Source of the DNA: Streptomyces sp. ALI-76-A
GTDB lineage: Bacteria > Actinomycetota > Actinomycetes > Streptomycetales > Streptomycetaceae
NCBI RefSeq assembly: GCF_030287445.1
Contig: NZ_JASVWB010000002.1
Span: forward strand, 5,642,001 to 5,706,000
DNA length: 64,000 bases
Direction: 5' to 3'
Program-made: the position numbers and the translations under genes
In this document: piece by piece, positions 1 to 64,000 of the stretch
Position numbering within the stretch: the stretch's first letter is position 1
Layout of the letters: every line of letters begins with the position of its first letter
Notes under the pieces: generated by a model
What the model was told of the DNA's origin: nothing
The model's database searches: none
Seen by the model: only the letters and a program-made list of their open reading frames with translations

Positions 1-6
1 GACGAG

Positions 7-402
7 GTGCCCGACGGGCCCGTCTTCGAGGCGTCCGACCGGCGCGCGAAGATCGTCGCCGATCACCGGGGAGTCCGGCTCGCCCTGGACGACCAGGCGT
101 GCGAGTTCCGCTGGGACGAGATCGGCGCGGTCGAGACGGAGTCACCCCGCTTCGGCAAGCGGTTCACCATCACGGTGCACACCCCTGACCGCCGTTGGTA
201 CCCGATCGAGATCGAGGCCGCGTCCCGCAAGCGCTTCGAGGAGTGGGACGAGCAACTCGACGCGGTCCTCGACGCCTACTTCGAGGACGGCGACGAGGAC
301 GAGGACACGGAGACGGACGCGGCCACCGAGGACGTGAAGGCCAAGGGCGCGGACAGCGAGGACGCGGACACCAAGGACGCGGACACCAAGGCGGAGAGCT
401 GA
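7..402 (+). CDS. PH-like hypothetical protein with acidic repetitive tail; possibly cut by window edge
   Basis: A 131-residue protein of no assigned function. Residues 1-90 form a compact, W- and F-containing domain with strand-like segments (FRWDEIGAVE, RWYPIEIEA), reminiscent of bacterial PH-like domains; that is inference from pattern only. The rest is a low-complexity acidic tail with a 15-base direct repeat coding DADTK twice. The GTG at base 7 is the first start in the window, but the frame is open back to base 1, so the true start may lie outside. The stop codon region is itself partly duplicated (a GGAGAGCTGAAC unit occurs twice). A strong hairpin follows. Confidence 0.7.
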   Translation: MPDGPVFEASDRRAKIVADHRGVRLALDDQACEFRWDEIGAVETESPRFGKRFTITVHTPDRRWYPIEIEAASRKRFEEWDEQLDAVLDAYFEDGDEDEDTETDAATEDVKAKGADSEDADTKDADTKAES

Positions 403-424
403 ACAGTGGAGAGCTGAACGGCGG

Positions 425-460
425 AGCCGTCGCCGGGCGGATGCACGCCCGGCGACGGCT
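425..460. terminator. 14-bp perfect hairpin between convergent genes
   Basis: Arms at 425-438 and 447-460 are perfectly complementary around an 8-base loop. It lies between the end of the upstream + gene and the end of the carboxypeptidase gene on the - strand, so it can stop transcription from both sides. There is no T run, as is usual in Streptomyces. Confidence 0.75.
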
Positions 461-502
461 CACGCGCGCCTGACCGCAGTACTGTCAGTCACCGGGCCTG
501 TC

Positions 503-1855
503 CTAACCGCAGTACTGGGCCTGCTTCCCGATCGACCGGTACATGCAGTCCGCGTTCTCCAGCAGTTGCAGCACCGCGTCCCGGTTCCGCGAGGTCTCCC
601 GCTCGATGACCTCGTCGGGCGGGTAGAAACCGCCCCCGGAGCTGGACGACGGGTACATCTCGAACGTGTAGCCGAAGATCTTGTGCGTACCCCAGAGGTA
701 GTCGTCGATCGACCCGTCCGTGATGTACAGATCGCTCGACTGCTCCGCGGTGTACCCGTTGCTCGCGCCCATCTTCTGCCCGACGGCCGCGAAGGCGTTG
801 CGGTCGTCGGCCGTCATGCCCGTCGCCGTGTCCGCGGTGGTGTACCCGAAGGGCCACAGCACGAGTTCGCTGTACGTGTGGAAGTCGATGCCGGCCGCGA
901 TCTGCTGCTTGCCGCCGACGACCCGGCTGCGTACGAAGTCGGCGACGACCTTGACCTCCGGCGCCGACTCGGGAGCGGTGCCCCGGTAGGTGTCCGAGGA
1001 CGGCGACCCGGAGGAGCCGCCGCAGCAGCCCCACCGGTAGGCCCAGTTGCGGTTCATGTCCGTACCGACGTACGAGGAACCGCTGTTGGGCTGCCGGTTC
1101 TTGCGCCACGAACGGTACGAACCGGACGCGATGTCGTACTCGCCGCCGTCCGGGTTCAGGTCGGGCACGATCCAGATCTCACGGTTGTTCACCATGCTGG
1201 TGACCCGGGAGTCGGAGCCGTAGCCCGCCCCCAGTTCGCGGATCAGGTAGAGCGCCATCTCGACGGTCAGGTGCTCGCGCGCGTGCTGGTGGTGCGTGAA
1301 CAGCACCTCGGGCTCGGCCTCGTCGGTCGCCACGTTGTCGCTGATCTTGATCGCGACGATGTCCCGGCCCTGGTAGGACTTGCCGATGACGCGCCTGCTC
1401 ATGATGCCCGGGTAGGCCGACAACCGCGTGCTGATCTCGGCGTTCATCTCGGCGTAGTTGTGGTAGCGCGAGTCGGCCGAGGGGAAGTCGAGGAGCCGTA
1501 CGTCGTCCTCGCCGTTGGACCGGTCCGGCACCGCGCCCATCGGTGTGACGTCGTAGCCGCGCTGCTTCAGTTTCTTGACCTGGTCCGCGCGGCCGGAGAT
1601 GAACACCGAGTGGTCGTCGGCGTCGTCCACCGTCACACCGGACTGCTGTAGCGCGGTGCGCGACGCGGAGTCCGAGTGCATGTGGACCTCGTACTGGCGG
1701 ATGTCGTCGGCGGCGGGTGCCGCCTTCTGGGCGCTGTCGGCGTTCGCGGAGAGCGAGCCGGTGAGGGCGAGCGCCGCGAGGGTGGCGACGGCGGCGACGG
1801 CGGCGCGCCGTCTGCCGCTGCGGGCGGCGCCCGGGCCTCGTGTGCGAAGTCGCAT
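503..1855 (-). CDS. Secreted zinc carboxypeptidase, M14 family
   Basis: A 450-residue exported metallocarboxypeptidase that should remove C-terminal amino acids from peptides outside the cell. The N-terminus is a long Arg-rich signal peptide with a hydrophobic stretch at about residues 18-37. A prodomain-like segment follows, then the M14 catalytic domain from about residue 125. Zinc ligands are visible as HAREH (H191, E194) and H326 in DFHTYSE; the general base is E399 in TFEMYP. The substrate-binding motifs NPDG (234-237) and DMNRNW (266-271) are also present. A Cys-rich WGCCGG patch and three closing cysteines suggest disulfides. It stands alone and converges with the upstream gene. The carboxypeptidase T type is the best fit; exact specificity cannot be read. 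Confidence 0.93.
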
Positions 1856-2173
1856 GAAGTCTCCTAGGTTCTCCAGGACGTCCGGGATCTCCGGAGGTGG
1901 GGAGTGGAGCGGGGGGTGGTCAGCGACGGTGCTGGTGCGGGTGTGGCGCTCATCGTCTGCTTATGGCATGAGCAGGTCAAGGGCGAGGAAGGGTGCGGTG
2001 GCGTGAACCGGCCGGTGATTGGCCGGTGAAGGCCGCGCTGTATACGGACTTTCCCACTGGATGTGACGCTTTCAGGCATGGTGTGCCCGGGCCGGCCCAC
2101 CCGGTCCACCTTCCGTCTTCCTTCACCGCACGCCCTCTTGTGCCCTCGCCCGCTTTGCGCTTTCTTGATCGGC
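1856..2173. other. Divergent intergenic region, 318 bp
   Basis: Holds the promoters of the carboxypeptidase (leftward) and the Nramp-related gene (rightward). The only structure seen is a 7-bp inverted repeat ACCGGCC/GGCCGGT at 2007-2027 that also reads as a direct repeat of GGCCGGTGA. No known operator was recognised. Confidence 0.5.
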
Positions 2174-3484
2174 ATGGCGGACACCACGGACAACACAGCG
2201 ACCGGGGCAGGCACCTCGGCACCCCGGAAGTCCAGTTGGAAGTACATCGGCCCGGGCATCGTCGTCGCCGCGACCGGCGTCGGGGCCGGCGACCTGGTGG
2301 CGACCCTCATCGCGGGCAGCAACTTCGGCTACACCCTCCTGTGGGCCGCCGTCCTCGGCTGCCTGGTCAAGATCTCCCTCGCCGAGGCGGCGGGCCGCTG
2401 GCACCTGTCCACCGGCCGCACCCTCTTCGACGGCTGGGCGAGCCTGGGCCGCTGGACCACCTGGTTCTTCGTCGCCTACGTCGTGATCTGGGGCTTCGTC
2501 TACGGAGCGGCGGCGATGTCGTCGAGCGCGCTCCCGCTCCAGGCCCTGTTCCCGGACGTCATGGACCTCAAGTGGTGGGCCATCGCCTGCGGCCTGGTCG
2601 GCCTGGTCTTCGTCTGGTTCAACAAGTACGCGGTCTTCGAGAAGGTCATGACGGTCCTGGTGGGCGTCATGTTCGTGGTGACCGTCTACCTGGCGATCAG
2701 GGTCACCCCGAACCTGGGCCACGCCTTCGCGGGCCTGCTGCCGGTCCTGCCCGACGAGAAGGACTCGGTCCTCAACACCCTCGGCCTGGTCGGCGGCGTC
2801 GGCGGCACGATCACGCTCGCCGCGTACGGCTACTGGGTCAACGCGAAGGGCTGGACCAACACCGGCTGGATGAAGGTGATGCGGCTGGACAACCGGGTCG
2901 CCTACGCCACCACGGGCGTCTTCGTCGTCGCGATGCTCTTCGTTGGCGCGGAGCTGCTGCACTCGGCGAACGTGGCCATCGCGAGCGGCGACAAGGGCCT
3001 GATCCAGCTCAGCGACATCCTGGAGGACAAGTACGGCACGGCCACGTCCAAGTTCTTCCTCATCGGTTTCTTCGCCACGTCCTTCACCTCCCTGATCGGC
3101 GTCTGGCACGGCGTGAGCCTGATGTTCGCGGACTTCGTGGAGCGCTACCGCAAGCGCGACGCGGTGAGCGGCGAGGAGGTCGCCTCGGGCGCCCGCGAGA
3201 AGTCCTGGCCCTTCCGCGCCTACCTCCTCTGGCTGACCTTCCCCCCGATCATCCTGCTCTTCCAGGGCCAGCCGTTCCGCCTGATCATCCTCTACGGCGT
3301 CCTGGGCGCCGCCTTCCTCCCCTTCCTGGCCGGCACCCTGATGTGGCTCCTCAACTCCTCCCGCACTCCGTCCGAGTGGCGCAACGGCCTCCTGAGCAAC
3401 GCGATGCTGACGATCGCGGGCCTGCTGTTCCTGGTCCTGTGCGTGAAGCAGATCTGGGACCAGCCGTGGTCGGAGTTCTTCTGA
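2174..3484 (+). CDS. Nramp-related divalent metal transporter, divergent clade
   Basis: A 436-residue integral membrane protein with about eleven hydrophobic segments and Nramp-like features in the first helix (GPGIVVAATGVGAGD). The ATG at 2174 was chosen because upstream in-frame starts add an Arg/Pro/Cys-rich leader unlike the family; no convincing Shine-Dalgarno precedes it. The hallmark metal-binding motifs of true Mn/Fe Nramp proteins are not seen: the first helix reads GVGAGD where DPGN is expected, and no MPH motif is found in the later helix. Family membership is therefore likely but the substrate is open. Monocistronic in appearance. Confidence 0.8.
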   Translation: MADTTDNTATGAGTSAPRKSSWKYIGPGIVVAATGVGAGDLVATLIAGSNFGYTLLWAAVLGCLVKISLAEAAGRWHLSTGRTLFDGWASLGRWTTWFFVAYVVIWGFVYGAAAMSSSALPLQALFPDVMDLKWWAIACGLVGLVFVWFNKYAVFEKVMTVLVGVMFVVTVYLAIRVTPNLGHAFAGLLPVLPDEKDSVLNTLGLVGGVGGTITLAAYGYWVNAKGWTNTGWMKVMRLDNRVAYATTGVFVVAMLFVGAELLHSANVAIASGDKGLIQLSDILEDKYGTATSKFFLIGFFATSFTSLIGVWHGVSLMFADFVERYRKRDAVSGEEVASGAREKSWPFRAYLLWLTFPPIILLFQGQPFRLIILYGVLGAAFLPFLAGTLMWLLNSSRTPSEWRNGLLSNAMLTIAGLLFLVLCVKQIWDQPWSEFF

Positions 3485-3553
3485 CGCGGCACGGTGCGGC
3501 GCGGGTAGCTTCCCGTAGGGCCAGGCCGACCGCCGTACGAGGGGACACTGCCG

Positions 3554-3799
3554 ATGCCCGACCAACCGCCTGTACCGGGACAGCCCCCTGCGGGACAGCC
3601 TCCGGCACCGGGACATCGTCCCGCGGGGCCGCCGCCTGTGCCGGGGTTCGGGCCGCCTCCGCCCCAGTACGCGCCGACACCGCCCCCGTCGGGGTCGGCG
3701 GGGCCGGAGTTCATGGCGGCTGACAGCCACACCCGCCCGGACCGGTTCCGGGACATCCGGTCCCGGGTCAGAGCAGGTGGTCCGCCTTTCCCGCCTTGA
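3554..3799 (+). pseudogene. Proline-rich ORF, probably the remnant of a larger gene
   Basis: An 81-codon frame beginning MPDQPPVPGQ after a plausible ribosome site (GAGGGGAC, 3539-3546). Residues 1-50 are Pro/Gly/Gln repeats typical of the N-terminal tails of Streptomyces PH-like or membrane proteins. The text then reads GPEFMAADSHT, which resembles the start of a folded domain (compare GPVFEASDRR in the gene at the window's left end), but loses protein-like character and runs antisense into the 3' end of the DUF397 gene. The most economical reading is a gene truncated when the adjacent regulator cluster arrived. It could also be a genuine short protein. Confidence 0.4.
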
Positions 3800-3962
3800 T
3801 GTCGAGGATCATCGTGCGGAGCGCTTCGCGGGAGTCGGTGAGGTAGGCGTCCTCGGCACCGGCTATGGCGATGTAGGCGTTGCCTTGGGGGTCGGTGCCG
3901 AGGCGGAAGCAGTTGTTGCCTTCACCGCAGAAGGGCTCTTCCCAGGTGATGGGGTCGGTCAC
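3768..3962 (-). CDS. DUF397 family small protein, partner of the adjacent XRE regulator
   Basis: A 64-residue protein that fits the short DUF397 family: an early Trp (ITWEE), a central Gly/Asn/Cys patch (CGEGNNCFRL), then a strand with AYLTDSREALRTM. In Streptomyces such proteins are encoded beside WhiJ-like XRE regulators and are thought to modulate them, in the manner of an antitoxin-like pair. It starts with GTG 8 bases after the regulator's stop; a GGAG site overlaps that stop, so the two genes are co-transcribed and probably co-translated. The function is inferred from context. Confidence 0.8.
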   Translation of the reverse strand: MTDPITWEEPFCGEGNNCFRLGTDPQGNAYIAIAGAEDAYLTDSREALRTMILDIKAGKADHLL

Positions 3963-3970
3963 GGCGTCTC

Positions 3971-4822
3971 CTACAGGTCACGGGCGATCTTGTGGATGAC
4001 GTCCCGTGATGCTTCCGGACGCATCGCTGCGTCATCCATCCAGTCCAGATGCGCACGGTACTTTGTCAGCTGCGCCTCGGCATGGGTGAATTCCGGTCCG
4101 TGCGCGGAGTCCAACTGCACGGTGTCGAGTTGTGGGACAGCCCCGTCCGCGTAGAGCAGGGCATGCCCCGCGCCGGGGAAGTCGCCCTTGGACGTGGGGA
4201 TCACCCGGACCTCGATGTTCTCCCGCTCGGACTGGACGGCCAGATGCTCGAGCTGTTCCCGGGTCGCTTGAGTGCCGCCGTACGGCATGCGCAGGGCGGC
4301 TTCGTGGACGTAGGCCACGTACGGCAGCGGCTCCGGCCGCGCGAAGACCCGCTGGCGTTCCATGCGGTGTGCGACACGTAGCTCGACCTCCAGACGGCTC
4401 AGCGGCGGCAGCGCGGCAGCGAAGACGGCGCGGGCGTATGCCTCGGTCTGGAGGAGTCCCGGAACGTGCATGACCTGAGCGGTTCGTACGCGGGCGGCAT
4501 GCCACTCCAACTCGGCGATGTCCAGAAGTCCGGACGGGAGCGTTCCGCGGTGGCGGTCCCACCACCCACGCTCCTTCCAGGCGGCCATGCCGACAAGGGC
4601 TTCGACGTAACTCTCGTCCCCGCAGGCGTAGTTGCAAGCCAGCGTACGAACGCGTTCGGGTGAGAAGGGCCGGATACCCGACTCCATGTTGGACAACCGT
4701 GTCCTGTCGATGCCCAGAAGGCCCGCCGCGTACTCCGTGGTGGCACCCGCCGCCAGCCGCATCTTGCGCAGTTCGGCACCGAGGCGCTTCTGCCGTTCCG
4801 TGGGAGTGGTTCTGGTTGGCAT
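3971..4822 (-). CDS. XRE-family regulator, WhiJ-like (DUF5753 C-terminal domain)
   Basis: A 284-residue regulator. Residues about 7-65 form an XRE helix-turn-helix (LGAELRKMRLAAG, then LGIDRTRLSNMESG). The remainder matches the DUF5753 ligand/partner-binding domain, with the typical text PGLLQTEAYARAV and HVPG. Starting at the ATG at 4822 (MPTRTTPTER) gives the usual family length; an upstream GTG would add 13 unlikely residues. It forms an operon with the DUF397 gene, and an ATPase-like gene lies divergently at 5073. This three-part set is the abaA/whiJ paralogue cluster of streptomycetes, linked to control of development and antibiotic production. The target of this copy is unknown. Confidence 0.88.
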   Translation of the reverse strand: MPTRTTPTERQKRLGAELRKMRLAAGATTEYAAGLLGIDRTRLSNMESGIRPFSPERVRTLACNYACGDESYVEALVGMAAWKERGWWDRHRGTLPSGLLDIAELEWHAARVRTAQVMHVPGLLQTEAYARAVFAAALPPLSRLEVELRVAHRMERQRVFARPEPLPYVAYVHEAALRMPYGGTQATREQLEHLAVQSERENIEVRVIPTSKGDFPGAGHALLYADGAVPQLDTVQLDSAHGPEFTHAEAQLTKYRAHLDWMDDAAMRPEASRDVIHKIARDL

Positions 4823-5072
4823 GGCGCCAGTCTGCCCGTGCGACGGAGAGCCCGTCCACACTTCGGGGGGTACTTACCCCTGAAACGATGGACAATGTGA
4901 CTCCAGCCTCCCTACATTCGGTGATGCCGCAGCTACTCAAGGCAGTTGGAAGCGCATCGCGCGAGCCTGCCCGCACTCTCCTGCCCTGGGAGGGGCGGGC
5001 CCGCGTCAGGGAGACAGGCCACCGGCTGCCGGCGACAGGAAGTCCACGAACCCGCACTCAAGGAGTCACGCC

Positions 5073-5576
5073 ATGCCCATGTCCCGCTGTCCCGTGGCAC
5101 CGCCCTTCACGGCGGACCCCACCGCCCCCGTCCCCGAAACCCTGGCCTACAGCTTCACGCTGCCCGCGGCGCTGGCCAGCCCCGCGCTCGCGAGGGCCGC
5201 GACCCGCGAGGTCCTCAAAGCCCACGGCCTCCACGACATGCTGGACCCGGCCCTCCAGGCGGTAGGCGAACTCTCGGCGACCGCCGCCCAGTTCACGGAG
5301 TCCCCGGCTTTCTACCTCTCCCTGCGCTACCGCTCATCGACGCTCCGCCTGATCGCCTACGACAGCCACCCCCGCCACACCCAGCCCCACCTCGCCACGG
5401 CCTGCGACACCCGCCGCCGCGCGGCCCTGCGCGTCCTGGCCTGCGTCTGCCGATCCTGCGACGGCACCTGGGCCTTCGGAGAGTCCCGCGAACCGGGCGG
5501 CGGTACGAGGATGTGGGCGACGTTGCCGAGGGCGAGCGCGGCGGCGTACGGAAGCCCTACCGGGAGGGGGCGTTGA
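5073..5576 (+). CDS. ATP-binding (anti-sigma-factor kinase-like) protein of the WhiJ-type cluster
   Basis: A 167-residue protein preceded by a strong AAGGAG site at about 5060. Its pattern (LPAALASPALARAATREVL, then PALQAVGELSATAA) resembles the N1-box helix of the HATPase family that includes SpoIIAB/RsbW, where the motif would be E-L-x-x-N. Here the expected Asn is replaced and the G boxes are poor, so catalytic activity is doubtful. Such degenerate ATPase-like proteins often accompany the XRE plus DUF397 pair, which supports the call. The C-terminus has a cysteine cluster (CVCRSCDG) that could bind metal. Confidence 0.65.
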   Translation: MPMSRCPVAPPFTADPTAPVPETLAYSFTLPAALASPALARAATREVLKAHGLHDMLDPALQAVGELSATAAQFTESPAFYLSLRYRSSTLRLIAYDSHPRHTQPHLATACDTRRRAALRVLACVCRSCDGTWAFGESREPGGGTRMWATLPRASAAAYGSPTGRGR

Positions 5577-5627
5577 GCCAGGAACCGCCGGAGTCGGACA
5601 TCAGAATTCGGCGGTGGCACCTCGGCT

Positions 5628-5642
5628 CTTGAACTGTTCAAG
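5628..5642. promoter_or_regulatory. Perfect 15-bp palindrome upstream of the Rhs toxin operon
   Basis: CTTGAAC-T-GTTCAAG reads identically on both strands. It lies about 124 bases before the first gene of the toxin operon and 50 bases after the ATPase-like gene. A dimeric regulator could bind here; the WhiJ-like regulator is a possible but unproven candidate. Confidence 0.45.
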
Positions 5643-5765
5643 CGCCTTGGTGCGGCCAGAGACACCGTCGGATCCCTTCTCTGCCGGATCGAGCAGTCCG
5701 CGCCCACCCCACAGTCAGATCCCGCCACGGCCGGTGATTCGCGTTGCGTTCGACAATATGCGGAT

Positions 5766-6407
5766 GTGATGATCCCAGGCATGGCTGAAGGCGGGGGCCC
5801 GGAGGGGCGGATATCCAGGTCCCGGCTGTACGAGTACGCGGGGAGTGCCGACCCGGGCGAAGACGCAGCCGGGCAGGCCGCGCCGGACAGGGAGCCCCCG
5901 CCCGGCGTGCCCTCGGAGGCTGTTGAGTCGCCCACCACCCCGGCCCCGCCCGCGGGGTTCACGGACGACGTCACCCGCGCCCGCCGCGAATTCGCCGTCC
6001 TGCTGGGCGAGTTCCGCCGTGCGCCCGTCCTCGTACCGCTCGACGAGAATGACGACCCCTTGGTCGGTGACTACGGCGGTGTCCGCTGGATCTACGCCTT
6101 CTCGGACGAGTCCGCGCTGGCGCGATTCGCGTTCGCGAGGGGTGAAGGCGCGCGGGAGTGGGCGTACCAACGGGTGCTGGGAGCACGGCTGCTGGATGTC
6201 GGTGTCCCGGCGACGGGCGTCCCGTGCGGGGTCGCCCTGGACGTGGGCAGCGAGGACGACGGTGTGCTGTTCCCCCCGGTCGTGGGGATCGTGCCGGACG
6301 CGGTGGCCGCAGACGTAGATGGGGACGCGGTGGCCGCAGACGCAGATGGGGACACGGTGGCCGCAGACGCAGATGGGGACACGGTGAACGGGGAGGAGCC
6401 GCGGTGA
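5766..6407 (+). CDS. SseB-like domain protein, first gene of Rhs toxin operon
   Basis: Up to 213 residues. Residues about 65-175 resemble the SseB N-terminal domain (REFAVLLGEFRRAPVLVPL, then WIYAFSDESALARFA), a domain often encoded beside actinobacterial WXG/Rhs effectors. The start is uncertain: GTG 5766, ATG 5769 and ATG 5781 are in frame and none has a clear ribosome site. The C-terminus is a tandem repeat (AVAADxDGD three times). Its stop overlaps the next gene's GTG (GTGA at 6404), so expression is coupled. Role in the toxin system (chaperone, adaptor or second immunity factor) is not known. Confidence 0.65.
   Translation: MMIPGMAEGGGPEGRISRSRLYEYAGSADPGEDAAGQAAPDREPPPGVPSEAVESPTTPAPPAGFTDDVTRARREFAVLLGEFRRAPVLVPLDENDDPLVGDYGGVRWIYAFSDESALARFAFARGEGAREWAYQRVLGARLLDVGVPATGVPCGVALDVGSEDDGVLFPPVVGIVPDAVAADVDGDAVAADADGDTVAADADGDTVNGEEPR
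6300..6380 (+). repeat. Three tandem 27-bp units inside the SseB-like gene
   Basis: Units at 6300-6326, 6327-6353 and 6354-6380 differ by one base each from one another and keep the reading frame, coding AVAADVDGD, AVAADADGD and TVAADADGD. Copy number is likely to vary between strains. Confidence 0.9.
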
Positions 6408-7111
6408 GCGGTGACGCAGGGGCCGGCGGGGGAAAGGACATACAGGCGGCCGGCCTGGACGGCATCGCCAAGGGGATCAACCTGACCCTCGGCGAGCTGA
6501 AGGAACTCGGCGTCGACAGTATGGCCGGACAGGGCAGGGGGTTCTCCGAACTGTCGCTCTCGGGGCTGGATTTGGGGCACGACGACCTCAAGTCGGCGTT
6601 CTCGACGTTCTGCGAACGCTGGGAGTGGGGTGTGCGCGCACTCGTCGAGGAGGGCAGCCTCTTCGCGCACCACGTGGGCCTCGCGGCGGGAACGCTGTAC
6701 GAGCGGGACGAGTACGTCGGCAACTCCCTGAAAATCGCCGCGAGTTCCGCGTGGAGCAACCCGCATCTCTCCGAGGACGAGGCCATGCGGCAGGGCTGGG
6801 GGGACATCTTCGGCTCCGGTGTGGACTCGCTCAGCAATCCCGACTACAGCCGGGAGTCCTGGGACGAGGCGAAGGTCAACATCGAGCAGGGCTGGAACGA
6901 CGCGGCCCGCGACGTCCTCACCCAGGATGGGGTGGGTCCGGTCACCAGCCCCCTGAACCTCCAGCAGTCCACCGGCGCCACGGATGAACAGACGGAAGCC
7001 ATGCTGGACGCGGCCTTCGGCCCCTCCGCCGAGGAGCGGGCCCAGGCCGCGGCGCCGCAGCAGACCCAGCAGCAGGCCCCGCACCCCCAGCAGGGCGGGA
7101 AGAACGGCTGA
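6404..7111 (+). CDS. WXG100-like helical protein of the Rhs toxin operon
   Basis: A 235-residue protein starting with the GTG that overlaps the previous stop. Residues about 60-95 (FSTFCERWEWGVRALVEEG) have the helix-turn-helix look of WXG100/ESX proteins, with W-x-W-G in the expected bend. The C-terminus is Gln/Pro/Ala-rich and disordered. It ends in TGATG, where the last base of the stop is the first of the Rhs start. Position and WXG-like fold suggest it helps present the Rhs effector to an ESX-type (type VII) secretion system. No ESX genes are in the window, so the secretion route is inference. Confidence 0.6.
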   Translation: MSGDAGAGGGKDIQAAGLDGIAKGINLTLGELKELGVDSMAGQGRGFSELSLSGLDLGHDDLKSAFSTFCERWEWGVRALVEEGSLFAHHVGLAAGTLYERDEYVGNSLKIAASSAWSNPHLSEDEAMRQGWGDIFGSGVDSLSNPDYSRESWDEAKVNIEQGWNDAARDVLTQDGVGPVTSPLNLQQSTGATDEQTEAMLDAAFGPSAEERAQAAAPQQTQQQAPHPQQGGKNG

Positions 7112-10100
7112 TGGGGTTCGGGGATCTGGTCAACTCCGGACTCGGCAAACTCGACGACATCGGCGACGCGGGCAAGAAACTCGTCGGCGAGGGCATCGAC
7201 AAGGGCACGGACGTCCTCGCGGACGGCCTGGACCACGTCGGGGCCGACGACGCGGCCAAGGTGGTCGAGTACGTCGGCGACAACCTCGCCTCCGAACTCG
7301 GCGCCACCCCCGGCGAGAAACAACTCGGCGAGACGGACCTGGCCACCCAGCTGATCCACGGCAGCCCCTCGTCCATCCGCTCCTCCGCCGCCCACCTGAA
7401 GGACTTCCGCAAGGCCTTCGACACGGTCGGCGAGGGCATGCGCAAGCTGGACTCCTCGCACTGGAAGGGCGAGGCCGCCGACACCTTCCGCGAGAAGTTC
7501 GCCATGCACCCGCCCAAGTGGCTGCACGCGGCGGACGCCTGCGACAAGGCGGGCAAGGCGCTGGACGGCTTCGCTGACACGGTCGCCTGGGCCCAGGCAC
7601 AGGCCCGGGACGCCATCGACCTGTACGAGAAGGGCAGGAAGGCGTCCGAGCAGGCGGTGGAGGCGTACAACAAGCGCGTAGACGCCTACAACGCCAAGGT
7701 CAAGGCCAACGAGGATCCCGGCCCCCGCCTCGAACCCTTCAGCGACCCGGGCAGCGCCGACATCAAGCGCGCCCAGGAGAAACTCGCCGAGGCCCGCCGT
7801 CAGCGCAACGAGGCCGGCCGTACCGCGGCCGTCTCGGTCCGCGCCGCTCTCGCCCACGCGCCCGCCGAGCCGCCGCTGCTCAGCCAGGTCGGGTCGAACC
7901 TCAAAGACGGCTACCTGGCGGTCAACACCGAGCTCACCCACGTGGTGGGCGGTGTGGTCAAGGGCGTGGCCGGCACGGTGTCCTTCGTCCGCGGCCTGAA
8001 CCCGCTCGACGTGTACAACCTCACCCACCCCGCCCAGTACGTCCAGAACGTCAGCATGACGCTCACCGGCCTGATCTCCACCGCCGCCCACCCCGACCGC
8101 GCGCTGAAGTCGGCCTGGGAGGGCTTCAAGAAGGACCCGGCGGAGGGCGTCGGCCGCCTGATCCCCGAGCTGATCGGGGGGAAGGGGCTGGGGCTGGCGC
8201 GGGGCGGGGTGCGGGCCGGAATCAAGACGGGGGCGGAGGAGACCGCGGAATCGGCGGCTCGGCAGGGGACCAAGGACGCGGCCGGGAACTCCGCGGCGGA
8301 CACCGCCAGAAACCGCCCGGAGGAGCACGACACCGCCAACCCCAGGGAAAAGGTCCAGGTAGACGAGACGGATCCCGTCGACCTGACCACCGGCAAGATG
8401 TACCTGCCGCAGACGGATGTCACGCTGCCGGGCGTCCTCCCTCTCGTCTTCAAGCGACGCGTGGAATCGGGGTACCGCTTCGGCCGCTGGTTCGGCCCGT
8501 CCTGGTCCTCCACCATCGACCAGCGCCTGGAGATCGACTCCGAGGGCGTCGTCCTCGTCTCGGAGGACGGCCTGCTGGTGGCGTACCCCCATCCGGCGCC
8601 TGGCCTGCCCACTCTCCCCAGCCACGGCCCTCGCTGGCCGCTGGACCGCGAGGACGGCGGCTACACGGTCACCGACCCGCGGACGGGCCGCGTGTGGCAC
8701 TTCGCCGACCGGGGTGCCGACCTGGCGGTCCTCGAACAGATCGACGACCGCAACGGCAACTGGATCACGTTCGAGTACGACGCCGGGGGAACCCCGCTCG
8801 GCATCGTCTCCAGCGCGGGCCACGACCTCCGCATCTCCACGAAGGACGGCAGGATCACGGCCCTCCGCCTGGCGGCGGCCGACCAGATGCTGATGCGCTA
8901 CGGCTACACCGACGGCAACCTGACCGACGTCGTCAACTCCTCCGGCCTGCCCCTGCGCTTCGGCTACGACGAGGCCGGCCGCGTCACGTCCTGGACGGAC
9001 ACGAACGACCGCGGCTACACCTACGAGTACGACGACCAGGACCGCTGTGTCGCGGAAGGCGGCACGCACGGTCACATGACCCTGCGCCTGTCCTACGACG
9101 AGACGGACCCGGACACCGGCCTGCGCGTCACCACGACGACCACCGCCGAAGGCCACACCCGCCGTTACGTCGTCAACGACGCCTGCCAGGTGGTCGCCGA
9201 GGCCGACCCGCTCGGCGCGACCACCCGCTTCGTACGCGACCGCCACCACCGTCTCCTCTCCCGCACCGACCCACTCGGCCACCGCACCACGTTCGACTAC
9301 GACGAGACGGGCAACCTCGTCGCCCTGACCCGCCCCGACGGCCGCGTGGCGAGAGCCGAGTACGACGAACTCGGCCAGCCGGTGAAGGTGGTGAACCCGG
9401 ACGGCACGGTCGTACGCCAGACGTACGACGACCGCGGCAACCGCACCTCGGTGACCGACCCGGCGGGCCTGACCACTCGTTTCTCGTACAGCGAGGCGGG
9501 CCATCTGACCTCCGTGACCGACCCGCTCGGCCACACGACCACGATCGTGTGCGACCGGGCGGGCCTCCCCTTGGAGATCACGGACGCCCTCGGCGCGGTC
9601 ACCCGCTACGAGCGCGACGCCTTCGGCCGTCCTCTCGCCGTCACGGACCCGACCGGCGCGGTGACCCGCCTGGAGTGGACGGTGGAGGGCCACCTGACCC
9701 GCCGTACCGCACCGGACGGCACGACCGAGACCTGGACGTACGACGGCGAGGGCAACTGCACCAGTCACACCGACCCGATGGGCGGGGTCTCCCGCTTCGA
9801 GTACACCCACTTCGACCTGCTGACGTCGCGTACGGGCCCGGACGGGGTGCGCTACGAGTTCGACCACGACAAGGAACTGCGGCTGACGAAAGTCACCAAC
9901 CCGCAGGGCCTGACCTGGACCTATGCCTACGACGCGGCCGGACGCCTGGCCACGGAGACGGACTTCGACGACCGCACCCTCGCCTACACGTACGACGCGG
10001 CGGCCCGCCTGACCTCCCGTTCCAACGCCGTCGGCGCGACGGTGGCTTTCGAGCGCAACGAGCTGGGCCAGGTACTCCGCAAGAGCGTGGCCGGGCAGGT

Positions 10101-11859
10101 CACGACGTACGCGTACGACCTGACCGACCAGCTCGCCCAGGCGAGCGGCCCGGACGGCACCACGCTGACCCTGCTGCGGGACCGCTTCGGCCGGGTGCGC
10201 TCGGAGACGGTCGACGGCCGTGAACTGACGTACACCTACGACGAGTGGGGCCGCCGGACGGGCCGTACGACCCCCACCGGGGCGACGACGACCTGGTCCT
10301 ACGACGCGGCCGGACGACGCACGGGGATGGTGGCCTGCGGCCGGGCCATCGCCTTCACGTACGACGTGGCGGGCCGCGAACTGGCGCGCCACGTGGGCGA
10401 GACGGTCAGCTTGGAGCACGGCTTCGACGAACTCGGCCGTCTGACCTCGCAGTCGGTGACGGGCGCGGGCAGCCGGACAGTCCAGTCCCGCACGTACACC
10501 TACCGGGCCGACGGCAACCTCATCGGTGTCGACGACCAGCTCTCCGGCGCCCGCCGCTTCGACCTGGACGCGGCGGGCCGGGTGATCGCGGTGCACGCGG
10601 CGAACTGGACGGAGACGTACGCCTACGACCCGGCGGGCAACCAGACGCAGGCGTCCTGGCCGGCCGCGCACCCGGGTCAGGAGGCGACAGGTCCCCGCAC
10701 GTACGAGGGCACCCGCATCACCCGCGCGGGCCAGGTCCGGTACGAACACGACGCCCTCGGCCGCATCACCCTGCGCCAGAAGACCCGCCTCTCCCGCAAG
10801 CCGGACACCTGGCGCTACGAGTGGGACACCGAGGACCGCCTCACCTGCGTGACCACCCCGGACGGCACCCGCTGGCGCTACACCTACGACCCTCTGGGCC
10901 GCCGCACGGCAAAGCTCCGCCTCGCGGAGGACGGCGAAACAGTCGTGGAACGCGTCACCTTCACCTGGGACGGCACGACCCTGTGCGAACAGACGACGTC
11001 CTCCGTGTCACTGCCGCACCCGGTCACCCTCACCTGGGACCACCAGGGCCTGCGCCCGATCGCCCAGACCGAACGCATCACCACGACCGCCGACGCCCCC
11101 CAGGACGAGATCGACTCCCGCTTCTTCGCCATCGTCACCGACCTCGTCGGCACCCCCAGAGAACTCGTGGACGAACACGGCGAGATCGCCTGGCACACCC
11201 GAAGCACCCTCTGGGGCACCACAGCCTGGGCAGCGAACAGCACCACCTACACCCCCCTCCGCTTCCCCGGCCAGTACTACGACCCGGAAACAGGCCTGCA
11301 CTACAACTACTGCCGCCACTACGACCCCGAAACCGCCAGATACCTGACCCCCGACCCTCTCGGGCTCGCACCGGCGCCGAATCCCGCCACCTATGTGCAC
11401 AACCCCCACTCATGGACTGATCCCATGGGGCTGGCTCCGGACTACCCGGAGAACGAAAATGGCGGGAGCTGGAACCCCGCAGAGGAGCCCTATCTGTATC
11501 GAGGCGTGGGATATGCGGATGAGCATGGTCCACCTGAGTGGCTAAAAATTTATGAAGATGCAAAACGCGGTATCGCTGAGCCCTTGGGGGGTCACTCGGA
11601 CCCGCAACTTCATGTGGGTGGTCGCACTGACAGCATCTTCACCTCTTGGACTACATACTATGAAGACATGGCCCTGGAGGAGAGTTACAGAGGGAACGGT
11701 CCTGGAGTCGTTCTGCGCATTCCGAACGGAGACGGTGCGACTTATTCGAGGGTCCCGGGTATATCCTTCCCGTATGACGAGGGTGAGGTACTGATTCGCG
11801 GTACCGTTACAGGCGCAGAAATGAGTATCAGTGGAGGACCGTGGACAAGTGTAGGCTAG
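7111..11859 (+). CDS. Rhs/YD-repeat polymorphic toxin with predicted ADP-ribosyltransferase tip
   Basis: A 1582-residue contact-dependent toxin. Order: WXG/LXG-type helical N-terminus (about residues 60-230, with SSHWKGEAADTFREKF); a hydrophobic stretch near 260-340; a DUF6531 segment (VDLTTGKMYLPQTDV, from about 415); some twenty YD repeats to about 1350; and the Rhs core end YNYCRHYDPETARYLTPDPLG, finishing at DPMGL (D1437). The variable tip, about 1445-1582, shows the R-S-ExE pattern of ADP-ribosyltransferases: LYRG (R1464), FTSWT (S1512) and EGEVLI (E1557, E1559). Tip DNA is far poorer in G+C than the core, a sign of cassette exchange. The stop lies within the next gene, its likely immunity partner. 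The toxin activity is predicted from motifs only. Confidence 0.88.
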   Translation: MGFGDLVNSGLGKLDDIGDAGKKLVGEGIDKGTDVLADGLDHVGADDAAKVVEYVGDNLASELGATPGEKQLGETDLATQLIHGSPSSIRSSAAHLKDFRKAFDTVGEGMRKLDSSHWKGEAADTFREKFAMHPPKWLHAADACDKAGKALDGFADTVAWAQAQARDAIDLYEKGRKASEQAVEAYNKRVDAYNAKVKANEDPGPRLEPFSDPGSADIKRAQEKLAEARRQRNEAGRTAAVSVRAALAHAPAEPPLLSQVGSNLKDGYLAVNTELTHVVGGVVKGVAGTVSFVRGLNPLDVYNLTHPAQYVQNVSMTLTGLISTAAHPDRALKSAWEGFKKDPAEGVGRLIPELIGGKGLGLARGGVRAGIKTGAEETAESAARQGTKDAAGNSAADTARNRPEEHDTANPREKVQVDETDPVDLTTGKMYLPQTDVTLPGVLPLVFKRRVESGYRFGRWFGPSWSSTIDQRLEIDSEGVVLVSEDGLLVAYPHPAPGLPTLPSHGPRWPLDREDGGYTVTDPRTGRVWHFADRGADLAVLEQIDDRNGNWITFEYDAGGTPLGIVSSAGHDLRISTKDGRITALRLAAADQMLMRYGYTDGNLTDVVNSSGLPLRFGYDEAGRVTSWTDTNDRGYTYEYDDQDRCVAEGGTHGHMTLRLSYDETDPDTGLRVTTTTTAEGHTRRYVVNDACQVVAEADPLGATTRFVRDRHHRLLSRTDPLGHRTTFDYDETGNLVALTRPDGRVARAEYDELGQPVKVVNPDGTVVRQTYDDRGNRTSVTDPAGLTTRFSYSEAGHLTSVTDPLGHTTTIVCDRAGLPLEITDALGAVTRYERDAFGRPLAVTDPTGAVTRLEWTVEGHLTRRTAPDGTTETWTYDGEGNCTSHTDPMGGVSRFEYTHFDLLTSRTGPDGVRYEFDHDKELRLTKVTNPQGLTWTYAYDAAGRLATETDFDDRTLAYTYDAAARLTSRSNAVGATVAFERNELGQVLRKSVAGQVTTYAYDLTDQLAQASGPDGTTLTLLRDRFGRVRSETVDGRELTYTYDEWGRRTGRTTPTGATTTWSYDAAGRRTGMVACGRAIAFTYDVAGRELARHVGETVSLEHGFDELGRLTSQSVTGAGSRTVQSRTYTYRADGNLIGVDDQLSGARRFDLDAAGRVIAVHAANWTETYAYDPAGNQTQASWPAAHPGQEATGPRTYEGTRITRAGQVRYEHDALGRITLRQKTRLSRKPDTWRYEWDTEDRLTCVTTPDGTRWRYTYDPLGRRTAKLRLAEDGETVVERVTFTWDGTTLCEQTTSSVSLPHPVTLTWDHQGLRPIAQTERITTTADAPQDEIDSRFFAIVTDLVGTPRELVDEHGEIAWHTRSTLWGTTAWAANSTTYTPLRFPGQYYDPETGLHYNYCRHYDPETARYLTPDPLGLAPAPNPATYVHNPHSWTDPMGLAPDYPENENGGSWNPAEEPYLYRGVGYADEHGPPEWLKIYEDAKRGIAEPLGGHSDPQLHVGGRTDSIFTSWTTYYEDMALEESYRGNGPGVVLRIPNGDGATYSRVPGISFPYDEGEVLIRGTVTGAEMSISGGPWTSVG

Positions 11860-12179
11860 TGAGCCTCATATCTGCCGCAGTCGAGGCCGGTATATGTGAC
11901 TCAGATCTTCTTGACCGTGTCGCTGAAGTTACTTCAATTGAGGCAGGGGAAGTCTCTCGAAGTAATCTCTTGCAGATTTATCGCCGTCGCCTCAAGAGAG
12001 TCGATGTGGGTTCGGGGCTTCACGAAGAAACGAAATCACTGATCTCATTTCTTGAGAGTTTCGAAGGTGATCATCTCGTAATGATCAGCATCACGCTTGA
12101 GTCGGGTGGTGGTGAGATGTTCATTGCGGATGCCGAAGAATCCCGCATCTTGCATTGGATGCGCATGTTCTCGCGATGA
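11841..12179 (+). CDS. Candidate immunity protein for the Rhs ADP-ribosyltransferase tip
   Basis: A 112-residue acidic protein with no recognised family. The GTG at 11841 has a GGAGG site 5 bases upstream (11832-11836) and overlaps the last 19 bases of the toxin gene; a second in-frame GTG at 11859 would also serve. A small gene of atypical composition immediately after an Rhs tip is the standard position of the cognate immunity gene. Base composition is about 47% G+C (28 of 60 bases at 11881-11940), matching the toxin tip and unlike the surrounding chromosome, so the pair probably moved together. The sequence is predicted mostly helical, ending LHWMRMFSR. Confidence 0.7.
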   Translation: MDKCRLVSLISAAVEAGICDSDLLDRVAEVTSIEAGEVSRSNLLQIYRRRLKRVDVGSGLHEETKSLISFLESFEGDHLVMISITLESGGGEMFIADAEESRILHWMRMFSR

Positions 12180-12355
12180 CTGTTGAGAGCACCGGTCGGA
12201 CCTCCTGGCCGGGTGCGGCACCCACTCCCGCTTCCAGCCGATGCGGCATGGTGCACATTGGGCGAGCGGCGGCTGCGGGACGTCGGCCATGATGATGACG
12301 ACGTCCCGCCCCGGTTCGGCATCGAAATGTCTACGCGTCCGTCGGGAACAGATGG

Positions 12356-14074
12356 TTACGGCAACCCGTGCACATGCGCCCCCACCGCGTTCGACCACGT
12401 GTTGCCCGCCGCCGCGTCCCAGTTCGTCGACCATGTCATCGCGCCCCGCAGGTCGGGATACGTGCGGGCCGGCTTGAAGGAGCCGCAGGACGTGCCCCGG
12501 GTCAGGCAGTCCAGGGCCGCGTTCACCACGGACGGGGACACGTAACCGCTGCCCGCGCCGCGCGGTGAGGCCGGGAGGCCCAGGCCCACCTGGGACGGGG
12601 ACAGGCCGTTCTCCAGCTGGATGCAGGCGAGGGCCGTCAGGAAGTCCACCGTGCCCTGGCTGTACACCTTGCCGTCGCAGCCCAGCATGGAACCGCTGTT
12701 GTAGTACTGCATGTTCACGACCGTGAGGATGTCCTTCACGTTCAGCGCGGTCTGGAAGTACGCGTTGGACGTGGACTGCATGTCGATCGTCTGCGGGGCC
12801 ATGGTCAGGACCATGGACGGGCCCGCCTTCGCCGACAGCGCGCGCAGCGCCTGCGTCATGTACGTCGCGTTCAGCCCGTTCTCCAGGTCGATGTCGACGC
12901 CGTCGAAGCCGTACGTCTGCATCAGGGAGTACACCGAGTTCGCGAAGTTCGTCGCCGACGCCGAGTCGTTCACGGACACCGCGCCCCGCTCGCCGCCGAC
13001 CGAGATGACGACCTTCTTGCCCGCCGCCTGCTTCGCCTTCACGTCCGCTTTGAACTGGTCGACCGTGTAGCCGCCCAGGCCGGCCGAGTCCAGGGTGAAG
13101 GTCACCGCCCCCGGTGTCGTCGTCGCGTCCGCGAAGGACACCGCGATGATGTCGTACGCGGACTGGACGTCGGAGAGTTTCTGGACCGTCGCGCCGTTGT
13201 CGAAGTTCTGCCAGTAACCCGTCACGGCGTGCCTGGGCACCGTCCCGCCGCCCCCGCCGCCACCGGGGGCCGTCCGCCCCGTCACCGCCGCCGACCGCGC
13301 CGACTCACCGGCCGCGTTGGTCGCCGTGACCTGGAAGGAGTACGACGTCGAGGCCGCGAGGCCGGTCACCGTCGCGGACGTTCCCGTCACCGCCGTCACC
13401 TTCGTGCCGTCGCGGTAGACCTGGTAGCCCGTGGCGCCGGAGACCGTGTTCCACGCCAGGGAGACGGACGAGGAGGACGTCCCGGACACGGTCAGGCCCG
13501 CCGGTGTCGCCGGGATCGTCGGCTCCGGGTCGCCGCCGCCACCGCCGCCGTCCGGGCCGTACACCGACACGTCGTCCGCGTAGTAGGCGGCCTGTCCGTA
13601 CCAGCCGTGGGTGTGGATCGTCACCGAGGTCGTCGAGGAGCCCGTGGTGAACGTGGTCGACAGCTGTTTCCACGCCGACGAGTCCGGGGTCCAGGTCGAG
13701 ACGTCGGTGGTCCCCGTGCCGGTGGCACCCAGGTACGCGTACCCGCCCCGCACCCAGGCGCTCAACGTGTACGTCGAGCCGGGCTTCACCGCCACCGTCT
13801 GGGTGCACCGGGCGTTGTCCTGCCCGGCCGGGGTCGCCTTCAGCGCGGCCGAGCCGCCGTGCACCGGGGAGGGGACCGTCGTACCGCTGCCGGCGGAACA
13901 GGACCAGCCGGCGGTGCCCGACTCGAAGCCGGCGTTTCTGGCGTTGTTGACGTCCGCCGCCACGGCCTGGCCCGCGCCCGCCAGTCCGGCGGTGAGGGCG
14001 AGGAGCGTCGCGGTGAGGGTGCCGGCGAGGGCGCGGGTCCGTCTGCGTCCGGGCATGCCTGGGTCGCGGTGCAC
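12356..14074 (-). CDS. Secreted GH18 chitinase with carbohydrate-binding and FnIII domains
   Basis: A 572-residue exported chitinase. Order: signal peptide (to about residue 40, ending AVAADV); a carbohydrate-binding module of the CenC/CBM type (about 45-170, NAGFESGTAGWSC); a Gly-rich linker; one fibronectin type III domain (about 180-270); a second Gly linker; and a GH18 catalytic domain (about 280-572). The catalytic motif DGVDIDLE ends in the acid residue E398. It should cut chitin outside the cell to feed N-acetylglucosamine metabolism. ATG 14074 or 14056 could be the start. A DasR-type operator lies 61 bases upstream, indicating repression relieved by aminosugar phosphates. Confidence 0.95.
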   Translation of the reverse strand: MHRDPGMPGRRRTRALAGTLTATLLALTAGLAGAGQAVAADVNNARNAGFESGTAGWSCSAGSGTTVPSPVHGGSAALKATPAGQDNARCTQTVAVKPGSTYTLSAWVRGGYAYLGATGTGTTDVSTWTPDSSAWKQLSTTFTTGSSTTSVTIHTHGWYGQAAYYADDVSVYGPDGGGGGGDPEPTIPATPAGLTVSGTSSSSVSLAWNTVSGATGYQVYRDGTKVTAVTGTSATVTGLAASTSYSFQVTATNAAGESARSAAVTGRTAPGGGGGGGTVPRHAVTGYWQNFDNGATVQKLSDVQSAYDIIAVSFADATTTPGAVTFTLDSAGLGGYTVDQFKADVKAKQAAGKKVVISVGGERGAVSVNDSASATNFANSVYSLMQTYGFDGVDIDLENGLNATYMTQALRALSAKAGPSMVLTMAPQTIDMQSTSNAYFQTALNVKDILTVVNMQYYNSGSMLGCDGKVYSQGTVDFLTALACIQLENGLSPSQVGLGLPASPRGAGSGYVSPSVVNAALDCLTRGTSCGSFKPARTYPDLRGAMTWSTNWDAAAGNTWSNAVGAHVHGLP

Positions 14075-14404
14075 TGGTGCCTCCGGTGGGGAGAAGGATG
14101 AGGAGCGACGGTGGCCACCGCTGCCCCTACAGAGTTGGTCCAGACCAATTGAACTGTCAAGGGTCGCGCGGCGCGGGCCGCGTCAACTCGCCGGCGCGGT
14201 CGGGCGCGTGGTGGCAAGTGCGCCCCATCTGGACCGGAATCACCGCCTTTCTGGCGCCGAACGCCAGCAGGAAGTCACAGAAACGCTGTTCTCCGGTCAC
14301 AGGGCCGTGGATACAGTGCTCAGGAAGTCACGCAGTGAAGTCGACCGGGTGCGCCGGAGTGACGCCGGACGGGCCCACGGGCATGGGGATTCGGGGAGCT
14401 GCGC
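14075..14404. other. Divergent intergenic region, 330 bp, with chitinase promoter
   Basis: Carries the leftward chitinase promoter with its DasR-type site and, at the right, the promoter of the tad-locus gene at 14405. Beyond the operator no clear repeat, terminator or small gene was found. Confidence 0.6.
14135..14148. promoter_or_regulatory. DasR-responsive element (dre) upstream of chitinase
   Basis: TTGGTC-CA-GACCAA has perfect 6-bp arms around a 2-base centre. It closely fits the known DasR consensus TGGTCTAGACCA (one difference in the core, C for T). DasR is the GntR-family repressor of chitinase and GlcNAc genes in Streptomyces, released by glucosamine-6-phosphate. The position, 61 bases before the chitinase start, suits repression. 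Confidence 0.85.
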
Positions 14405-15403
14405 GTGCCAACTGCCATTGCTGTGACCAGCGCCGACATGGCGCTGCCGCCGCAGGACGACCGAACCATGCCCGCCGCCGTGCTGGCGGACCTGGACCGG
14501 CAGCCGCTCGACCGGTCGCTGGCCGCCCTTCAGGCGCTCATCGACCAGCACGGACATGTGATCGTCGTGTGCTCGCAGGCCGCCCCCCGGGCGGTCGAAC
14601 GTCGGCTGCACACCGTCCGCTCCCTCCTGGAGAGCGACCGCATCGCCGTGTTCCGGCCCGAGCTGCCGCCCCTCGGGCTCGCCGTTCTGGCCCGCCAGTT
14701 GCGGCAGCTCGCCTCCTGCGACCTGAGCCCCGGCGTGCTCGCCTCGGCCGCCCGCCTGCTCACCCACTACCTGCACGCCGGCGCACTCCTCGGCTCCGTC
14801 GCCAAGCTCGACCGCGTGCCCGTGGGCCTGAAGTCGCACGCCAAGTCCTGGGTGCCGGGCAGTCAGTTCGCCGTGCTCGCCCACCCGCAGCCGCAGCTCG
14901 TACGCCTCGCGCCCGGCGCGACCCTCGCGGGACCGGAGTTCGCCACCTCGATGCTGGTCGCCCGCGGGCAGCTCCAGTCCGACTGGGTCAGCGCGACCCT
15001 GGCCAAGTCCTGGAGCGTGCAGGGGCTGCGCGAGGTGCCGCTGCCGGCCGAGTCCGCGCTGTGGTGGGGCACCGGCCGGATGATCGAGTTCTGCACGTTC
15101 CTGCCCGACCTGTCGGTCCTGTACCAACTGGTCACCTCGGTACGGCAGAACATCTGCCACTGGTGCGGCATCGAGGTCATCGGCGACCGCTGCGTCTTCT
15201 GCTCCGCCACCGCGCCCCCGCCGGCCGCGTCAGCCGTGTCGCCCGGACAGCAGCACACCCCGGCCGTGTCGCCCGGACACCAGCAGCACGCCTCGGCCCT
15301 GGCGCCCGGACCCCGGACCCACCCGTCGGCCCTGTCGCCCGGGCGCCAGGACCACACGTCAGCCGCGTCACCCGGATACCGGAACCAGCTGCCCGCCGGG
15401 TGA
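14405..15403 (+). CDS. Zinc-ribbon hypothetical protein leading the tad locus
   Basis: A 332-residue protein of unknown function. Residues 20-240 have no recognised domain but a regular alpha/beta look; a zinc-ribbon motif CHWCG...CVFC sits near residue 260, and the tail is a proline/alanine/serine repeat with SPGxQ units (AVSPGQQ, AVSPGHQ, ALAPGP, ALSPGR, AASPGY). Start GTG 14405, with ATG 14438 as an alternative. It is followed after 57 bases by cpaB, on the same strand, and comparable proteins precede tad genes in other streptomycetes, so a role in pilus assembly or its regulation is plausible but not shown. Confidence 0.6.
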   Translation: MPTAIAVTSADMALPPQDDRTMPAAVLADLDRQPLDRSLAALQALIDQHGHVIVVCSQAAPRAVERRLHTVRSLLESDRIAVFRPELPPLGLAVLARQLRQLASCDLSPGVLASAARLLTHYLHAGALLGSVAKLDRVPVGLKSHAKSWVPGSQFAVLAHPQPQLVRLAPGATLAGPEFATSMLVARGQLQSDWVSATLAKSWSVQGLREVPLPAESALWWGTGRMIEFCTFLPDLSVLYQLVTSVRQNICHWCGIEVIGDRCVFCSATAPPPAASAVSPGQQHTPAVSPGHQQHASALAPGPRTHPSALSPGRQDHTSAASPGYRNQLPAG

Positions 15404-15460
15404 GCCGGCCCGGACCCCTGCCTCCGCCAGCCCCAACCCCCCGATGAGGTTGTACGGTTC

Positions 15461-16168
15461 ATGAACTCCCGTCAGCGCCGCGGCGTGATACTCCTGCTTC
15501 TGTCGGTCCTGTGCGCGCTCGGCGCGTTCGCCGGCGTGCTGTCCGTCATCAACGACGTGCAGTCCAAGGTCGGCCCGGAGGTCACCGCGTATCGGCTGAA
15601 GACCAGCGTGCCGCCCTACACGAGCCTCAGCGCGGACCAGTTCGAGACAACCGAGATGCCCGAGCGCTGGCTGCCGGACACCGCGGTCACCGACCTCGCC
15701 GACATCCGCGGCAAGATCGCCGTCACCACGCTGAAGGCGGGCTCCCTGCTCCAGAGCGACATGATCGTCGACCGGCCCGCCCTTCAGCCCGGGCAGCAGG
15801 AGGTCGCCATCATGATCGACGCGGCGACCGGGGTGGCGGGGAAGATCACGGCGGGCGCGAGGGTCAACGTGTACGCCACCTTCGAGGGGCAGCGGGAGGG
15901 CGACCCCGCCCAGTCCAAGCTGATCGTGACGCACGCCCGGGTCATCGACGTCGGCGAGCTGACCGCGCTGCGGCCGGACGAGGACGACCGCACCCGGCAG
16001 GAAACCGAGGCCGTCCCGATCACCTTCGCGCTCACCACCGTCGACGCCCAGCGCATCACGTACGCGGAGTCGTTCGCCGAGGAGGTGCGGCTCGCGCTCG
16101 TGGCGCCCGGCGCCGACTCCACCGTCCCGGAGCGGGACCGCACCTACGAACTCGCCAAGGACAAGTGA
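15461..16168 (+). CDS. cpaB: Flp pilus assembly protein CpaB/RcpC
   Basis: A 235-residue protein with one N-terminal membrane segment (about residues 7-28, GVILLLLSVLCALGAFAGV) and an extracytoplasmic SAF domain beginning near 45 (VPPYTSLSADQFE), followed by the RcpC-type region (GAGARVNVY-like text GKITAGARVNVYATFEG). In Tad systems CpaB binds the wall or outer layer and guides the pilus. It opens a run of same-strand genes spaced 1-25 bases apart through tadC, which should be one operon. Confidence 0.88.
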   Translation: MNSRQRRGVILLLLSVLCALGAFAGVLSVINDVQSKVGPEVTAYRLKTSVPPYTSLSADQFETTEMPERWLPDTAVTDLADIRGKIAVTTLKAGSLLQSDMIVDRPALQPGQQEVAIMIDAATGVAGKITAGARVNVYATFEGQREGDPAQSKLIVTHARVIDVGELTALRPDEDDRTRQETEAVPITFALTTVDAQRITYAESFAEEVRLALVAPGADSTVPERDRTYELAKDK

Positions 16169-16177
16169 GAGGCCGCC

Positions 16178-17434
16178 ATGCCCACGAGGATCCTCCCGGC
16201 TGTCGGCGACGCGGACGCGGTCCGGTCCCTCACCACCCTCCTCAGCCAGCTCCCGGACGCCGAACCGGTCGCGCCGGTGGTGGACTCCACCCAGCTCATC
16301 GACACCCTGGCCCGGCTGGCCGCCGAGTCGATCGACGAACTGCCCGAGGTCGTCGTCGTCCACGAACGCATCGGTCCGGTGCCCGCCCTGGAGCTGATCC
16401 GTGAAGTCGCCCTGCGCTTCCCGTCCGTAGGGGTCATCCTCGTCACCTCCGACGTCAGCCCCGGCCTCTTCCAGGCCGCCATGGACTACGGCGCCCGCGG
16501 CCTGATCGCCCTCCCCCTCGGCTACGAGGAACTGGCCAGCCGGGTCCAGGCGGTCGCCCAGTGGTCGGCGGGCGTACGGCGTCACCTGGGCGCCGGCGGC
16601 GACGTGTTCACCGGCGTCGGCGGGACCGTCGTCACGGTGAGCGGGGCCAAGGGCGGCGTCGGCGCGACCCTCACCGCCATCCAGCTCGCCCTCGCCGCCC
16701 AGGCGTCCGGCCGCGCCACGGCCCTGGTGGACCTGGACCTGCAGACCGGGGACGTCGCCTCCTACCTGGACGTCCAGTTCCGCCGCTCGGTCGTCGACCT
16801 GGCCGCCATCACCGACATCTCGCCCCGCGTCCTCGCCGACGCCGTCTTCCGGCACGACACGGGCGTCGCCCTGCTGCTCGCCCCCGCCGAGGGCGAGCGC
16901 GGCGAGGAGGTCACCGACCGCGCCGCCCGCCAGATCGTCAGCGCCCTGCGCTCCCGCTACGAGGTCGTCGTCGTGGACTGCGGCGCCCAGCTCGGCGGCG
17001 CGGGCGCGGCGGCCGTCGAGATGGCCGACACGGCCCTGCTGGTCACCACCCCGGACGTGGTCGCGGTCCGGGGCGCCAAGCGCACGGTCCGGATGTGGGA
17101 CCGGCTACAGATCCGCAAGGCCGAGGAGACGACCGTCGTCGTCAACCGTCACACCCGCGGTACGGAGATCCAGCCGCCGCTGATCCAGAAGATCACCGGC
17201 ACGGCCGTCGCCGGCACCGCGATCCCCGCCAACTTCAAGGAACTCCAGGGCGCGGTCGACGCCGGCCGGGTCCACGAACTCGACAGCAGGGGCACCGTGA
17301 AGCAGGCCCTGTGGGGGCTCGCGGCGGAACTGGGCCTGGTCAAGGCGCCCGAGGGCGCCGCCCGGCGCGGGAGCCGCTCCCGGGGCGACCGGGGCGCGGT
17401 CGGCTTCCGACGGCGCAGAGAACTCGGGGGGTAG
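16178..17434 (+). CDS. cpaE: CpaE/TadZ-type pilus localisation ATPase
   Basis: A 418-residue protein. The N-terminal part (1-125) resembles a degenerate receiver domain (VGVILVTSDVSPGLFQAAM). The rest is a MinD/ParA-like ATPase with deviant Walker A KGGVGAT at 158-164 and a second acidic strand VVVDCGAQLGG. TadZ/CpaE proteins place the secretion machinery in the cell; the actinobacterial branch includes Ssd. The basic C-terminal tail (RRGSRSRGDR) is a possible membrane or DNA contact. Starts ATG 9 bases after cpaB. Confidence 0.9.
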   Translation: MPTRILPAVGDADAVRSLTTLLSQLPDAEPVAPVVDSTQLIDTLARLAAESIDELPEVVVVHERIGPVPALELIREVALRFPSVGVILVTSDVSPGLFQAAMDYGARGLIALPLGYEELASRVQAVAQWSAGVRRHLGAGGDVFTGVGGTVVTVSGAKGGVGATLTAIQLALAAQASGRATALVDLDLQTGDVASYLDVQFRRSVVDLAAITDISPRVLADAVFRHDTGVALLLAPAEGERGEEVTDRAARQIVSALRSRYEVVVVDCGAQLGGAGAAAVEMADTALLVTTPDVVAVRGAKRTVRMWDRLQIRKAEETTVVVNRHTRGTEIQPPLIQKITGTAVAGTAIPANFKELQGAVDAGRVHELDSRGTVKQALWGLAAELGLVKAPEGAARRGSRSRGDRGAVGFRRRRELGG

Positions 17435-17436
17435 GG

Positions 17437-17892
17437 ATGCGGGCGTCCGTCACAGGGCGGCGGGACGAGAACCCGGGCGGCCCACGGCACGGGGCCCCAG
17501 GCACCCGGCCGGGCCCGGACCGGGTCACCCGGCGCGACGAGGGCCAGGTCACCGTCGAGTTCCTCGGCATGACCCCGCTGATCATCCTCACGCTGGTGCT
17601 GATGTGGCAGTTCGTGCTGCTGGGATACACCTTCACGCTGGCGGGGAATGCTGCGGACGAGGCGGTTCGGGCGGGAACGGCGGTGCCGGAGGGGGAGCGG
17701 AATGCGGCGTGCACGCAGGCGGGCCTCGACAAGCTGCCGGGCGCGTGGACCGGCGAGGTCGACTGCGCCACGAGCGGGGGCTACGTCACGGCCACGGTCA
17801 CCCTGCGCGTCCCCGTGCTCTTCCCCGGCTCGATCGGCTTCCCCTTCGAGGTGGAGGGCCACGCCGGTGCCGTGGAGGAGGTGAAGGACTGA
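17437..17892 (+). CDS. TadE-like pseudopilin, first copy
   Basis: A 151-residue protein with a long polar N-terminus, then the TadE signature (DEGQVTVEFLGMTPLII) and one membrane helix at about 45-65. A pseudopilin of this kind is cut before the hydrophobic helix by a prepilin peptidase and joins the minor pilus fibre. Two cysteines (C107-type ACTQAG and VDCATS) may pair outside the cell. ATG 17437 lies 3 bases after the cpaE stop with a GGGGG run as ribosome site. The next gene is a close paralogue. Confidence 0.85.
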   Translation: MRASVTGRRDENPGGPRHGAPGTRPGPDRVTRRDEGQVTVEFLGMTPLIILTLVLMWQFVLLGYTFTLAGNAADEAVRAGTAVPEGERNAACTQAGLDKLPGAWTGEVDCATSGGYVTATVTLRVPVLFPGSIGFPFEVEGHAGAVEEVKD

Positions 17893-17893
17893 G

Positions 17894-18301
17894 ATGCCGT
17901 ACGACGGGAAGGGGCGCGACCGCCGCCGTGGTGGCGGCGACCGTGGTGGCGGTGGCCGGGCGGGCCGCGATCTCGGCCAGGTCGCCATCGAGTACCTCGG
18001 GTTCATCCCGATCCTGATCCTGGTCGCGATGGCGGGCGTGCAGATCGGGCTCATCGCCTACACCGCCCAGCAGGCCGGCACGGCGGCCCGGGCCGGGGCA
18101 CGCGCGGCCTCGCTGGAGGAGAGCGCCCAACAGGGGTGCCAGAACGCGGTCAGCGGCTGGCTGGCCGACGACACCACGTGCACGGAGGCGTACGGCGCCG
18201 ACGAGGTCACGGTCACCGCCACCATCGAGATCCCGCAGTTCGTTCCCGGCTGGGACTTCGGCACCGCCCGGAAGACCGCCACCATGCCGCTCGACCACTG
18301 A
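17894..18301 (+). CDS. TadE-like pseudopilin, second copy
   Basis: A 135-residue TadE/TadF-like protein: basic Gly/Arg-rich leader, then GQVAIEYLGFIPILILVAM and a single membrane helix at about 35-58. It shares the layout of the preceding gene, including a cysteine pair (GCQNAV, TTCTEA), so the two probably arose by tandem duplication and may form a heterodimer. It begins one base after the previous stop. Confidence 0.85.
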   Translation: MPYDGKGRDRRRGGGDRGGGGRAGRDLGQVAIEYLGFIPILILVAMAGVQIGLIAYTAQQAGTAARAGARAASLEESAQQGCQNAVSGWLADDTTCTEAYGADEVTVTATIEIPQFVPGWDFGTARKTATMPLDH

Positions 18302-18311
18302 GGAAGCACCC

Positions 18312-19649
18312 ATGAGCCTGCGCTCGCGCATCAACTCCCCGGAAGAGAAAGGCAGCCGGGGCGAGGACGGCCACCTGGTCTCCTCCTACCGGGCCAAGCT
18401 CCTGGAGGAGATAGACCTCGCGGAGATGAGCGCGCTGGCGGCGGCCGAGCGCAGGGCACGGCTGGAGCGGGTGCTCGGGCACATCATCAGCCGGGAGGGC
18501 CCCGTCCTGTCGACGGTGGAGCGCTCCCAGCTGATCCGCAGGGTCGTCGACGAGGCACTCGGCCTCGGCATCCTGGAGCCGCTGCTGGAGGACGCGTCGA
18601 TCACCGAGATCATGGTGAACGGCCCGGACTCGATCTTCGTCGAACGCGGGGGCCGCGTCGAGCAGTTGCCGCTCCGCTTCCCCTCCCACGACCAGCTGAT
18701 GCAGACCATCGAGCGGATCGTGTCGACGGTCAACCGGCGGGTGGACGAGTCGAACCCGATGGTGGACGCCCGGCTGCCCTCCGGCGAGCGGGTGAACGTG
18801 ATCATCCCTCCGCTGTCCCTCACCGGCGCCATCCTCACCATCCGCCGGTTCCCGCGCTCCTTCACGCTCAGCGAGCTGGCCGGCTTCGGTTCGCTCGACG
18901 AGCACATGCTGTATCTGCTCGCCGGGCTGGTGCAGGCCCGGTTCAACATCATCGTCTCGGGCGCGACGGGCACCGGCAAGACGACGTTGCTGAACGCCCT
19001 GTCCGGGCTCATCCCCGACACCGACCGCATCATCACCATCGAGGACTCGGCCGAACTCCAGCTCCAGCAGCGGCACGTGGTCCGGCTGGAGTCGCGTCCG
19101 GCGAACGTGGAGGGCAAGGGCCGTATCACCATCCGCGATCTGGTCCGCAACTCGCTGCGGATGCGCCCCGACCGGATCGTGGTCGGTGAGGTGCGCGGCG
19201 GGGAGTCGCTCGACATGCTCCAGGCGATGTCGACCGGCCACGACGGCTCGCTGGCCACCGTGCACGCCAACAGCGCCGAGGACGCGCTGATGCGGCTGAA
19301 GACCCTGGCGTCGATGTCCGAGGTGGAGATCCCCTTCGAGGCGCTGCACGACCAGATCAACAGCGCCGTCGACGTCATCATCCAGCTGACCCGGTTCGCC
19401 GACGGCGTCCGCCGCGTCACCGAGATCGCGGTGCTGGACAGCCGCGGCAGCGAGCCGTACCGACTGGTCACCGTCGCCCGCTTCGACGCCCGGCCGATGG
19501 CGGCCGACGGCCGGATCTACGGCGCCTACCAACATCTCCCGCTCCCGCGCCGCACCGCCGACCGCCTCTACATGGCGAGCCAGCCCACCCCGCAGGCCTT
19601 CGGCGTGGCCCAGTCCGCAGAACAGCTAGCCATCCGAGAAGCCAGGTAG
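18312..19649 (+). CDS. cpaF: Tad pilus secretion ATPase CpaF/TadA
   Basis: A 445-residue GspE-family ATPase that powers pilin assembly. The N-terminal domain (60-190) carries EIMVNGPDSIFVERGG; the ATPase domain has Walker A GATGTGKTT at about 217-225, an Asp box (IEDSAELQLQ), the Walker B region DRIVVGEVRGGE, and the His box ATVHANSAEDAL. It acts as a hexamer at the inner face of the membrane with TadB and TadC. All catalytic motifs are intact. Confidence 0.95.
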   Translation: MSLRSRINSPEEKGSRGEDGHLVSSYRAKLLEEIDLAEMSALAAAERRARLERVLGHIISREGPVLSTVERSQLIRRVVDEALGLGILEPLLEDASITEIMVNGPDSIFVERGGRVEQLPLRFPSHDQLMQTIERIVSTVNRRVDESNPMVDARLPSGERVNVIIPPLSLTGAILTIRRFPRSFTLSELAGFGSLDEHMLYLLAGLVQARFNIIVSGATGTGKTTLLNALSGLIPDTDRIITIEDSAELQLQQRHVVRLESRPANVEGKGRITIRDLVRNSLRMRPDRIVVGEVRGGESLDMLQAMSTGHDGSLATVHANSAEDALMRLKTLASMSEVEIPFEALHDQINSAVDVIIQLTRFADGVRRVTEIAVLDSRGSEPYRLVTVARFDARPMAADGRIYGAYQHLPLPRRTADRLYMASQPTPQAFGVAQSAEQLAIREAR

Positions 19650-19659
19650 GACCGCCCCC

Positions 19660-20604
19660 ATGGAACTCCAGACCCTCGTCACGCTCACCACCGGCGTCGC
19701 ACTGCTGACCTGCGTCCTCGCCGTGATCGGCGTGCACACCTACGCCAAGGGCAGGGCACAGCGGGCCGCCCTCGTCGAGCGCCTGTCGGCGGCCGGCCAG
19801 ATACCGGTGACCGGCCGCCGGCGCCGCTTCCGCAATCTGGACCGTCGGCTGCGCGGGACGAAGACGGGCCGGAAACTCGAACTGCGGCTGGCGGCCACCG
19901 GCCTGGACGTCACCCCGGGCGAGTTCTTCGCCGCCATGCTGGCCGCGGTGGCCGGCCTGTGGCTGATCGGCCAGGCGACCCTGGCTCCCTTCTTCGGCCC
20001 GATCGCCGGACTGCTGGGCATCTGGGCGGCCTTGCAGTTCCTGAGCTGGCAGCGGCAGAAACGCATCGAGAAGTTCATCAACCAACTCCCCGAGATGTCC
20101 CGCATCCTGGCCAACGCCACCCAGGCGGGCCTCGCCCTGCGCACGGCGATCGGGATGGCGGCGGAGGAGCTGGAGGCACCGGCGGGCGAGGAACTCGGCA
20201 AGGTGGCCAACCAGTTGGCGATGGGCGCGACGATGGACGACGCGCTCGGCGAGATGGCGGAGCGCCTCCCGTCGCGCGAACTGGTCGTCCTGGTCACCAC
20301 GCTGGTCCTGTCGAACCGGGCGGGCGGCCAGGTGGTGAGCGCCCTGCGGAACCTGACGGAGACCCTGGAGGAACGCAAGGAGACCCGGCGTGAGGTCCGC
20401 ACCCAGCTGTCCCAGGTGAGCATGACGTCGTACGCCGTGCCGGTCCTCGGGGTCGGCTCGCTGTTCCTGATGAACGGGGTGAAGGACGGCGCGCTGGACC
20501 GTATGACCGGCTCCCCGGTGGGCCAGGCGGCGGTCCTGGTCGCGTTCTGCCTCTACGCGGTGGGCTTCCTCCTGATCCGCCGCCTGTCCCGCATCGACGT
20601 CTGA
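19660..20604 (+). CDS. tadB: Tad membrane platform protein TadB
   Basis: A 314-residue type II secretion F-family protein: an N-terminal membrane helix, further helices near 95-125, a cytoplasmic F domain (about 150-270, with MSRILANATQAGLALRTAI), and two C-terminal helices. It forms the membrane platform that the CpaF ATPase drives. It sits 10 bases after cpaF and 24 bases before tadC. Confidence 0.92.
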   Translation: MELQTLVTLTTGVALLTCVLAVIGVHTYAKGRAQRAALVERLSAAGQIPVTGRRRRFRNLDRRLRGTKTGRKLELRLAATGLDVTPGEFFAAMLAAVAGLWLIGQATLAPFFGPIAGLLGIWAALQFLSWQRQKRIEKFINQLPEMSRILANATQAGLALRTAIGMAAEELEAPAGEELGKVANQLAMGATMDDALGEMAERLPSRELVVLVTTLVLSNRAGGQVVSALRNLTETLEERKETRREVRTQLSQVSMTSYAVPVLGVGSLFLMNGVKDGALDRMTGSPVGQAAVLVAFCLYAVGFLLIRRLSRIDV

Positions 20605-20628
20605 GCGGCCGAGAGGGGATCGCGAGCG

Positions 20629-21516
20629 ATGGCACTTGTGCTGGCCCTGCTGATGGGCCTTTCCGTGTGGGGCGCCTTCACCGGCGTCCGCATGTACCGG
20701 GCGGACGCGAAACTGCCCAGCGACCTGGTGCTGGCCCTGGAGGTCGGCGCCACCCGCACCGGGGCGGTGGACTCGCTGGTCGACCGTATGGGCATGCGCT
20801 ACGCCCCCACGGTCCTGCGGCTGATGGGCCCCGGGCAGGTCGCGAAGTACCGCCGCAAGATCGACCTGGCGGGCAACCCCGGCGGCCTCACCATCGACCG
20901 CTACGCGGCCCGCCGCGCGGTCTACGGCGTCCTGGGCGGCGTCGGCTTCGTCGTCTTCCTGCTCCGGGGCGACATCCTGGTGGCCCTGTTGCTGCTGGCG
21001 TTCGGCGCGTTCTGGACGGAGGTCGGCATCTGGTCGGCGATCCGTATCCGCAAGGACGTGATCGAGCGCACGCTGCCGGACTTCCTGGACGTGCTGGCGG
21101 TGGTGGTGAGCGCGGGTCTCGGCTTCCGCCAGGCGCTGGACCGCGTCGCCTCGAAGTACGAGGGTCCCTGGGCGGACGAACTGCGCATCACCCTGCGCCA
21201 GATGGACCTCGGCATGAGCCGCCGCCAGGCCTTCGCGGAGCTGCGCCGCAGGAACGACTCCGAACAGGTGGCGATGTTCGTGACGGCGTTGCAGCAGGGG
21301 GAGGAACTCGGGGCGCCGATCGTCGACACGCTCGTGTCCCTGGCCAAGGACATGCGCCGCACAGACGCCCAGAACGCCCGCCGCAAGGCCGCCCGCGCGG
21401 TCCCCAAGGCCACGATGATGATCACGACGTTCATGGTCCCGGCCACGATGATCCTGCTCGGGGCGGGACTGCTGCTGGGCTCGGGGACGGACTTCGGATC
21501 GATCACGGGGGAGTAG
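20629..21516 (+). CDS. tadC: Tad membrane platform protein TadC
   Basis: A 295-residue F-family protein, paralogous to TadB. Hydrophobic segments lie at the N-terminus, at about 95-135 and at the C-terminus (MVPATMILLGAGLLLGSG); the central F domain reads LPDFLDVLAVVVSAGLGFRQ. Together with TadB it makes the heteromeric inner-membrane core. Last clear structural gene before the two-component pair. Confidence 0.92.
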   Translation: MALVLALLMGLSVWGAFTGVRMYRADAKLPSDLVLALEVGATRTGAVDSLVDRMGMRYAPTVLRLMGPGQVAKYRRKIDLAGNPGGLTIDRYAARRAVYGVLGGVGFVVFLLRGDILVALLLLAFGAFWTEVGIWSAIRIRKDVIERTLPDFLDVLAVVVSAGLGFRQALDRVASKYEGPWADELRITLRQMDLGMSRRQAFAELRRRNDSEQVAMFVTALQQGEELGAPIVDTLVSLAKDMRRTDAQNARRKAARAVPKATMMITTFMVPATMILLGAGLLLGSGTDFGSITGE

Positions 21517-21529
21517 GAGGGAGGGAGAC

Positions 21530-23038
21530 GTGAGGGCGAGGACGAGAACCAGGGCGACGACCAGGACGCCGGCGACGAGGAGGACGACGAGGACGCCGAC
21601 CGAGGGCGGTCAGACCCTCCGGGGGCTTCCCGCGCGGGAGGGCGGAGGCGGGACGAGGGGTGCCGGTGCCGGTAGTGGCGCGTGCGCCGGTGGTGCCGGT
21701 GGTGCCGGCCGGGAGCACCCCCGTGAACACGGACCGGAACCCGCGACCGATCCCGCGCCGGGCTCCGCCCCGACCACCTCGACCACCCCTCCCATCCCCC
21801 TCCAGGTGAACGCCCTCCAGGCGATGTGCCGCCAGGTCTTCGGCTTCCGCCTGGCCATGATCGCCGTAGCCGCCCCCGCCGCCCTGCTGAACGCCGCCCC
21901 CGGCCTGGGCGTCCGCCTGGTGGGCGCCGCCGTCGTCGTCACCTTCATGGGCTCGTACGTCCTCTTCAGGGACTGGGAGCGCTTCGGCCCCCTCCTCCTG
22001 CGCCACCCCACCCTGCTGGCCGCGGACACCCTCTTCGGCTCCCTGCTCCTGGTCTCGGCGGGCCCCGACACCACCCTCGCCTACGTCAGCGTCTGCACCC
22101 CGCTCCTCGCCGGCATCGTCTACGGCTGGCGAGGCGCCGCCGTCTTCGCCTCCCTCCAGTCGCTGATCCTGCTGCTCGTCCAGGCCACCCTGGGCGACGC
22201 CCGCGCCGGCCTCGCGGAGTCCCTGCTCCTGCCGGGCTTCTGCGTCATCACGGGAGCCGTGGGTTCCACCCTGCGCAACCTGATGCTCCGCTTCGGCACC
22301 GCGACCCAGGCCCTGACCGCCGTGCAGGCCCGGCTGGCCGCCACGGAGGCGGTGAGCGCGGAACGGGCCCGCCTGGCCCGGGAGATGCACGACTCCGTGG
22401 CCAAGACCCTGCACGGCGTGGCCCTCGCCGCGGACGGCCTGGCGCACTCCGCGGGCGCCGCGCGCATGGATCCGGCCCTGATCAAGCAGCAGGCCGGACT
22501 CGTCGCCCGCTCGGCGCGCAGGGCGGCCGCCGAGTCCCGCGACCTCCTCGCAGACCTGCGCGGCGAGTCCGACCCCGGCCGCGCCATCGGCCTCCTCACC
22601 ACCGACGTCCTCACCGAACTGGCCACTCGGGTGCACGACTTCAGCGCGCGCACCGCCCTCCCGGCGGCGTACCACCCCACCGGCGACCGGACGGGGCCCC
22701 CACCGCCGCTCCCGCCCGCCGTGGCCCGCCACCTCCTCACCATCGCCACGGAGGCCATGGAGAACGCCCACCGCCACGCCGCCGCGACCCGGGTCGACGT
22801 CCACGCCGGAGTCCACGGCGGCGTCCTGCGCGTCAGCGTCCACGACGACGGCCGCGGCCTCCCGGCGGACACGACCCTCGAACAGCTCAGCCGCTCGGGC
22901 CACTTCGGTCTGGTCGGCATGGTCGAGCGGGCGGCGTCGGTGGGCGCCCGCATCCGCATCGGCAAGGGCACGCACCTCAGGGGCACGGAGGTCCTCCTGG
23001 AACTCCCCCTGGCAGCACCGCCCCCGGAAACCCCGTGA
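21530..23038 (+). CDS. Sensor histidine kinase of the tad locus (HisKA_3 type)
   Basis: A 502-residue NarL-type kinase. The first 90 residues are low-complexity Arg/Thr/Gly sequence of doubtful translation; an in-frame GTG near 21806 (VNALQAMC) would remove it. Five or six membrane helices span about 105-245, then the dimerisation/phosphoacceptor helix REMHDSVAKTLHG with H287, and a HATPase domain at about 375-495 (ENAHRHAAATRV, DDGRGLP). The GTG at 21530 has a GGAGGGAGGGAG ribosome site. It lies between the tad structural genes and its response regulator, so it most likely controls pilus expression. The signal is unknown. Confidence 0.88.
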   Translation: MRARTRTRATTRTPATRRTTRTPTEGGQTLRGLPAREGGGGTRGAGAGSGACAGGAGGAGREHPREHGPEPATDPAPGSAPTTSTTPPIPLQVNALQAMCRQVFGFRLAMIAVAAPAALLNAAPGLGVRLVGAAVVVTFMGSYVLFRDWERFGPLLLRHPTLLAADTLFGSLLLVSAGPDTTLAYVSVCTPLLAGIVYGWRGAAVFASLQSLILLLVQATLGDARAGLAESLLLPGFCVITGAVGSTLRNLMLRFGTATQALTAVQARLAATEAVSAERARLAREMHDSVAKTLHGVALAADGLAHSAGAARMDPALIKQQAGLVARSARRAAAESRDLLADLRGESDPGRAIGLLTTDVLTELATRVHDFSARTALPAAYHPTGDRTGPPPPLPPAVARHLLTIATEAMENAHRHAAATRVDVHAGVHGGVLRVSVHDDGRGLPADTTLEQLSRSGHFGLVGMVERAASVGARIRIGKGTHLRGTEVLLELPLAAPPPETP

Positions 23039-23049
23039 CGAGGACACCG

Positions 23050-23865
23050 ATGACATCGACGACGACACACGCGAGGACTCCCTCGCCCCCCACCGCCGGC
23101 CTCCGGGTCGTCGTGGCCGACGACAACCCCGTGGTCCGCGCGGGCCTGACCGCCCTGCTCTCCGGCCGCCCGGACATCACGGTCGTGGCGGAGGCGGCGG
23201 ACGGCCACCAGGCGTGCGAGGCGACGTACGACCACCGCCCCGACGTCGTCCTCCTGGACGTCCGCATGCCCGGCATGGACGGCATCGCCGCGCTTCCGTA
23301 CCTGGTGGACATCGCCCCGGTGATGATGCTGACCTACAGCCGGGAGCCGGAGATCGTGGAGGAGGCCCTGCGCCGGGGCGCCGGCGGGTACCTGGTCCAC
23401 GGCGAGTTCACGGCCGACCAACTGGTCTCCGCCGTACGGGACATTCAGGCGGGCCGTGCCCACTTCACCCACACGGCGGCGGGAGCGCTGCTGGCGCAGC
23501 TGCGTGCGACCAGTGCGAGTGCATACGAAGTTCACCGTTCCGTTTCTTCTCGTCAGAGAGGAGAACTAGTGGCCGTGCCAGGCGATTTACCTCCATCGAG
23601 GCACCTGCCCCCACTCGATTCTCCGGAAAGTGCTTCACGAGTGCAACCGGATGTGGGACAGTCGGATCGGGCGCGATTCCGGCTGAGTACGAGGGAGGCG
23701 GAGATCATGGACCTCATCGCATCGGGCATGACCAACCAGCAGATCGCCGCCGCCTGCTTCATCAGCGAGAAGACGGTCAAGAACCACATCAACCGCATCT
23801 TCGCCAAACTCCACAGCACGAGCCGCGCCGAGGCGACAGCCAAGTGGCTCCGCGGGGCGGGGTGA
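23050..23865 (+). CDS. NarL/LuxR-type response regulator of the tad locus with TTA codon
   Basis: A 271-residue regulator. The receiver domain (17-135) has the acid pair D24/D25 and phosphoacceptor D70 (VVLLDVRMPGMDG); the usual switch lysine is replaced, the text reading GGYLVHGEF. A 50-residue linker of lower G+C precedes a LuxR helix-turn-helix (about 205-268, LSTREAEIMDLIASGMTNQQIA). Codon 180 (23587-23589) is TTA, the Leu codon read only by the bldA tRNA, so full synthesis should depend on bldA. Six codons before it sits an internal AGGAG and in-frame GTG (23569), able to give a 98-residue HTH-only form that also contains the TTA. Starts 11 bases after the kinase. Confidence 0.9.
   Translation: MTSTTTHARTPSPPTAGLRVVVADDNPVVRAGLTALLSGRPDITVVAEAADGHQACEATYDHRPDVVLLDVRMPGMDGIAALPYLVDIAPVMMLTYSREPEIVEEALRRGAGGYLVHGEFTADQLVSAVRDIQAGRAHFTHTAAGALLAQLRATSASAYEVHRSVSSRQRGELVAVPGDLPPSRHLPPLDSPESASRVQPDVGQSDRARFRLSTREAEIMDLIASGMTNQQIAAACFISEKTVKNHINRIFAKLHSTSRAEATAKWLRGAG
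23559..23571 (+). promoter_or_regulatory. Internal ribosome binding site and in-frame GTG in the response regulator
   Basis: AGGAG at 23559-23563, a 5-base spacer, then GTG at 23569-23571 in the regulator's own frame. Spacing is ideal. Translation from here would yield a 98-residue protein containing only linker and DNA-binding domain. Confidence 0.55.
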
Positions 23866-24004
23866 CCTGTGCTGACGCGAGGGGGAAGCGGCGGGGGTCG
23901 TTTTTGGGCCCGGATTTGGGCCCGAAGGCCCTCGGCATGGCGGGGTGTTCCGTCGTACGTTGAGCTGATCGCTCGCCGGTCGGCCGCCATCGGAGGGGAA
24001 CACC

Positions 24005-24199
24005 ATGAGCAACTGGATCAACACGACCATCTCGTACTTTCAGTCCCGCGCTGCCCGCAACGACAAGGGGCAGACGGCGGTGGAGTATCTGGGGATCATC
24101 GCGGTGGTGGTGGCCATTGTGCTGGCGATCACGGGGACGGACATCGGGCAGACCATCTTCGACGCGATCACGACGAAGATCGCCGAGGTCACCGGCTGA
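24005..24199 (+). CDS. Flp-family type IVb major pilin
   Basis: A 64-residue pilin: short leader, then GQTAVEYLGIIAVVVAIVLAI, the Flp signature with the Glu-Tyr pair after the processing site, and a short tail. A GGAGGGG site precedes the ATG. It should be cleaved by a prepilin peptidase and polymerised by the CpaF/TadB/TadC machine into a thin surface fibre. The promoter region (23866-24004) is the one clear break in the locus, suggesting the pilin is transcribed separately. The following gene overlaps its stop. Confidence 0.93.
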   Translation: MSNWINTTISYFQSRAARNDKGQTAVEYLGIIAVVVAIVLAITGTDIGQTIFDAITTKIAEVTG

Positions 24200-24795
24200 C
24201 GCAGCGCCGTGGGCAGGGCGACGCGGGGCAGGCCTTCCCCATCTACATCACGGTGGTGGCGGGTCTGCTCCTTCTCGCGTTCGCGTACCTCGCGGTCGGC
24301 CAGGCCGCGGCGAATCGGAACAGCGCCCAGACGGCGGCAGACGCGGCGGCACTCGCAGCTGCCCTGGACACCAGGGACCAACTCGCCGATGAGTGGGTGC
24401 AGAACGTACTCGACCCGACCAAGTGGCAGGCCATCTTCGACGGCGAGGGCGTGCCGTTCGACGGGTGCGGGCGGGCGGACCAGCTCGCGGCGCGAAACGA
24501 TGCCACCGCTGTCTGTGGCGTGGCGCCGGGTCTGCCTCCGGGCTACACGGTCGACGTCGAAACGAACGAGCCTGTCGGAGACTCCATCGTCCCCGGCACC
24601 GAGAGCGTGCATTCGAAGGCGAGTGCCACGGCCGTGATCGAGCGGCTCTGCACGTTCGAGCCACTCGCGGAGGACGCAGGCGAAGACGTGCTGCCGCAGC
24701 TCGACTGCAAGGACAAGCCGTGGAGCCTGGACCCGGACGATCTCACCGTTCTGCCGGAACCGGAGGACCTCTTCGACGTCCATCTGGCCGACTGA
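24196..24795 (+). CDS. TadG/TadE-like pilus protein with apparent CTG start
   Basis: A 199-residue protein if read from CTG 24196, which overlaps the pilin stop as CTGA. The N-terminus LTQRRGQGDAGQAFPIYITV has the form expected of the family (normally M-T-x-R-x-G-x-AFPIY), followed by a membrane helix and the usual AANRNSAQTAADAAALAAA segment. No ATG, GTG or TTG lies in frame between the pilin's middle and this point, so either CTG is used by translational coupling or the start has been damaged. The periplasmic-side domain has four cysteines (DGCGRA, AVCGV, RLCTF, LDCKD) that could form two disulfides. Confidence 0.78.
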   Translation: MTQRRGQGDAGQAFPIYITVVAGLLLLAFAYLAVGQAAANRNSAQTAADAAALAAALDTRDQLADEWVQNVLDPTKWQAIFDGEGVPFDGCGRADQLAARNDATAVCGVAPGLPPGYTVDVETNEPVGDSIVPGTESVHSKASATAVIERLCTFEPLAEDAGEDVLPQLDCKDKPWSLDPDDLTVLPEPEDLFDVHLAD

Positions 24796-24829
24796 CGAGC
24801 GAATGACGAGTGATGAAGGAAGCAGAGTG

Positions 24830-25411
24830 ATGAGCATTCGGTTCACGGCGAAGGCCAGCAGGGCGGTGGTCGCGTTGACACTCGCGACCGGAGTGGCTCT
24901 CGGCGTGGCCGGCTGCGGTGGTGGAGGCGACGACGACAAGAAGCCGGAGAGTTCGGCGTCCTCCTCCAAGGAAAGTGGGTCTCGACCGAGCACGCAGGAG
25001 GGTGAGTCGGAAGCGCCCCTCGCGGAGTTGAGGGGACCTGACGGACTCGTACTCGAGATCACCTCCGCCGAGCGGGATTCCGGCGGTTTCGTCACCGTGA
25101 ACGGAATTCTGAAGAACGACGGCGACAAGGGCGTGGCGATCCCTGCCTCGCTGAGTGGCAACGAGACCGAGATCATCAGGAACGGTCGGTCCCTCGGCGG
25201 CGCGACGCTCGTGGATTCGAAGGGGAAGAAGCGGTACTACGTGCTGCGCGACACGGATGGCCGTCCGCTGACGACCACGGGCTTCTCCACAGTGAAGGCT
25301 GGCGAGACCGTGGCCGTCTTCATGCAGTTCCCCGCGCCCCCCACCGACACGACCGACGTCACCTTCCAGCTCCCCGCCTTTGCCACCGCCTCCATCCAGA
25401 TCTCCGGGTGA
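24830..25411 (+). CDS. Lipoprotein of the tad locus
   Basis: A 193-residue lipoprotein. The signal peptide ends in the lipobox VAGC at about residues 24-27, followed by a Gly/Asp/Lys-rich and Ser-rich spacer and a beta-rich domain (LVLEITSAERDSGGFVTVNG) resembling DUF4352-type immunoglobulin-like domains. The ATG has a GAAGGA site at 24815. It sits between the pilus genes and an OmpA-like protein, with 8 bases to the latter, so it probably anchors or accompanies that protein at the cell surface. Exact role unknown. Confidence 0.82.
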   Translation: MSIRFTAKASRAVVALTLATGVALGVAGCGGGGDDDKKPESSASSSKESGSRPSTQEGESEAPLAELRGPDGLVLEITSAERDSGGFVTVNGILKNDGDKGVAIPASLSGNETEIIRNGRSLGGATLVDSKGKKRYYVLRDTDGRPLTTTGFSTVKAGETVAVFMQFPAPPTDTTDVTFQLPAFATASIQISG

Positions 25412-25419
25412 GGCCACCC

Positions 25420-26037
25420 ATGACCCACGTGCGCCTCAGCCTGATCCTCACGGCAACCTCCTTTCTCCTGGCCGGGACCACCATCTCCGCCCAAGCCGCC
25501 GACGACCCCAGCGTCCCCCCCGGCACCGAACCCACCGCCTCCGCCCCCGTCAACGTCGACGCCAACGACCCCGACCTGAAGATCCCCGAGGGGGCCACCC
25601 TCGCCGAGCCCAAGGTTCTGGACATCAAGCAGGTCGTCGAGGACCAGACCGGTGACGAGCGGCGCGAGGACACGAACGCGGACGTGAAGTTCGCCTTGCA
25701 GGCCGAGGTGTTGTTCGGCAAGGACAGCGCGAAGCTGAGCGCGGAGGCGCGGGCCCGTATCTCCTCGATCGCGGAGGAGATCAAGACGCAGAACGCGACG
25801 AAGATCCGGGTCTTCGGGTTCACGGACAACCTCGGTTCGTCCGCCCACGGCGACGTCCTGTCGAAGCGGCGCGCCAACGCCGTACAGGCGGTCCTGGGCC
25901 AGGAACTCAACGACGCGAACGTCACGTTCGAGGTCCGCGGCTACGGCGAGCAGTACCCGATCTCCTCCAACGCCACGGAGTCCGGCCGCAAGAAGAACCG
26001 AAGGGTCGAGGTCTCCTTCCCGCGCACGGAGAACTGA
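25420..26037 (+). CDS. OmpA-family peptidoglycan-associated protein
   Basis: A 205-residue secreted protein: signal peptide ending near AQAADD, an acidic linker, and an OmpA C-terminal domain at about 80-200 with TKIRVFGFTDNLGSS and LSKRRANAVQAVL, the Asp and Arg that bind diaminopimelate in peptidoglycan. In a Gram-positive there is no outer membrane, so it most likely pins the Tad machinery or fibre to the cell wall. An alternative GTG at 25408 overlaps the lipoprotein stop; ATG 25420 is preferred because it gives a normal signal peptide. Confidence 0.9.
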   Translation: MTHVRLSLILTATSFLLAGTTISAQAADDPSVPPGTEPTASAPVNVDANDPDLKIPEGATLAEPKVLDIKQVVEDQTGDERREDTNADVKFALQAEVLFGKDSAKLSAEARARISSIAEEIKTQNATKIRVFGFTDNLGSSAHGDVLSKRRANAVQAVLGQELNDANVTFEVRGYGEQYPISSNATESGRKKNRRVEVSFPRTEN

Positions 26038-26165
26038 CCTCACCCCGGCACACACGTGACCGCACTCGTGGCGGGGCCGGCGGCGTCGGGGTGTCGGTAC
26101 GTACACCGTCCACCGGGTGGCCAGAGCCATCGTGCGGCGCCGCCGCTGTTCGTAACGTCGCCGGT

Positions 26166-27200
26166 ATGGCTGACAACGGAGAACTCGGCGGCGTCGACGG
26201 CGCAGGCAGCAGGAGTACCCGCACCGACACGGACACGGCCGGCGCCGCCTCGCGGCGGCAGGCGTTGCGACGGCTCGCCGGGGTGGCGGGCGGGGCCGCG
26301 CTCGCCGTCGGCGTCGGCGCGGGAACCGCGCGGGCGACCGGACGTCCGCGCACCGGCGTGCGCACGTACGTCCTGGTCCACGGCACCCACAGCGCCGGCG
26401 CCTTCTGGACGGCGATCGGCCGGGAACTGGCGCTGCGCGGACATCGCGTGGTCGCGGTGGACCAACCCCTGCACGGCACCGAGCGGTTCGTGCCGCAGGC
26501 GTACCGGACGCAGGACCCGCGCGCTCTCGCCACGGAGCCCTCGCCGGTCGCCGCACTCACCCTGGACGACTTCGAACGACGGGTCACCGACGCCGTACGC
26601 CGGGCCGCACGCCTCGGCGACCCCGTGGTGCTGGTCGGGCACAGCATGGGCGGTCTCTCGGTGAGCAGGGTGGGGGACGCCGTCCCCGAACTCCTCGCCC
26701 ACATCTGCTACATGGCCGCCTTCTGCCCGAGCCGCACCATGCCCTCCCTGAACGCCTGCGCGACCTCGCCCGAAGGGCAGCGCGCCATCAGCCCGGTGGA
26801 CCAGGTCGTCGGGGATCCGGAGAAGCTCGGGGTGCTGCGCCTCAACTGGCGCACCTCCAGCCGCCGTGACCTCGTGGTGTTCAAGGAGATGATCTGCGCG
26901 GACCGTACGGACGCCGAGTTCGAGCGCGAGCTGGAGGGCCTACAGACGGACGAGTCGCTGACCGCGTACGCGGACCGGGCCGTCGGCCGCGCGGGCACGT
27001 GGGGACGGATCCCCCGCACCTATCTGCGGTTCGGCAAGGACCGGACCATCGCCCCCGAACTCCAGGACCGCATGATCGCGGAAGCCGACGCCCTCACCCC
27101 GCACCGCCGCTTCAGGGTCCACGACTTCCCGGACGCCGGGCACCTCGGCCCCGCGGACCCGGCCCGCCTGACGGACGTCCTGCACGGTCTGCGGGTGTAG
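26166..27200 (+). CDS. Tat-exported alpha/beta hydrolase
   Basis: A 344-residue hydrolase. The N-terminus contains a twin-arginine signal (SRRQALRRLAG) and an Ala/Gly-rich hydrophobic stretch ending ARATG. The fold is that of the MenH/methylketone-synthase-like esterases: oxyanion text LVHGTHSAGAFW, nucleophile elbow GHSMGG (Ser of the triad), and a late His in DAGHLGP. Substrate cannot be told. Starting at ATG 26166 gives a normal Tat leader; the upstream in-frame ATG adds 25 unlikely residues. It lies 128 bases after the tad locus and seems independent of it. Confidence 0.87.
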   Translation: MADNGELGGVDGAGSRSTRTDTDTAGAASRRQALRRLAGVAGGAALAVGVGAGTARATGRPRTGVRTYVLVHGTHSAGAFWTAIGRELALRGHRVVAVDQPLHGTERFVPQAYRTQDPRALATEPSPVAALTLDDFERRVTDAVRRAARLGDPVVLVGHSMGGLSVSRVGDAVPELLAHICYMAAFCPSRTMPSLNACATSPEGQRAISPVDQVVGDPEKLGVLRLNWRTSSRRDLVVFKEMICADRTDAEFERELEGLQTDESLTAYADRAVGRAGTWGRIPRTYLRFGKDRTIAPELQDRMIAEADALTPHRRFRVHDFPDAGHLGPADPARLTDVLHGLRV

Positions 27201-27332
27201 CCGCGACCGCGGTGGGCCGCGGCACGCCCATCCTCAGCACCTTGAAGGACCCTGAAGGCGCCCTGAAAGCACTCCCAAGGCACCCGAATATCCGGACGGC
27301 ACGAAGGAACCGCGGTGACCCTCGCCCCTTGA

Positions 27333-27617
27333 GCCGAAGTCGAGAGCGTTCTGCGGCAGCAGCGGTACGTCACCGACGTCCTCGTCCCCGGACAGCTCGA
27401 ACGGGACGGCGCGCTCCCGCTGTTCAAGCCAGTGACCGTCGCGGTGTTCGTCGTCCTCGACGAGGGGGTGCTGCGGATCGAGAACGTCGAGGACCAGGCC
27501 CAGCTGACCGCGAGCGTCGTCGCGTCCGTCTCCCCGGAGGACATCGGCTTCTTCGACGGTCGGCGCCGCCTCACGGCGGCAGGTGGGGTGGCGGAGCTGC
27601 CCCCGGCAGTCGTGTAG
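27333..27617 (+). pseudogene. N-terminally truncated hypothetical ORF
   Basis: An open frame after the TGA at 27330 reads VLRQQRYVTDVLVPGQLERD and continues to the stop at 27617. The only ordinary start is the GTG at 27432, which would give just 61 residues and leave protein-like text untranslated upstream. This suggests the 5' end was lost, or a CTG/other start is used. The rest of the 27201-27626 stretch has no other gene; a short T/C-rich spacer (27230-27330) precedes it. Confidence 0.4.
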
Positions 27618-27626
27618 CGCACCCGG

Positions 27627-28124
27627 CTATTCCGCCTGCGGCCGTTCCGGCGGCCGTTCCGGCGGCCGTCCCTCCGGCCGTCCCTCCGGTCCCTCTCCTG
27701 GCTCTTCCTCGTCCTCCGCCCCGGCCTGTTCGCCGGGACCGACGTGGACCTCCACCCTGACCTCCACCCGCACCCCGGCCCGCAGCCCCCACCCCGCCAT
27801 CGCCCCGGCCTCCGCCTCCAGCACGTGCCGGGAACGCAGCCGGGGGAGACCGAGCCGCCCCGGCTTCATCGTGCGGACGGCGAGGACGCGCAGGCCGCGG
27901 TCGAGGTACGCCACGTCGATGGGCATCCGCATGCCGAACGTGTGCACGCTGCCGGCCGGGGTCAGCAGCATCGCCCCGTCGACGGTGTCCCGCCCGAGCA
28001 GCCCCTTCGTACGGGCCCGGTAGGAGGCCGCGATCTCCAGGGGCACGCCGGCCCGCCCCGCTCCCTGCCCGTCGCGCACCACCAGTCTTCCCCGTCCGTC
28101 GAGCCAGCGCCCCACGCAGGTCAC
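27627..28124 (-). CDS. DUF192 family protein
   Basis: A 165-residue protein with the DUF192 domain at about 20-130: RTKGLLGRD, then SVHTFGMRMPIDVAYLD, and the closing VLEAEAGAMAGWGLRAG. The family's function is unknown; members are often near secretion or pilus genes in actinobacteria, and this one lies just beyond the tad locus. No signal peptide is seen. The C-terminus is a Pro/Glu/Gly/Arg repeat (PEGR, PPER units) coded by short DNA repeats at 27640-27695. Start GTG 28124. Confidence 0.88.
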   Translation of the reverse strand: MTCVGRWLDGRGRLVVRDGQGAGRAGVPLEIAASYRARTKGLLGRDTVDGAMLLTPAGSVHTFGMRMPIDVAYLDRGLRVLAVRTMKPGRLGLPRLRSRHVLEAEAGAMAGWGLRAGVRVEVRVEVHVGPGEQAGAEDEEEPGEGPEGRPEGRPPERPPERPQAE

Positions 28125-28267
28125 CTCCCCGTGCCGCTGTGCGATACCGAACGAACGTAGCCGACCCGGCCGGCTCCGGGACCGTGGTGAGCGGACCGGG
28201 GGCCACGGAGCTCGCCGACTCGCCCGCGCAGGGTCGTGCGCCCGGCGAAGGGGGTAGGGAAGCGCTC

Positions 28268-29146
28268 ATGACCACTCTCGGAGCCGTGTTCCGCCCCCAG
28301 CTGCCCCCCGAACGCCTGCGGTCCGTCGCCCGTCTCGCCGATGACGTCGGCCTGGAGGAGCTGTGGCTCTGGGAGGACTGCTTCCGCGAGGGCGGGATCT
28401 CCGCGGCGGCCGCCGCCCTCGCCTGGACCGAGCGGGTGCGGGTCGGCGTCGGACTGCTGCCGGTGCCGCTACGGAACGTCGCCGTCACCGCGATGGAGGC
28501 GGCCACCCTGCACCGGCTGTTCCCCGGCCGGGCCGTGCTCGGCGTCGGGCACGGGGTGCAGGACTGGATGGGGCAGGTCGGCGCGCGGGTGGAGTCCCCG
28601 CTGACGCTGCTGCGCGAGCATCTCGTGGCGCTGCGCGCTCTGCTGCGGGGGGAGACCGTCACGACCGACGGACGCTACGTCGCGCTGGACGACGTCGCCC
28701 TCGACTGGCCGCCGGCCGGTGACGGCGACATCCCGGTGCTCGCCGGGGCCACCGGGCCGCGCACGCTGCGACTCACCGGCGAGGTCGCGGACGGCACCGT
28801 ACTCACCGCGGCCACCACGCCCGACGGCGTACGGCGGGCGCGCGATCTCATCGACGAGGGGCGGGCGGCCGCCGGGCGGACCGACCCCCACCAGGTCGTC
28901 GTCTACCTCCTGACCGCCACCGGACCGCACGCCGCCGCCCGGCTGCGTGCCGAGCTGACGGCCGAGAAGCTGCACCCGGCACCGGACCTCGGGGTCGCCG
29001 GGCACGCCGGTGCGGTCGCCGAGGCCGTCCAGCGGATCGCGGAGGCGGGCGCCGACGCGGTGATCCTCCAGCCGACGGGCGACGAACCGGACCCGGAGGG
29101 ATTCCTGCGGTTCACGGCGGAGGAGGTCCGGCCCCTGGTGCCGTGA
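28268..29146 (+). CDS. LLM-class flavin-dependent oxidoreductase
   Basis: A 292-residue luciferase-like monooxygenase family protein. It starts MTTLGAVFRPQLPPERL and shows the TIM-barrel features of the F420-dependent branch: GLEELWLWEDCF, RVRVGVGLLPVPLRN, FPGRAVLGVGHGV. FMN or F420 is the likely cofactor; F420 is common in Streptomyces. The ATG at 28268 is preferred over the long upstream extension because it begins at the first barrel strand. Divergent from DUF192. Substrate not known. Confidence 0.88.
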   Translation: MTTLGAVFRPQLPPERLRSVARLADDVGLEELWLWEDCFREGGISAAAAALAWTERVRVGVGLLPVPLRNVAVTAMEAATLHRLFPGRAVLGVGHGVQDWMGQVGARVESPLTLLREHLVALRALLRGETVTTDGRYVALDDVALDWPPAGDGDIPVLAGATGPRTLRLTGEVADGTVLTAATTPDGVRRARDLIDEGRAAAGRTDPHQVVVYLLTATGPHAAARLRAELTAEKLHPAPDLGVAGHAGAVAEAVQRIAEAGADAVILQPTGDEPDPEGFLRFTAEEVRPLVP

Positions 29147-29202
29147 CGCGACCGCGACCGCGACCGTCACCGCCACCTGCCCGCGCCGACCGGCTCCACC
29201 GT

Positions 29203-29715
29203 TCAGCCCGGGCGGTGGTCCCCCGTCGCCCCGTCGACGAGTTCCCGCACGATGTCCATGTGCCCCGCGTGTCGCGCGGTCTCCTCGAGCATGTGGACCA
29301 GGACCCAGCGCAGGGACACCGCGTCGCCCTGCCGCCACGCCGGCCGGCCCAGGTCGTCCAGCGAGCGCTCGGCGATCATGCGGTCGGCGGCGGCGCGGGC
29401 ACGGCCGTAGAACGCGACGATCCGCTCCGTCGTGTCGTCCTCCGTCCGCATGTCCTCCTCGGTGTACGGGTCGAACCAGAGCGGCTCGACCTCTCCGCCG
29501 AAGGTCTCGACGAACCAGCCGTACTCCACCGAGGCGAGGTGCTTGACCAGCCCGAGCAGGGTCGTCCCGGACGGTGTCACGGGGCGGCGCAGCTGCTCGT
29601 CGTCCAGCCCGTCCAGTTTCCACAGCACCGCGTCCCGGTGCCGGTCGAGCCCGGCCCGCAGTGTCTCCTTCTCCCCGCCCGCGTACGGCATGCCCGAAGC
29701 GCCCTCAGTCGTCAT
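29203..29715 (-). CDS. DinB-superfamily (DUF664) protein
   Basis: A 170-residue helical-bundle protein of the DinB/YfiT superfamily. It has the DUF664 text LLGLVKHLASVEYGWF (first metal-ligand His) and LVHMLEETARHAGHMD (the H-x3-H pair). Some relatives are mycothiol-dependent enzymes; this one could be such a transferase or isomerase, but that is inference. Start ATG 29715; a longer frame from 29856 is antisense to the next gene's repeats and is rejected. Confidence 0.88.
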   Translation of the reverse strand: MTTEGASGMPYAGGEKETLRAGLDRHRDAVLWKLDGLDDEQLRRPVTPSGTTLLGLVKHLASVEYGWFVETFGGEVEPLWFDPYTEEDMRTEDDTTERIVAFYGRARAAADRMIAERSLDDLGRPAWRQGDAVSLRWVLVHMLEETARHAGHMDIVRELVDGATGDHRPG

Positions 29716-29765
29716 GCCCCGAAAATTAACAGCGCCCACTGACAGCGCCCTGCGACGATCGACGC

Positions 29766-30629
29766 ATGGACCACCCAGCCGCCGATCGGCCTGCCGCCGC
29801 CGACCACCCAGCCGCCGACCACCCAGCCGCCCACCGGCCTGCCGCCCACCGATCACGTGGTTTCGCGGATCTCGTGGCCGAAGGCGCCGCCGTTCCCACC
29901 GAGGGCTGGGACTTCTCCTGGTTCGAGGGACGGGCCACCGAGGCGCGGCCCTCGTGGCGGTACGCGCGGTCGATGGCCGGGCGACTGGGCGGTGCCACCG
30001 CCGCGCTCGACCTCCAGACCGGGGGAGGAGAGGTGCTCGACTTCGCCCTCGGCACCGCGGCCCCCGAGGCGCCCGTGCTCACCGTCGCCACGGAGGGCTG
30101 GCCGCCGAACGTCGCCAAGGCCACCGCCCTGCTCCGCCCACGCGGTGTCGCCGTCGTGGCGAGCCCGGACGACGCGCCCCTGCCCTTCGCGGACAGGACC
30201 TTCGACCTCGTCGTCAGCCGGCATCCGGTCCGCCCCGACTGGCCGGAGATCACCCGCGTGCTGACGCCCGGCGGCACGTACTTCGCCCAGCACGTCGGCC
30301 CCGCCAGCGTCTTCGAACTCGTCGAGCACTTCCTCGGCCCCCAGCCGGAGGCGACCCGTGAGGGCCGCCACCCCGACCGGGAGCGCGCCGAGGCGGAAGC
30401 CGCCGGGCTGGAGATCGTCGACCTGCGCGCCGAACGCCTCCGTGTCGAGTTCCACGACATCGCCGCCGTCGTCCACTTCCTGCGGAAGGTGGTCTGGATG
30501 GTCCCCGGCTTCACCGTCGAGGCGTACGGACCGCAGCTGCGCGCGCTGCACGAGCGGATCGAGTCGGAGGGGCCGTTCGTCGCCCACAGCACCCGCCACC
30601 TCTTCGAGGCCCGCAGACCACGGCGCTGA
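29766..30629 (+). CDS. SAM-dependent methyltransferase, class I
   Basis: A 287-residue methyltransferase. The first 30 residues are a His/Pro/Ala repeat (DHPAAD units, coded by 15-base DNA repeats at about 29766-29850), then the fold begins. Motif I is AALDLQTGGGEVLD, motif II PVLTVATE, and motif IV LPFADRTFDLVVSRHP. The substrate is not evident. Divergent from the DinB gene with a 50-base gap that must hold both promoters. Confidence 0.87.
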   Translation: MDHPAADRPAAADHPAADHPAAHRPAAHRSRGFADLVAEGAAVPTEGWDFSWFEGRATEARPSWRYARSMAGRLGGATAALDLQTGGGEVLDFALGTAAPEAPVLTVATEGWPPNVAKATALLRPRGVAVVASPDDAPLPFADRTFDLVVSRHPVRPDWPEITRVLTPGGTYFAQHVGPASVFELVEHFLGPQPEATREGRHPDRERAEAEAAGLEIVDLRAERLRVEFHDIAAVVHFLRKVVWMVPGFTVEAYGPQLRALHERIESEGPFVAHSTRHLFEARRPRR

Positions 30630-31401
30630 CGCCCGTGACCGCCTGGCCGGACACCCGGGACCGCGTGGCCGGACAACCCGGAACCGCATGGCAGGCGCCC
30701 GGGGCAGCGTGGCCGGGAACAGCCGTTTCGGCCGCCGTGTGCTCGCCTGCTGCCCCAGGAACCCCAGGGGTCATGACTCCTCCATCACTCCCTGTGTATC
30801 CATGGCTGCACGCGGTTTCCGCATTGTTATCCCAGGCGGGTCGCATCCTCTCCGCATCTCACGTAAGTTCGGACCAAGGTAATTCGCGTGAGCAAAGCTG
30901 CGCGGCGGTACCGCGCAGTGGAGGGGGCTGCGCGGTGCCGTGTCCCGGTCGTACCGGCGTCAAGCCGACGTTCGCGGGGCCTTCACCCACCGGAGGGAAC
31001 CATCTTCCCCGGCACACCCCGGGAATCCGCCGCGATCCGGCCATGAACCCGAGGTCAAGAGGCCTTTCCACCCTCACCGCGCCGTCGCCGCGTGACTCCG
31101 GAGAGTAGTGGTGGCGCGCCGAAGCACGCAGCATCACTCACGAAGGGTTATGGTGGGAACCCCCCCTCGGGCCGGTCCGTCTCCCCCCCCACGGACCGGC
31201 CCGTTTTTTGTGCCCGTACGGGGAACCCGTCAGGGGCGGCGCCCGAAGCGCCCGAGCGCACCACGCAACCCGCACCCACGGCGCCCGTCCCTCAGCGCAC
31301 CGGACCGCCCGCCGCCCGCACCCCGAATAACGCGATCGGGCCGCGCGGCGCTACGCTTTCGGGCGCGGGGACCGCCACCGCACGGAGGGGCTGACAAACA
31401 C
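30630..31401. other. 772-bp gene-free region, possible small-RNA locus
   Basis: No convincing protein gene. 30640-30715 contains three imperfect repeats of about 22 bases (TGGCCGGACACCCGGGACCG type). A short CGCGGCGGTACCGCG palindrome lies at about 30902-30916. The right part ends in a strong U-tailed hairpin at 31169-31207, about 540 bases after the last protein stop, so some transcript other than the methyltransferase mRNA probably ends there. The final 195 bases hold the uppS promoter. Confidence 0.5.
31169..31207 (+). terminator. Rho-independent terminator with C8 loop, candidate end of a small RNA
   Basis: Arms GGGCCGGTCCGT (31169-31180) and its perfect complement (31191-31202) enclose a loop CT followed by eight C, and the stem is followed by GTTTTTTG. 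Another run of seven C lies at 31160-31166. U-tailed terminators are uncommon in Streptomyces. Paired C-runs in hairpins are the mark of the actinobacterial 6C small-RNA family, which this may represent. Confidence 0.8.
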
Positions 31402-32175
31402 GTGAACCTGCGCGACACACTGCGCAGCCTGCTCGTCAGGCTGTACGCACGCCGGGTGGAAGGTCACCTGGACCACGCCCAGGTGCCCAAGCACATCGGC
31501 GTCGTCATGGACGGCAACCGTCGCTGGGCGAAGGCCGCCGGGTCCACCACCGCCCAGGGTCACCGCGCCGGTGCCGTCAAGATCGAGGAGTTCCTCGGCT
31601 GGTGCAGCGAGACGGACGTCGAGGTCGTCACCCTCTGGCTGTTCTCCACCGACAACTTCGACCGGCCGCAGGACGAGCTCGTCCCGCTCTTCGGGATCAT
31701 CGAGGACGTCGTCCGCTCCCTCGCCGCCGACGGCCGCTGGCGGGTGCACCACGTCGGCGCGCTCGACCTGCTGCCGCAGGGCATGCAGCAGGCCATCAAG
31801 GAGGCCGAGGAGACCACCGCGACGATCGACGGGATACTGGTCAACGTCGCCATCGGCTACGGCGGCCGCCAGGAGATCGCCGACGCGGTCCGCTCGATGA
31901 TCCTCGACGCCGCCGACAAGGGCACCTCGATGGAGGAGCTCGCCGAGTCCGTCAGCATCGAGACGATCGGCCGCCACCTCTACACCGGCGACCAGCCCGA
32001 CCCCGACCTGGTGATCCGTACCAGCGGCGAACAGCGCCTGTCCGGGTTCATGCTGTGGCAGACGGCCCACTCGGAGTACTACTTCTGCGAGGTCTTCTGG
32101 CCGGCCTTCCGCAAGGTCGACTTCCTGCGCGCCCTGCGCGACTACGCGGCCCGTCACCGCCGTTACGGCGGCTGA
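31402..32175 (+). CDS. uppS: Isoprenyl transferase (undecaprenyl diphosphate synthase)
   Basis: A 257-residue cis-prenyltransferase that adds isopentenyl units to make the C50/C55 lipid carrier used in peptidoglycan synthesis. The signature HIGVVMDGNRRWAKAAG gives the catalytic Asp; TLWLFSTDNFDRP, IRTSGEQRLSGFMLWQ and EVFWPAFRKVDF follow in order. Start GTG 31402 has a GGAGGGG site 13 bases upstream; the longer upstream frame crosses the terminator and is not protein-like. It is followed by a hairpin and then the PhoH-type gene. Confidence 0.93.
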   Translation: MNLRDTLRSLLVRLYARRVEGHLDHAQVPKHIGVVMDGNRRWAKAAGSTTAQGHRAGAVKIEEFLGWCSETDVEVVTLWLFSTDNFDRPQDELVPLFGIIEDVVRSLAADGRWRVHHVGALDLLPQGMQQAIKEAEETTATIDGILVNVAIGYGGRQEIADAVRSMILDAADKGTSMEELAESVSIETIGRHLYTGDQPDPDLVIRTSGEQRLSGFMLWQTAHSEYYFCEVFWPAFRKVDFLRALRDYAARHRRYGG

Positions 32176-32185
32176 AGGACGGCGT

Positions 32186-32214
32186 CCCAAAGGGCTGCGT
32201 CTACCCCCTTTGGG
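32186..32214. terminator. Hairpin after uppS
   Basis: CCCAAAGGG (32186-32194) and CCCTTTGGG (32206-32214) form a 9-bp stem with an 11-base loop, 10 bases after the uppS stop. It heads a 324-bp intergenic stretch to the next gene in which nothing else was identified. Confidence 0.65.
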
Positions 32215-32499
32215 GGGGAAGTAACAAGGAGTTCACCAGCGCGCCGTCATGCGCGTCGGCATGGCACCGCGTGTTCGAGGGCATAAGCCAAGCAGGTCGA
32301 CGCCCGAACCACGGGTGTCGGATCTCAGCGGACGGCACGGGGCCGTCCGCCCGGGAGGCCCTTTGCACCAGCTCGACCGTGCGGTTCCAGCACGGAAGAA
32401 GCAGTGGAGGGCCGGTCCCCGGCCCGCGCATCGCGGCCGACGACCGGTCCAGCTCCACTCCGTCGCTCCCCGACCTCATCCGAGGGGGTACGTCCTTCC

Positions 32500-33825
32500 G
32501 TGGTGACCAGCACAAAGCGCCACAAGCCCGACCGGCGCACTTATGTTCTCGACACCAGCGTCCTGCTGGCCGACCCGCACGCCCTGAACCGCTTCGACGA
32601 GCATGAAGTAGTGCTGCCGATCGTCGTGGTCACGGAGTTGGAGGCCAAGCGGCACCACCCCGAACTCGGCTACTTCGCCCGGCAGGCCCTGCGCCTGCTC
32701 GACGAGTTCCGGGTACGGCACGGTCGCCTCGATGCCCCCATCCCCATCGGGGATCTCGGCGGGACCGTCCGTGTCGAGCTCAACCACTCGGACCCCAGCG
32801 TGCTGCCCAGCGGCTATCGCCTGGGGGACAACGACTCCCGCATTCTCGCGGTCGCCCGCAACCTGCAGGCCGAGGGATTCGACGTCACTGTCGTGTCGAA
32901 GGATCTCCCGCTCAGGATCAAGGCGTCCTCGGTCGGCCTCCTCGCCGAGGAGTACCGTGCCGAGCTCGCCATCACGGACTCCTCCGGCTGGACCGGCATG
33001 TCCGAACTGACCCTGCCCGGCGAGCAGGTGGACGTCCTCTTCGAGGAGGGGCAGGTCCACGTCCCCGAGGCGGCCGACTTCCCGGTGCACACCGGACTGA
33101 TGATCCAGTCGGAGCGCGGGAAGGCACTGGGCCGGGTGACACCCGAGGGCAACGTCCGGGTGGTGCGCGGCGACCGGGAGGTGTTCGGCATCAAGGGCAG
33201 GAGCGCGGAGCAGCGCATCGCGCTGGACCTGCTCCTCGACCCGGACATCGGGATCGTGTCCATGGGTGGCCGGGCCGGCACCGGAAAGTCGGCGCTCGCG
33301 CTGTGCGCGGGACTGGAGGCGGTCCTGGAGCGCCGCCAGCACCAGAAGGTGATGGTCTTCCGCCCGCTGTACGCGGTGGGCGGGCAGGAGCTCGGCTATC
33401 TGCCCGGCTCCGAGGCCGAGAAGATGAGCCCCTGGGCGCAGGCGGTCTTCGACACGCTGTCCGCGGTCACCAGCCGCGAGGTCATCGAGGAGGTCACCGC
33501 ACGCGGGATGCTGGAGGTTCTCCCACTCACCCACATCCGCGGCCGCTCCCTCCACGACGCGTTCGTGATCGTGGACGAGGCACAGTCGCTGGAACGGAAC
33601 GTCCTGCTGACCGTTCTGTCCCGGATCGGCGCCAATTCGCGGGTGGTGCTCACCCATGACGTGGCCCAGCGGGACAACCTGAGGGTGGGCCGGTACGACG
33701 GTGTCGTCGCCGTCGTCGAGAAACTGAAGGGACATCCGCTCTTCGCCCATGTCACGCTGACGCGGTCCGAGAGGTCCCAGATCGCGGCGCTTGTGACCGA
33801 AATGCTCGAAGACGGGCACATCTGA
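32500..33825 (+). CDS. PIN-PhoH family protein (PhoH2-type RNase/helicase)
   Basis: A 441-residue two-domain protein. Residues 10-140 form a PIN nuclease domain with acidic catalytic positions ([39 protein letters not shown]). Residues about 205-441 form a PhoH ATPase with Walker [13 protein letters not shown] and Walker [14 protein letters not shown]. PhoH2 proteins unwind and cut RNA in a sequence-specific way. The GTG at 32500 has a GAGGGGG site and gives the normal N-terminus ([18 protein letters not shown]); upstream starts add unrelated sequence. Confidence 0.92.
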
Positions 33826-34241
33826 CCGCTCGTGTTCAACGTGCGGTAGCTACCCGTCGGTTAGCGCCGTCCGGAAAGGCAGTGAGCCTAGCCGGGCGGC
33901 GCCTTCGCGTGTGGAGCTTTCTCGGAATCCCCAGGGGCAAACGGGATGTGAGCTTTCACACGCAACTCAGAATTGCCTAGCGGCGTCGGGTTACGGCAGA
34001 GTCTCACTCCTGTCAGGCCCCGCATACGACACACCTGTACCCCCAGCGGTACGGCACCACAGAAACACCAGCCAACTCCATACCGTCGTCGTATGCCGCC
34101 CGAGTCTCACACGGCGCTCCTCGCAAGGGAGTTGCCCACCGGGCCCGCGCCTCCCGTGACCCCGTAGTTGGGAGGCCAGTGCCAGGGGCACGATTGCGTC
34201 CGCCAGGGTCACCGAAGCGGACGATGCTGGAAGGAAACCGT
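33826..34241. other. 416-bp leader region before the secreted transglycosylase
   Basis: No gene seen. A small hairpin TGTGA-GCTT-TCACA lies at about 33947-33960 and several A/T-richer patches occur, so a long structured 5' leader is possible. Cell-wall hydrolase genes in actinobacteria often carry c-di-AMP riboswitches, but the conserved riboswitch motifs were not found here. Confidence 0.4.
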
Positions 34242-34946
34242 GTGAGCCCGATTTCGGTCCGGGGATTCGCAGTGGCCTCGGCCACGGCAGTCACCGCTGT
34301 CGGAAGCGTTGTCGGAGTTGCCTCGGGAAGCACCGCGCAGCCGACTGACGCGGAGACGATGGCAGCCGACTCGACGCTCCTCGCGGACATCCCCGCGGGT
34401 CAGCAGGCTCAGGTGCAGACCGCGTTCACGCAGCAGGCCGACACTCAGGCCATCGCCGCGGACGCGAGCGCCAAGAAGGTCGCGGAGGAGTCCGCCCGCA
34501 AGGCGGCGGCCAAGACCGCGCAGGAGAAGAAGGAAGCCGCCGAGAAGGCGGAGCAGGCGGCCAAGGAGCTCGCCGAGGCGAAAGCCAAGGCCGAGGCCGA
34601 GACCAAGGCGAAGGCCACCAGCAACACCTCCAACTTCCCGGTCAAGGGCTCGTACTCCATCGCGGAGATCCAGGCGATGGCGCGTTCGATGGTGCCGAGC
34701 GGCCAGTGGCAGTGCTTCAGCAACATCGTGGACCACGAGTCCGACTGGAACTACCTGGCCGTCAACCCCTCCTCCGGTGCCTACGGTCTCTTCCAGGCTC
34801 TGCCGGGTTCGAAGATGTCGTCGGTCGGCTCCGACTGGCAGACCAACCCGGCCACCCAGATCAAGTGGGGCCTCAACTACATGGACAGCCGGTACGGCAG
34901 CCCCTGTGAGGCCTGGTCCTTCTGGCAGGCCAACAACTGGTACTGA
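34242..34946 (+). CDS. Secreted transglycosylase-like protein (SLT-type fold)
   Basis: A 234-residue exported protein. A signal peptide covers about the first 33 residues (VASATAVTAVGSVVGVASG). Residues 60-130 are an Ala/Lys/Glu-rich coiled coil. The C-terminal 90 residues form a compact lytic-transglycosylase domain with the likely catalytic Glu in IVDHESDWNYLA, then NPSSGAYGLFQALPGSKM and a final YGSPCEAWSFWQ. Two cysteines (WQCFSN, SPCEAW) may form a disulfide. It should cleave peptidoglycan during growth. GTG 34242 follows an AAGGAAA site; ATG 34224 is an alternative. A hairpin terminator follows. Confidence 0.9.
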   Translation: MSPISVRGFAVASATAVTAVGSVVGVASGSTAQPTDAETMAADSTLLADIPAGQQAQVQTAFTQQADTQAIAADASAKKVAEESARKAAAKTAQEKKEAAEKAEQAAKELAEAKAKAEAETKAKATSNTSNFPVKGSYSIAEIQAMARSMVPSGQWQCFSNIVDHESDWNYLAVNPSSGAYGLFQALPGSKMSSVGSDWQTNPATQIKWGLNYMDSRYGSPCEAWSFWQANNWY

Positions 34947-34995
34947 GTACCCGGGCCGCAGGCTCCTGAGCCCCGGCCCCGCCTCGACCTCGCGC

Positions 34996-35024
34996 AGCCC
35001 CTCCCCGTCCTAGGGGGAGGGGCT
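34996..35024. terminator. Hairpin after the transglycosylase gene
   Basis: AGCCCCTCCCC (34996-35006) pairs perfectly with GGGGAGGGGCT (35014-35024), 11 bp with a 7-base loop, followed by TTCG. It lies 50 bases past the stop. Confidence 0.8.
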
Positions 35025-35095
35025 TTCGCCCTGTACGGTCTGACCGGACGAGACCAGGGGGAGTGGTGGGGAAAGACGGGGGAAGAGGACGGAAC

Positions 35096-36436
35096 ATGTC
35101 GCGAGTGCCAGGGTGGCTCGGTCGGCTCGGTGCCGGACTGACCGACATGGGTGAGCGGTTGAACGAGCGCCGGGCGAGGGCGGAGCGGGAGGACGACGAG
35201 GCCGGACCGGCTCCGTTCCCCCACGACGGACCGCACCCCGTCGGCCACGTTCCACCGCCTCCGGACCACGCTCCCGCCGTCGCGGCCCGCCCGGACCCCG
35301 CCCAGGCCGTGCCGTGGGGCATGCGGGTGGCGGCGGAGGCCGGCTGGCGGCTGCTGGTGCTGGCGGGCACGCTCTGGGTCCTCATGCGGATCATCAGCGC
35401 CGTACAGCTGGTGGTGCTGGCGTTCGTGGCGGCGCTGCTCATCACGGCGATGCTGCAGCCGACGGTGGCCCGGCTCATGCGGCTCGGCTTCCCGCGCGGA
35501 CTGGCCACCGCCCTGACCGCGGTCCTCGGGTTCGTCGTCATGGGCCTGATCGGCTGGTTCGTCACCTGGCAGGTCATGGAGAACATCGACAACCTCTCCG
35601 ACCAGGTCCAGGACGGCATCGACGAGTTGCGCAAGTGGCTGCTCAACAGCCCCTTCCACGTCACGGACAAGCAGATCAACGACATCGCCGAGAACCTGCG
35701 GGAGGCGGTCGGCGCGAACACCGACCAGATCACGTCGGCGGGCCTGGAGGGCGTGACGGTCGTCGTCGAGGCGCTGACCGGCATCCTCCTCGCGGCCTTC
35801 TCCACGCTGTTCCTGCTCTACGACGGCCGCCGCATCTGGGAGTGGACGCTGCGGCTGGTCCCGGCGGCGGCGCGGCCGGGGGTGGCGGGCGCGGGGCCAC
35901 GGGCGTGGCGGACGCTGACCGCCTACGTCCGCGGCACGGTGCTGGTGGCGCTGATCGACGCGATCTTCATCGGCCTGGGCATCTACTTCCTGGACGTCCC
36001 CATGGCCGTTCCGCTCGCCGTCTTCATCTTCCTGTTCGCCTTCATCCCGCTGGTGGGCGCGGTGGTCTCGGGCGCGCTGGCGGTCGTGGTCGCGTTGGTG
36101 ACGCAGGGCGTGTTCACGGCGGTCATGACGCTCGCGGTGGTGCTCGCGGTGCAGCAGATCGAGGGCCACATCCTGCAGCCGTTCATCCTGGGCCGGGCGG
36201 TGCGGGTGCACCCGCTGGCCGTGGTGCTGTCGGTCGCGGCGGGCGGCATGGTCGCGGGGATCGGCGGTGCGGTGGTGGCGGTGCCGTTGGTGGCGGTGAC
36301 CAACACGGTGGTGGGGTACCTGCGGTCGTACGCCCAGGAGACGGCGCTGAAGCAGTCCCCGCGGCCGAGAGGCGCCACGGCGATGGAGGCGGCGCCGGTG
36401 CAGTCCCCACCGGCGGACCCGCCGCCGGCCCCGTAG
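35096..36436 (+). CDS. AI-2E family membrane transporter
   Basis: A 446-residue integral membrane protein. The first 70 residues are charged and Pro-rich; hydrophobic segments follow at about 85-160, 210-250 and 280-410. The family text is visible in LLAAFSTLFLLYDGRR and the C-terminal block QQIEGHILQPFILGRAVRVHPLAVVL. The family (PF01594) includes quorum-signal exporters and Na/H antiporters, so substrate is open. ATG 35096 follows a GGAAGAGGA site. Confidence 0.9.
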   Translation: MSRVPGWLGRLGAGLTDMGERLNERRARAEREDDEAGPAPFPHDGPHPVGHVPPPPDHAPAVAARPDPAQAVPWGMRVAAEAGWRLLVLAGTLWVLMRIISAVQLVVLAFVAALLITAMLQPTVARLMRLGFPRGLATALTAVLGFVVMGLIGWFVTWQVMENIDNLSDQVQDGIDELRKWLLNSPFHVTDKQINDIAENLREAVGANTDQITSAGLEGVTVVVEALTGILLAAFSTLFLLYDGRRIWEWTLRLVPAAARPGVAGAGPRAWRTLTAYVRGTVLVALIDAIFIGLGIYFLDVPMAVPLAVFIFLFAFIPLVGAVVSGALAVVVALVTQGVFTAVMTLAVVLAVQQIEGHILQPFILGRAVRVHPLAVVLSVAAGGMVAGIGGAVVAVPLVAVTNTVVGYLRSYAQETALKQSPRPRGATAMEAAPVQSPPADPPPAP

Positions 36437-36475
36437 CGGGAAGGCCGTCGGGCCGGCTCCGGGCGGGGCGAACAC

Positions 36476-36533
36476 CCCGGGCCCCGCCCACCGTCGAGGA
36501 TGCTGTTGGTCGTCGAGGTGAACGGGGCCCGGG
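36476..36533. terminator. Inverted repeat between convergent AI-2E and ahpD genes
   Basis: CCCGGGCCCCG (36476-36486) is the exact complement of CGGGGCCCGGG (36523-36533). The 36-base loop contains a smaller CACCGTCGAGG/CGTCGAGGTG pairing. It separates two genes that end facing each other. Confidence 0.65.
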
Positions 36534-36554
36534 AGTCGGGTCGGGGGCAGGGCC

Positions 36555-37088
36555 CTACTCCGCCAGCACCGCCTCCGCGTCCAGCGTCACGCCGACCGCC
36601 TGGATCACGGACGCGATCTTGAACGCCTCCTGCACGACCTCACGCTCGACGCCCGCCTTGCGGAGCACCTGCTCGTGCGAGTCGAGACACATCCCGCACC
36701 CGTTGATCGCCGACACCGCGAACGACCACAGCTCGAAGTCGACCTTGTCGACCCCGGGGTTGCCGATGACGTTCATGCGGAGTCCGGCCCGCAGGTTGCC
36801 GTACTCGTGGTCCGACAGCAGGTGCCGCGTGCGGTAGAAGACGTTGTTCATCGCCATGACCGCCGCGGCGGACTTCGCCGCGGTGTACGCCTCAGGCGAC
36901 AGGTTCGCCCTCGCCTCCGGCGCCAGCTCCCGCAGCACGATCGGGGAGCGGGAGGCGATGGCCGTCGCCAGCACCGTGCCCCACAGCTGCTGCGCCGGCA
37001 GCTCGGAGTTGCCGATGACCGAACCCAGGTTGAGCTTCAGGTCCTTGGCGTAGTCCGGCAGGGCCGACTTCAGGGAGTCCAGCGACAT
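36555..37088 (-). CDS. ahpD: Alkyl hydroperoxide reductase AhpD
   Basis: A 177-residue carboxymuconolactone-decarboxylase-fold protein. The redox motif [11 protein letters not shown] supplies C131, C134 and H138; upstream acidic and His residues of the proton relay are present (SDHEYGNLR). AhpD reduces AhpC, using a lipoamide carrier in mycobacteria. ATG 37088 gives the normal family length; a GTG at 37100 that overlaps the ahpC stop would add four residues. It is the second gene of the ahpC-ahpD operon, controlled from the OxyR site beyond ahpC. Confidence 0.95.
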
Positions 37089-37092
37089 CGGA

Positions 37093-37647
37093 TCACTCAC
37101 CCGCCAGCAGCTTGACCGGGTCCAGCGTCTCGTCGCCCTTGCTCCAGTTGCAGGGGCACAGCTCGTCCGTCTGGAGCGCGTCCAGGACCCGCAGGACCTC
37201 CTTCGGGTTACGGCCCACCGAACCCGCGGTCACCATGGAGAACTGGATCTCGTTGTTCTGGTCCACGACGAAGACCGCGCGCTTGGCGAAGCCGTCCTCG
37301 TCCTCGATGCCGAGGTCGCGCATCAGCTCGTGCTTGGAGTCGGCCATCATCGGGAACGGCAGGTCCCGCAGGTCGTCGTGGTCCTTGCGCCAGGCGTGGT
37401 GGACGAACTCGGAGTCGCCGGAGAAGCCGAGGACCTGGGCGTCGCGGTCAGCGAACTCGTCGTTCAGCTTGCCGAAGGCGGCGATCTCGGTCGGGCACAC
37501 GAAGGTGAAGTCCTTGGGCCAGGCGAAGATCACCTTCCACTTGCCCTCGTAGGTCTTGTGGTTGATCTTCTCGAACTCCTTGCCGGTCTCCAGCGAGACG
37601 CAGGCGGTCAGCTCGAACTCGGGGAACTTGTCACCGACAGTGAGCAC
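37093..37647 (-). CDS. ahpC: Alkyl hydroperoxide reductase AhpC (2-Cys peroxiredoxin)
   Basis: A 184-residue peroxiredoxin that destroys H2O2 and organic peroxides. The peroxidatic cysteine is C51 in DFTFVCPTE; the C-terminal CPCNW motif supplies C164 and C166 as resolving cysteines, the form seen in AhpC proteins paired with AhpD. Start GTG 37647 ([11 protein letters not shown]) is preceded by GGAGA. Divergent from oxyR across 153 bases containing an OxyR site. ahpD follows immediately. Confidence 0.95.
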
Positions 37648-37745
37648 ACGCTCTCCTTGCAGCGAAGGGAAACACCCCAATTGCCCGGGCGTTTGCCGTG
37701 GGTTGGACTCTCACGATCGTGGCACACGGTGCATTGATCGCGGAA

Positions 37746-37782
37746 ATAGCTACACTCGGTCGAGTTGATCGGGAACTGCTAT
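37746..37782. promoter_or_regulatory. Candidate OxyR binding site between ahpC and oxyR
   Basis: The OxyR consensus is four tetranucleotides ATAG, CTAT, ATAG, CTAT spaced 7 bases apart. Here ATAG is at 37746, ATCG at 37768 (3 of 4) and CTAT at 37779, all in exact register; the second element at 37757 reads CGGT (2 of 4). The site lies 19 bases before the oxyR start and about 100 before ahpC. Confidence 0.75.
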
Positions 37783-37800
37783 CAGTGACGGAGTGAGACG

Positions 37801-38775
37801 GTGAGCAAGGCCGTGAGCAAGGTGGCCGACAAGCGGAGACAGCCCAGTCTCGCCCAGCTGCGTGCGTTCGCCGCCGTCGCCGACCACCTCCACTTCCGGG
37901 ACGCGGCCGCCGCCATCGGCATGAGCCAGCCCGCCCTCTCCGGTGCCGTCTCCGCACTGGAGGAGACGCTCGGCGTCACCCTCCTGGAGCGCACCACCCG
38001 CAAGGTGCTGCTCTCGCCCGCCGGTGAGCGGCTCGCCGTCCGCGCCAAGGCGGTGCTCGGCGAGGTGGGGGCGCTGCTGGAGGAGGCGGAGGCGGTGCGG
38101 GCGCCGTTCACCGGGGCACTGCGGCTCGGGGTCATCCCGACCGTCGCCCCGTATCTCCTGCCCACCGTCCTCAGGCTCGTCCACGACCGCTATCCCGACC
38201 TCGACCTCCAGGTGCACGAGGAGCAGACCGCCAGCCTGATCGACGGGCTCGCCGGCGGGCGCCTGGACCTGCTGTTGCTCGCGGTGCCGCTCGGGGTCCC
38301 CGGGGTCGTCGAACTGCCGCTGTTCGACGAGGACTTCGTGCTCGTCACGCCGCTCGACCACCGGCTCGGGGGCCGTGCGGGCATCCCGCGCGAGGCCCTC
38401 AAGGAACTCAACCTGCTGCTCCTGGACGAGGGGCACTGTCTGCGCGACCAGGCGCTCGACATCTGCCGGGAGGCGGGCCGCGCGGACGCGCCCGTCACCA
38501 CCACGGCCGCGGGACTGTCCACCCTGGTGCAGCTGGTGGCCGGCGGGCTCGGGGTGACGCTGCTGCCGCGCACGGCCGTCCGGGTGGAGACGACCCGCAG
38601 CAACCAGCTGCGCACCGGCTGCTTCGCCGAACCCGCCCCCACCCGCCGGATCGCCCTCGCCATGCGGGCCGGCGCGGCCCGCGGCGCGGAGTACGAGGAA
38701 CTGGCGGCCGCCCTCCGCGAGGCGCTGCGTCCGTTGCCCGTACGGGTGGTGGACGCACCGGAGACAGACGTCTGA
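37801..38775 (+). CDS. oxyR: OxyR, peroxide-sensing LysR-type regulator
   Basis: A 324-residue LysR regulator. The N-terminal winged helix (15-75) reads LAQLRAFAAVADHLHF and AAAIGMSQPALSGAV. The sensing cysteines of OxyR are present in GHCLRDQALDIC: C213 and C222, which form a disulfide on oxidation. It activates the divergent ahpC-ahpD genes and probably regulates itself. A 10-residue longer Lys/Ala-rich N-terminus than E. coli OxyR is typical of actinobacteria. Start GTG 37801; a second GTG five codons on is possible. Confidence 0.95.
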   Translation: MSKAVSKVADKRRQPSLAQLRAFAAVADHLHFRDAAAAIGMSQPALSGAVSALEETLGVTLLERTTRKVLLSPAGERLAVRAKAVLGEVGALLEEAEAVRAPFTGALRLGVIPTVAPYLLPTVLRLVHDRYPDLDLQVHEEQTASLIDGLAGGRLDLLLLAVPLGVPGVVELPLFDEDFVLVTPLDHRLGGRAGIPREALKELNLLLLDEGHCLRDQALDICREAGRADAPVTTTAAGLSTLVQLVAGGLGVTLLPRTAVRVETTRSNQLRTGCFAEPAPTRRIALAMRAGAARGAEYEELAAALREALRPLPVRVVDAPETDV

Positions 38776-38944
38776 CAATTGTTCACATGACCGCCGTACA
38801 AAGGCGGTCGGGCGTCCTGTACGGGCAACTTCCGTCACCTGGCGACAGCTCGGAACACCCCCGACGGAATATGCGCCCGGCCTGATACACATTCCCCCTC
38901 CAGCGCTACACATCAGGCGTGTGTGCGACAGGCCAAGGGGAGTG

Positions 38945-39791
38945 ATGTCGGGCTACGAGCTGCTCGCGTCGGCGCTGACCGAGTGCGGGCGTGAGCGCTT
39001 CACCGGGAAGGTGCGGATCGCCGGATCCCCGGGCGGCACCGTCCACTTCCGGGACGGACTCGTCGTCGCCGCGGAGTCCCCCGGCGCCCCGGGCCCCGGA
39101 GGCCCTGCTGCTGCGCTCCGGACGGGTCGGCGGCGAGCAGTGGGCGGAGCTGGTGCGGGAGTCCGGCGGCTCGCGCTGGCCCGCGGCCGGACTGGTCGCG
39201 CACGGGTACGCGGGGGCCGCCGAGCTCAAGGTCCTCTGTGTGATGGCGCTGCACGACGCGGCCTTCGCGATCGCCGCGGGCCGGGCGGACGGCTGTGGAG
39301 GCGCCCCTGCCACCGAGCCGTTCGCCCAGGTCGCGGTGGGCGAGACGCCCTCCCGGGTCCTGCGGGAGGCGGCCCGCCGCATCGCCGCCCTCGCCGTCCT
39401 GCCGCACCCCGCGCACCCCGACCGGGAACGTCCCGTTCCCGTGCCCGGCACCGGCGGGGTGCCCGCTGCCGGCGGTTCGTCCGCCCCGCCCACCGCGCTG
39501 CGGCGGGCCCTGCTCGCGTACGCCGACGGCCGCCGTACGGCCCGCGACCTGGCCTTCCGCACCGGGCACGGGGTCTACACCGTCACCGTCGAGGTTGCCC
39601 GGATGCTCGCCGAGGGACTCCTGGAGTGCCCCGCGGAGCCCCCGCCGGTCCCGGCCCCGCGCACGCTCACCGACGGTCAGGGCGTGCGCCCGCGGACACC
39701 CCCGTCACCCCCTGGGTCCCACCCGTCCCCGGTCCCGTCCCCGCCCCCGGCGTCCTGCCCCGCCGCGGACCCGGCAACTTCTTCCGCCTGA
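38945..39791 (+). pseudogene. Frameshifted DUF4388-like regulator gene heading the roadblock cluster
   Basis: The frame starting at ATG 38945 (MSGYELLASALTECG) codes KVRIAGSPGGTVHFRDGLVV, typical of DUF4388/PATAN-like domains, but after about 39095 becomes Gly/Arg-rich nonsense. From there the protein-like text continues in the next frame (PEALLLRSGRVGGEQWAELV) to the stop at 39791, with a C-terminal winged-helix-like stretch ALLAYADGRRTARDLAF. Joining the two needs skipping one base in the GCCCCGGGCCCCGG run near 39090-39105. It is either a recent mutation, a sequencing error in a G/C run, or rarely a +1 programmed shift. Roadblock genes follow. Confidence 0.75.
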
Positions 39792-39807
39792 GGAACGGAA
39801 TCCCGAA

Positions 39808-39930
39808 ATGACCGCACCGAAAACATCCCGCCGCATTCGCCGAGGACCGCATTCGCCGAGAACTGCTCACGCCGCTGACCCCTTACGCCGGGGAATGCCC
39901 GACGAAACGCCGACGAGTACATCGCGATGA
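39808..39930 (+). CDS. Possible 40-residue basic peptide
   Basis: ATG 39808 follows an AGGAACGGA site at 39791 and codes an Arg/Thr-rich 40-residue peptide (MTAPKTSRRIRRGPHSPRTA) ending in TGA 39930. A further ATG overlaps that stop and opens a 14-codon frame ending at 39971, 14 bases before the roadblock gene. Such coupled mini-ORFs may only deliver ribosomes to the next gene. No family recognised. Confidence 0.3.
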   Translation: MTAPKTSRRIRRGPHSPRTAHAADPLRRGMPDETPTSTSR

Positions 39931-39984
39931 GCAAGCCGAGACACGCCCCGATCAGATGCGAACAGGAATAGGAACGTCGATGCC

Positions 39985-40383
39985 ATGGATCACGAAGCCC
40001 TCATTCTCGAGATGCGCGGCCTGCGCGAACGGGTCGCCGGTGTCACCGACACCGCCGTCGCCGCCGTCGACGGACTGCTGATCGCCGCCGACACCGCCGC
40101 CTCCATCGACCCGGAGTCCCTCGCCGCCCTCGCCGCGGCCGGTCTCGGCCTCGCCCGCCGCACCGCCGAGGTCACCACCCGCGGCACCCTGCGCCGCACG
40201 GTCACCTACGGCAGCCACGGCTGTGCCGCGTTCTACGCCGTCGGTGACACCGCGCTGCTGGTCGTCCTGGGCGACGAGGGCATGGACGTGGACGACCTGA
40301 ACCGGGCGGCCCAGCCGACCCTGCGCCGTGTCGGGTCCCTCCTCGCCGACCCGGCACCCGAGAAAGCGGTCGAAGGAGTCTGA
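39985..40383 (+). CDS. Roadblock/LC7 domain protein
   Basis: A 132-residue roadblock/LC7 fold: an N-terminal helix (LILEMRGLRERVAG), the central VAAVDGLLIAADTAASIDPESLAALAAAGLG, and the closing strands (HGCAAFYAVGDTALLVVLGDEG). In bacteria these small proteins partner small GTPases and regulate motility or development. It lies in a short run with a second roadblock-like gene and a 35-residue ORF. No GTPase gene is adjacent, so this is not a standard conservon. The partner may be elsewhere. Confidence 0.85.
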   Translation: MDHEALILEMRGLRERVAGVTDTAVAAVDGLLIAADTAASIDPESLAALAAAGLGLARRTAEVTTRGTLRRTVTYGSHGCAAFYAVGDTALLVVLGDEGMDVDDLNRAAQPTLRRVGSLLADPAPEKAVEGV

Positions 40384-40402
40384 AGGGAGGGCGACGAAAC
40401 GT

Positions 40403-40711
40403 ATGGCCTCCGGTTTCTCCGACCAGGTGATGGGCCTGGTCAAGTCCCTCCGCACCGACGCCCCCGACTGTGTCGCCTCCGGCGTGGTCGACATGGCCAC
40501 CGGCCTGCTGCTGTCCTACGAGACGGTCGACAACCACCCGCCGGAGGTTCTGGACCTGCTGGCGGGCGCGACCCTCGACCTGTTCCAGGGCCGGACGGTC
40601 GTGATGATCGAGGACGTCTTCAAGGAGCGCCGCGGGGTCACCAATGACCAGCACTTCTTCCAGGAGATCCTGGTCAACAGCGAGAACCTCACGCATCTGT
40701 TCGTGCGATGA
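40403..40711 (+). CDS. Second roadblock-like small protein
   Basis: A 102-residue protein, MASGFSDQVMGLVKSLRTDA, with the roadblock-like core CVASGVVDMATGLLLSYETVDNH and the helix EVLDLLAGATLDLFQG. It is 19 bases after the first roadblock gene, with a GGAGGGCGA site. Its stop overlaps the next ATG (ATGA), so a coupled downstream peptide is expected. Possibly forms a heterodimer with the preceding protein. Confidence 0.78.
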   Translation: MASGFSDQVMGLVKSLRTDAPDCVASGVVDMATGLLLSYETVDNHPPEVLDLLAGATLDLFQGRTVVMIEDVFKERRGVTNDQHFFQEILVNSENLTHLFVR

Positions 40712-40815
40712 ACGAGCAGCAGGACATCGTCGCGGTGGTCGTCTGCCGCAAGTCGGTGAACGTGGGCATGCTGTTCGCCCAGGTCCGCCGGGTGGTCCGG
40801 GAGTACGGCCTCTGA
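40708..40815 (+). CDS. 35-residue ORF, coupled to the roadblock gene
   Basis: ATG 40708 overlaps the preceding TGA as ATGA. It codes MNEQQDIVAVVVCRKSVNVG and MLFAQVRRVVREYGL. The strand-then-helix pattern looks like the C-terminal part of a roadblock protein, so it may be a degraded third copy or a genuine micro-subunit. Clean coupling and lack of in-frame decay favour translation. It ends at the start of a tandem repeat. Confidence 0.55.
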   Translation: MNEQQDIVAVVVCRKSVNVGMLFAQVRRVVREYGL

Positions 40816-40874
40816 CCGGCCCGCCCCGGACGCGACCGGCCCGCCCCGGACGCGACCGGCCCGCCCCGGACGCG
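40815..40874 (+). repeat. Three exact tandem copies of a 20-bp unit
   Basis: ACCGGCCCGCCCCGGACGCG occurs at 40815-40834, 40835-40854 and 40855-40874 without a mismatch, starting at the last base of the 35-residue ORF. It runs straight into the hairpin at 40878. Confidence 0.95.
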
Positions 40875-40877
40875 ACC

Positions 40878-40912
40878 GGCCCGGCCCGGCCCGTACTGGG
40901 CCGGGCCGGGCC
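40878..40912. terminator. 15-bp perfect hairpin between convergent operons
   Basis: GGCCCGGCCCGGCCC (40878-40892), loop GTACT, then the perfect complement (40898-40912). It separates the roadblock run from the ABC transporter permease on the other strand. Confidence 0.9.
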
Positions 40913-40936
40913 GGCGGGCCGCGGCCGGACGGGTGG

Positions 40937-43276
40937 CTACTCCGTGCGCAGCCCGTCCGGCCGCATCAGCCGCAGCAGCGGCGGCAGGCTGAGCAGCGTC
41001 ACCACCACGACGACGGCGGCGCCGACCCCGGTCATCGACAGCACACTCGGCCAGTCCACCCGGACCGTGGTGTCCGTCATCCGCAGCAGGACCGCGCCCA
41101 GCGTCAGCCCCACCACCGAGGCCAGCAGCAGACCCAGCGCGATCGGGATCGCCGTCTGCCACAGCACCGACAGGCTCAGCGTGCGCCGCCGGGTGCCGAA
41201 GGCGACCAGCGCGGACAACAGCTTCCTGCGTTCGCGCAGTTGCTCCAACTGCGACACCAGCAGGCTCGCCCCGATCAGCGCCAGCACACACGCGGCGCCG
41301 ACGAACAGGCCGGTGCGGATCGCGGTGTAGCGGTCGGCCCGCTCGACCGACTGCCAGACCATCGGCTCGCTCAGCGGGTCGATGGTCGCCGCCGTGTTCC
41401 GCACCAGGTCGCGTACGTCCGGCACGGACTCGTCGAGCCGGAGGTACACCTGCTTGCTCAGGGCCGGCGCGGCCGCGGCCGGCAGCGCCTTCGGGGTGGC
41501 CAGCAGGCCGCCCCGCTTGGACCCGGTCGGATCGAACCGGGTCCGCGCCTGCTTGAGATCGGCGGGCACTGTCCAGGGGATCTCCCTGCCCTCCGGGCCA
41601 CCCTCGTAGGACGGGTCGACATACAGCGTCCGGCCGGCCTTCGCGAGTTCCGGGGTGCTGGTGTCGTAGTCGGCGCCCTGGACGGCGAACACGTCACCGT
41701 CCCGGCACGAGGGCAGCACGGCCACCTCCCGCAGCGACGCGCAGTCCCCGACGGTGACCTGGGAGCCCAGTTCCGGATCCTTGGCCCGCTCGCCGACGGA
41801 GCCCTCGGAGTACGCGTACACCTGACGTACGCCCTCGGTGCGCCGCAGTTTGTCGGCGGCCCTGTCGAGCGGCGTCCCGCTCGGTACGCCGACCTGCATC
41901 TGGGCCCGGGTCACGTCGTAACCGGTGTTCTTGGTGTAGTCGCTCTCCACGCCGGCGAACAGCATCTGCAGGGCGATGGCCCCGGCCACCGCGACCGCGA
42001 TCCCGTTGACCATGCGGGCCGCCGTACCGCTGCTCAACTGGAGTCGGCGGATCGCCAGTTGCCAGGCCACGCCGCCTCCGCCGAGCCGGCCGACCACCGC
42101 CTCGACGGTCCACGGCAGCAGCGCGGTCACGCCGATCAGCAGCAGGATGACGCCGCCGGTGACCAGGTACTGGTTGAAGTCGCCGCCGTCGCGCCCCTGC
42201 CCGACCATCGGGTAGAGCATCGCGAGCCCGGCCAGCGGCAGCAGCAGCCGCCACCACAGCCGGCGCCGCGCGGGCTTCGCCGTACGCACCACGCCGAGCG
42301 GTTCGATGACCACGCCGCGCAGCGCGAACAGGGTCACCAGGACGGCGGCGGCCGGTACGGCGAGCCCGACCAACAGGGCGAGGGCGGGGGAGGGGGTGAG
42401 ATCGCTCGGGTACACGCTGACGTCGAACACCTCGACCGAGCCCGCCACCTCGCGGCCGATCAGGAAGAAGAGCGCGCCGAGGACCAGCCCGAGCACCGCG
42501 CCCGCGAGGGCCTCGCCGGCCGCGATCCGCCGGGTCGAGCGACCGTCGGCGCCCACCAGCCGCAGCGCCGCGAGCCGCCGGTCGCGCCGCTCGCCGCCGA
42601 AGCGGACGGCCGCGGCGATGAACACGGCGACCGGCATCAACAGGACGACCAGGACGACCAGGACGAGCAGGAGCAGGACGGGATCCCACTCCTCCGACGT
42701 CTGCTGGGAGACTCCGAACCGCTCGATCCGCGCCACCCCGCCTCCGCCGAGCCCCTCGGCGAGGCCCTGGCCGCCCCGGTAGAAGGCCAGCTCGGCCGGG
42801 CCGATCAGCCCGCTCTCGCCGATCGTGCCGACGATCCGCTGCGGCAGCCGTTCCCGCAACAGCTGCCCGGAACCGGACTCCAGGAGGTCCTTCAGCGCGG
42901 GTGAGACCACCATCTCGCCTTGTGCCGGGAACGTCCTCACCCCCGGTGGCAGCGGCGCCCGCGGCCCCTCCGGCTCCAGCTCCCGTCCCCGGACGTCCTT
43001 GTCGCGGAACCTCGTGCCGGTGTTCGCGATCAGCAGGGAGTGGTCCGACCTGGACACCTTGGTGTCGGTGTCGCCGTAGCGGAGGTCGTTGCGCGCCTCC
43101 TCCCGGTCGCTCCGGGCGGTCAGCGCGGCCGGCAGCGCGGTCGTCAGCAGCAGCAACGCCACCCCGAGCCCGACCCCGACCGCGGTCAGCACCGCCCGGA
43201 CCCACCCCTCGCGCCCGCCGGCGAAGGCGAACCGGAGCCCCATGCCGAGGTCTCGCGCCCACTGCCGCACGTTCAT
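40937..43276 (-). CDS. FtsX-like ABC transporter permease
   Basis: A 779-residue permease with an N-terminal helix (about 25-50), a large extracytoplasmic domain (60-200), a first FtsX core of four helices (205-390), a second extracytoplasmic domain (about 410-620) and a final FtsX core (640-770). This MacB/FtsX-like layout with two duplicated halves is typical of peptide or antibiotic resistance exporters. Its start overlaps the end of the ATPase gene by 4 bases (43273-43276), so subunit production is coupled. Confidence 0.92.
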   Translation of the reverse strand: MNVRQWARDLGMGLRFAFAGGREGWVRAVLTAVGVGLGVALLLLTTALPAALTARSDREEARNDLRYGDTDTKVSRSDHSLLIANTGTRFRDKDVRGRELEPEGPRAPLPPGVRTFPAQGEMVVSPALKDLLESGSGQLLRERLPQRIVGTIGESGLIGPAELAFYRGGQGLAEGLGGGGVARIERFGVSQQTSEEWDPVLLLLVLVVLVVLLMPVAVFIAAAVRFGGERRDRRLAALRLVGADGRSTRRIAAGEALAGAVLGLVLGALFFLIGREVAGSVEVFDVSVYPSDLTPSPALALLVGLAVPAAAVLVTLFALRGVVIEPLGVVRTAKPARRRLWWRLLLPLAGLAMLYPMVGQGRDGGDFNQYLVTGGVILLLIGVTALLPWTVEAVVGRLGGGGVAWQLAIRRLQLSSGTAARMVNGIAVAVAGAIALQMLFAGVESDYTKNTGYDVTRAQMQVGVPSGTPLDRAADKLRRTEGVRQVYAYSEGSVGERAKDPELGSQVTVGDCASLREVAVLPSCRDGDVFAVQGADYDTSTPELAKAGRTLYVDPSYEGGPEGREIPWTVPADLKQARTRFDPTGSKRGGLLATPKALPAAAAPALSKQVYLRLDESVPDVRDLVRNTAATIDPLSEPMVWQSVERADRYTAIRTGLFVGAACVLALIGASLLVSQLEQLRERRKLLSALVAFGTRRRTLSLSVLWQTAIPIALGLLLASVVGLTLGAVLLRMTDTTVRVDWPSVLSMTGVGAAVVVVVTLLSLPPLLRLMRPDGLRTE

Positions 43277-43962
43277 ACGACGCGCTCCATGTCCCGGGAC
43301 TTGCCGTCGCGTACGACGATCTCGCGGTCGGAGTAGGCGGCCACCCGGGCCTCGTGCGTGACCAGCACGACGGCGGCGTTGGTGGACCGGGCCGCGTCCG
43401 TGAGCAGGTCCATCACGCGCTCGCCGTTGAGCGAGTCGAGGGCGCCGGTCGGCTCGTCGGCGAACAGCACCCGTGGGCCGGTGACCAGCGCCCGCGCCAC
43501 CGCGACCCGCTGTCCCTGTCCGCCGGACACCTCACCGGGCCGCTTCTTCCTCAGGTCGTCGACCTCCAGCCGCTCCATCCAGGACAGCGCCGTCCGTTCG
43601 GCCTCCTTGCGGGAGGTGCCGTTCAGCCTGAGCGGCAGGGCCACGTTCTCCACACAGGTCAACTCCGGTACGAGCTGCCCGAACTGGAACACGAACCCGA
43701 ACTCGCTGCGCCTGAGCGCACTGCGCCGGGCGTCGCTCATGGTGGCCATCTCGCGCCCGTCGTACAGGATCGACCCGGAGTCGGGCGGCACGATCCCGGC
43801 GAGACAGTGCAGCAGCGTCGACTTGCCGGAGCCGGAAGGGCCCATCACGGCGACGACCTCGCCGGGGTGGATGGAGAACTCGGCGCCGTCCAGGGCCAGG
43901 GTCGGGCCGTACGCCTTGCGCAGGTCGGTGGCGGCGAGCAGGGAACCGGTGGGATGCGTCAC
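43273..43962 (-). CDS. ABC transporter ATP-binding protein
   Basis: A 229-residue ATPase of the LolD/MacB type. Walker A GPSGSGKST, Q-loop FQFGQLVPELT, signature SGGQGQR, Walker B VLFADEPTGALD and the H-loop VTHEARV are all intact. The GTG start at 43962 overlaps the PadR stop (GTGA). With the FtsX-like permease it forms an export or lipid-extraction pump; in this family small peptides or antibiotics are common substrates. Confidence 0.94.
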   Translation of the reverse strand: MTHPTGSLLAATDLRKAYGPTLALDGAEFSIHPGEVVAVMGPSGSGKSTLLHCLAGIVPPDSGSILYDGREMATMSDARRSALRRSEFGFVFQFGQLVPELTCVENVALPLRLNGTSRKEAERTALSWMERLEVDDLRKKRPGEVSGGQGQRVAVARALVTGPRVLFADEPTGALDSLNGERVMDLLTDAARSTNAAVVLVTHEARVAAYSDREIVVRDGKSRDMERVV

Positions 43963-44483
43963 CTGGCCACCGCCTCGGCGAGCTTGTCGAGTCGCGCCGC
44001 CGTCAGCTCCAGCCAGCGCAGGTCGGCCTCCAGGTGGAACAGCGCGTGGTCGCAGATGAGCTGGTCGGCGAGATCGCCCTTGCGCTTGCGGTCGGTGAGG
44101 ATCCGCATCATCCGCAGGTGCTCGGCGCGCTGCGTGTCGAGGATGTCGGCCGCGTCGCGCCGGGTCAGCAGGGCGAGGACGACCTTGGTGTACAGCGTGG
44201 ACTGGAGGTACGGCTCGGGCTTCTCCGGCGTCGCGAGCCACCGCTGGACGTCGGTGACGCCGGCCTCGGTGATCGCGTACCGCTTCCGCTCCGGCCCGTC
44301 GCCGGGCTCGATGCCGTCGACCTCGACGAGGCCGTGCTTCAGCAGGCGGGACATCGTCGAGTAGACCTGGCCGTAGTGCAGCGGCCGGTCGTGACCGAAC
44401 TTCTCGTCGAAGGCCCGCTTCAGGTCGTAACCGTGACGCGGGCCGGACTCCAGGAGCCCCAGGAGGGTGTGACCGATGGACAT
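43959..44483 (-). CDS. PadR-family transcriptional regulator of the ABC operon
   Basis: A 174-residue PadR repressor: winged helix at 1-80 (HTLLGLLESGPRHGYDLKRAF, GQVYSTMSRLLKHGLVEV, KRYAITEAG) and a C-terminal dimerisation helix bundle (Vir_act_alpha_C). ATG 44483 is the natural start. It leads the three-gene operon with both pump genes coupled by 4-base overlaps, a layout in which the regulator senses the exported compound. A GTATAC double site 22 bases upstream is a likely self-operator. Confidence 0.92.
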   Translation of the reverse strand: MSIGHTLLGLLESGPRHGYDLKRAFDEKFGHDRPLHYGQVYSTMSRLLKHGLVEVDGIEPGDGPERKRYAITEAGVTDVQRWLATPEKPEPYLQSTLYTKVVLALLTRRDAADILDTQRAEHLRMMRILTDRKRKGDLADQLICDHALFHLEADLRWLELTAARLDKLAEAVAR

Positions 44484-44504
44484 GGCGAGGACTCTACACA
44501 CGGT

Positions 44505-44523
44505 GTATACCCGGCATGTATAC
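44505..44523. promoter_or_regulatory. Likely PadR operator
   Basis: GTATAC-CCGGCAT-GTATAC: two self-complementary hexamers separated by 7 bases, centred about 31 bases before the padR start. PadR proteins often bind A/T-centred palindromes in their own promoters. The fit to this protein is inferred from position. Confidence 0.65.
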
Positions 44524-44629
44524 GCCGCGTGCGGGGAGCGTGGCGGGGCGTACGGGACCGCAGGTGAGGGCCCATTGTCACAGTTCCGCTACACGCGCCG
44601 GCCTCGTGGAAGGACGTGGGCGAGGCCCG

Positions 44630-44884
44630 TCAGGCCGACGGGGGCCGGGGGCCGGGATCTCCGGGCGGCCGGCCGCGCCGCGCGATCGGCCCGGCATCCC
44701 CCGGCAGGCGTCCGGCGTCCGCGAGCGCCTTGCGCAGCAGGTACTCGATCTGCGCGTTGGCCGAGCGCAGCTCGTCCCCCGCCCACCGCGCCAGCGCCTC
44801 GTACACCAGCGGATCCAGCCGCAGCAGCACCTGCTTGCGCTGCTGCGGCCGCCGCTCGGGCGAGGACTCCTCGGGAGGTGTCAC
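44630..44884 (-). CDS. Small ribbon-helix-helix-like protein coupled to SPFH gene
   Basis: An 84-residue protein starting at GTG 44884, which overlaps the SPFH stop as GTGA. The segment [20 protein letters not shown] followed by [17 protein letters not shown] has the strand-helix-helix form of Arc/CopG-type DNA-binding domains. The tail is Pro/Gly/Arg-rich. It might regulate its own operon through the palindrome upstream of the SPFH gene, though small RHH proteins beside SPFH genes are otherwise uncharacterised. Confidence 0.7.
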
Positions 44885-45816
44885 TGGTAGAGCGTCCCCG
44901 TGTTCAGCACCGGCTGGGGCGAGCGGTCGCCGCACAGCACCACCATCAGGTTGGACACCATCGCCGCCTTCCGTTCCTCGTCCAGCCGCACGATGTCCTG
45001 TTCGGTGATCCGGGCGAGGGCCGCCTCGACCATGCCCACCGCCCCGTCGACGATCTGCCGCCGCGCCGCCACGACCGCCCCGGCCTGCTGTCGCTGGAGC
45101 ATCGCCGAGGCGATCTCCGGCGCGTACGCGAGGTGCGTGAAGCGCGACTCGATGATGTGCACGCCGGCCGCCTCCACGCGCGCGTGCAGTTCGACGGCGA
45201 GCTTCTCGGTGATCTCCTCGGCGTTGCCGCGCAGCGAGAGCCCGTCCTCCTCGTGGGCGTCGTAGGGGTACTCGATCGCGATGTGCCGCACGGCCGCCTC
45301 GGTCTGGGTGGCGACGAACTCCAGGAAGTCGTCCACCTCGAAGGTGGCCTGCGCGGTGTCCTCGACCCGCCACACCACGACCGCGGCGAGCTCGATCGGG
45401 TTGCCGTAGGCGTCGTTGACCTTCAGGACCGCGGTCTCGTGGTTGCGCACCCGGGTCGAGATCTTCTCGCGGGAGGTGAGCGGGTTCACCCAGCGCAGCC
45501 CGTCCTCGCGGATCGTCCCCCGGTACCGCCCGAAGAGCTGGACCACCCGGGCCTCGCCCGGCGCCACCGTGTTCAGGCCGCACATGGCGACGAAGGCGGC
45601 GAGACCGATCAGGACGCCGCCGACGATCAGAGCGGCCTTGACGCCGGTCGCGGCGACCGTGGTGGCGGTGACCACCATGGCGACGCCGAGCAGCAGCCCG
45701 ACCAGGCCCAGCAGCAGCGCGAGTCCGCCGCCGATGCTGTGCGCGGCGAACTCCCGCACACGGGGCCTGGGCATCGCGGGTACGTCGGCGGCCGGTGTGG
45801 CGTCGTTCGTGGACAT
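44881..45816 (-). CDS. SPFH/stomatin-like membrane protein
   Basis: A 311-residue SPFH (band 7) protein: cytosolic N-terminus, two close membrane helices at about 28-80 ([37 protein letters not shown]), then the SPFH domain ([38 protein letters not shown]) and a helical region ([19 protein letters not shown]). Such proteins scaffold membrane microdomains; the partner is often a protease, but none is encoded here. ATG 45816 lies 51 bases from a perfect palindrome. Confidence 0.9.
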
Positions 45817-45866
45817 GGGAGTCCCCCGTTCTCGTACGTCTGGTGCTGCCCTCTGCTGGGCTATCT

Positions 45867-45880
45867 AAGTGATATCACTT
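45867..45880. promoter_or_regulatory. Perfect 14-bp palindrome in the SPFH promoter
   Basis: AAGTGAT-ATCACTT reads the same on both strands and stands out as A/T-rich. It is 51 bases upstream of the SPFH start and 184 upstream of the penicillin-binding protein gene, so it could affect either. The regulator is unknown; the RHH-like protein of the same operon is one candidate. Confidence 0.6.
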
Positions 45881-46063
45881 TAACGGAGGCCACAACCCTT
45901 GTCCCCCCTCGTACGTCGGTTCCAGTGGAACGGGTGCTGATTGTCACGTCCGTAAAAGACGGGATCGGGATCTGTTTGTCACATCAAGCGGTGTTAGCTT
46001 TCTGAGCTGACCTGAGCCACGAACCTGGTGGGACACCCGAGAACGAAGCGGAGCGACGGACTC

Positions 46064-48445
<2,382 letters not shown>

Positions 48446-48455
48446 CGACAGGGGC

Positions 48456-48508
48456 GAGCAGGGGCGCCAGGGACGAGCAGGAGCGCCAGGGACGAGCAGG
48501 AGCGACAG
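48456..48508 (+). repeat. Direct 19-bp repeats after the PBP gene
   Basis: GAGCAGGGGCGCCAGGGAC (48456-48474) and GAGCAGGAGCGCCAGGGAC (48475-48493) differ at one base; a third partial copy follows at 48494-48508. They precede the terminator hairpin. Confidence 0.85.
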
Positions 48509-48509
48509 A

Positions 48510-48539
48510 AAGGGCGCCCGGAGAACTCCGGGCGCCCTT
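48510..48539. terminator. 13-bp hairpin between convergent PBP and phosphatase genes
   Basis: AAGGGCGCCCGGA (48510-48522) and its perfect complement TCCGGGCGCCCTT (48527-48539) enclose GAAC. The two genes face each other, so it serves both. Confidence 0.9.
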
Positions 48540-48567
48540 CCGCGTGGTCCTGCCGGTCGCGCGGCCG

Positions 48568-50712
48568 TCAGCTCCGGTTCAGCTCGAACCAGACGACCTT
48601 CCCGGTGCTCAGCCGGGTCGCGCCCCACCGCCGGGCCAGCTTGTTGACCAGGTACAGCCCGCGTCCGCCCTCGTCGGTGGCGCGCGCCTGCCGCAGCCGG
48701 GGCAGCTGCGGCACGTCGTCCCCGACCTCGCAGCGCAGCACGTCGGTGCGCAACAGCCGTAGCGTGATCGGCCGGGTCGCGTACCGCACGGCGTTCGTCA
48801 CGACCTCGCTGACCAGCAGCTCCACCGAGTCGCTGAGCTCCTCCATGTCCCAGCGGGCGAGCGCGCGGCGGGCCAGCCGGCGGGCCCGGCCGGGGGCCAT
48901 CTCCTCCGGCTCCAGGAACCAGTACGCCACGTCGCTCGGCGCGATCCCGTCGAAACGGGCGGCGAGCAGCGCGATGTCGTCGTCCCGGTCGCCCGGACCG
49001 AGCATGTCCAGCACCTCGTCGCACAGGGCTTCGAGCGGCGGCGGATGGTCGGGGCCGGTCAGCTGCGCGGTCGCGGCGAGCTTCTCCCGCAGCTGCTCTA
49101 TGCCGGTCCACACGTCCCGCAGGCGCGACTCGACCAGGCCGTCGGTGTACAGGAGCAGGGTCGCCCCGGCGGGCGCGTCCAGCTCCACGGCCTCGAAGTC
49201 GACGCCCCCGACACCGATCGGCGCGCCCGGCGGCACCCGGAGCACCTCGGCCCGGCCGCCCAGGTGCAGCAGGACCGGCGGGGGATGGCCGGCGTTGGCG
49301 ATGGTGATCCGGTGCGAGACCGGGTCGTAGACGGCGTACAGGCAGGTCGCCATGCGGTCGGTGCCCAGGCGCTGCGCCTGCTCGTCGAGGTGGTGCAGGA
49401 CCTCCTGCGGGGGCAGGTCGAGACCGGCGAGGGTCTGGGCCGTCGTCCGCAGCTGGCCCATGATGGCCGCGCTGGTCATGGAGTGGCCCATGACGTCACC
49501 GACCACCAGGGCGACCCGGCTGCCGGGCAGCGGGATCGCGTCGTACCAGTCGCCGCCGACCCGCGCGGTCTCGGCCGCGGGCAGATAGCGGGACGCCAGC
49601 CGCACACCCGTGGGACGCGGCAGCGTCTCCGGCAGCATGGTGCGCTGCAACTCGTCGGCGATGTACGCCTCGCGGCCGTACAGCACCGCCTTGTCGATGC
49701 CGAGCGCGCTGTGGGTGGCGAGCTGCGCCGCCACCAGCAGGTCGTCCGGCTCGAAGGCGATCCGGTCCGGGCGGCGCAGGAACAGCGCGGCACCGATCAC
49801 CCGGCGCCTGCCGCGCAGCGGCGCGAGGATCGCGCGCTGCCCGCCCGGTACGACGAACTCGCCGCCATCGCCGAGGAGTTCGGGCAGCGCGGCACGCGCG
49901 GCCGGGGTGTCCGTGAAGACCGGACGCACCCCACGCAGCACCTCGGCGAGCGCGCTGCCGGGCTGCACCTCGCACAACTCGGTGCCGATGGTGTCCAGCT
50001 CGGACGGATCCGGCACCGGCACCGGCAGGATCCCGTCCTCCAGGTCCCGCTCCTGCGGGATCCGGTCGGTGCGGCGCAGCCGCAGCACCAGCGGGCCGAC
50101 CGGCCGCTCGTCGCCCACCGGCAGCGGGTCCCGCAGATAGACGAGGATCGCGTCCGAGAACGTCGGCACGGTCGCCCGGCACAGCCCCATCACGATCTCG
50201 TCGAGGTCGATGCCGCGGGCGATCCGCCGGGTCGCGGCGCCCACGAACCGCAGCCGGTCCCCGTCCCGCCGCATCGGCGTGGGCCGGCCCGGCGGCACAG
50301 TCTGCCCGGTCCGGCGCTCCGGACCGTCCGACCCGGTGCCGGACCGGTCCTGACCGGTGCCCGGCTGGAGGGGGATGCCCTCCGGGACGGGCCGCGGGCG
50401 GTGTTCCCCCACGCTCGCATCCGCTCGCGCGGGAGGTACCCCCATGGGATCGGCGGTGACGGGCTGGGAGTGCTCGGGGCCGGTGCCGGCCGGGTCGTTG
50501 TCCATGCCGCTCGATGTCGTCGTACCGGATCCGGCGGGCTGAGGCTCACCGGCGCGGGCCTGTACGGGTAAGGCGCCGACACCGGGCGTGCGCGCCGGCG
50601 CGTCCGAGCCGTGGGGAACGGACGGCGCCGGGGTACGCAGGAGCGCCCCGCGGTCGTCCGCGGGGTCGACGCCCGCCTGGGGGCGTTCGAAGGAGGTCGG
50701 CTGCTCCGTCAC
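48568..50712 (-). CDS. SpoIIE-type PP2C phosphatase with GAF and HATPase domains
   Basis: A 714-residue regulator. After 130 residues of disordered Pro/Gly/Thr sequence there is a GAF-like sensor (about 155-345), a PP2C/SpoIIE phosphatase domain (about 360-580, with AETARVGGDWYDAIPL and VALVVGDVMGH supplying metal-binding Asp residues, and DDDIALLAARF), and an RsbW-like HATPase (about 600-714, LLVSEVVTNAVRYATRP, DEGGRGLYLVNKLA). Such proteins switch anti-sigma-factor antagonists by dephosphorylation and can themselves bind sigma factors. Streptomyces have dozens; the partner of this one is unknown. Confidence 0.92.
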   Translation of the reverse strand: MTEQPTSFERPQAGVDPADDRGALLRTPAPSVPHGSDAPARTPGVGALPVQARAGEPQPAGSGTTTSSGMDNDPAGTGPEHSQPVTADPMGVPPARADASVGEHRPRPVPEGIPLQPGTGQDRSGTGSDGPERRTGQTVPPGRPTPMRRDGDRLRFVGAATRRIARGIDLDEIVMGLCRATVPTFSDAILVYLRDPLPVGDERPVGPLVLRLRRTDRIPQERDLEDGILPVPVPDPSELDTIGTELCEVQPGSALAEVLRGVRPVFTDTPAARAALPELLGDGGEFVVPGGQRAILAPLRGRRRVIGAALFLRRPDRIAFEPDDLLVAAQLATHSALGIDKAVLYGREAYIADELQRTMLPETLPRPTGVRLASRYLPAAETARVGGDWYDAIPLPGSRVALVVGDVMGHSMTSAAIMGQLRTTAQTLAGLDLPPQEVLHHLDEQAQRLGTDRMATCLYAVYDPVSHRITIANAGHPPPVLLHLGGRAEVLRVPPGAPIGVGGVDFEAVELDAPAGATLLLYTDGLVESRLRDVWTGIEQLREKLAATAQLTGPDHPPPLEALCDEVLDMLGPGDRDDDIALLAARFDGIAPSDVAYWFLEPEEMAPGRARRLARRALARWDMEELSDSVELLVSEVVTNAVRYATRPITLRLLRTDVLRCEVGDDVPQLPRLRQARATDEGGRGLYLVNKLARRWGATRLSTGKVVWFELNRS

Positions 50713-51016
50713 GCGTGTCGAATCCGTCCGTCCGGGGCCATGGGACCCATGCGCTGCCCGCGCGCTTGGTCCCGCCGAAAACCCGATACCCGCAATACGT
50801 GTCCCAGGAACGGGTCTCCCGCGTGGTCAGAGGTTGTTCCTGTGCCACCGGCGGCCCGCCTACGGACTGTACCGGTGTTGCCCTCGTACCCCTCGCTCAC
50901 GTCCTGCCGCCCCTCGGTGACGATCGGTCAAGCCCAGCGCGTGCTCCGGTAGTTGCCACTGTGCGCCCTTGCGGAGGACGATCCTACGTTTCTTGCCCGG
51001 GGGCGCATCAAGGGTC
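50713..51016. other. 304-bp intergenic region upstream of the phosphatase gene
   Basis: Holds the leftward promoter of the phosphatase gene and the 3' flank of the DUF402 gene. A small GGGCCATGGGACCCATG inverted pattern is near 50736. No gene or known site was found. Confidence 0.4.
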
Positions 51017-51712
51017 TCACGAGGACAGATGCGCGGGCGTACGATCCCAGTCCTGCGGCAAGGACGGGACGGACCAGGACGGATCGGGACGCCAGTGCTG
51101 CCAGCCGTCCGAGAACGGCGGCCCCCAGGCCCGGATCACCTCCACGGCGGACCGCCCCGCCTCCCGCACCCTCCGCGCGAGGCGCGCGTCCATCAGCCCG
51201 TCCCGCTGGGCCTGCGCGAACTCGTCCTCGTCCCGCCACCGCCAGTTGCGGTCCGGGTCCACCGTGATGTCCAGGAAGTGGTCCTCGGAATCGACCCCAC
51301 CGGCCCAACGGGCCAGCGGCTCCTCCAGGTTCACGTACCAGTTCTTGAACCGCCAGCCCGGATCCCAGAACAGCCACACCGACCACGCCTCACCGGGCCG
51401 CGCCAGCTTCAGCACCCCCGTCCCGAACCACCGGTCGCGCAGCACGGTACGCGGCTTGGTGTAACGCGTCTTCAACGGCTCGACGTGCACGGGCGTCCCG
51501 TCGGCGAGCACCGGCTTCACACACTCGGTGCCCGGCGCCATCCACACGGCGAGCAGCTCGCTGTCGTCCCGTACGACGGTGACGGGCCGCGCGATGTGGA
51601 AGCGCGCGCCACCGTTCTCCCGGTACCGCCACAGGATCTGAGTCCCGGGCGCCCAGAAGACCGCCGACCCGCCCGCTCCCACTCCGGCTCTCACCGCTCC
51701 ACCGTCAGCCAT
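51017..51712 (-). CDS. DUF402 domain protein
   Basis: A 231-residue protein whose C-terminal half shows the DUF402 pattern: NWYVNLEEPLARWAGGVDSEDHFLDITVDPDRNW, a region with acidic metal-binding positions. Known relatives are nucleoside di/triphosphate phosphatases, and FomD is a phosphonate-nucleotide hydrolase. A nucleotide phosphatase role is plausible. The N-terminus is Trp/Arg-rich. It sits upstream of the fumarase genes, on the same strand. Confidence 0.85.
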   Translation of the reverse strand: MADGGAVRAGVGAGGSAVFWAPGTQILWRYRENGGARFHIARPVTVVRDDSELLAVWMAPGTECVKPVLADGTPVHVEPLKTRYTKPRTVLRDRWFGTGVLKLARPGEAWSVWLFWDPGWRFKNWYVNLEEPLARWAGGVDSEDHFLDITVDPDRNWRWRDEDEFAQAQRDGLMDARLARRVREAGRSAVEVIRAWGPPFSDGWQHWRPDPSWSVPSLPQDWDRTPAHLSS

Positions 51713-51795
51713 GAACAGATATTAGGTGCCATAGGCATACGACGCTGCGGTGCGCGTCACGGTTCACACCGAGGACGTGTCCGGTGCGCGATCGG

Positions 51796-53181
51796 TCACG
51801 GACGCGTCATCCGCAGGACATCCAGCGCCTCGTCGAGCTGCTCCTCGGTGAGGTCGCCGCGTTCCACGTACCCGCTCTCGACGACGACCTGACGGATCGT
51901 CTTCCGCTCGGCCAGCGCCTTCTTGGCGACCTTGGCGGCCTCCTCGTACCCGATGTACTTGTTGAGCGGGGTCACGACGGACGGCGACGACTCGGCGTAC
52001 TCACGGGCCCGTTCGCGGTGGGCGACGATTCCGTCCACGGTCCGGTCGGCGAGCAGCCGCGAGACGTTGGCGAGCAGCCGGATCGACTCCAGCACGTTCT
52101 TCGCGATGACCGGCAGCATCACGTTGAGCTCGAAGTTGCCGGCGGCGCCCGCGGTCGCCACGGTGGCGTCGTTGCCGACGACCTGCGCGGCGACCATGAG
52201 GACGGCCTCCGGGATCACCGGGTTGACCTTGCCCGGCATGATCGACGAGCCCGGCTGGAGGTCGGGCAGCGAGATCTCGGCGAGGCCGGTCCGCGGGCCG
52301 GAGGACATCCACCGCAGATCGTTGGCGATCTTGGTGAGCGAGACGGCGATGGTCCGCAGCTGTCCGCTGGTCTCGACGATCCCGTCCCGCGCGCCCTGCG
52401 CCTCGAAGTGGTCGCGCGCCTCGGTGAGCGGCAGCCCGGTGGTCCGGGCGACCTCCTCGATCACGGCGGCGGAGAAGCCGGGGGGCGTGTTGATGCCGGT
52501 GCCGACGGCGGTGCCCCCGAGGGGCAGTTCGGCCAGCCGGGGCAGGGAGGCGTTCAGCCGCTCGATGCCGTACCGGATCTGCGCCGCGTACCCGCCGAAC
52601 TCCTGGCCGAGGGTCACCGGCGTGGCGTCCATGAGGTGGGTGCGCCCCGACTTCACGACGTCCGCGAACTCCTCGGCCTTGCGGGACAGGGAGGCGGCGA
52701 GGTGGTCGAGGGCGGGGACGAGGTCCCGGGTGACGGCGGCGGTCGCCGCGATGTGGATCGACGAGGGGAAGACGTCGTTGGACGACTGCGAGGCGTTGAC
52801 GTGGTCGTTGGGATGTACGGCCCGGCCCAGCCGCTCGGTGGCGAGGGTGGCGATGACCTCGTTGGTGTTCATGTTGGACGAGGTCCCGGACCCCGTCTGG
52901 AACACGTCGACCGGGAAGTGCGCGTCCCACCGCCCCTCGGCGACCTCCCCGGCCGCCTCCTGGACGGCGTCGGCGATGTCCTTGTCCAGCACGCCCAGGC
53001 TCGCGTTCACCTTCGCCGCGGCGGCCTTGATCCGGGCCAGCGCCTCGATGTGGGCGCGTTCCAGATGCTGCCCGGAGATCGGGAAGTTCTCCACGGCCCG
53101 TTGCGTCTGGGCCCGCCACTTCGCGTCGGCGGGGACGCGGACCTCACCCATGGAGTCGTGTTCGATGCGGTAGTCGCTCAT
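51796..53181 (-). CDS. fumC: Fumarate hydratase, class II
   Basis: A 461-residue fumarase of the iron-independent aspartase/fumarase superfamily; interconverts fumarate and malate in the TCA cycle. Conserved blocks in order: [51 protein letters not shown] and the signature loop [12 protein letters not shown] with its catalytic Ser. ATG 53181 ([12 protein letters not shown]) matches the family start; the long upstream frame crosses an inverted repeat and is rejected. A class I enzyme is encoded just upstream on the same strand. Confidence 0.95.
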
Positions 53182-53196
53182 ACCGCGTACAGCGCC

Positions 53197-53304
53197 CCCG
53201 CGGCCCCTGCCCATTCCCGTCACCGTCCCAGTCCGTCCGGCGTCTGAGGACAGGGCGTTCGGGGGCGGAGCCCCCGAGTGACGGGAACGGGCAGGGGCCG
53301 CGGG
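53197..53304. repeat. 27-bp inverted repeat with nested hairpin between the two fumarase genes
   Basis: Left arm 53197-53223 and right arm 53278-53304 are complementary at 26 of 27 positions. The 54-base loop contains the nested hairpin TCGGGGGC-GGA-GCCCCCGA (53259-53277-side), a motif repeated widely in Streptomyces intergenic DNA. The right arm runs into the duplicated fumarase 3' end. Confidence 0.85.
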
Positions 53305-53423
53305 GTGACGACCTAACCCAGCCCAGGCCCCCGCACCGGGATCGACGTGAACGTCGGCGCCGGCGCGGGGGTGACGACCTAACCCAGTCCAGGCCCCCGT
53401 ACCGGGATCGACGTGAAGGTCGG
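53302..53423. repeat. Direct duplication of the 3' end of the class I fumarase gene
   Basis: Bases 53302-53357 repeat at 53368-53423 with 3 mismatches in 56. The right copy is the true gene end; the left copy would code the same final residues [14 protein letters not shown] and stop. All three differences are silent third-position changes. Confidence 0.92.
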
Positions 53424-55049
53424 CTGAGAGAGTTGCTGCGGGCTGAAGAAGTCGTTGCCCTTGTCGTCGACCACGACGAACGCCGGGAAGTCCTCGACCT
53501 CGATCCGCCAGACGGCCTCCATGCCGAGCTCCTCGTACTCGACGACCTCGACCTTCTTGATGCAGTCCTGGGCGAGCCGGGCCGCCGGCCCCCCGATCGA
53601 GCCGAGGTAGAAGCCGCCGTGCGACGCGCACGCGTCCGTGACCTGCTTGCTGCGGTTGCCCTTGGCCAGCATCACCTTGGAGCCGCCGGCGGCCTGGAAC
53701 TGCTCGACGTACGAGTCCATGCGCCCGGCGGTCGTCGGACCGAAGGAGCCGGACGCGTAGCCCTCGGGCGTCTTCGCCGGACCCGCGTAGTACACCGGGT
53801 GGTCCTTCAGGTACTGCGGCATCTCCTCGCCCGCGTCCAGCCGCTCCTTGATCTTGGCGTGCGCGATGTCACGGGCCACGACCAGCGGGCCGTTCAGCGA
53901 GAGCCGGGTCTTCACCGGGTGCTTGGTCAGCTCGGCGAGGATGTCGTCCATCGGCTGGTTCAGGTCGATCCTGACGACGTCACCGGCCTCGTCGAGGTGC
54001 TCGTCCGTCGTCTCCGGGAGGAACCGCGCCGGGTCGGTCTCCAGCTGCTCCAGGAAGACGCCCTCGGCGGTGATCTTCGCGACGGCCTGGCGGTCGGCGG
54101 AGCAGGACACGGCGATGGCGACCGGGCAGGACGCGCCGTGCCGGGGCAGGCGTACCACCCGCACGTCGTGGCAGAAGTACTTGCCGCCGAACTGCGCGCC
54201 GATGCCGATCCTCTGCGTCAGCTCGAAGACCTTCTCCTCCAGCTCCTTGTCCCGGAAGCCGTGGCCGAGCGGCGAGCCCTCGGCCGGGATCTCGTCCAGG
54301 TAGTGCGCGGAGGCGTACTTGGCGGTCTTCAGCGCGTACTCGGCGCTGGTACCGCCCACGACGATCGCCAGGTGGTACGGCGGGCAGGCGGCCGTACCGA
54401 GCGACCGGATCTTCTCCTCCAGGAACCTCATCATGGAGGCCTCGTTCAGGACGGCCTTCGTCTCCTGGTAGAGGAACGACTTGTTGGCGGAGCCGCCGCC
54501 CTTCGCCATGAACAGGAACTTGTAGGCGCCGCCGTCGGTCGCGTACAGCTCGATCTGCGCGGGCAGGTTGGAGCCGGTGTTCTTCTCCTCCCACATGGTG
54601 AGCGGAGCCATCTGCGAGTAGCGCAGGTTCAGGTTCTTGTACGCGTCGTGGATGCCCCGGGACAGGGCCTCCTCGTCGCCGCCCTCGGTGAGCACGTTCT
54701 GGCCGCGCTTGCCCATCACGATCGCCGTGCCGGTGTCCTGGCACATCGGCAGGACGCCGGCCGCCGCGATGTTCGCGTTCTTCAGGAGGTCGAGGGCGAC
54801 GAACTTGTCGTTGCCCGACGCCTCCGGGTCGTCGATGATGCGGCGCAGCTGGGCGAGGTGGGCCGGGCGCAGATAGTGCTGGATGTCGTGGATGGCCTCC
54901 TCGGCGAGCGCGCGCAGCGCCTGCGGCTCCACCTTGAGGAAGGTCCGCCCGTCGGCCTCGAAGGTGGAGACACCCTCGGAGGTCACCAGCCGGTACGGGG
55001 TGGTGTCCTCTCCCATGGGGAGCAGATCGGTGTACGCGAACTCAGGCAT
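53379..55049 (-). CDS. Fumarate hydratase, class I (iron-sulfur)
   Basis: A 556-residue [4Fe-4S] fumarase. Cluster-ligand cysteines are visible in [18 protein letters not shown] and [11 protein letters not shown]; the C-terminal beta domain holds [15 protein letters not shown] and [12 protein letters not shown]. It makes malate from fumarate but is oxygen-sensitive, so the neighbouring class II enzyme may cover iron limitation or oxidative stress. ATG 55049 has GAGGA at a good distance; ATG 55058 is an alternative with too short a spacer. The gene's last 56 bases are duplicated just downstream. Confidence 0.95.
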
Positions 55050-55203
55050 GTCGCCCATTCCTCACTCGACAGACAGCGGCTGGCCTCCGTTGGCAGCGTC
55101 CACCAGCGTAGAACCTGCCGCGGACGACGCCGTTGTGAGGTAGTCCTCAGTCGACCGTCCACAGGTCTGGTCGCGATCTATCGCGTTTCGGTAGGCTGCT
55201 GCC

Positions 55204-55905
55204 GTGGACCTTCAGAAGCACACCGAAACGCAGGACCGGGGGACCCCGCGCGCGGGGGACCTGCGCGCCTCGGATGCCGAGCGCGACCGTGTCGCCGACA
55301 TGCTGCGGGAGGCCCTCGCCGAGGGCCGCCTGACCGCCGACGAGCACGCGGAACGCGTGGAGGGGGTGCTGAGGGCCAAGACGGCGGGCGAGCTGGAGGT
55401 CTTCATCCGTGACCTGCCGGCCGCGCACCGGCTCCGCGCCGCCCCCGGCGGCACCCCGGCCCCCAACCGCCCCACCGACGCGCTCCCGCACGAGGCGGAC
55501 GACACCGCGGTCGCGGTCTTCAGCAGCGCCGTCCGCAGGGGCCGCTGGCGCGCGGGCCGCCGGATCCACGCGTACGCCGTCTTCGGCAGCGTCGAGATCG
55601 ACCTGAGCGAGGCGATCTTCGAGTACCAGCAGGTCGTGATCAAGGCGGTCTCGGTCTTCGGCAGCGTCGAGGTCCGGGTCCCGCAGAACGTCTCGCTGCG
55701 CGGCACCGGCGGCGGAGTCCTCGGCAGCTTCGAGGTGGACACCCTCGACGCGGAGGACCCGGACGCCCCCGTCGTCTACGTGGACGGCTGGGCGGTGCTG
55801 GGCACCATCGAGGGCCGGCCCAAGCGCGGCAAGCTCGTCGCGGACATCATCGACCGGGTGCAGCGCAAGGTCGACAGGAGTTTGCGCAAGCACCTGGACC
55901 GTTGA
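55204..55905 (+). CDS. DUF1707 protein with LiaF-like C-terminal domain
   Basis: A 233-residue soluble protein. Residues about 18-75 are the DUF1707 SHOCT-like domain (DLRASDAERDRVADMLREALAEGRL, EHAERVE). The C-terminal half (about 115-215) resembles the cell-wall-active antibiotics response domain, a beta-helix of AVFGSVEID and SVFGSVEVRV repeats. No membrane segment is seen. Such proteins are common in actinobacteria, with no firm function. GTG 55204, divergent from the class I fumarase. Confidence 0.88.
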   Translation: MDLQKHTETQDRGTPRAGDLRASDAERDRVADMLREALAEGRLTADEHAERVEGVLRAKTAGELEVFIRDLPAAHRLRAAPGGTPAPNRPTDALPHEADDTAVAVFSSAVRRGRWRAGRRIHAYAVFGSVEIDLSEAIFEYQQVVIKAVSVFGSVEVRVPQNVSLRGTGGGVLGSFEVDTLDAEDPDAPVVYVDGWAVLGTIEGRPKRGKLVADIIDRVQRKVDRSLRKHLDR

Positions 55906-56079
55906 CGTCTGTGAATTCCTTCGCCGGGGAAGCGGGGGAGGGCGCCCGGGGCGGTCGCACATCGGCGCACGGAAGACCCCGGGATCCAGCGGTTCGGAAC
56001 TCAGTGCATAGGCGCGCGTACAGCGGGTAGGCCTTGCTGCATCGTCTCTCGCTCGCGAAGCCGTCGTCAGGAGTAGACC

Positions 56080-56457
56080 GTGCTGCAACCGCCGCATTCG
56101 TCCCTGCAGGTAGCTGCCGTTCCGGCCCAGCGGGTGCCAGTGCGGGACAGGGACCAAGACGCACCCTGGCACACCGAGGCGGTGTGCCGGCGCGACGAGG
56201 CCGGCCTGTTCTTCGCCCCGTCCAAGGAACCCACCGCCGCCCGCCTCTCCCGCGAGGAGGCCGCGAAGCGAGTCTGCGCGCGCTGCCCGGTCATGGTCGA
56301 GTGTCGTGAGCACGCACTGCTGCAACCGGAGCCCTACGGCGTCTGGGGCGGCCTGACCGCCGCCGAGCGCCGTGTGGTCCTGGCGAGGCGCCGCCGCCGC
56401 GACCTGGAACTGAAGAAGGCGGCCCGCTCGGCCGACCACATCGCGGCAGCGGGCTGA
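56080..56457 (+). CDS. wblI: WhiB-like iron-sulfur regulator WblI
   Basis: A 125-residue Wbl protein. Four cysteines for a [4Fe-4S] cluster: C36 (AVCRRDE), C66 and C69 (RVCARC) and C75 (VECREHA). The turn GVWGGL at 87-92 binds the sigma factor, and a basic tail (RRVVLARRRRRDLELKK) binds DNA. Wbl proteins act through the principal sigma factor in differentiation or redox response. The name rests on synteny with the S. coelicolor wblI next to glpX, recalled from memory. GTG 56080 follows a CAGGAG site. A strong terminator follows. Confidence 0.9.
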   Translation: MLQPPHSSLQVAAVPAQRVPVRDRDQDAPWHTEAVCRRDEAGLFFAPSKEPTAARLSREEAAKRVCARCPVMVECREHALLQPEPYGVWGGLTAAERRVVLARRRRRDLELKKAARSADHIAAAG

Positions 56458-56477
56458 GCCGGCCCTCCCGCGCACAC

Positions 56478-56517
56478 CGAAGGGGCCGCCCCCACCGCAC
56501 TGGGGGCGGCCCCTTCG
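56478..56517. terminator. 16-bp perfect hairpin between wblI and glpX
   Basis: CGAAGGGGCCGCCCCC (56478-56493) pairs perfectly with 56502-56517 around an 8-base loop. The genes converge, so it serves both. Confidence 0.92.
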
Positions 56518-56573
56518 ATGCCGGGCGAACCGATTCTCCGGGGGAGCGGAGGTCCTCCGCCCTCCCCGCGGGG

Positions 56574-57608
56574 CTACTTCGCCCGGTCGAAGTCGATCGC
56601 GCTGTAGGCCCGCAGCTTGCTGAGCCGGTGCTCCGAGTCGATCCGCCGCACCGTGCCCGACTTCGACCGCATCACGATGGAGTCGGTGGTCGCGGTCTCC
56701 GACCGGTACCGCACGCCCCGCAGCAGCTCGCCGTCGGTGATGCCGGTCGCGACGAAGAACACGTTCTCCCCGGACACCAGGTCGTCGGTCATCAGCACCC
56801 GGTCCAGGTCGTGCCCGGCGTCGATCGCCCGCTGCCGCTCCTCGTCGTCCTTCGGCCACAGCTTGCCCTGGATGGTGCCGCCCAGACACTTCACGGCGCA
56901 GGCCGAGATGATGCCCTCGGGCGTGCCGCCGATGCCGAGCAGCAGGTCGACGCCGGTGCCCTCGCGCAGCGCCAGGATGGAGCCGGCCACGTCCCCGTCG
57001 GAGATCAGCCGGATGCGCGCGCCGGTCTGCCGGACCTCCTCGATCAGGCCCTCGTGCCGCGGCCGGTCCAGGATGACGACGGTGACGTCCTCGGGCGTGA
57101 CCCGCTTGGCCTTGGCCACCCGGCGGATGTTCACGGACACGGGCGCGTTGATGTCGACGAAGTCGGCGGCTTCGGGCCCGGTGACCAGCTTGTCCATGTA
57201 GAAGACGGCGGACGGGTCGAACATCGACCCCCGGTCGGCGGCGGCCAGCACGGCGATCGCGTTGGTCATGCCCTTGGCGGTCAGCGTGGTGCCGTCGATC
57301 GGGTCGACGGCGATGTCGCACTCGGGCCCGGTCCCGTCGCCGACTCGCTCCCCGTTGAAGAGCATCGGGGCCTCGTCCTTCTCGCCCTCGCCGATGACGA
57401 CCACGCCGTTCATCGAGACGGTGGAGACGAGGGTGCGCATGGCGCGCACCGCGGCACCGTCGGCGCCGTTCTTGTCGCCGCGCCCGACCCAGCGGCCCGC
57501 GGCCATCGCCGCGGCTTCGGTCACCCGCACGAGCTCCAGGGCGAGGTTGCGGTCGGGGGCCTCGGAGGGGACTTCGAGTTCGGAAGGCAGATGATGATGC
57601 TCGGTCAT
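56574..57608 (-). CDS. glpX: Class II fructose-1,6-bisphosphatase
   Basis: A 344-residue GlpX-type enzyme for gluconeogenesis, the main FBPase of actinobacteria. Metal-binding motifs are [10 protein letters not shown] and [12 protein letters not shown]; later blocks [10 protein letters not shown] and [20 protein letters not shown] are intact. ATG 57608 ([12 protein letters not shown]) is the natural start; the frame upstream is antisense to the next gene's promoter. Its strand is opposite to both neighbours. It completes a carbon-metabolism group with the two fumarases. Confidence 0.95.
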
Positions 57609-57733
57609 CGGAGCGCACCTTTCTGATACGACGACGGCCGGATGAGGGTGTGGGCCAGACTCTATCGTCAGGCGGTCAGAATGAGCAGGGGGGCCCACGG
57701 ATGAGCGGCCGGGGTACCTGCGACGATAGGGGT

Positions 57734-58255
57734 GTGGCAGGTTCGAACGGCAAGCAGAAGACGGTCCGGGACATGGCTCTGTCCCTGGGCCTGATCGGGA
57801 TCGCGGCGGCGGTCATGTACGTCTTCATCCCGCACGACGACTCCGCTCCGGAGGTCAGGCGTGTCGACTATCGCGTCGAACTCCTGACGGCCCGCCGGGC
57901 CGCGTCGTACCCGGTGGCGGCGCCCGAGGGCCTGCCCCAGGAATGGAAGGCGACCTCGGTCCGCTTCCAGGGGGACGACTTCGACCTCTGGCATCTGGGC
58001 TTCCACGCCCCCGACGGACAGTACGTGCAGATCCAGCAGTCCACTCAGAAGCCGTCGACCTTCATCGACGAGGCGAGCCAGGGCGGCGAGGCGACGCGGA
58101 CCACCCAGCGGATCGACGGGCGGACCTGGACGCGCTACACCGGCGGCCGCTACGACGCCCTGGTGCACACGGAGCGGGGCGCGACGACGGTGGTCGCGGG
58201 CACCGGCTCGTTCGCGCAGCTCACGGAGATGACCGAGGCGCTGCGGACGGAGTGA
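57734..58255 (+). CDS. DUF4245 membrane-anchored protein
   Basis: A 173-residue protein with a short cytosolic start ([14 protein letters not shown]), one membrane helix (about 16-35) and an external DUF4245 domain with [25 protein letters not shown] and the closing [13 protein letters not shown]. The function is not known. GTG 57734 follows GATAGGGG; ATG 57701 or 57650 are longer options. Small divergent promoter shared with glpX. Confidence 0.85.
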
Positions 58256-58273
58256 GCGGGACAGCGGCACGCG

Positions 58274-58309
58274 AGGAAGGCCCCCGGCGTCGACGCCGGG
58301 GGCCTTCCT
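58274..58309. terminator. 16-bp perfect hairpin between DUF4245 and nitroreductase genes
   Basis: AGGAAGGCCCCCGGCG (58274-58289), loop TCGA, then the perfect complement (58294-58309). The genes converge. Confidence 0.92.
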
Positions 58310-58326
58310 CATGCGGTGCTGAGTCC

Positions 58327-58369
58327 TGGGACTCGGTCCCGTGGGGCTCGGTCCGTGGGACTCGTTCCG
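58327..58369. repeat. Imperfect tandem repeats of about 14 bp
   Basis: TGGGACTCGGTCCCG, TGGGGCTCGGTCCG and TGGGACTCGTTCCG follow one another, with a fainter fourth unit (CAGGGCTCAGACC) running to the nitroreductase stop. Confidence 0.75.
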
Positions 58370-58375
58370 CAGGGC

Positions 58376-58966
58376 TCAGACCGTGGTGACGACGTCCTCG
58401 TACGCCCGGCGCGGGGAGCGCGGGTACCAGGCGTCCGCGCCCGGCTTGCCGATGTTGACGACCATCAGCGGGGTGTGGTCGTCGTCCAGGAACTCCTTGC
58501 GGACGCCTTCGAAGTCGAAGCCGGTCATCGGTCCGGCGGCCAGCCCGGCGGCCCGGACGCCGACGATGAAGTACGCGGCCTGGAGCGCGGCGTTCAGCGC
58601 GGCGGCGCTCTCGCGGGCCGGGCGCTCGCCGAAGAACAGGTCCTTGGCCTGGGGGAAGCCCGGGAAGAGGGCCGGCAGCTCCTGGTGGAACTCGTTGTCC
58701 GCGGAGAGGATCGCGACCAGCGGAGCGGTGGCGGTCTTCGCCTGGTTGCCCTCGGCCATGTGCCGCACCAGGCGCTCGCGGGCCTCGGCGGAACGGACCA
58801 GGGTGATCCGCAGCGGGGTCTGGTTGAAGGCGGTCGGGCCGTACTTGACCAGGTCGTAGATCGCCTGCACCTGCTCGTCGGTCACCGGCTCGTCGGTGAA
58901 GGTGTTCGCGGTGCGGGCCTCGCGGAACAGGAGGTCCTGGGCGGCGGGGTCGAGGACGAGAGACAT
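58376..58966 (-). CDS. Nitroreductase family protein (malonic semialdehyde reductase-like)
   Basis: A 196-residue flavin enzyme of the RutE/HadB-like nitroreductase branch. Typical text: LFREARTANTFTDEPVTDEQV, KYGPTAFNQTPLRI, and GPMTGFDFEGVRKEFL. It probably uses FMN and NAD(P)H; the RutE relatives reduce malonic semialdehyde, but no rut genes are here, so the role is uncertain. ATG 58966 is chosen over the longer frame because of the typical N-terminus MSLVLDPAAQDLLF. Confidence 0.9.
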   Translation of the reverse strand: MSLVLDPAAQDLLFREARTANTFTDEPVTDEQVQAIYDLVKYGPTAFNQTPLRITLVRSAEARERLVRHMAEGNQAKTATAPLVAILSADNEFHQELPALFPGFPQAKDLFFGERPARESAAALNAALQAAYFIVGVRAAGLAAGPMTGFDFEGVRKEFLDDDHTPLMVVNIGKPGADAWYPRSPRRAYEDVVTTV

Positions 58967-59105
58967 GCGGGAACCTTCTCGGGACGTACGGCGGATCCGG
59001 GGGAGCCCGGACAGGCTGACGGCCCCGACGGTACGCGAATGAAGTTCAACGTTCAACAAAACCCGGAACGTGGTGATCCACTTCACAGCCCGCGAGGGTC
59101 TGCCG

Positions 59106-59375
59106 CTACTCGATGTCCCCGCCGGTGTTCCCCGAGCCGGTGCCCCCGGTGCCGGTGTCCTCGCCCGGCCCCTGCTTCTCGGCCAGCGCCGCGTCCAGCC
59201 GTGCCCGGGCGCCCTCCAGCCAGCGCCGGCACACCTTGGCCAGCTCCTCGCCGCGCTCCCACAGGGCGAGAGACTCCTCCAGCGTCGTACCGCCCGCCTC
59301 CAGCCGCCGCACGACGTCGATCAGCTCGTCCCGCGCCTGCTCGTACCCGAGCGCCTCATCCACCTTGCCGGTCAT
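59106..59375 (-). CDS. xseB: Exodeoxyribonuclease VII small subunit
   Basis: An 89-residue XseB with the family core [21 protein letters not shown] and [23 protein letters not shown], followed by a disordered Gly/Thr tail. Several small subunits coat one XseA in the enzyme that degrades single-stranded DNA. It starts 9 bases after xseA, in one operon. Confidence 0.94.
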
Positions 59376-59384
59376 CCGCCCACC

Positions 59385-60593
59385 CTATGCATCGACTCGC
59401 ACCACGAACTCACCCTCGGCGACCCGCGCCCGCAGGACCTCGTCCCCCGTGACCTCTCCCGGATCGCGGACGACATGCCCGTCCGCCTTCTGCAGCACGG
59501 CGTACCCCCGCATCAGGGTCGCGGCGGGGGAGAGGCCCACCACGCGCGCGTGCGTGTGCGTCAGCTCCGAGTCGGCGCGGTCGAGGAGATGACCCAGGGT
59601 GCGCCTGCCCCGGTCGAGGAAGGCGGCGACCTGATCGGCCCGCTCGTCGATCATCCGGTGCGGATCCTCTATCGACGGCCGGGCGAGCGCATGCGCCAGC
59701 CCCCGCTCCTCCCGCTCGATGAACGCCTCGACGCACCGCCGCGCGCGGTCGCGCAGCAGCCGCACCCGCTCGAACTCCTCGCCCACGTCCGGTACGACCT
59801 TCTTGGCTGCGTCGGTCGGGGTGGAGGCGCGCACGTCGGCGACGTGGTCCAGGAGCGGGTTGTCCGGCTCGTGCCCGATCGCGGAGACGACCGGTGTCCG
59901 GCATTCCGCGACGGTCCGGACGAGCTGCTCGTCGGAGAAGGGCAGCAGGTCCTCCACGCTGCCGCCCCCGCGGGCCACGACGATGACGTCCACGCCGTCG
60001 AGCGCGTCGAGCTCCTTCACCGCCTGCACGACCTGCGGTACCGCGTGCACGCCCTGCACGGCGACGTTGCGCACCTCGAAGCGGACGGCCGGCCAGCGGT
60101 GCCGGGCGTTCTCCAGCACGTCCCGCTCGGCGGCCGAGGCGCGCCCGCAGACGAGCCCGACGAGCTGGGGCAGGAAGGGCAGCGGCTTCTTCCGCTCCGG
60201 CGCGAACAGCCCCTCCGCGGCGAGGGACTTCTTCAGCTGCTCCAGCCGGGCCAGCAGCTCCCCCACCCCCACGGGTCTCATCTCGGCGGCCCGCAACGAC
60301 AGTTGCCCCCGCGGCGCGTACCACTCCGGCTTCGCCAGGACGACGACCCGGGCGCCCTCGCTCACCACATCGGCCACGGCGTCGAACACCTGGCGATAAC
60401 AGGTGACGCTCACGGAGACGTCGTACGACGGATCGCGCAGCGTCAGGAACACCACCCCCGCGCCGGGCCGCCGCGACAACTGGGTGATCTGCCCCTCGAC
60501 CCACACGGCGCCGAGCCGGTCGATCCACCCGCCGATGAGCCGCGAGATCTCCCCGACGGGCAGCGGGGTCTCCGCGGACGTGTTGACAGCCAT
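59385..60593 (-). CDS. xseA: Exodeoxyribonuclease VII large subunit
   Basis: A 402-residue XseA. The OB-fold N-terminus ([24 protein letters not shown]) is followed by the catalytic domain with [41 protein letters not shown] and [14 protein letters not shown], and by the coiled-coil region that binds XseB. Start ATG 60593 ([13 protein letters not shown]). It is divergent from ispH across 146 bases. Confidence 0.95.
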
Positions 60594-60739
60594 GCGGCGA
60601 GGGTAACGGCCCGGTCCGACAACGCCCCGCCCCGTGCCGCTCACCGCAGCCCCCCGCCGACCCCGGCACGCGCACCTCCCCGCCGGCCCGACACGCGCGT
60701 GATCTTCGGCCCGCGGTACGCGGCCTTACGATGGACGGC

Positions 60740-61765
60740 ATGACTGCTTCGCCTGGCCGCCGTGTCCTGCTCGCCGCCCCCCGTGGCTACTGCGCGGGTG
60801 TGGACCGCGCCGTGATCGCCGTCGAGAAAGCCCTGGAGCAGTACGGCGCTCCGGTGTACGTCCGGCACGAGATCGTCCACAACAAGTACGTCGTGCAGAC
60901 CCTGGAGCGGAAGGGCGCCGTCTTCGTCGAGCAGACCGACGAGGTGCCCCCGGGCAACATCGTCATGTTCTCGGCCCACGGTGTCGCACCGACCGTCCAC
61001 GACGAGGCCAGGCAGGGCCGCCTCGCCACCATCGACGCGACCTGCCCCCTGGTCACCAAGGTCCACAAGGAAGCCGTCCGGTTCGCGGGCGAGGACTACG
61101 ACATCCTGCTGATCGGCCACGAGGGCCACGAGGAGGTCATCGGAACCTCCGGCGAGGCCCCCGACCACATCACCCTCGTGGACGGCCCCGAGGACGTCGC
61201 CAAGGTCGAGGTCCGCGACCCCTCCAAGGTCGTCTGGCTCTCCCAGACCACGCTGTCCGTCGACGAGACCATGGAGACCGTCGACGCGCTGAAGGAGAAG
61301 TTCCCGCAGCTCATCTCCCCGCCCAGCGACGACATCTGCTACGCCACGCAGAACCGTCAGCTCGCGGTGAAGCAGATGGGCGCCGAGGCCGAGCTGGTGA
61401 TCGTCGTCGGCTCCCGCAACTCCTCCAACTCCAAGCGGCTGGTCGAGGTCGCCAAGCTCGCCGGGTCCCGCGAGGCCTACCTCGTGGACTTCGCGAGCGA
61501 GATCGACGAGGCCTGGCTGGAGGGAGTCACCACGGTGGGCGTCACCTCCGGCGCCTCCGTTCCGGAGGTCCTGGTCGAGGAGGTCCTGGAGTGGCTATCG
61601 CAGCGCGGCTTCGCGGACGTCGAACTGGTCAAGGCGGCCGAGGAGTCCATCACCTTCTCGCTGCCCAAGGAGCTGCGCCGCGACCTGCGCGAGGAGGCGG
61701 CGGCGCTCATGGCCGAGCGTGGCGGCTCCGCCGCGGGCGCCGTCGGGGGTACCTCGGTCGAGTGA
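60740..61765 (+). CDS. ispH: 4-hydroxy-3-methylbut-2-enyl diphosphate reductase
   Basis: A 341-residue [4Fe-4S] enzyme for the last step of the MEP isoprenoid pathway, making IPP and DMAPP. Cluster cysteines are in [21 protein letters not shown] and [11 protein letters not shown]; substrate-binding His residues are in HEIVHNKY and GHEGHEEV, with SRNSSNS. ATG 60740 is preferred ([18 protein letters not shown]); ATG 60731 is an alternative. It feeds precursors to uppS, also in this window. Confidence 0.96.
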
Positions 61766-61794
61766 CTGTCAGTCGTTCGTCGTAACGTAAAGCC

Positions 61795-62541
61795 ATGCAG
61801 ATCTTCGGCGTGGACATCGGCGGATCCGGAATCAAGGGCGCCCCTGTGGACCTGGACAGGGGCGATCTATCCCAGGAGCGCTTCAAGGTGCTGACCCCGC
61901 ATCCGGCGACGCCCGACGGGGTGGCGGACGGCGTGCGGCAGGTCGTCGAGCACTACGGCTGGACGGGACCCGTCGGCCTCACCTTTCCCGGCGTGGTCAC
62001 CGGCGGATCCCACATCCGTACGGCGGCCAACGTCGACAAGAGCTGGATCGACACGGACGCGCGCGCGTTGTTCAGCGACCGCCTGGGCGGCCTGCCGGTG
62101 ACGGTGGTCAACGACGCGGACGCCGCGGGCGTCGCCGAGATGAGCTTCGGCGCGGGGCGGGGCCGCCAGGGCACGGTCGTCCTGCTCACCTTCGGTACGG
62201 GCATCGGCAGCGCCCTGTTCGTGGAGGGCGCCCTCGTGCCCAACACCGAGCTGGGCCACCTGGAGCTGCACGGCCATGACGCGGAGAAGCGGGCGTCCAG
62301 CAAGGCCAGGGAGGACGAGGACCTGACGTGGGAGCACTGGGCGCACCGCGTCCAGAAGTACCTCGCCCATGTCGAGATGCTCTTCTCGCCCGAGCTGTTC
62401 ATCATCGGCGGCGGCGTCAGCCGCAAGTCGGAGAAGTTCCTGCACTTCATCGAGGGCATCAAGGCGGAGATCGTCCCGGCGCAGCTACAGAACAACGCGG
62501 GGATCGTCGGGGCGGCGATGCGGGCGGCGAAGGAGGCCTAG
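61795..62541 (+). CDS. ppgK: Polyphosphate glucokinase
   Basis: A 248-residue ROK-family glucokinase that uses polyphosphate (and often ATP). Motifs: phosphate-1 [13 protein letters not shown], catalytic Asp in [11 protein letters not shown], phosphate-2 [13 protein letters not shown], and the polyphosphate-glucokinase text [17 protein letters not shown] with the basic patch [11 protein letters not shown]. It starts 29 bases after ispH on the same strand. A hairpin follows. Confidence 0.95.
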
Positions 62542-62554
62542 CCAGGTCTCGTCG

Positions 62555-62580
62555 GGGGCACCCCTTTTCCGGGGTGCCCC
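62555..62580. terminator. 10-bp hairpin after ppgK
   Basis: GGGGCACCCC (62555-62564), loop TTTTCC, then GGGGTGCCCC (62571-62580), 14 bases past the stop and before the convergent DUF6542 gene. Confidence 0.85.
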
Positions 62581-62620
62581 GCCATGGAGGGCGTTCAGGG
62601 CGAAAGCGGCCGGCCGGGGT

Positions 62621-63226
62621 TCACGCGGGCGGGTGGTTCCTGGCGGCCCGGCGGCTCATCAGGCTGATCTTGCGGACGGTCGCGATGAGGCCGGCGACCA
62701 GGGTTCCCCCGTAGAGCCATCCGGCCTGCGTCGCCAGGGCGGTGAACAGGCCCATCAGCCGGCCGCCGAGACCGCCGCCGCTGTCGGCCACCGGCAGCAG
62801 CCCCACGGCGAAGGCGATCGGTACCACGACCGGCGCGGTCACCAGGTCGCCCCGCCGGATCCAGAGGGCGGTCAGCGCGCACACGGGGAGGAACAGCACG
62901 CCGTACACCGTCAGTGACGACCCGAACAGCAGCTCGTCGACGCAGCCGAGCAGGAACATCAGCGTCCCGCAGAACAGCCCGCCGCCGAGCCCGGTGAGCC
63001 GGGGGTTGGGCAGCCGCCGCACGGCCTGGACCGGCGGCGGCGCGGACGGCCGTGCCGTCGCGGGACGGCGCGGCAGACCACCGCCCTTGCCCGAGCGGGC
63101 GGGTGTACCGGTTCTGCCGGGCCGCGCCGGGCGGCCGTTCGCACCCCGGGCCGCCTGCGGGGGCAGGGGCGGGGTCGTGCCGCGTCGCGTTCCGTTCGGC
63201 CGGGGTCGCGTCCTGTGTTGCTCCAC
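62621..63226 (-). CDS. DUF6542 membrane protein
   Basis: A 201-residue membrane protein. The first 75 residues are a basic Pro/Arg/Gly tail. Four hydrophobic segments follow at about 82-170 (GLGGGLFCGTLMFLLGCVDEL, VYGVLFLPVCALTALWI, PVVVPIAFAVGLL, GWLYGGTLVAGLIATV), the pattern of the actinobacterial DUF6542 family. Function unknown. Genes of this family commonly lie between ppgK and ychF in streptomycetes. Divergent from ychF. Confidence 0.85.
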   Translation of the reverse strand: MEQHRTRPRPNGTRRGTTPPLPPQAARGANGRPARPGRTGTPARSGKGGGLPRRPATARPSAPPPVQAVRRLPNPRLTGLGGGLFCGTLMFLLGCVDELLFGSSLTVYGVLFLPVCALTALWIRRGDLVTAPVVVPIAFAVGLLPVADSGGGLGGRLMGLFTALATQAGWLYGGTLVAGLIATVRKISLMSRRAARNHPPA

Positions 63227-63423
63227 TGGACCAACTTAGGTCGGTTTATGTGCCGAATCACTTCTCAGACACGCCGTCGGCCCGACCTTGGCCAGGCGTT
63301 CGATACGTCGCCGGGCCGGGACCGGGCACGCCGTAGACTGGTGGATCGGCCCGCCAGGGCCTGTCCGACATGCCCTGGCCCCCGTCCTCTCACCCCAGCC
63401 CTCTCACTCCGGGAAGTCGCACC

Positions 63424-64000
<577 letters not shown>

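Follow-up and report, generated by a model that had tools for sequence, protein, structure and literature searches.

Several described systems bear on the control of a locus such as this one. In Streptomyces, the TTA codon of adpA falls between two domains and, according to PMC4255298, has been kept in all the streptomycetes analyzed. BldM and BldM-WhiI are developmental response regulators of Streptomyces with defined 16-bp sites (PMC4125116). The transcriptional regulation of an Flp/Tad cluster has been studied in Pectobacterium (PMC3767616), and in M. tuberculosis the recX promoter is found inside recA (PMC3062782). For promoter features, PMC4681348 was the source consulted. None of the matches listed from the open literature dealt with Flp/Tad regulation in Streptomyces. 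The tad/flp locus described here is like the adpA/bldA switch (PMC4255298) in having a TTA between two domain-coding parts of a transcription regulator gene. What we propose is that the linker-coding stretch of the regulator gene contains a cis-acting element of the downstream flp gene, whose bases would be fixed by selection on the DNA and not on the peptide. Judging from sequence comparison, we give this reading about three chances in four, and the element seems to us more notable than the TTA codon.

The regulator and its TTA codon

The window, i.e., the whole stretch of DNA that was analyzed, spans 64,000 nucleotides, and the tad genes, kinase, regulator, pilin, and control sites described below lie on its forward strand. 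The tad genes (15461 to 21516), recognized by Pfam, family, and order, code for RcpC/CpaB (15461), a ParA-type ATPase (16178), TadE (17894), an ATPase (18312), and two T2SSF proteins (19660 and 20629); from family and order, we take the products at 16178 and 18312 to be TadZ-like and TadA, respectively, and the last two to be TadB/TadC. The regulator gene (23050 to 23865, with the ATG at 23050 and the stop codon at 23863 to 23865) is flanked by a sensor kinase with HisKA_3 and HATPase_c domains (21530 to 23038, start codon uncertain), both assigned by ORF and Pfam, and by a 64-aa Flp pilin (24005 to 24199). The pilin was identified by Pfam Flp_Fap and its position in the tad locus, and its match (E 6.3e-6, 26.3 bits) is under the curated cut-off of 32.2. 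Further downstream, an uncharacterized lipoprotein-like protein (24803 to 25411), with no Pfam match at E 0.001, separates the pilin-side genes from an OmpA-domain protein (25408 to 26037).

By its domains, the regulator is of the NarL/FixJ type, with a receiver (PF00072, residues 20 to 129) and a LuxR/GerE helix-turn-helix (HTH; PF00196, residues 212 to 263) that score 77.2 and 69.7 bits against Pfam cut-offs of 30.2 and 23.5. Receivers are characterized by an acidic pair, a phosphorylated Asp, a Thr, and a Lys. Here, D24 and D25 are present in 64/65 orthologues and D70 and T95 in 65/65, but the Lys position (residue 117, 23398 to 23400, assigned by eye) is His in this regulator and in 64/65 orthologues. 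The regulator is an atypical member of the NarL/FixJ type rather than a non-member by domain, and because His replaces the usual Lys, this response-regulator family of the tad/flp locus may be activated in an atypical way. These and the following counts derive from 88 loci (the best 80 matches listed, the gene itself, and 7 paralogues), of which the 65 sequences above 205 bits were kept and aligned. Counts over 64 sequences exclude L036, a regulator without the element on a second contig of the L023 genome. A set of relatives at E up to 1e-70 (12/81) was too strict for orthologue counts and was excluded.

The first-pass annotation had drawn attention to a TTA at codon 180 of the regulator and had read it as a sign of bldA control of the Flp pilus. 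ORF translation confirmed the codon, in frame at 23587 to 23589, and, given where the receiver and the HTH are placed, it sits in the interdomain linker. A tRNA-Leu gene with anticodon taa (UAA) was found elsewhere in the genome. The accompanying remark that no other in-frame TTA had been seen in the genes checked does not extend to the whole window: a crude gene call, in which the regulator and the pilin were missed, gave 56 genes, 2 of them with the codon. One of these codes for a SpoIIE/GAF protein (48568 to 50712, codon 48) and the other is a fumarase/lyase ORF (51796 to 53631, codons 84 and 106), whose two TTAs precede the first Pfam domain (residue 162) and are perhaps upstream of the true start. 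Within the regulator gene, an in-frame GTG (23569 to 23571) with AGAGAGGAG immediately upstream is found six codons ahead of the TTA, and a start there would make the TTA codon 7.

Across orthologues, the aligned column of codon 180 has TTA in 2/65, this genome (L001) and L009, which is 81% identical and the closest among the matches listed; 41 of the 65 have a gap at this column. Orthologues lacking TTA at this point, which the first-pass annotation had named as evidence against its proposal, are thus what we found in all but these two. With the bldA regulon the regulator shares an in-frame TTA in a real gene and the presence of a tRNA-Leu(UAA) gene in the genome, but not a TTA kept at one position. 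From residue 18 on, some TTA was detected in 17/64 orthologues, spread over 11 different columns, a higher frequency than in the neighboring genes of the same loci (kinase, 2/61; TadC, 0/56; Flp, 1/62). A second, partly overlapping sample gave TTA in 13/69 regulators and none in 56/69. We compared the observed TTAs with those expected from the position-wise base composition of the 65 sequences. There were 6 against 6.1 in linker residues 155 to 189, 6 against 1.7 in residues 131 to 154 (four in column 147 and two in column 151), 4 against 13.8 in the element block (residues 190 to 208), 2 against 6.4 in the receiver, and 0 against 3.8 in the HTH. Therefore, TTA occurs about as often as expected in residues 155 to 189, is enriched just before them, and is scarcer than expected in the element block, the receiver, and the HTH.

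A bldA switch, in which the TTA would hold back synthesis of the full-length regulator until the developmental tRNA appears and give a late Flp pilus, would agree with the codon and its tRNA both being in the genome, with the share of orthologues that have some TTA compared to the kinases, and with the classic bldA target adpA, in which TTA is likewise between two domains (PMC4255298). Set against the same-column count, the scatter over 11 columns, the agreement with composition in residues 155 to 189, and the many regulators of the second sample that have no TTA, such a switch appears unlikely. What stands of the original proposal is that bldA control of the pilus, by a link from bldA through the regulator to flp, is possible in this strain; as a conserved feature it does not hold. 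The full-length regulator of this strain and of L009 still requires UUA decoding, and from the TTAs at other places in other orthologues we infer that bldA dependence may recur among these regulators, yet without being conserved. Much of this recurrence seems to accompany an unusual linker of non-coding-like composition.

A conserved element in the linker-coding stretch

Over the 65 orthologues, the GC content of the linker (residues 155 to 208, 23512 to 23673) at the first, second, and third codon positions is 0.685, 0.631, and 0.599, with a GC3 of 0.936 in the flanking receiver and 0.916 in the HTH. At the end of the linker, the alignment has constant third bases while the residues vary. The third base of q201 is T in 63/65, with D, S, N, H, P, and others as residues; that of q195 is T in 63/65, and that of q203 is A in 64/64. 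This region contains an element of 31 bases, conserved at the nucleotide level, with consensus YTTCGCNNNNGCAAYNNNNTRTGGSACAGTC (23633 to 23663, downstream of the TTA), delimited by nucleotide alignment and genome scans and scored as a 38-nt block (23626 to 23663). It is present in one copy in this genome, and its 29-base form has a single match in the 9.7 Mb with as many as 3 mismatches allowed. Residue 202 is coded by GTG in 50 and ATG in 14 of the 65 sequences (64/65), as if the element marked an internal translation start producing a GerE-like protein with the HTH only. We find this scarcely credible: a Shine-Dalgarno sequence was not seen ahead of the RTG, the RTG is retained in regulator-less loci though the HTH does not follow, and the adjoining bases are equally fixed.

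On a promoter reading, the element includes a -35-like hexamer (23634 to 23639), TTCACG here and most commonly TTCGCA in relatives, 17 nt before a -10-like hexamer. Block comparison also revealed a GCAAC box in this spacer (23643 to 23647), a candidate operator half-site whose first four bases are nearly invariant, and TGGGACAGT (23654 to 23662), the putative extended -10-like part (TG-N-GACAGT). Throughout the 90 blocks compared (72 regulator-bearing and 18 regulator-less), block bases T29, G30, A33, and T37 are invariant and the -10 hexamer begins with G or C, never T; positions 9 to 14 (TTCGCA) and 32 to 37 (SACAGT) are separated by 17 nt, and the invariant TG precedes SACAGT. A weaker conserved nucleotide block is found in the regulator orthologues at 23515 to 23526, most commonly as GCGACTGCATAC and GCGACTGCACAC and here as GCGAGTGCATAC; this GCGACTGCAYAC-like block lies at a variable distance ahead of the element. 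Pairing of this first block with the element end was rejected by eye, the CAT variants being unmatched in the first block. An overlapping gene in the +1 frame (FRKCNRMWDS-like in many orthologues) was also discarded; its open frame starts at different places and varies in length.

The 22-base form of the element has exactly one exact match in 28/61 genomes of the genus, and the reversed-pattern control gave 0. Of these matches, 23 are in the regulator and 5 near or upstream of flp. The latter belong to 3-kb loci without kinase or regulator, and the best regulator match anywhere in those five genomes is 39 to 48% identical, i.e., at paralogue level. At up to 2 mismatches, the element was recovered in 115/132 genomes of the same genus and 0/15 from other genera of the order (reversed control, 2). 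Within other genera of the family, it is beside flp in at least 7/51 genomes, six times in the regulator (genera g33, g34, and g37) and once without it (g38). The scan at up to 3 mismatches behind this figure matched 29/61 genomes, and 8 other-genus places were examined (7 beside flp and 1 without tad genes); the remaining 3-mismatch places, several of which share one same sequence, are outside that count. A 2-mismatch match without tad genes in G293 looks like chance, and viral contigs gave no matches to the strict pattern.

Stretches upstream of flp were taken from 99 genomes with an flp match, of 121 searched, and flp could be placed by BLAST in 94 of the 99 loci; G002 is represented by its flp copy next to the regulator, not by its best-scoring match. 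With a scoring matrix built from 62 regulator sequences, the element scored above every reversed or shuffled control in 88/94 placed loci, 70/72 of those bearing the regulator (in the coding linker) and 18/22 of those without it (upstream of flp); the genomes are related, so these and the box counts given below are not independent events. Because the matrix came from regulator sequences, it is the loci without the regulator that provide an independent result, the one that matters most. The 72 loci include L163, with an HTH remnant only, L153, at a contig end, and the partial matches L150 and L219. The two exceptions among them are L153, cut by the contig, and L163, with a shortened element. 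In L163 (G022), the HTH remnant comes after the shortened element at ca. 1561 to 1800, and the kinase and the receiver were not found in the flp locus. Among the 22 regulator-less loci, the element is absent in L193 and L169 and reduced to the TGTGGGACA core in L205 and L221. The 5 loci in which flp was not placed have the element in 4 cases and lack it in L220. The distance from element to flp ranges from 136 to 635 nt, and wherever the element scores in a placed locus, its strand is that of flp. One locus (L161/L117, genome G031) has flp and the element with a different gene before flp, and tadC was not found upstream; it may be rearranged.

Decayed HTH remnants were detected directly behind the element in 4 of the 18 regulator-less loci, three of them with gaps, and therefore the regulators were lost in those four loci and the element was retained. 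Of the 18 loci, 10 have no ATG or GTG that would open the regulator frame into the element, and in L170, L171, and L173 the ORF through the element is at most 8 residues long in every frame; in L170 and L171 the element is ca. 20 nt after the end of tadC. Counting against a cis-element, the other 8 loci do have an ATG or GTG from which the regulator frame runs open into the element, and 5 of them (L185, L211, L203, L168, and L186) also show a Shine-Dalgarno-like match; in L185 and L211 this frame forms a small ORF located after tadC and before flp. We also considered a small ORF following the element where the regulator is missing, and dropped it because these loci have no product in common. 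Conservation, low copy number, strand, independence from coding, and the link to flp come directly from these comparisons. Because the element is retained upstream of flp also without the regulator, it is best read as an flp cis-element embedded in the regulator gene. Selection on the element, rather than on the peptide, would fix its bases, and the element together with a relaxed surrounding linker would leave a stretch that is AT-rich for a streptomycete, in which TTA codons would arise.

Possible roles of the element and the proximal flp promoter

From the features of the block we infer transcription from it or protein binding to it, i.e., a promoter or an operator. The most likely mechanism, to which we give slightly under even odds, is an intragenic promoter with a -35-like TTCGCA, a 17-nt spacer with the GCAAC box, and an extended -10-like TGN-SACAGT. 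Housekeeping promoters of the HrdB type have a -35 like TTGACN, a spacer of 16 to 18 nt, and TANNNT as the -10. In the element, TTNNC is nearly invariant, the A and T of the -10 are invariant, and the spacing is 17 nt. A housekeeping promoter would not be expected to have G or C instead of T as the first base of its -10, the fixed GCAAC in the spacer also speaks against a promoter, and a simple sigma-70 scan of the window copy of the element gave no promoters. Alternatively, the element might be an asymmetric operator through which some DNA-binding protein would control flp from afar, a close alternative to which we give only slightly lower odds than to the promoter. Its half-sites would be two imperfect dyads, TNGC-N4-GCNA and TGTGGCACA; these dyad-like halves, the nearly invariant GCAA in the spacer, the restriction to G or C at the first -10 position, and the variable distance to flp would all suit an operator. 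However, the 17-nt spacing with the invariant TG..A...T suits an extended -10 promoter, and the constant strand in placed scoring loci and the single site in this genome also argue against an operator. The element could also act in RNA, as a processing, protein-binding, or small-RNA site of the tad-flp transcript that sets the pilin mRNA level. Its sense orientation in placed loci and unconstrained distance would fit, but no folding signal appeared (11/65 sequences folded, z from -1.2 to +1.4), there was no Rfam match in 23000 to 24300, and L161 keeps the element though tadC was not found upstream of flp, all of which makes this role very unlikely.

A different type of site is present closer to the pilin gene. 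Box and genome scans identified the tandem TTGGGCCC-N4-TTGGGCCC (23904 to 23923), a candidate operator of the regulator, whose tandem copy is unique in this genome at up to 1 mismatch (reversed control, 2). By position and phase, TACGTT (23956 to 23961) is the -10-like hexamer of a proximal flp promoter; its first base is 40 nt downstream from that of the second box, and the flp ATG follows 49 nt further on. TTGGGYCC boxes within 330 nt upstream of flp are present in 69/72 regulator-bearing loci (missing in L134, L195, and L163) and in 1/22 regulator-less ones (L193). Among the 44 loci that could be measured, the spacing from the start of the nearest box to a TANNNT -10 is exactly 40 nt in 39, the rest being at 28, 32, and 52 (three times), and paired boxes are 12 apart in 13 of 14 cases among the matches listed (40/44 loci). 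Presence with the regulator, absence without it, and a fixed distance to the -10, which is the behavior expected of an operator, are what TTGGGYCC displays, its phasing again being read from the aligned sequences. These boxes at the proximal flp promoter (TANNNT) are probably the regulator's own operator. The step from regulator to flp in a bldA cascade appears to gain support from candidate boxes that precede the flp -10 at a largely constant phase and are tied to regulator presence.

If the element is a promoter, transcription would be predicted to start near 23669, beyond the TTA, and to cover flp and the 3' portion of the regulator gene without requiring the regulator. The pilin gene would gain a route needing neither the regulator nor the UUA codon, and only the regulator-dependent branch would need UUA decoding in this strain. 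An intragenic flp promoter downstream of an optional TTA would thus provide two routes to the pilin. We suggest tentatively, as a rather doubtful extension, that a flp promoter inside the regulator gene "writes" the linker, with one route through the UUA-decoded regulator acting at TTGGGYCC and another that is regulator-free, the inner one outliving the regulator in the lineages that lose it.

Comparison with known systems

The locus offers two precise candidate DNA sites for the control of the Streptomyces Flp pilus. It also invites caution, in that TTA codons in Streptomyces linkers may mirror local composition rather than bldA selection. While adpA has TTA in 14/14 Streptomyces genomes (PMC4255298, Table 2), the codon 180 column of the regulator has it in 2/65. 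The BldM and BldM-WhiI consensus sequences given in PMC4125116, TCACcCgnncGgGTGA and TGnnCCGnnCGGGTGA, resemble by eye neither the element nor TTGGGYCC, and we did not recognize such a 16-bp site in either of them. With the Pectobacterium system (PMC3767616) the likeness lies in the Flp/Tad cluster, in a phylum different from that of Streptomyces. The nearest parallel in arrangement is recA/recX (PMC3062782), where the promoter of the next gene is within the preceding coding sequence, as we propose for flp, with promoter activity here being predicted. Unlike in that case, the element described here outlasts its decayed host gene and dictates linker codons, and so a DNA element may shape the linker of a protein and persist after the gene that contains it.
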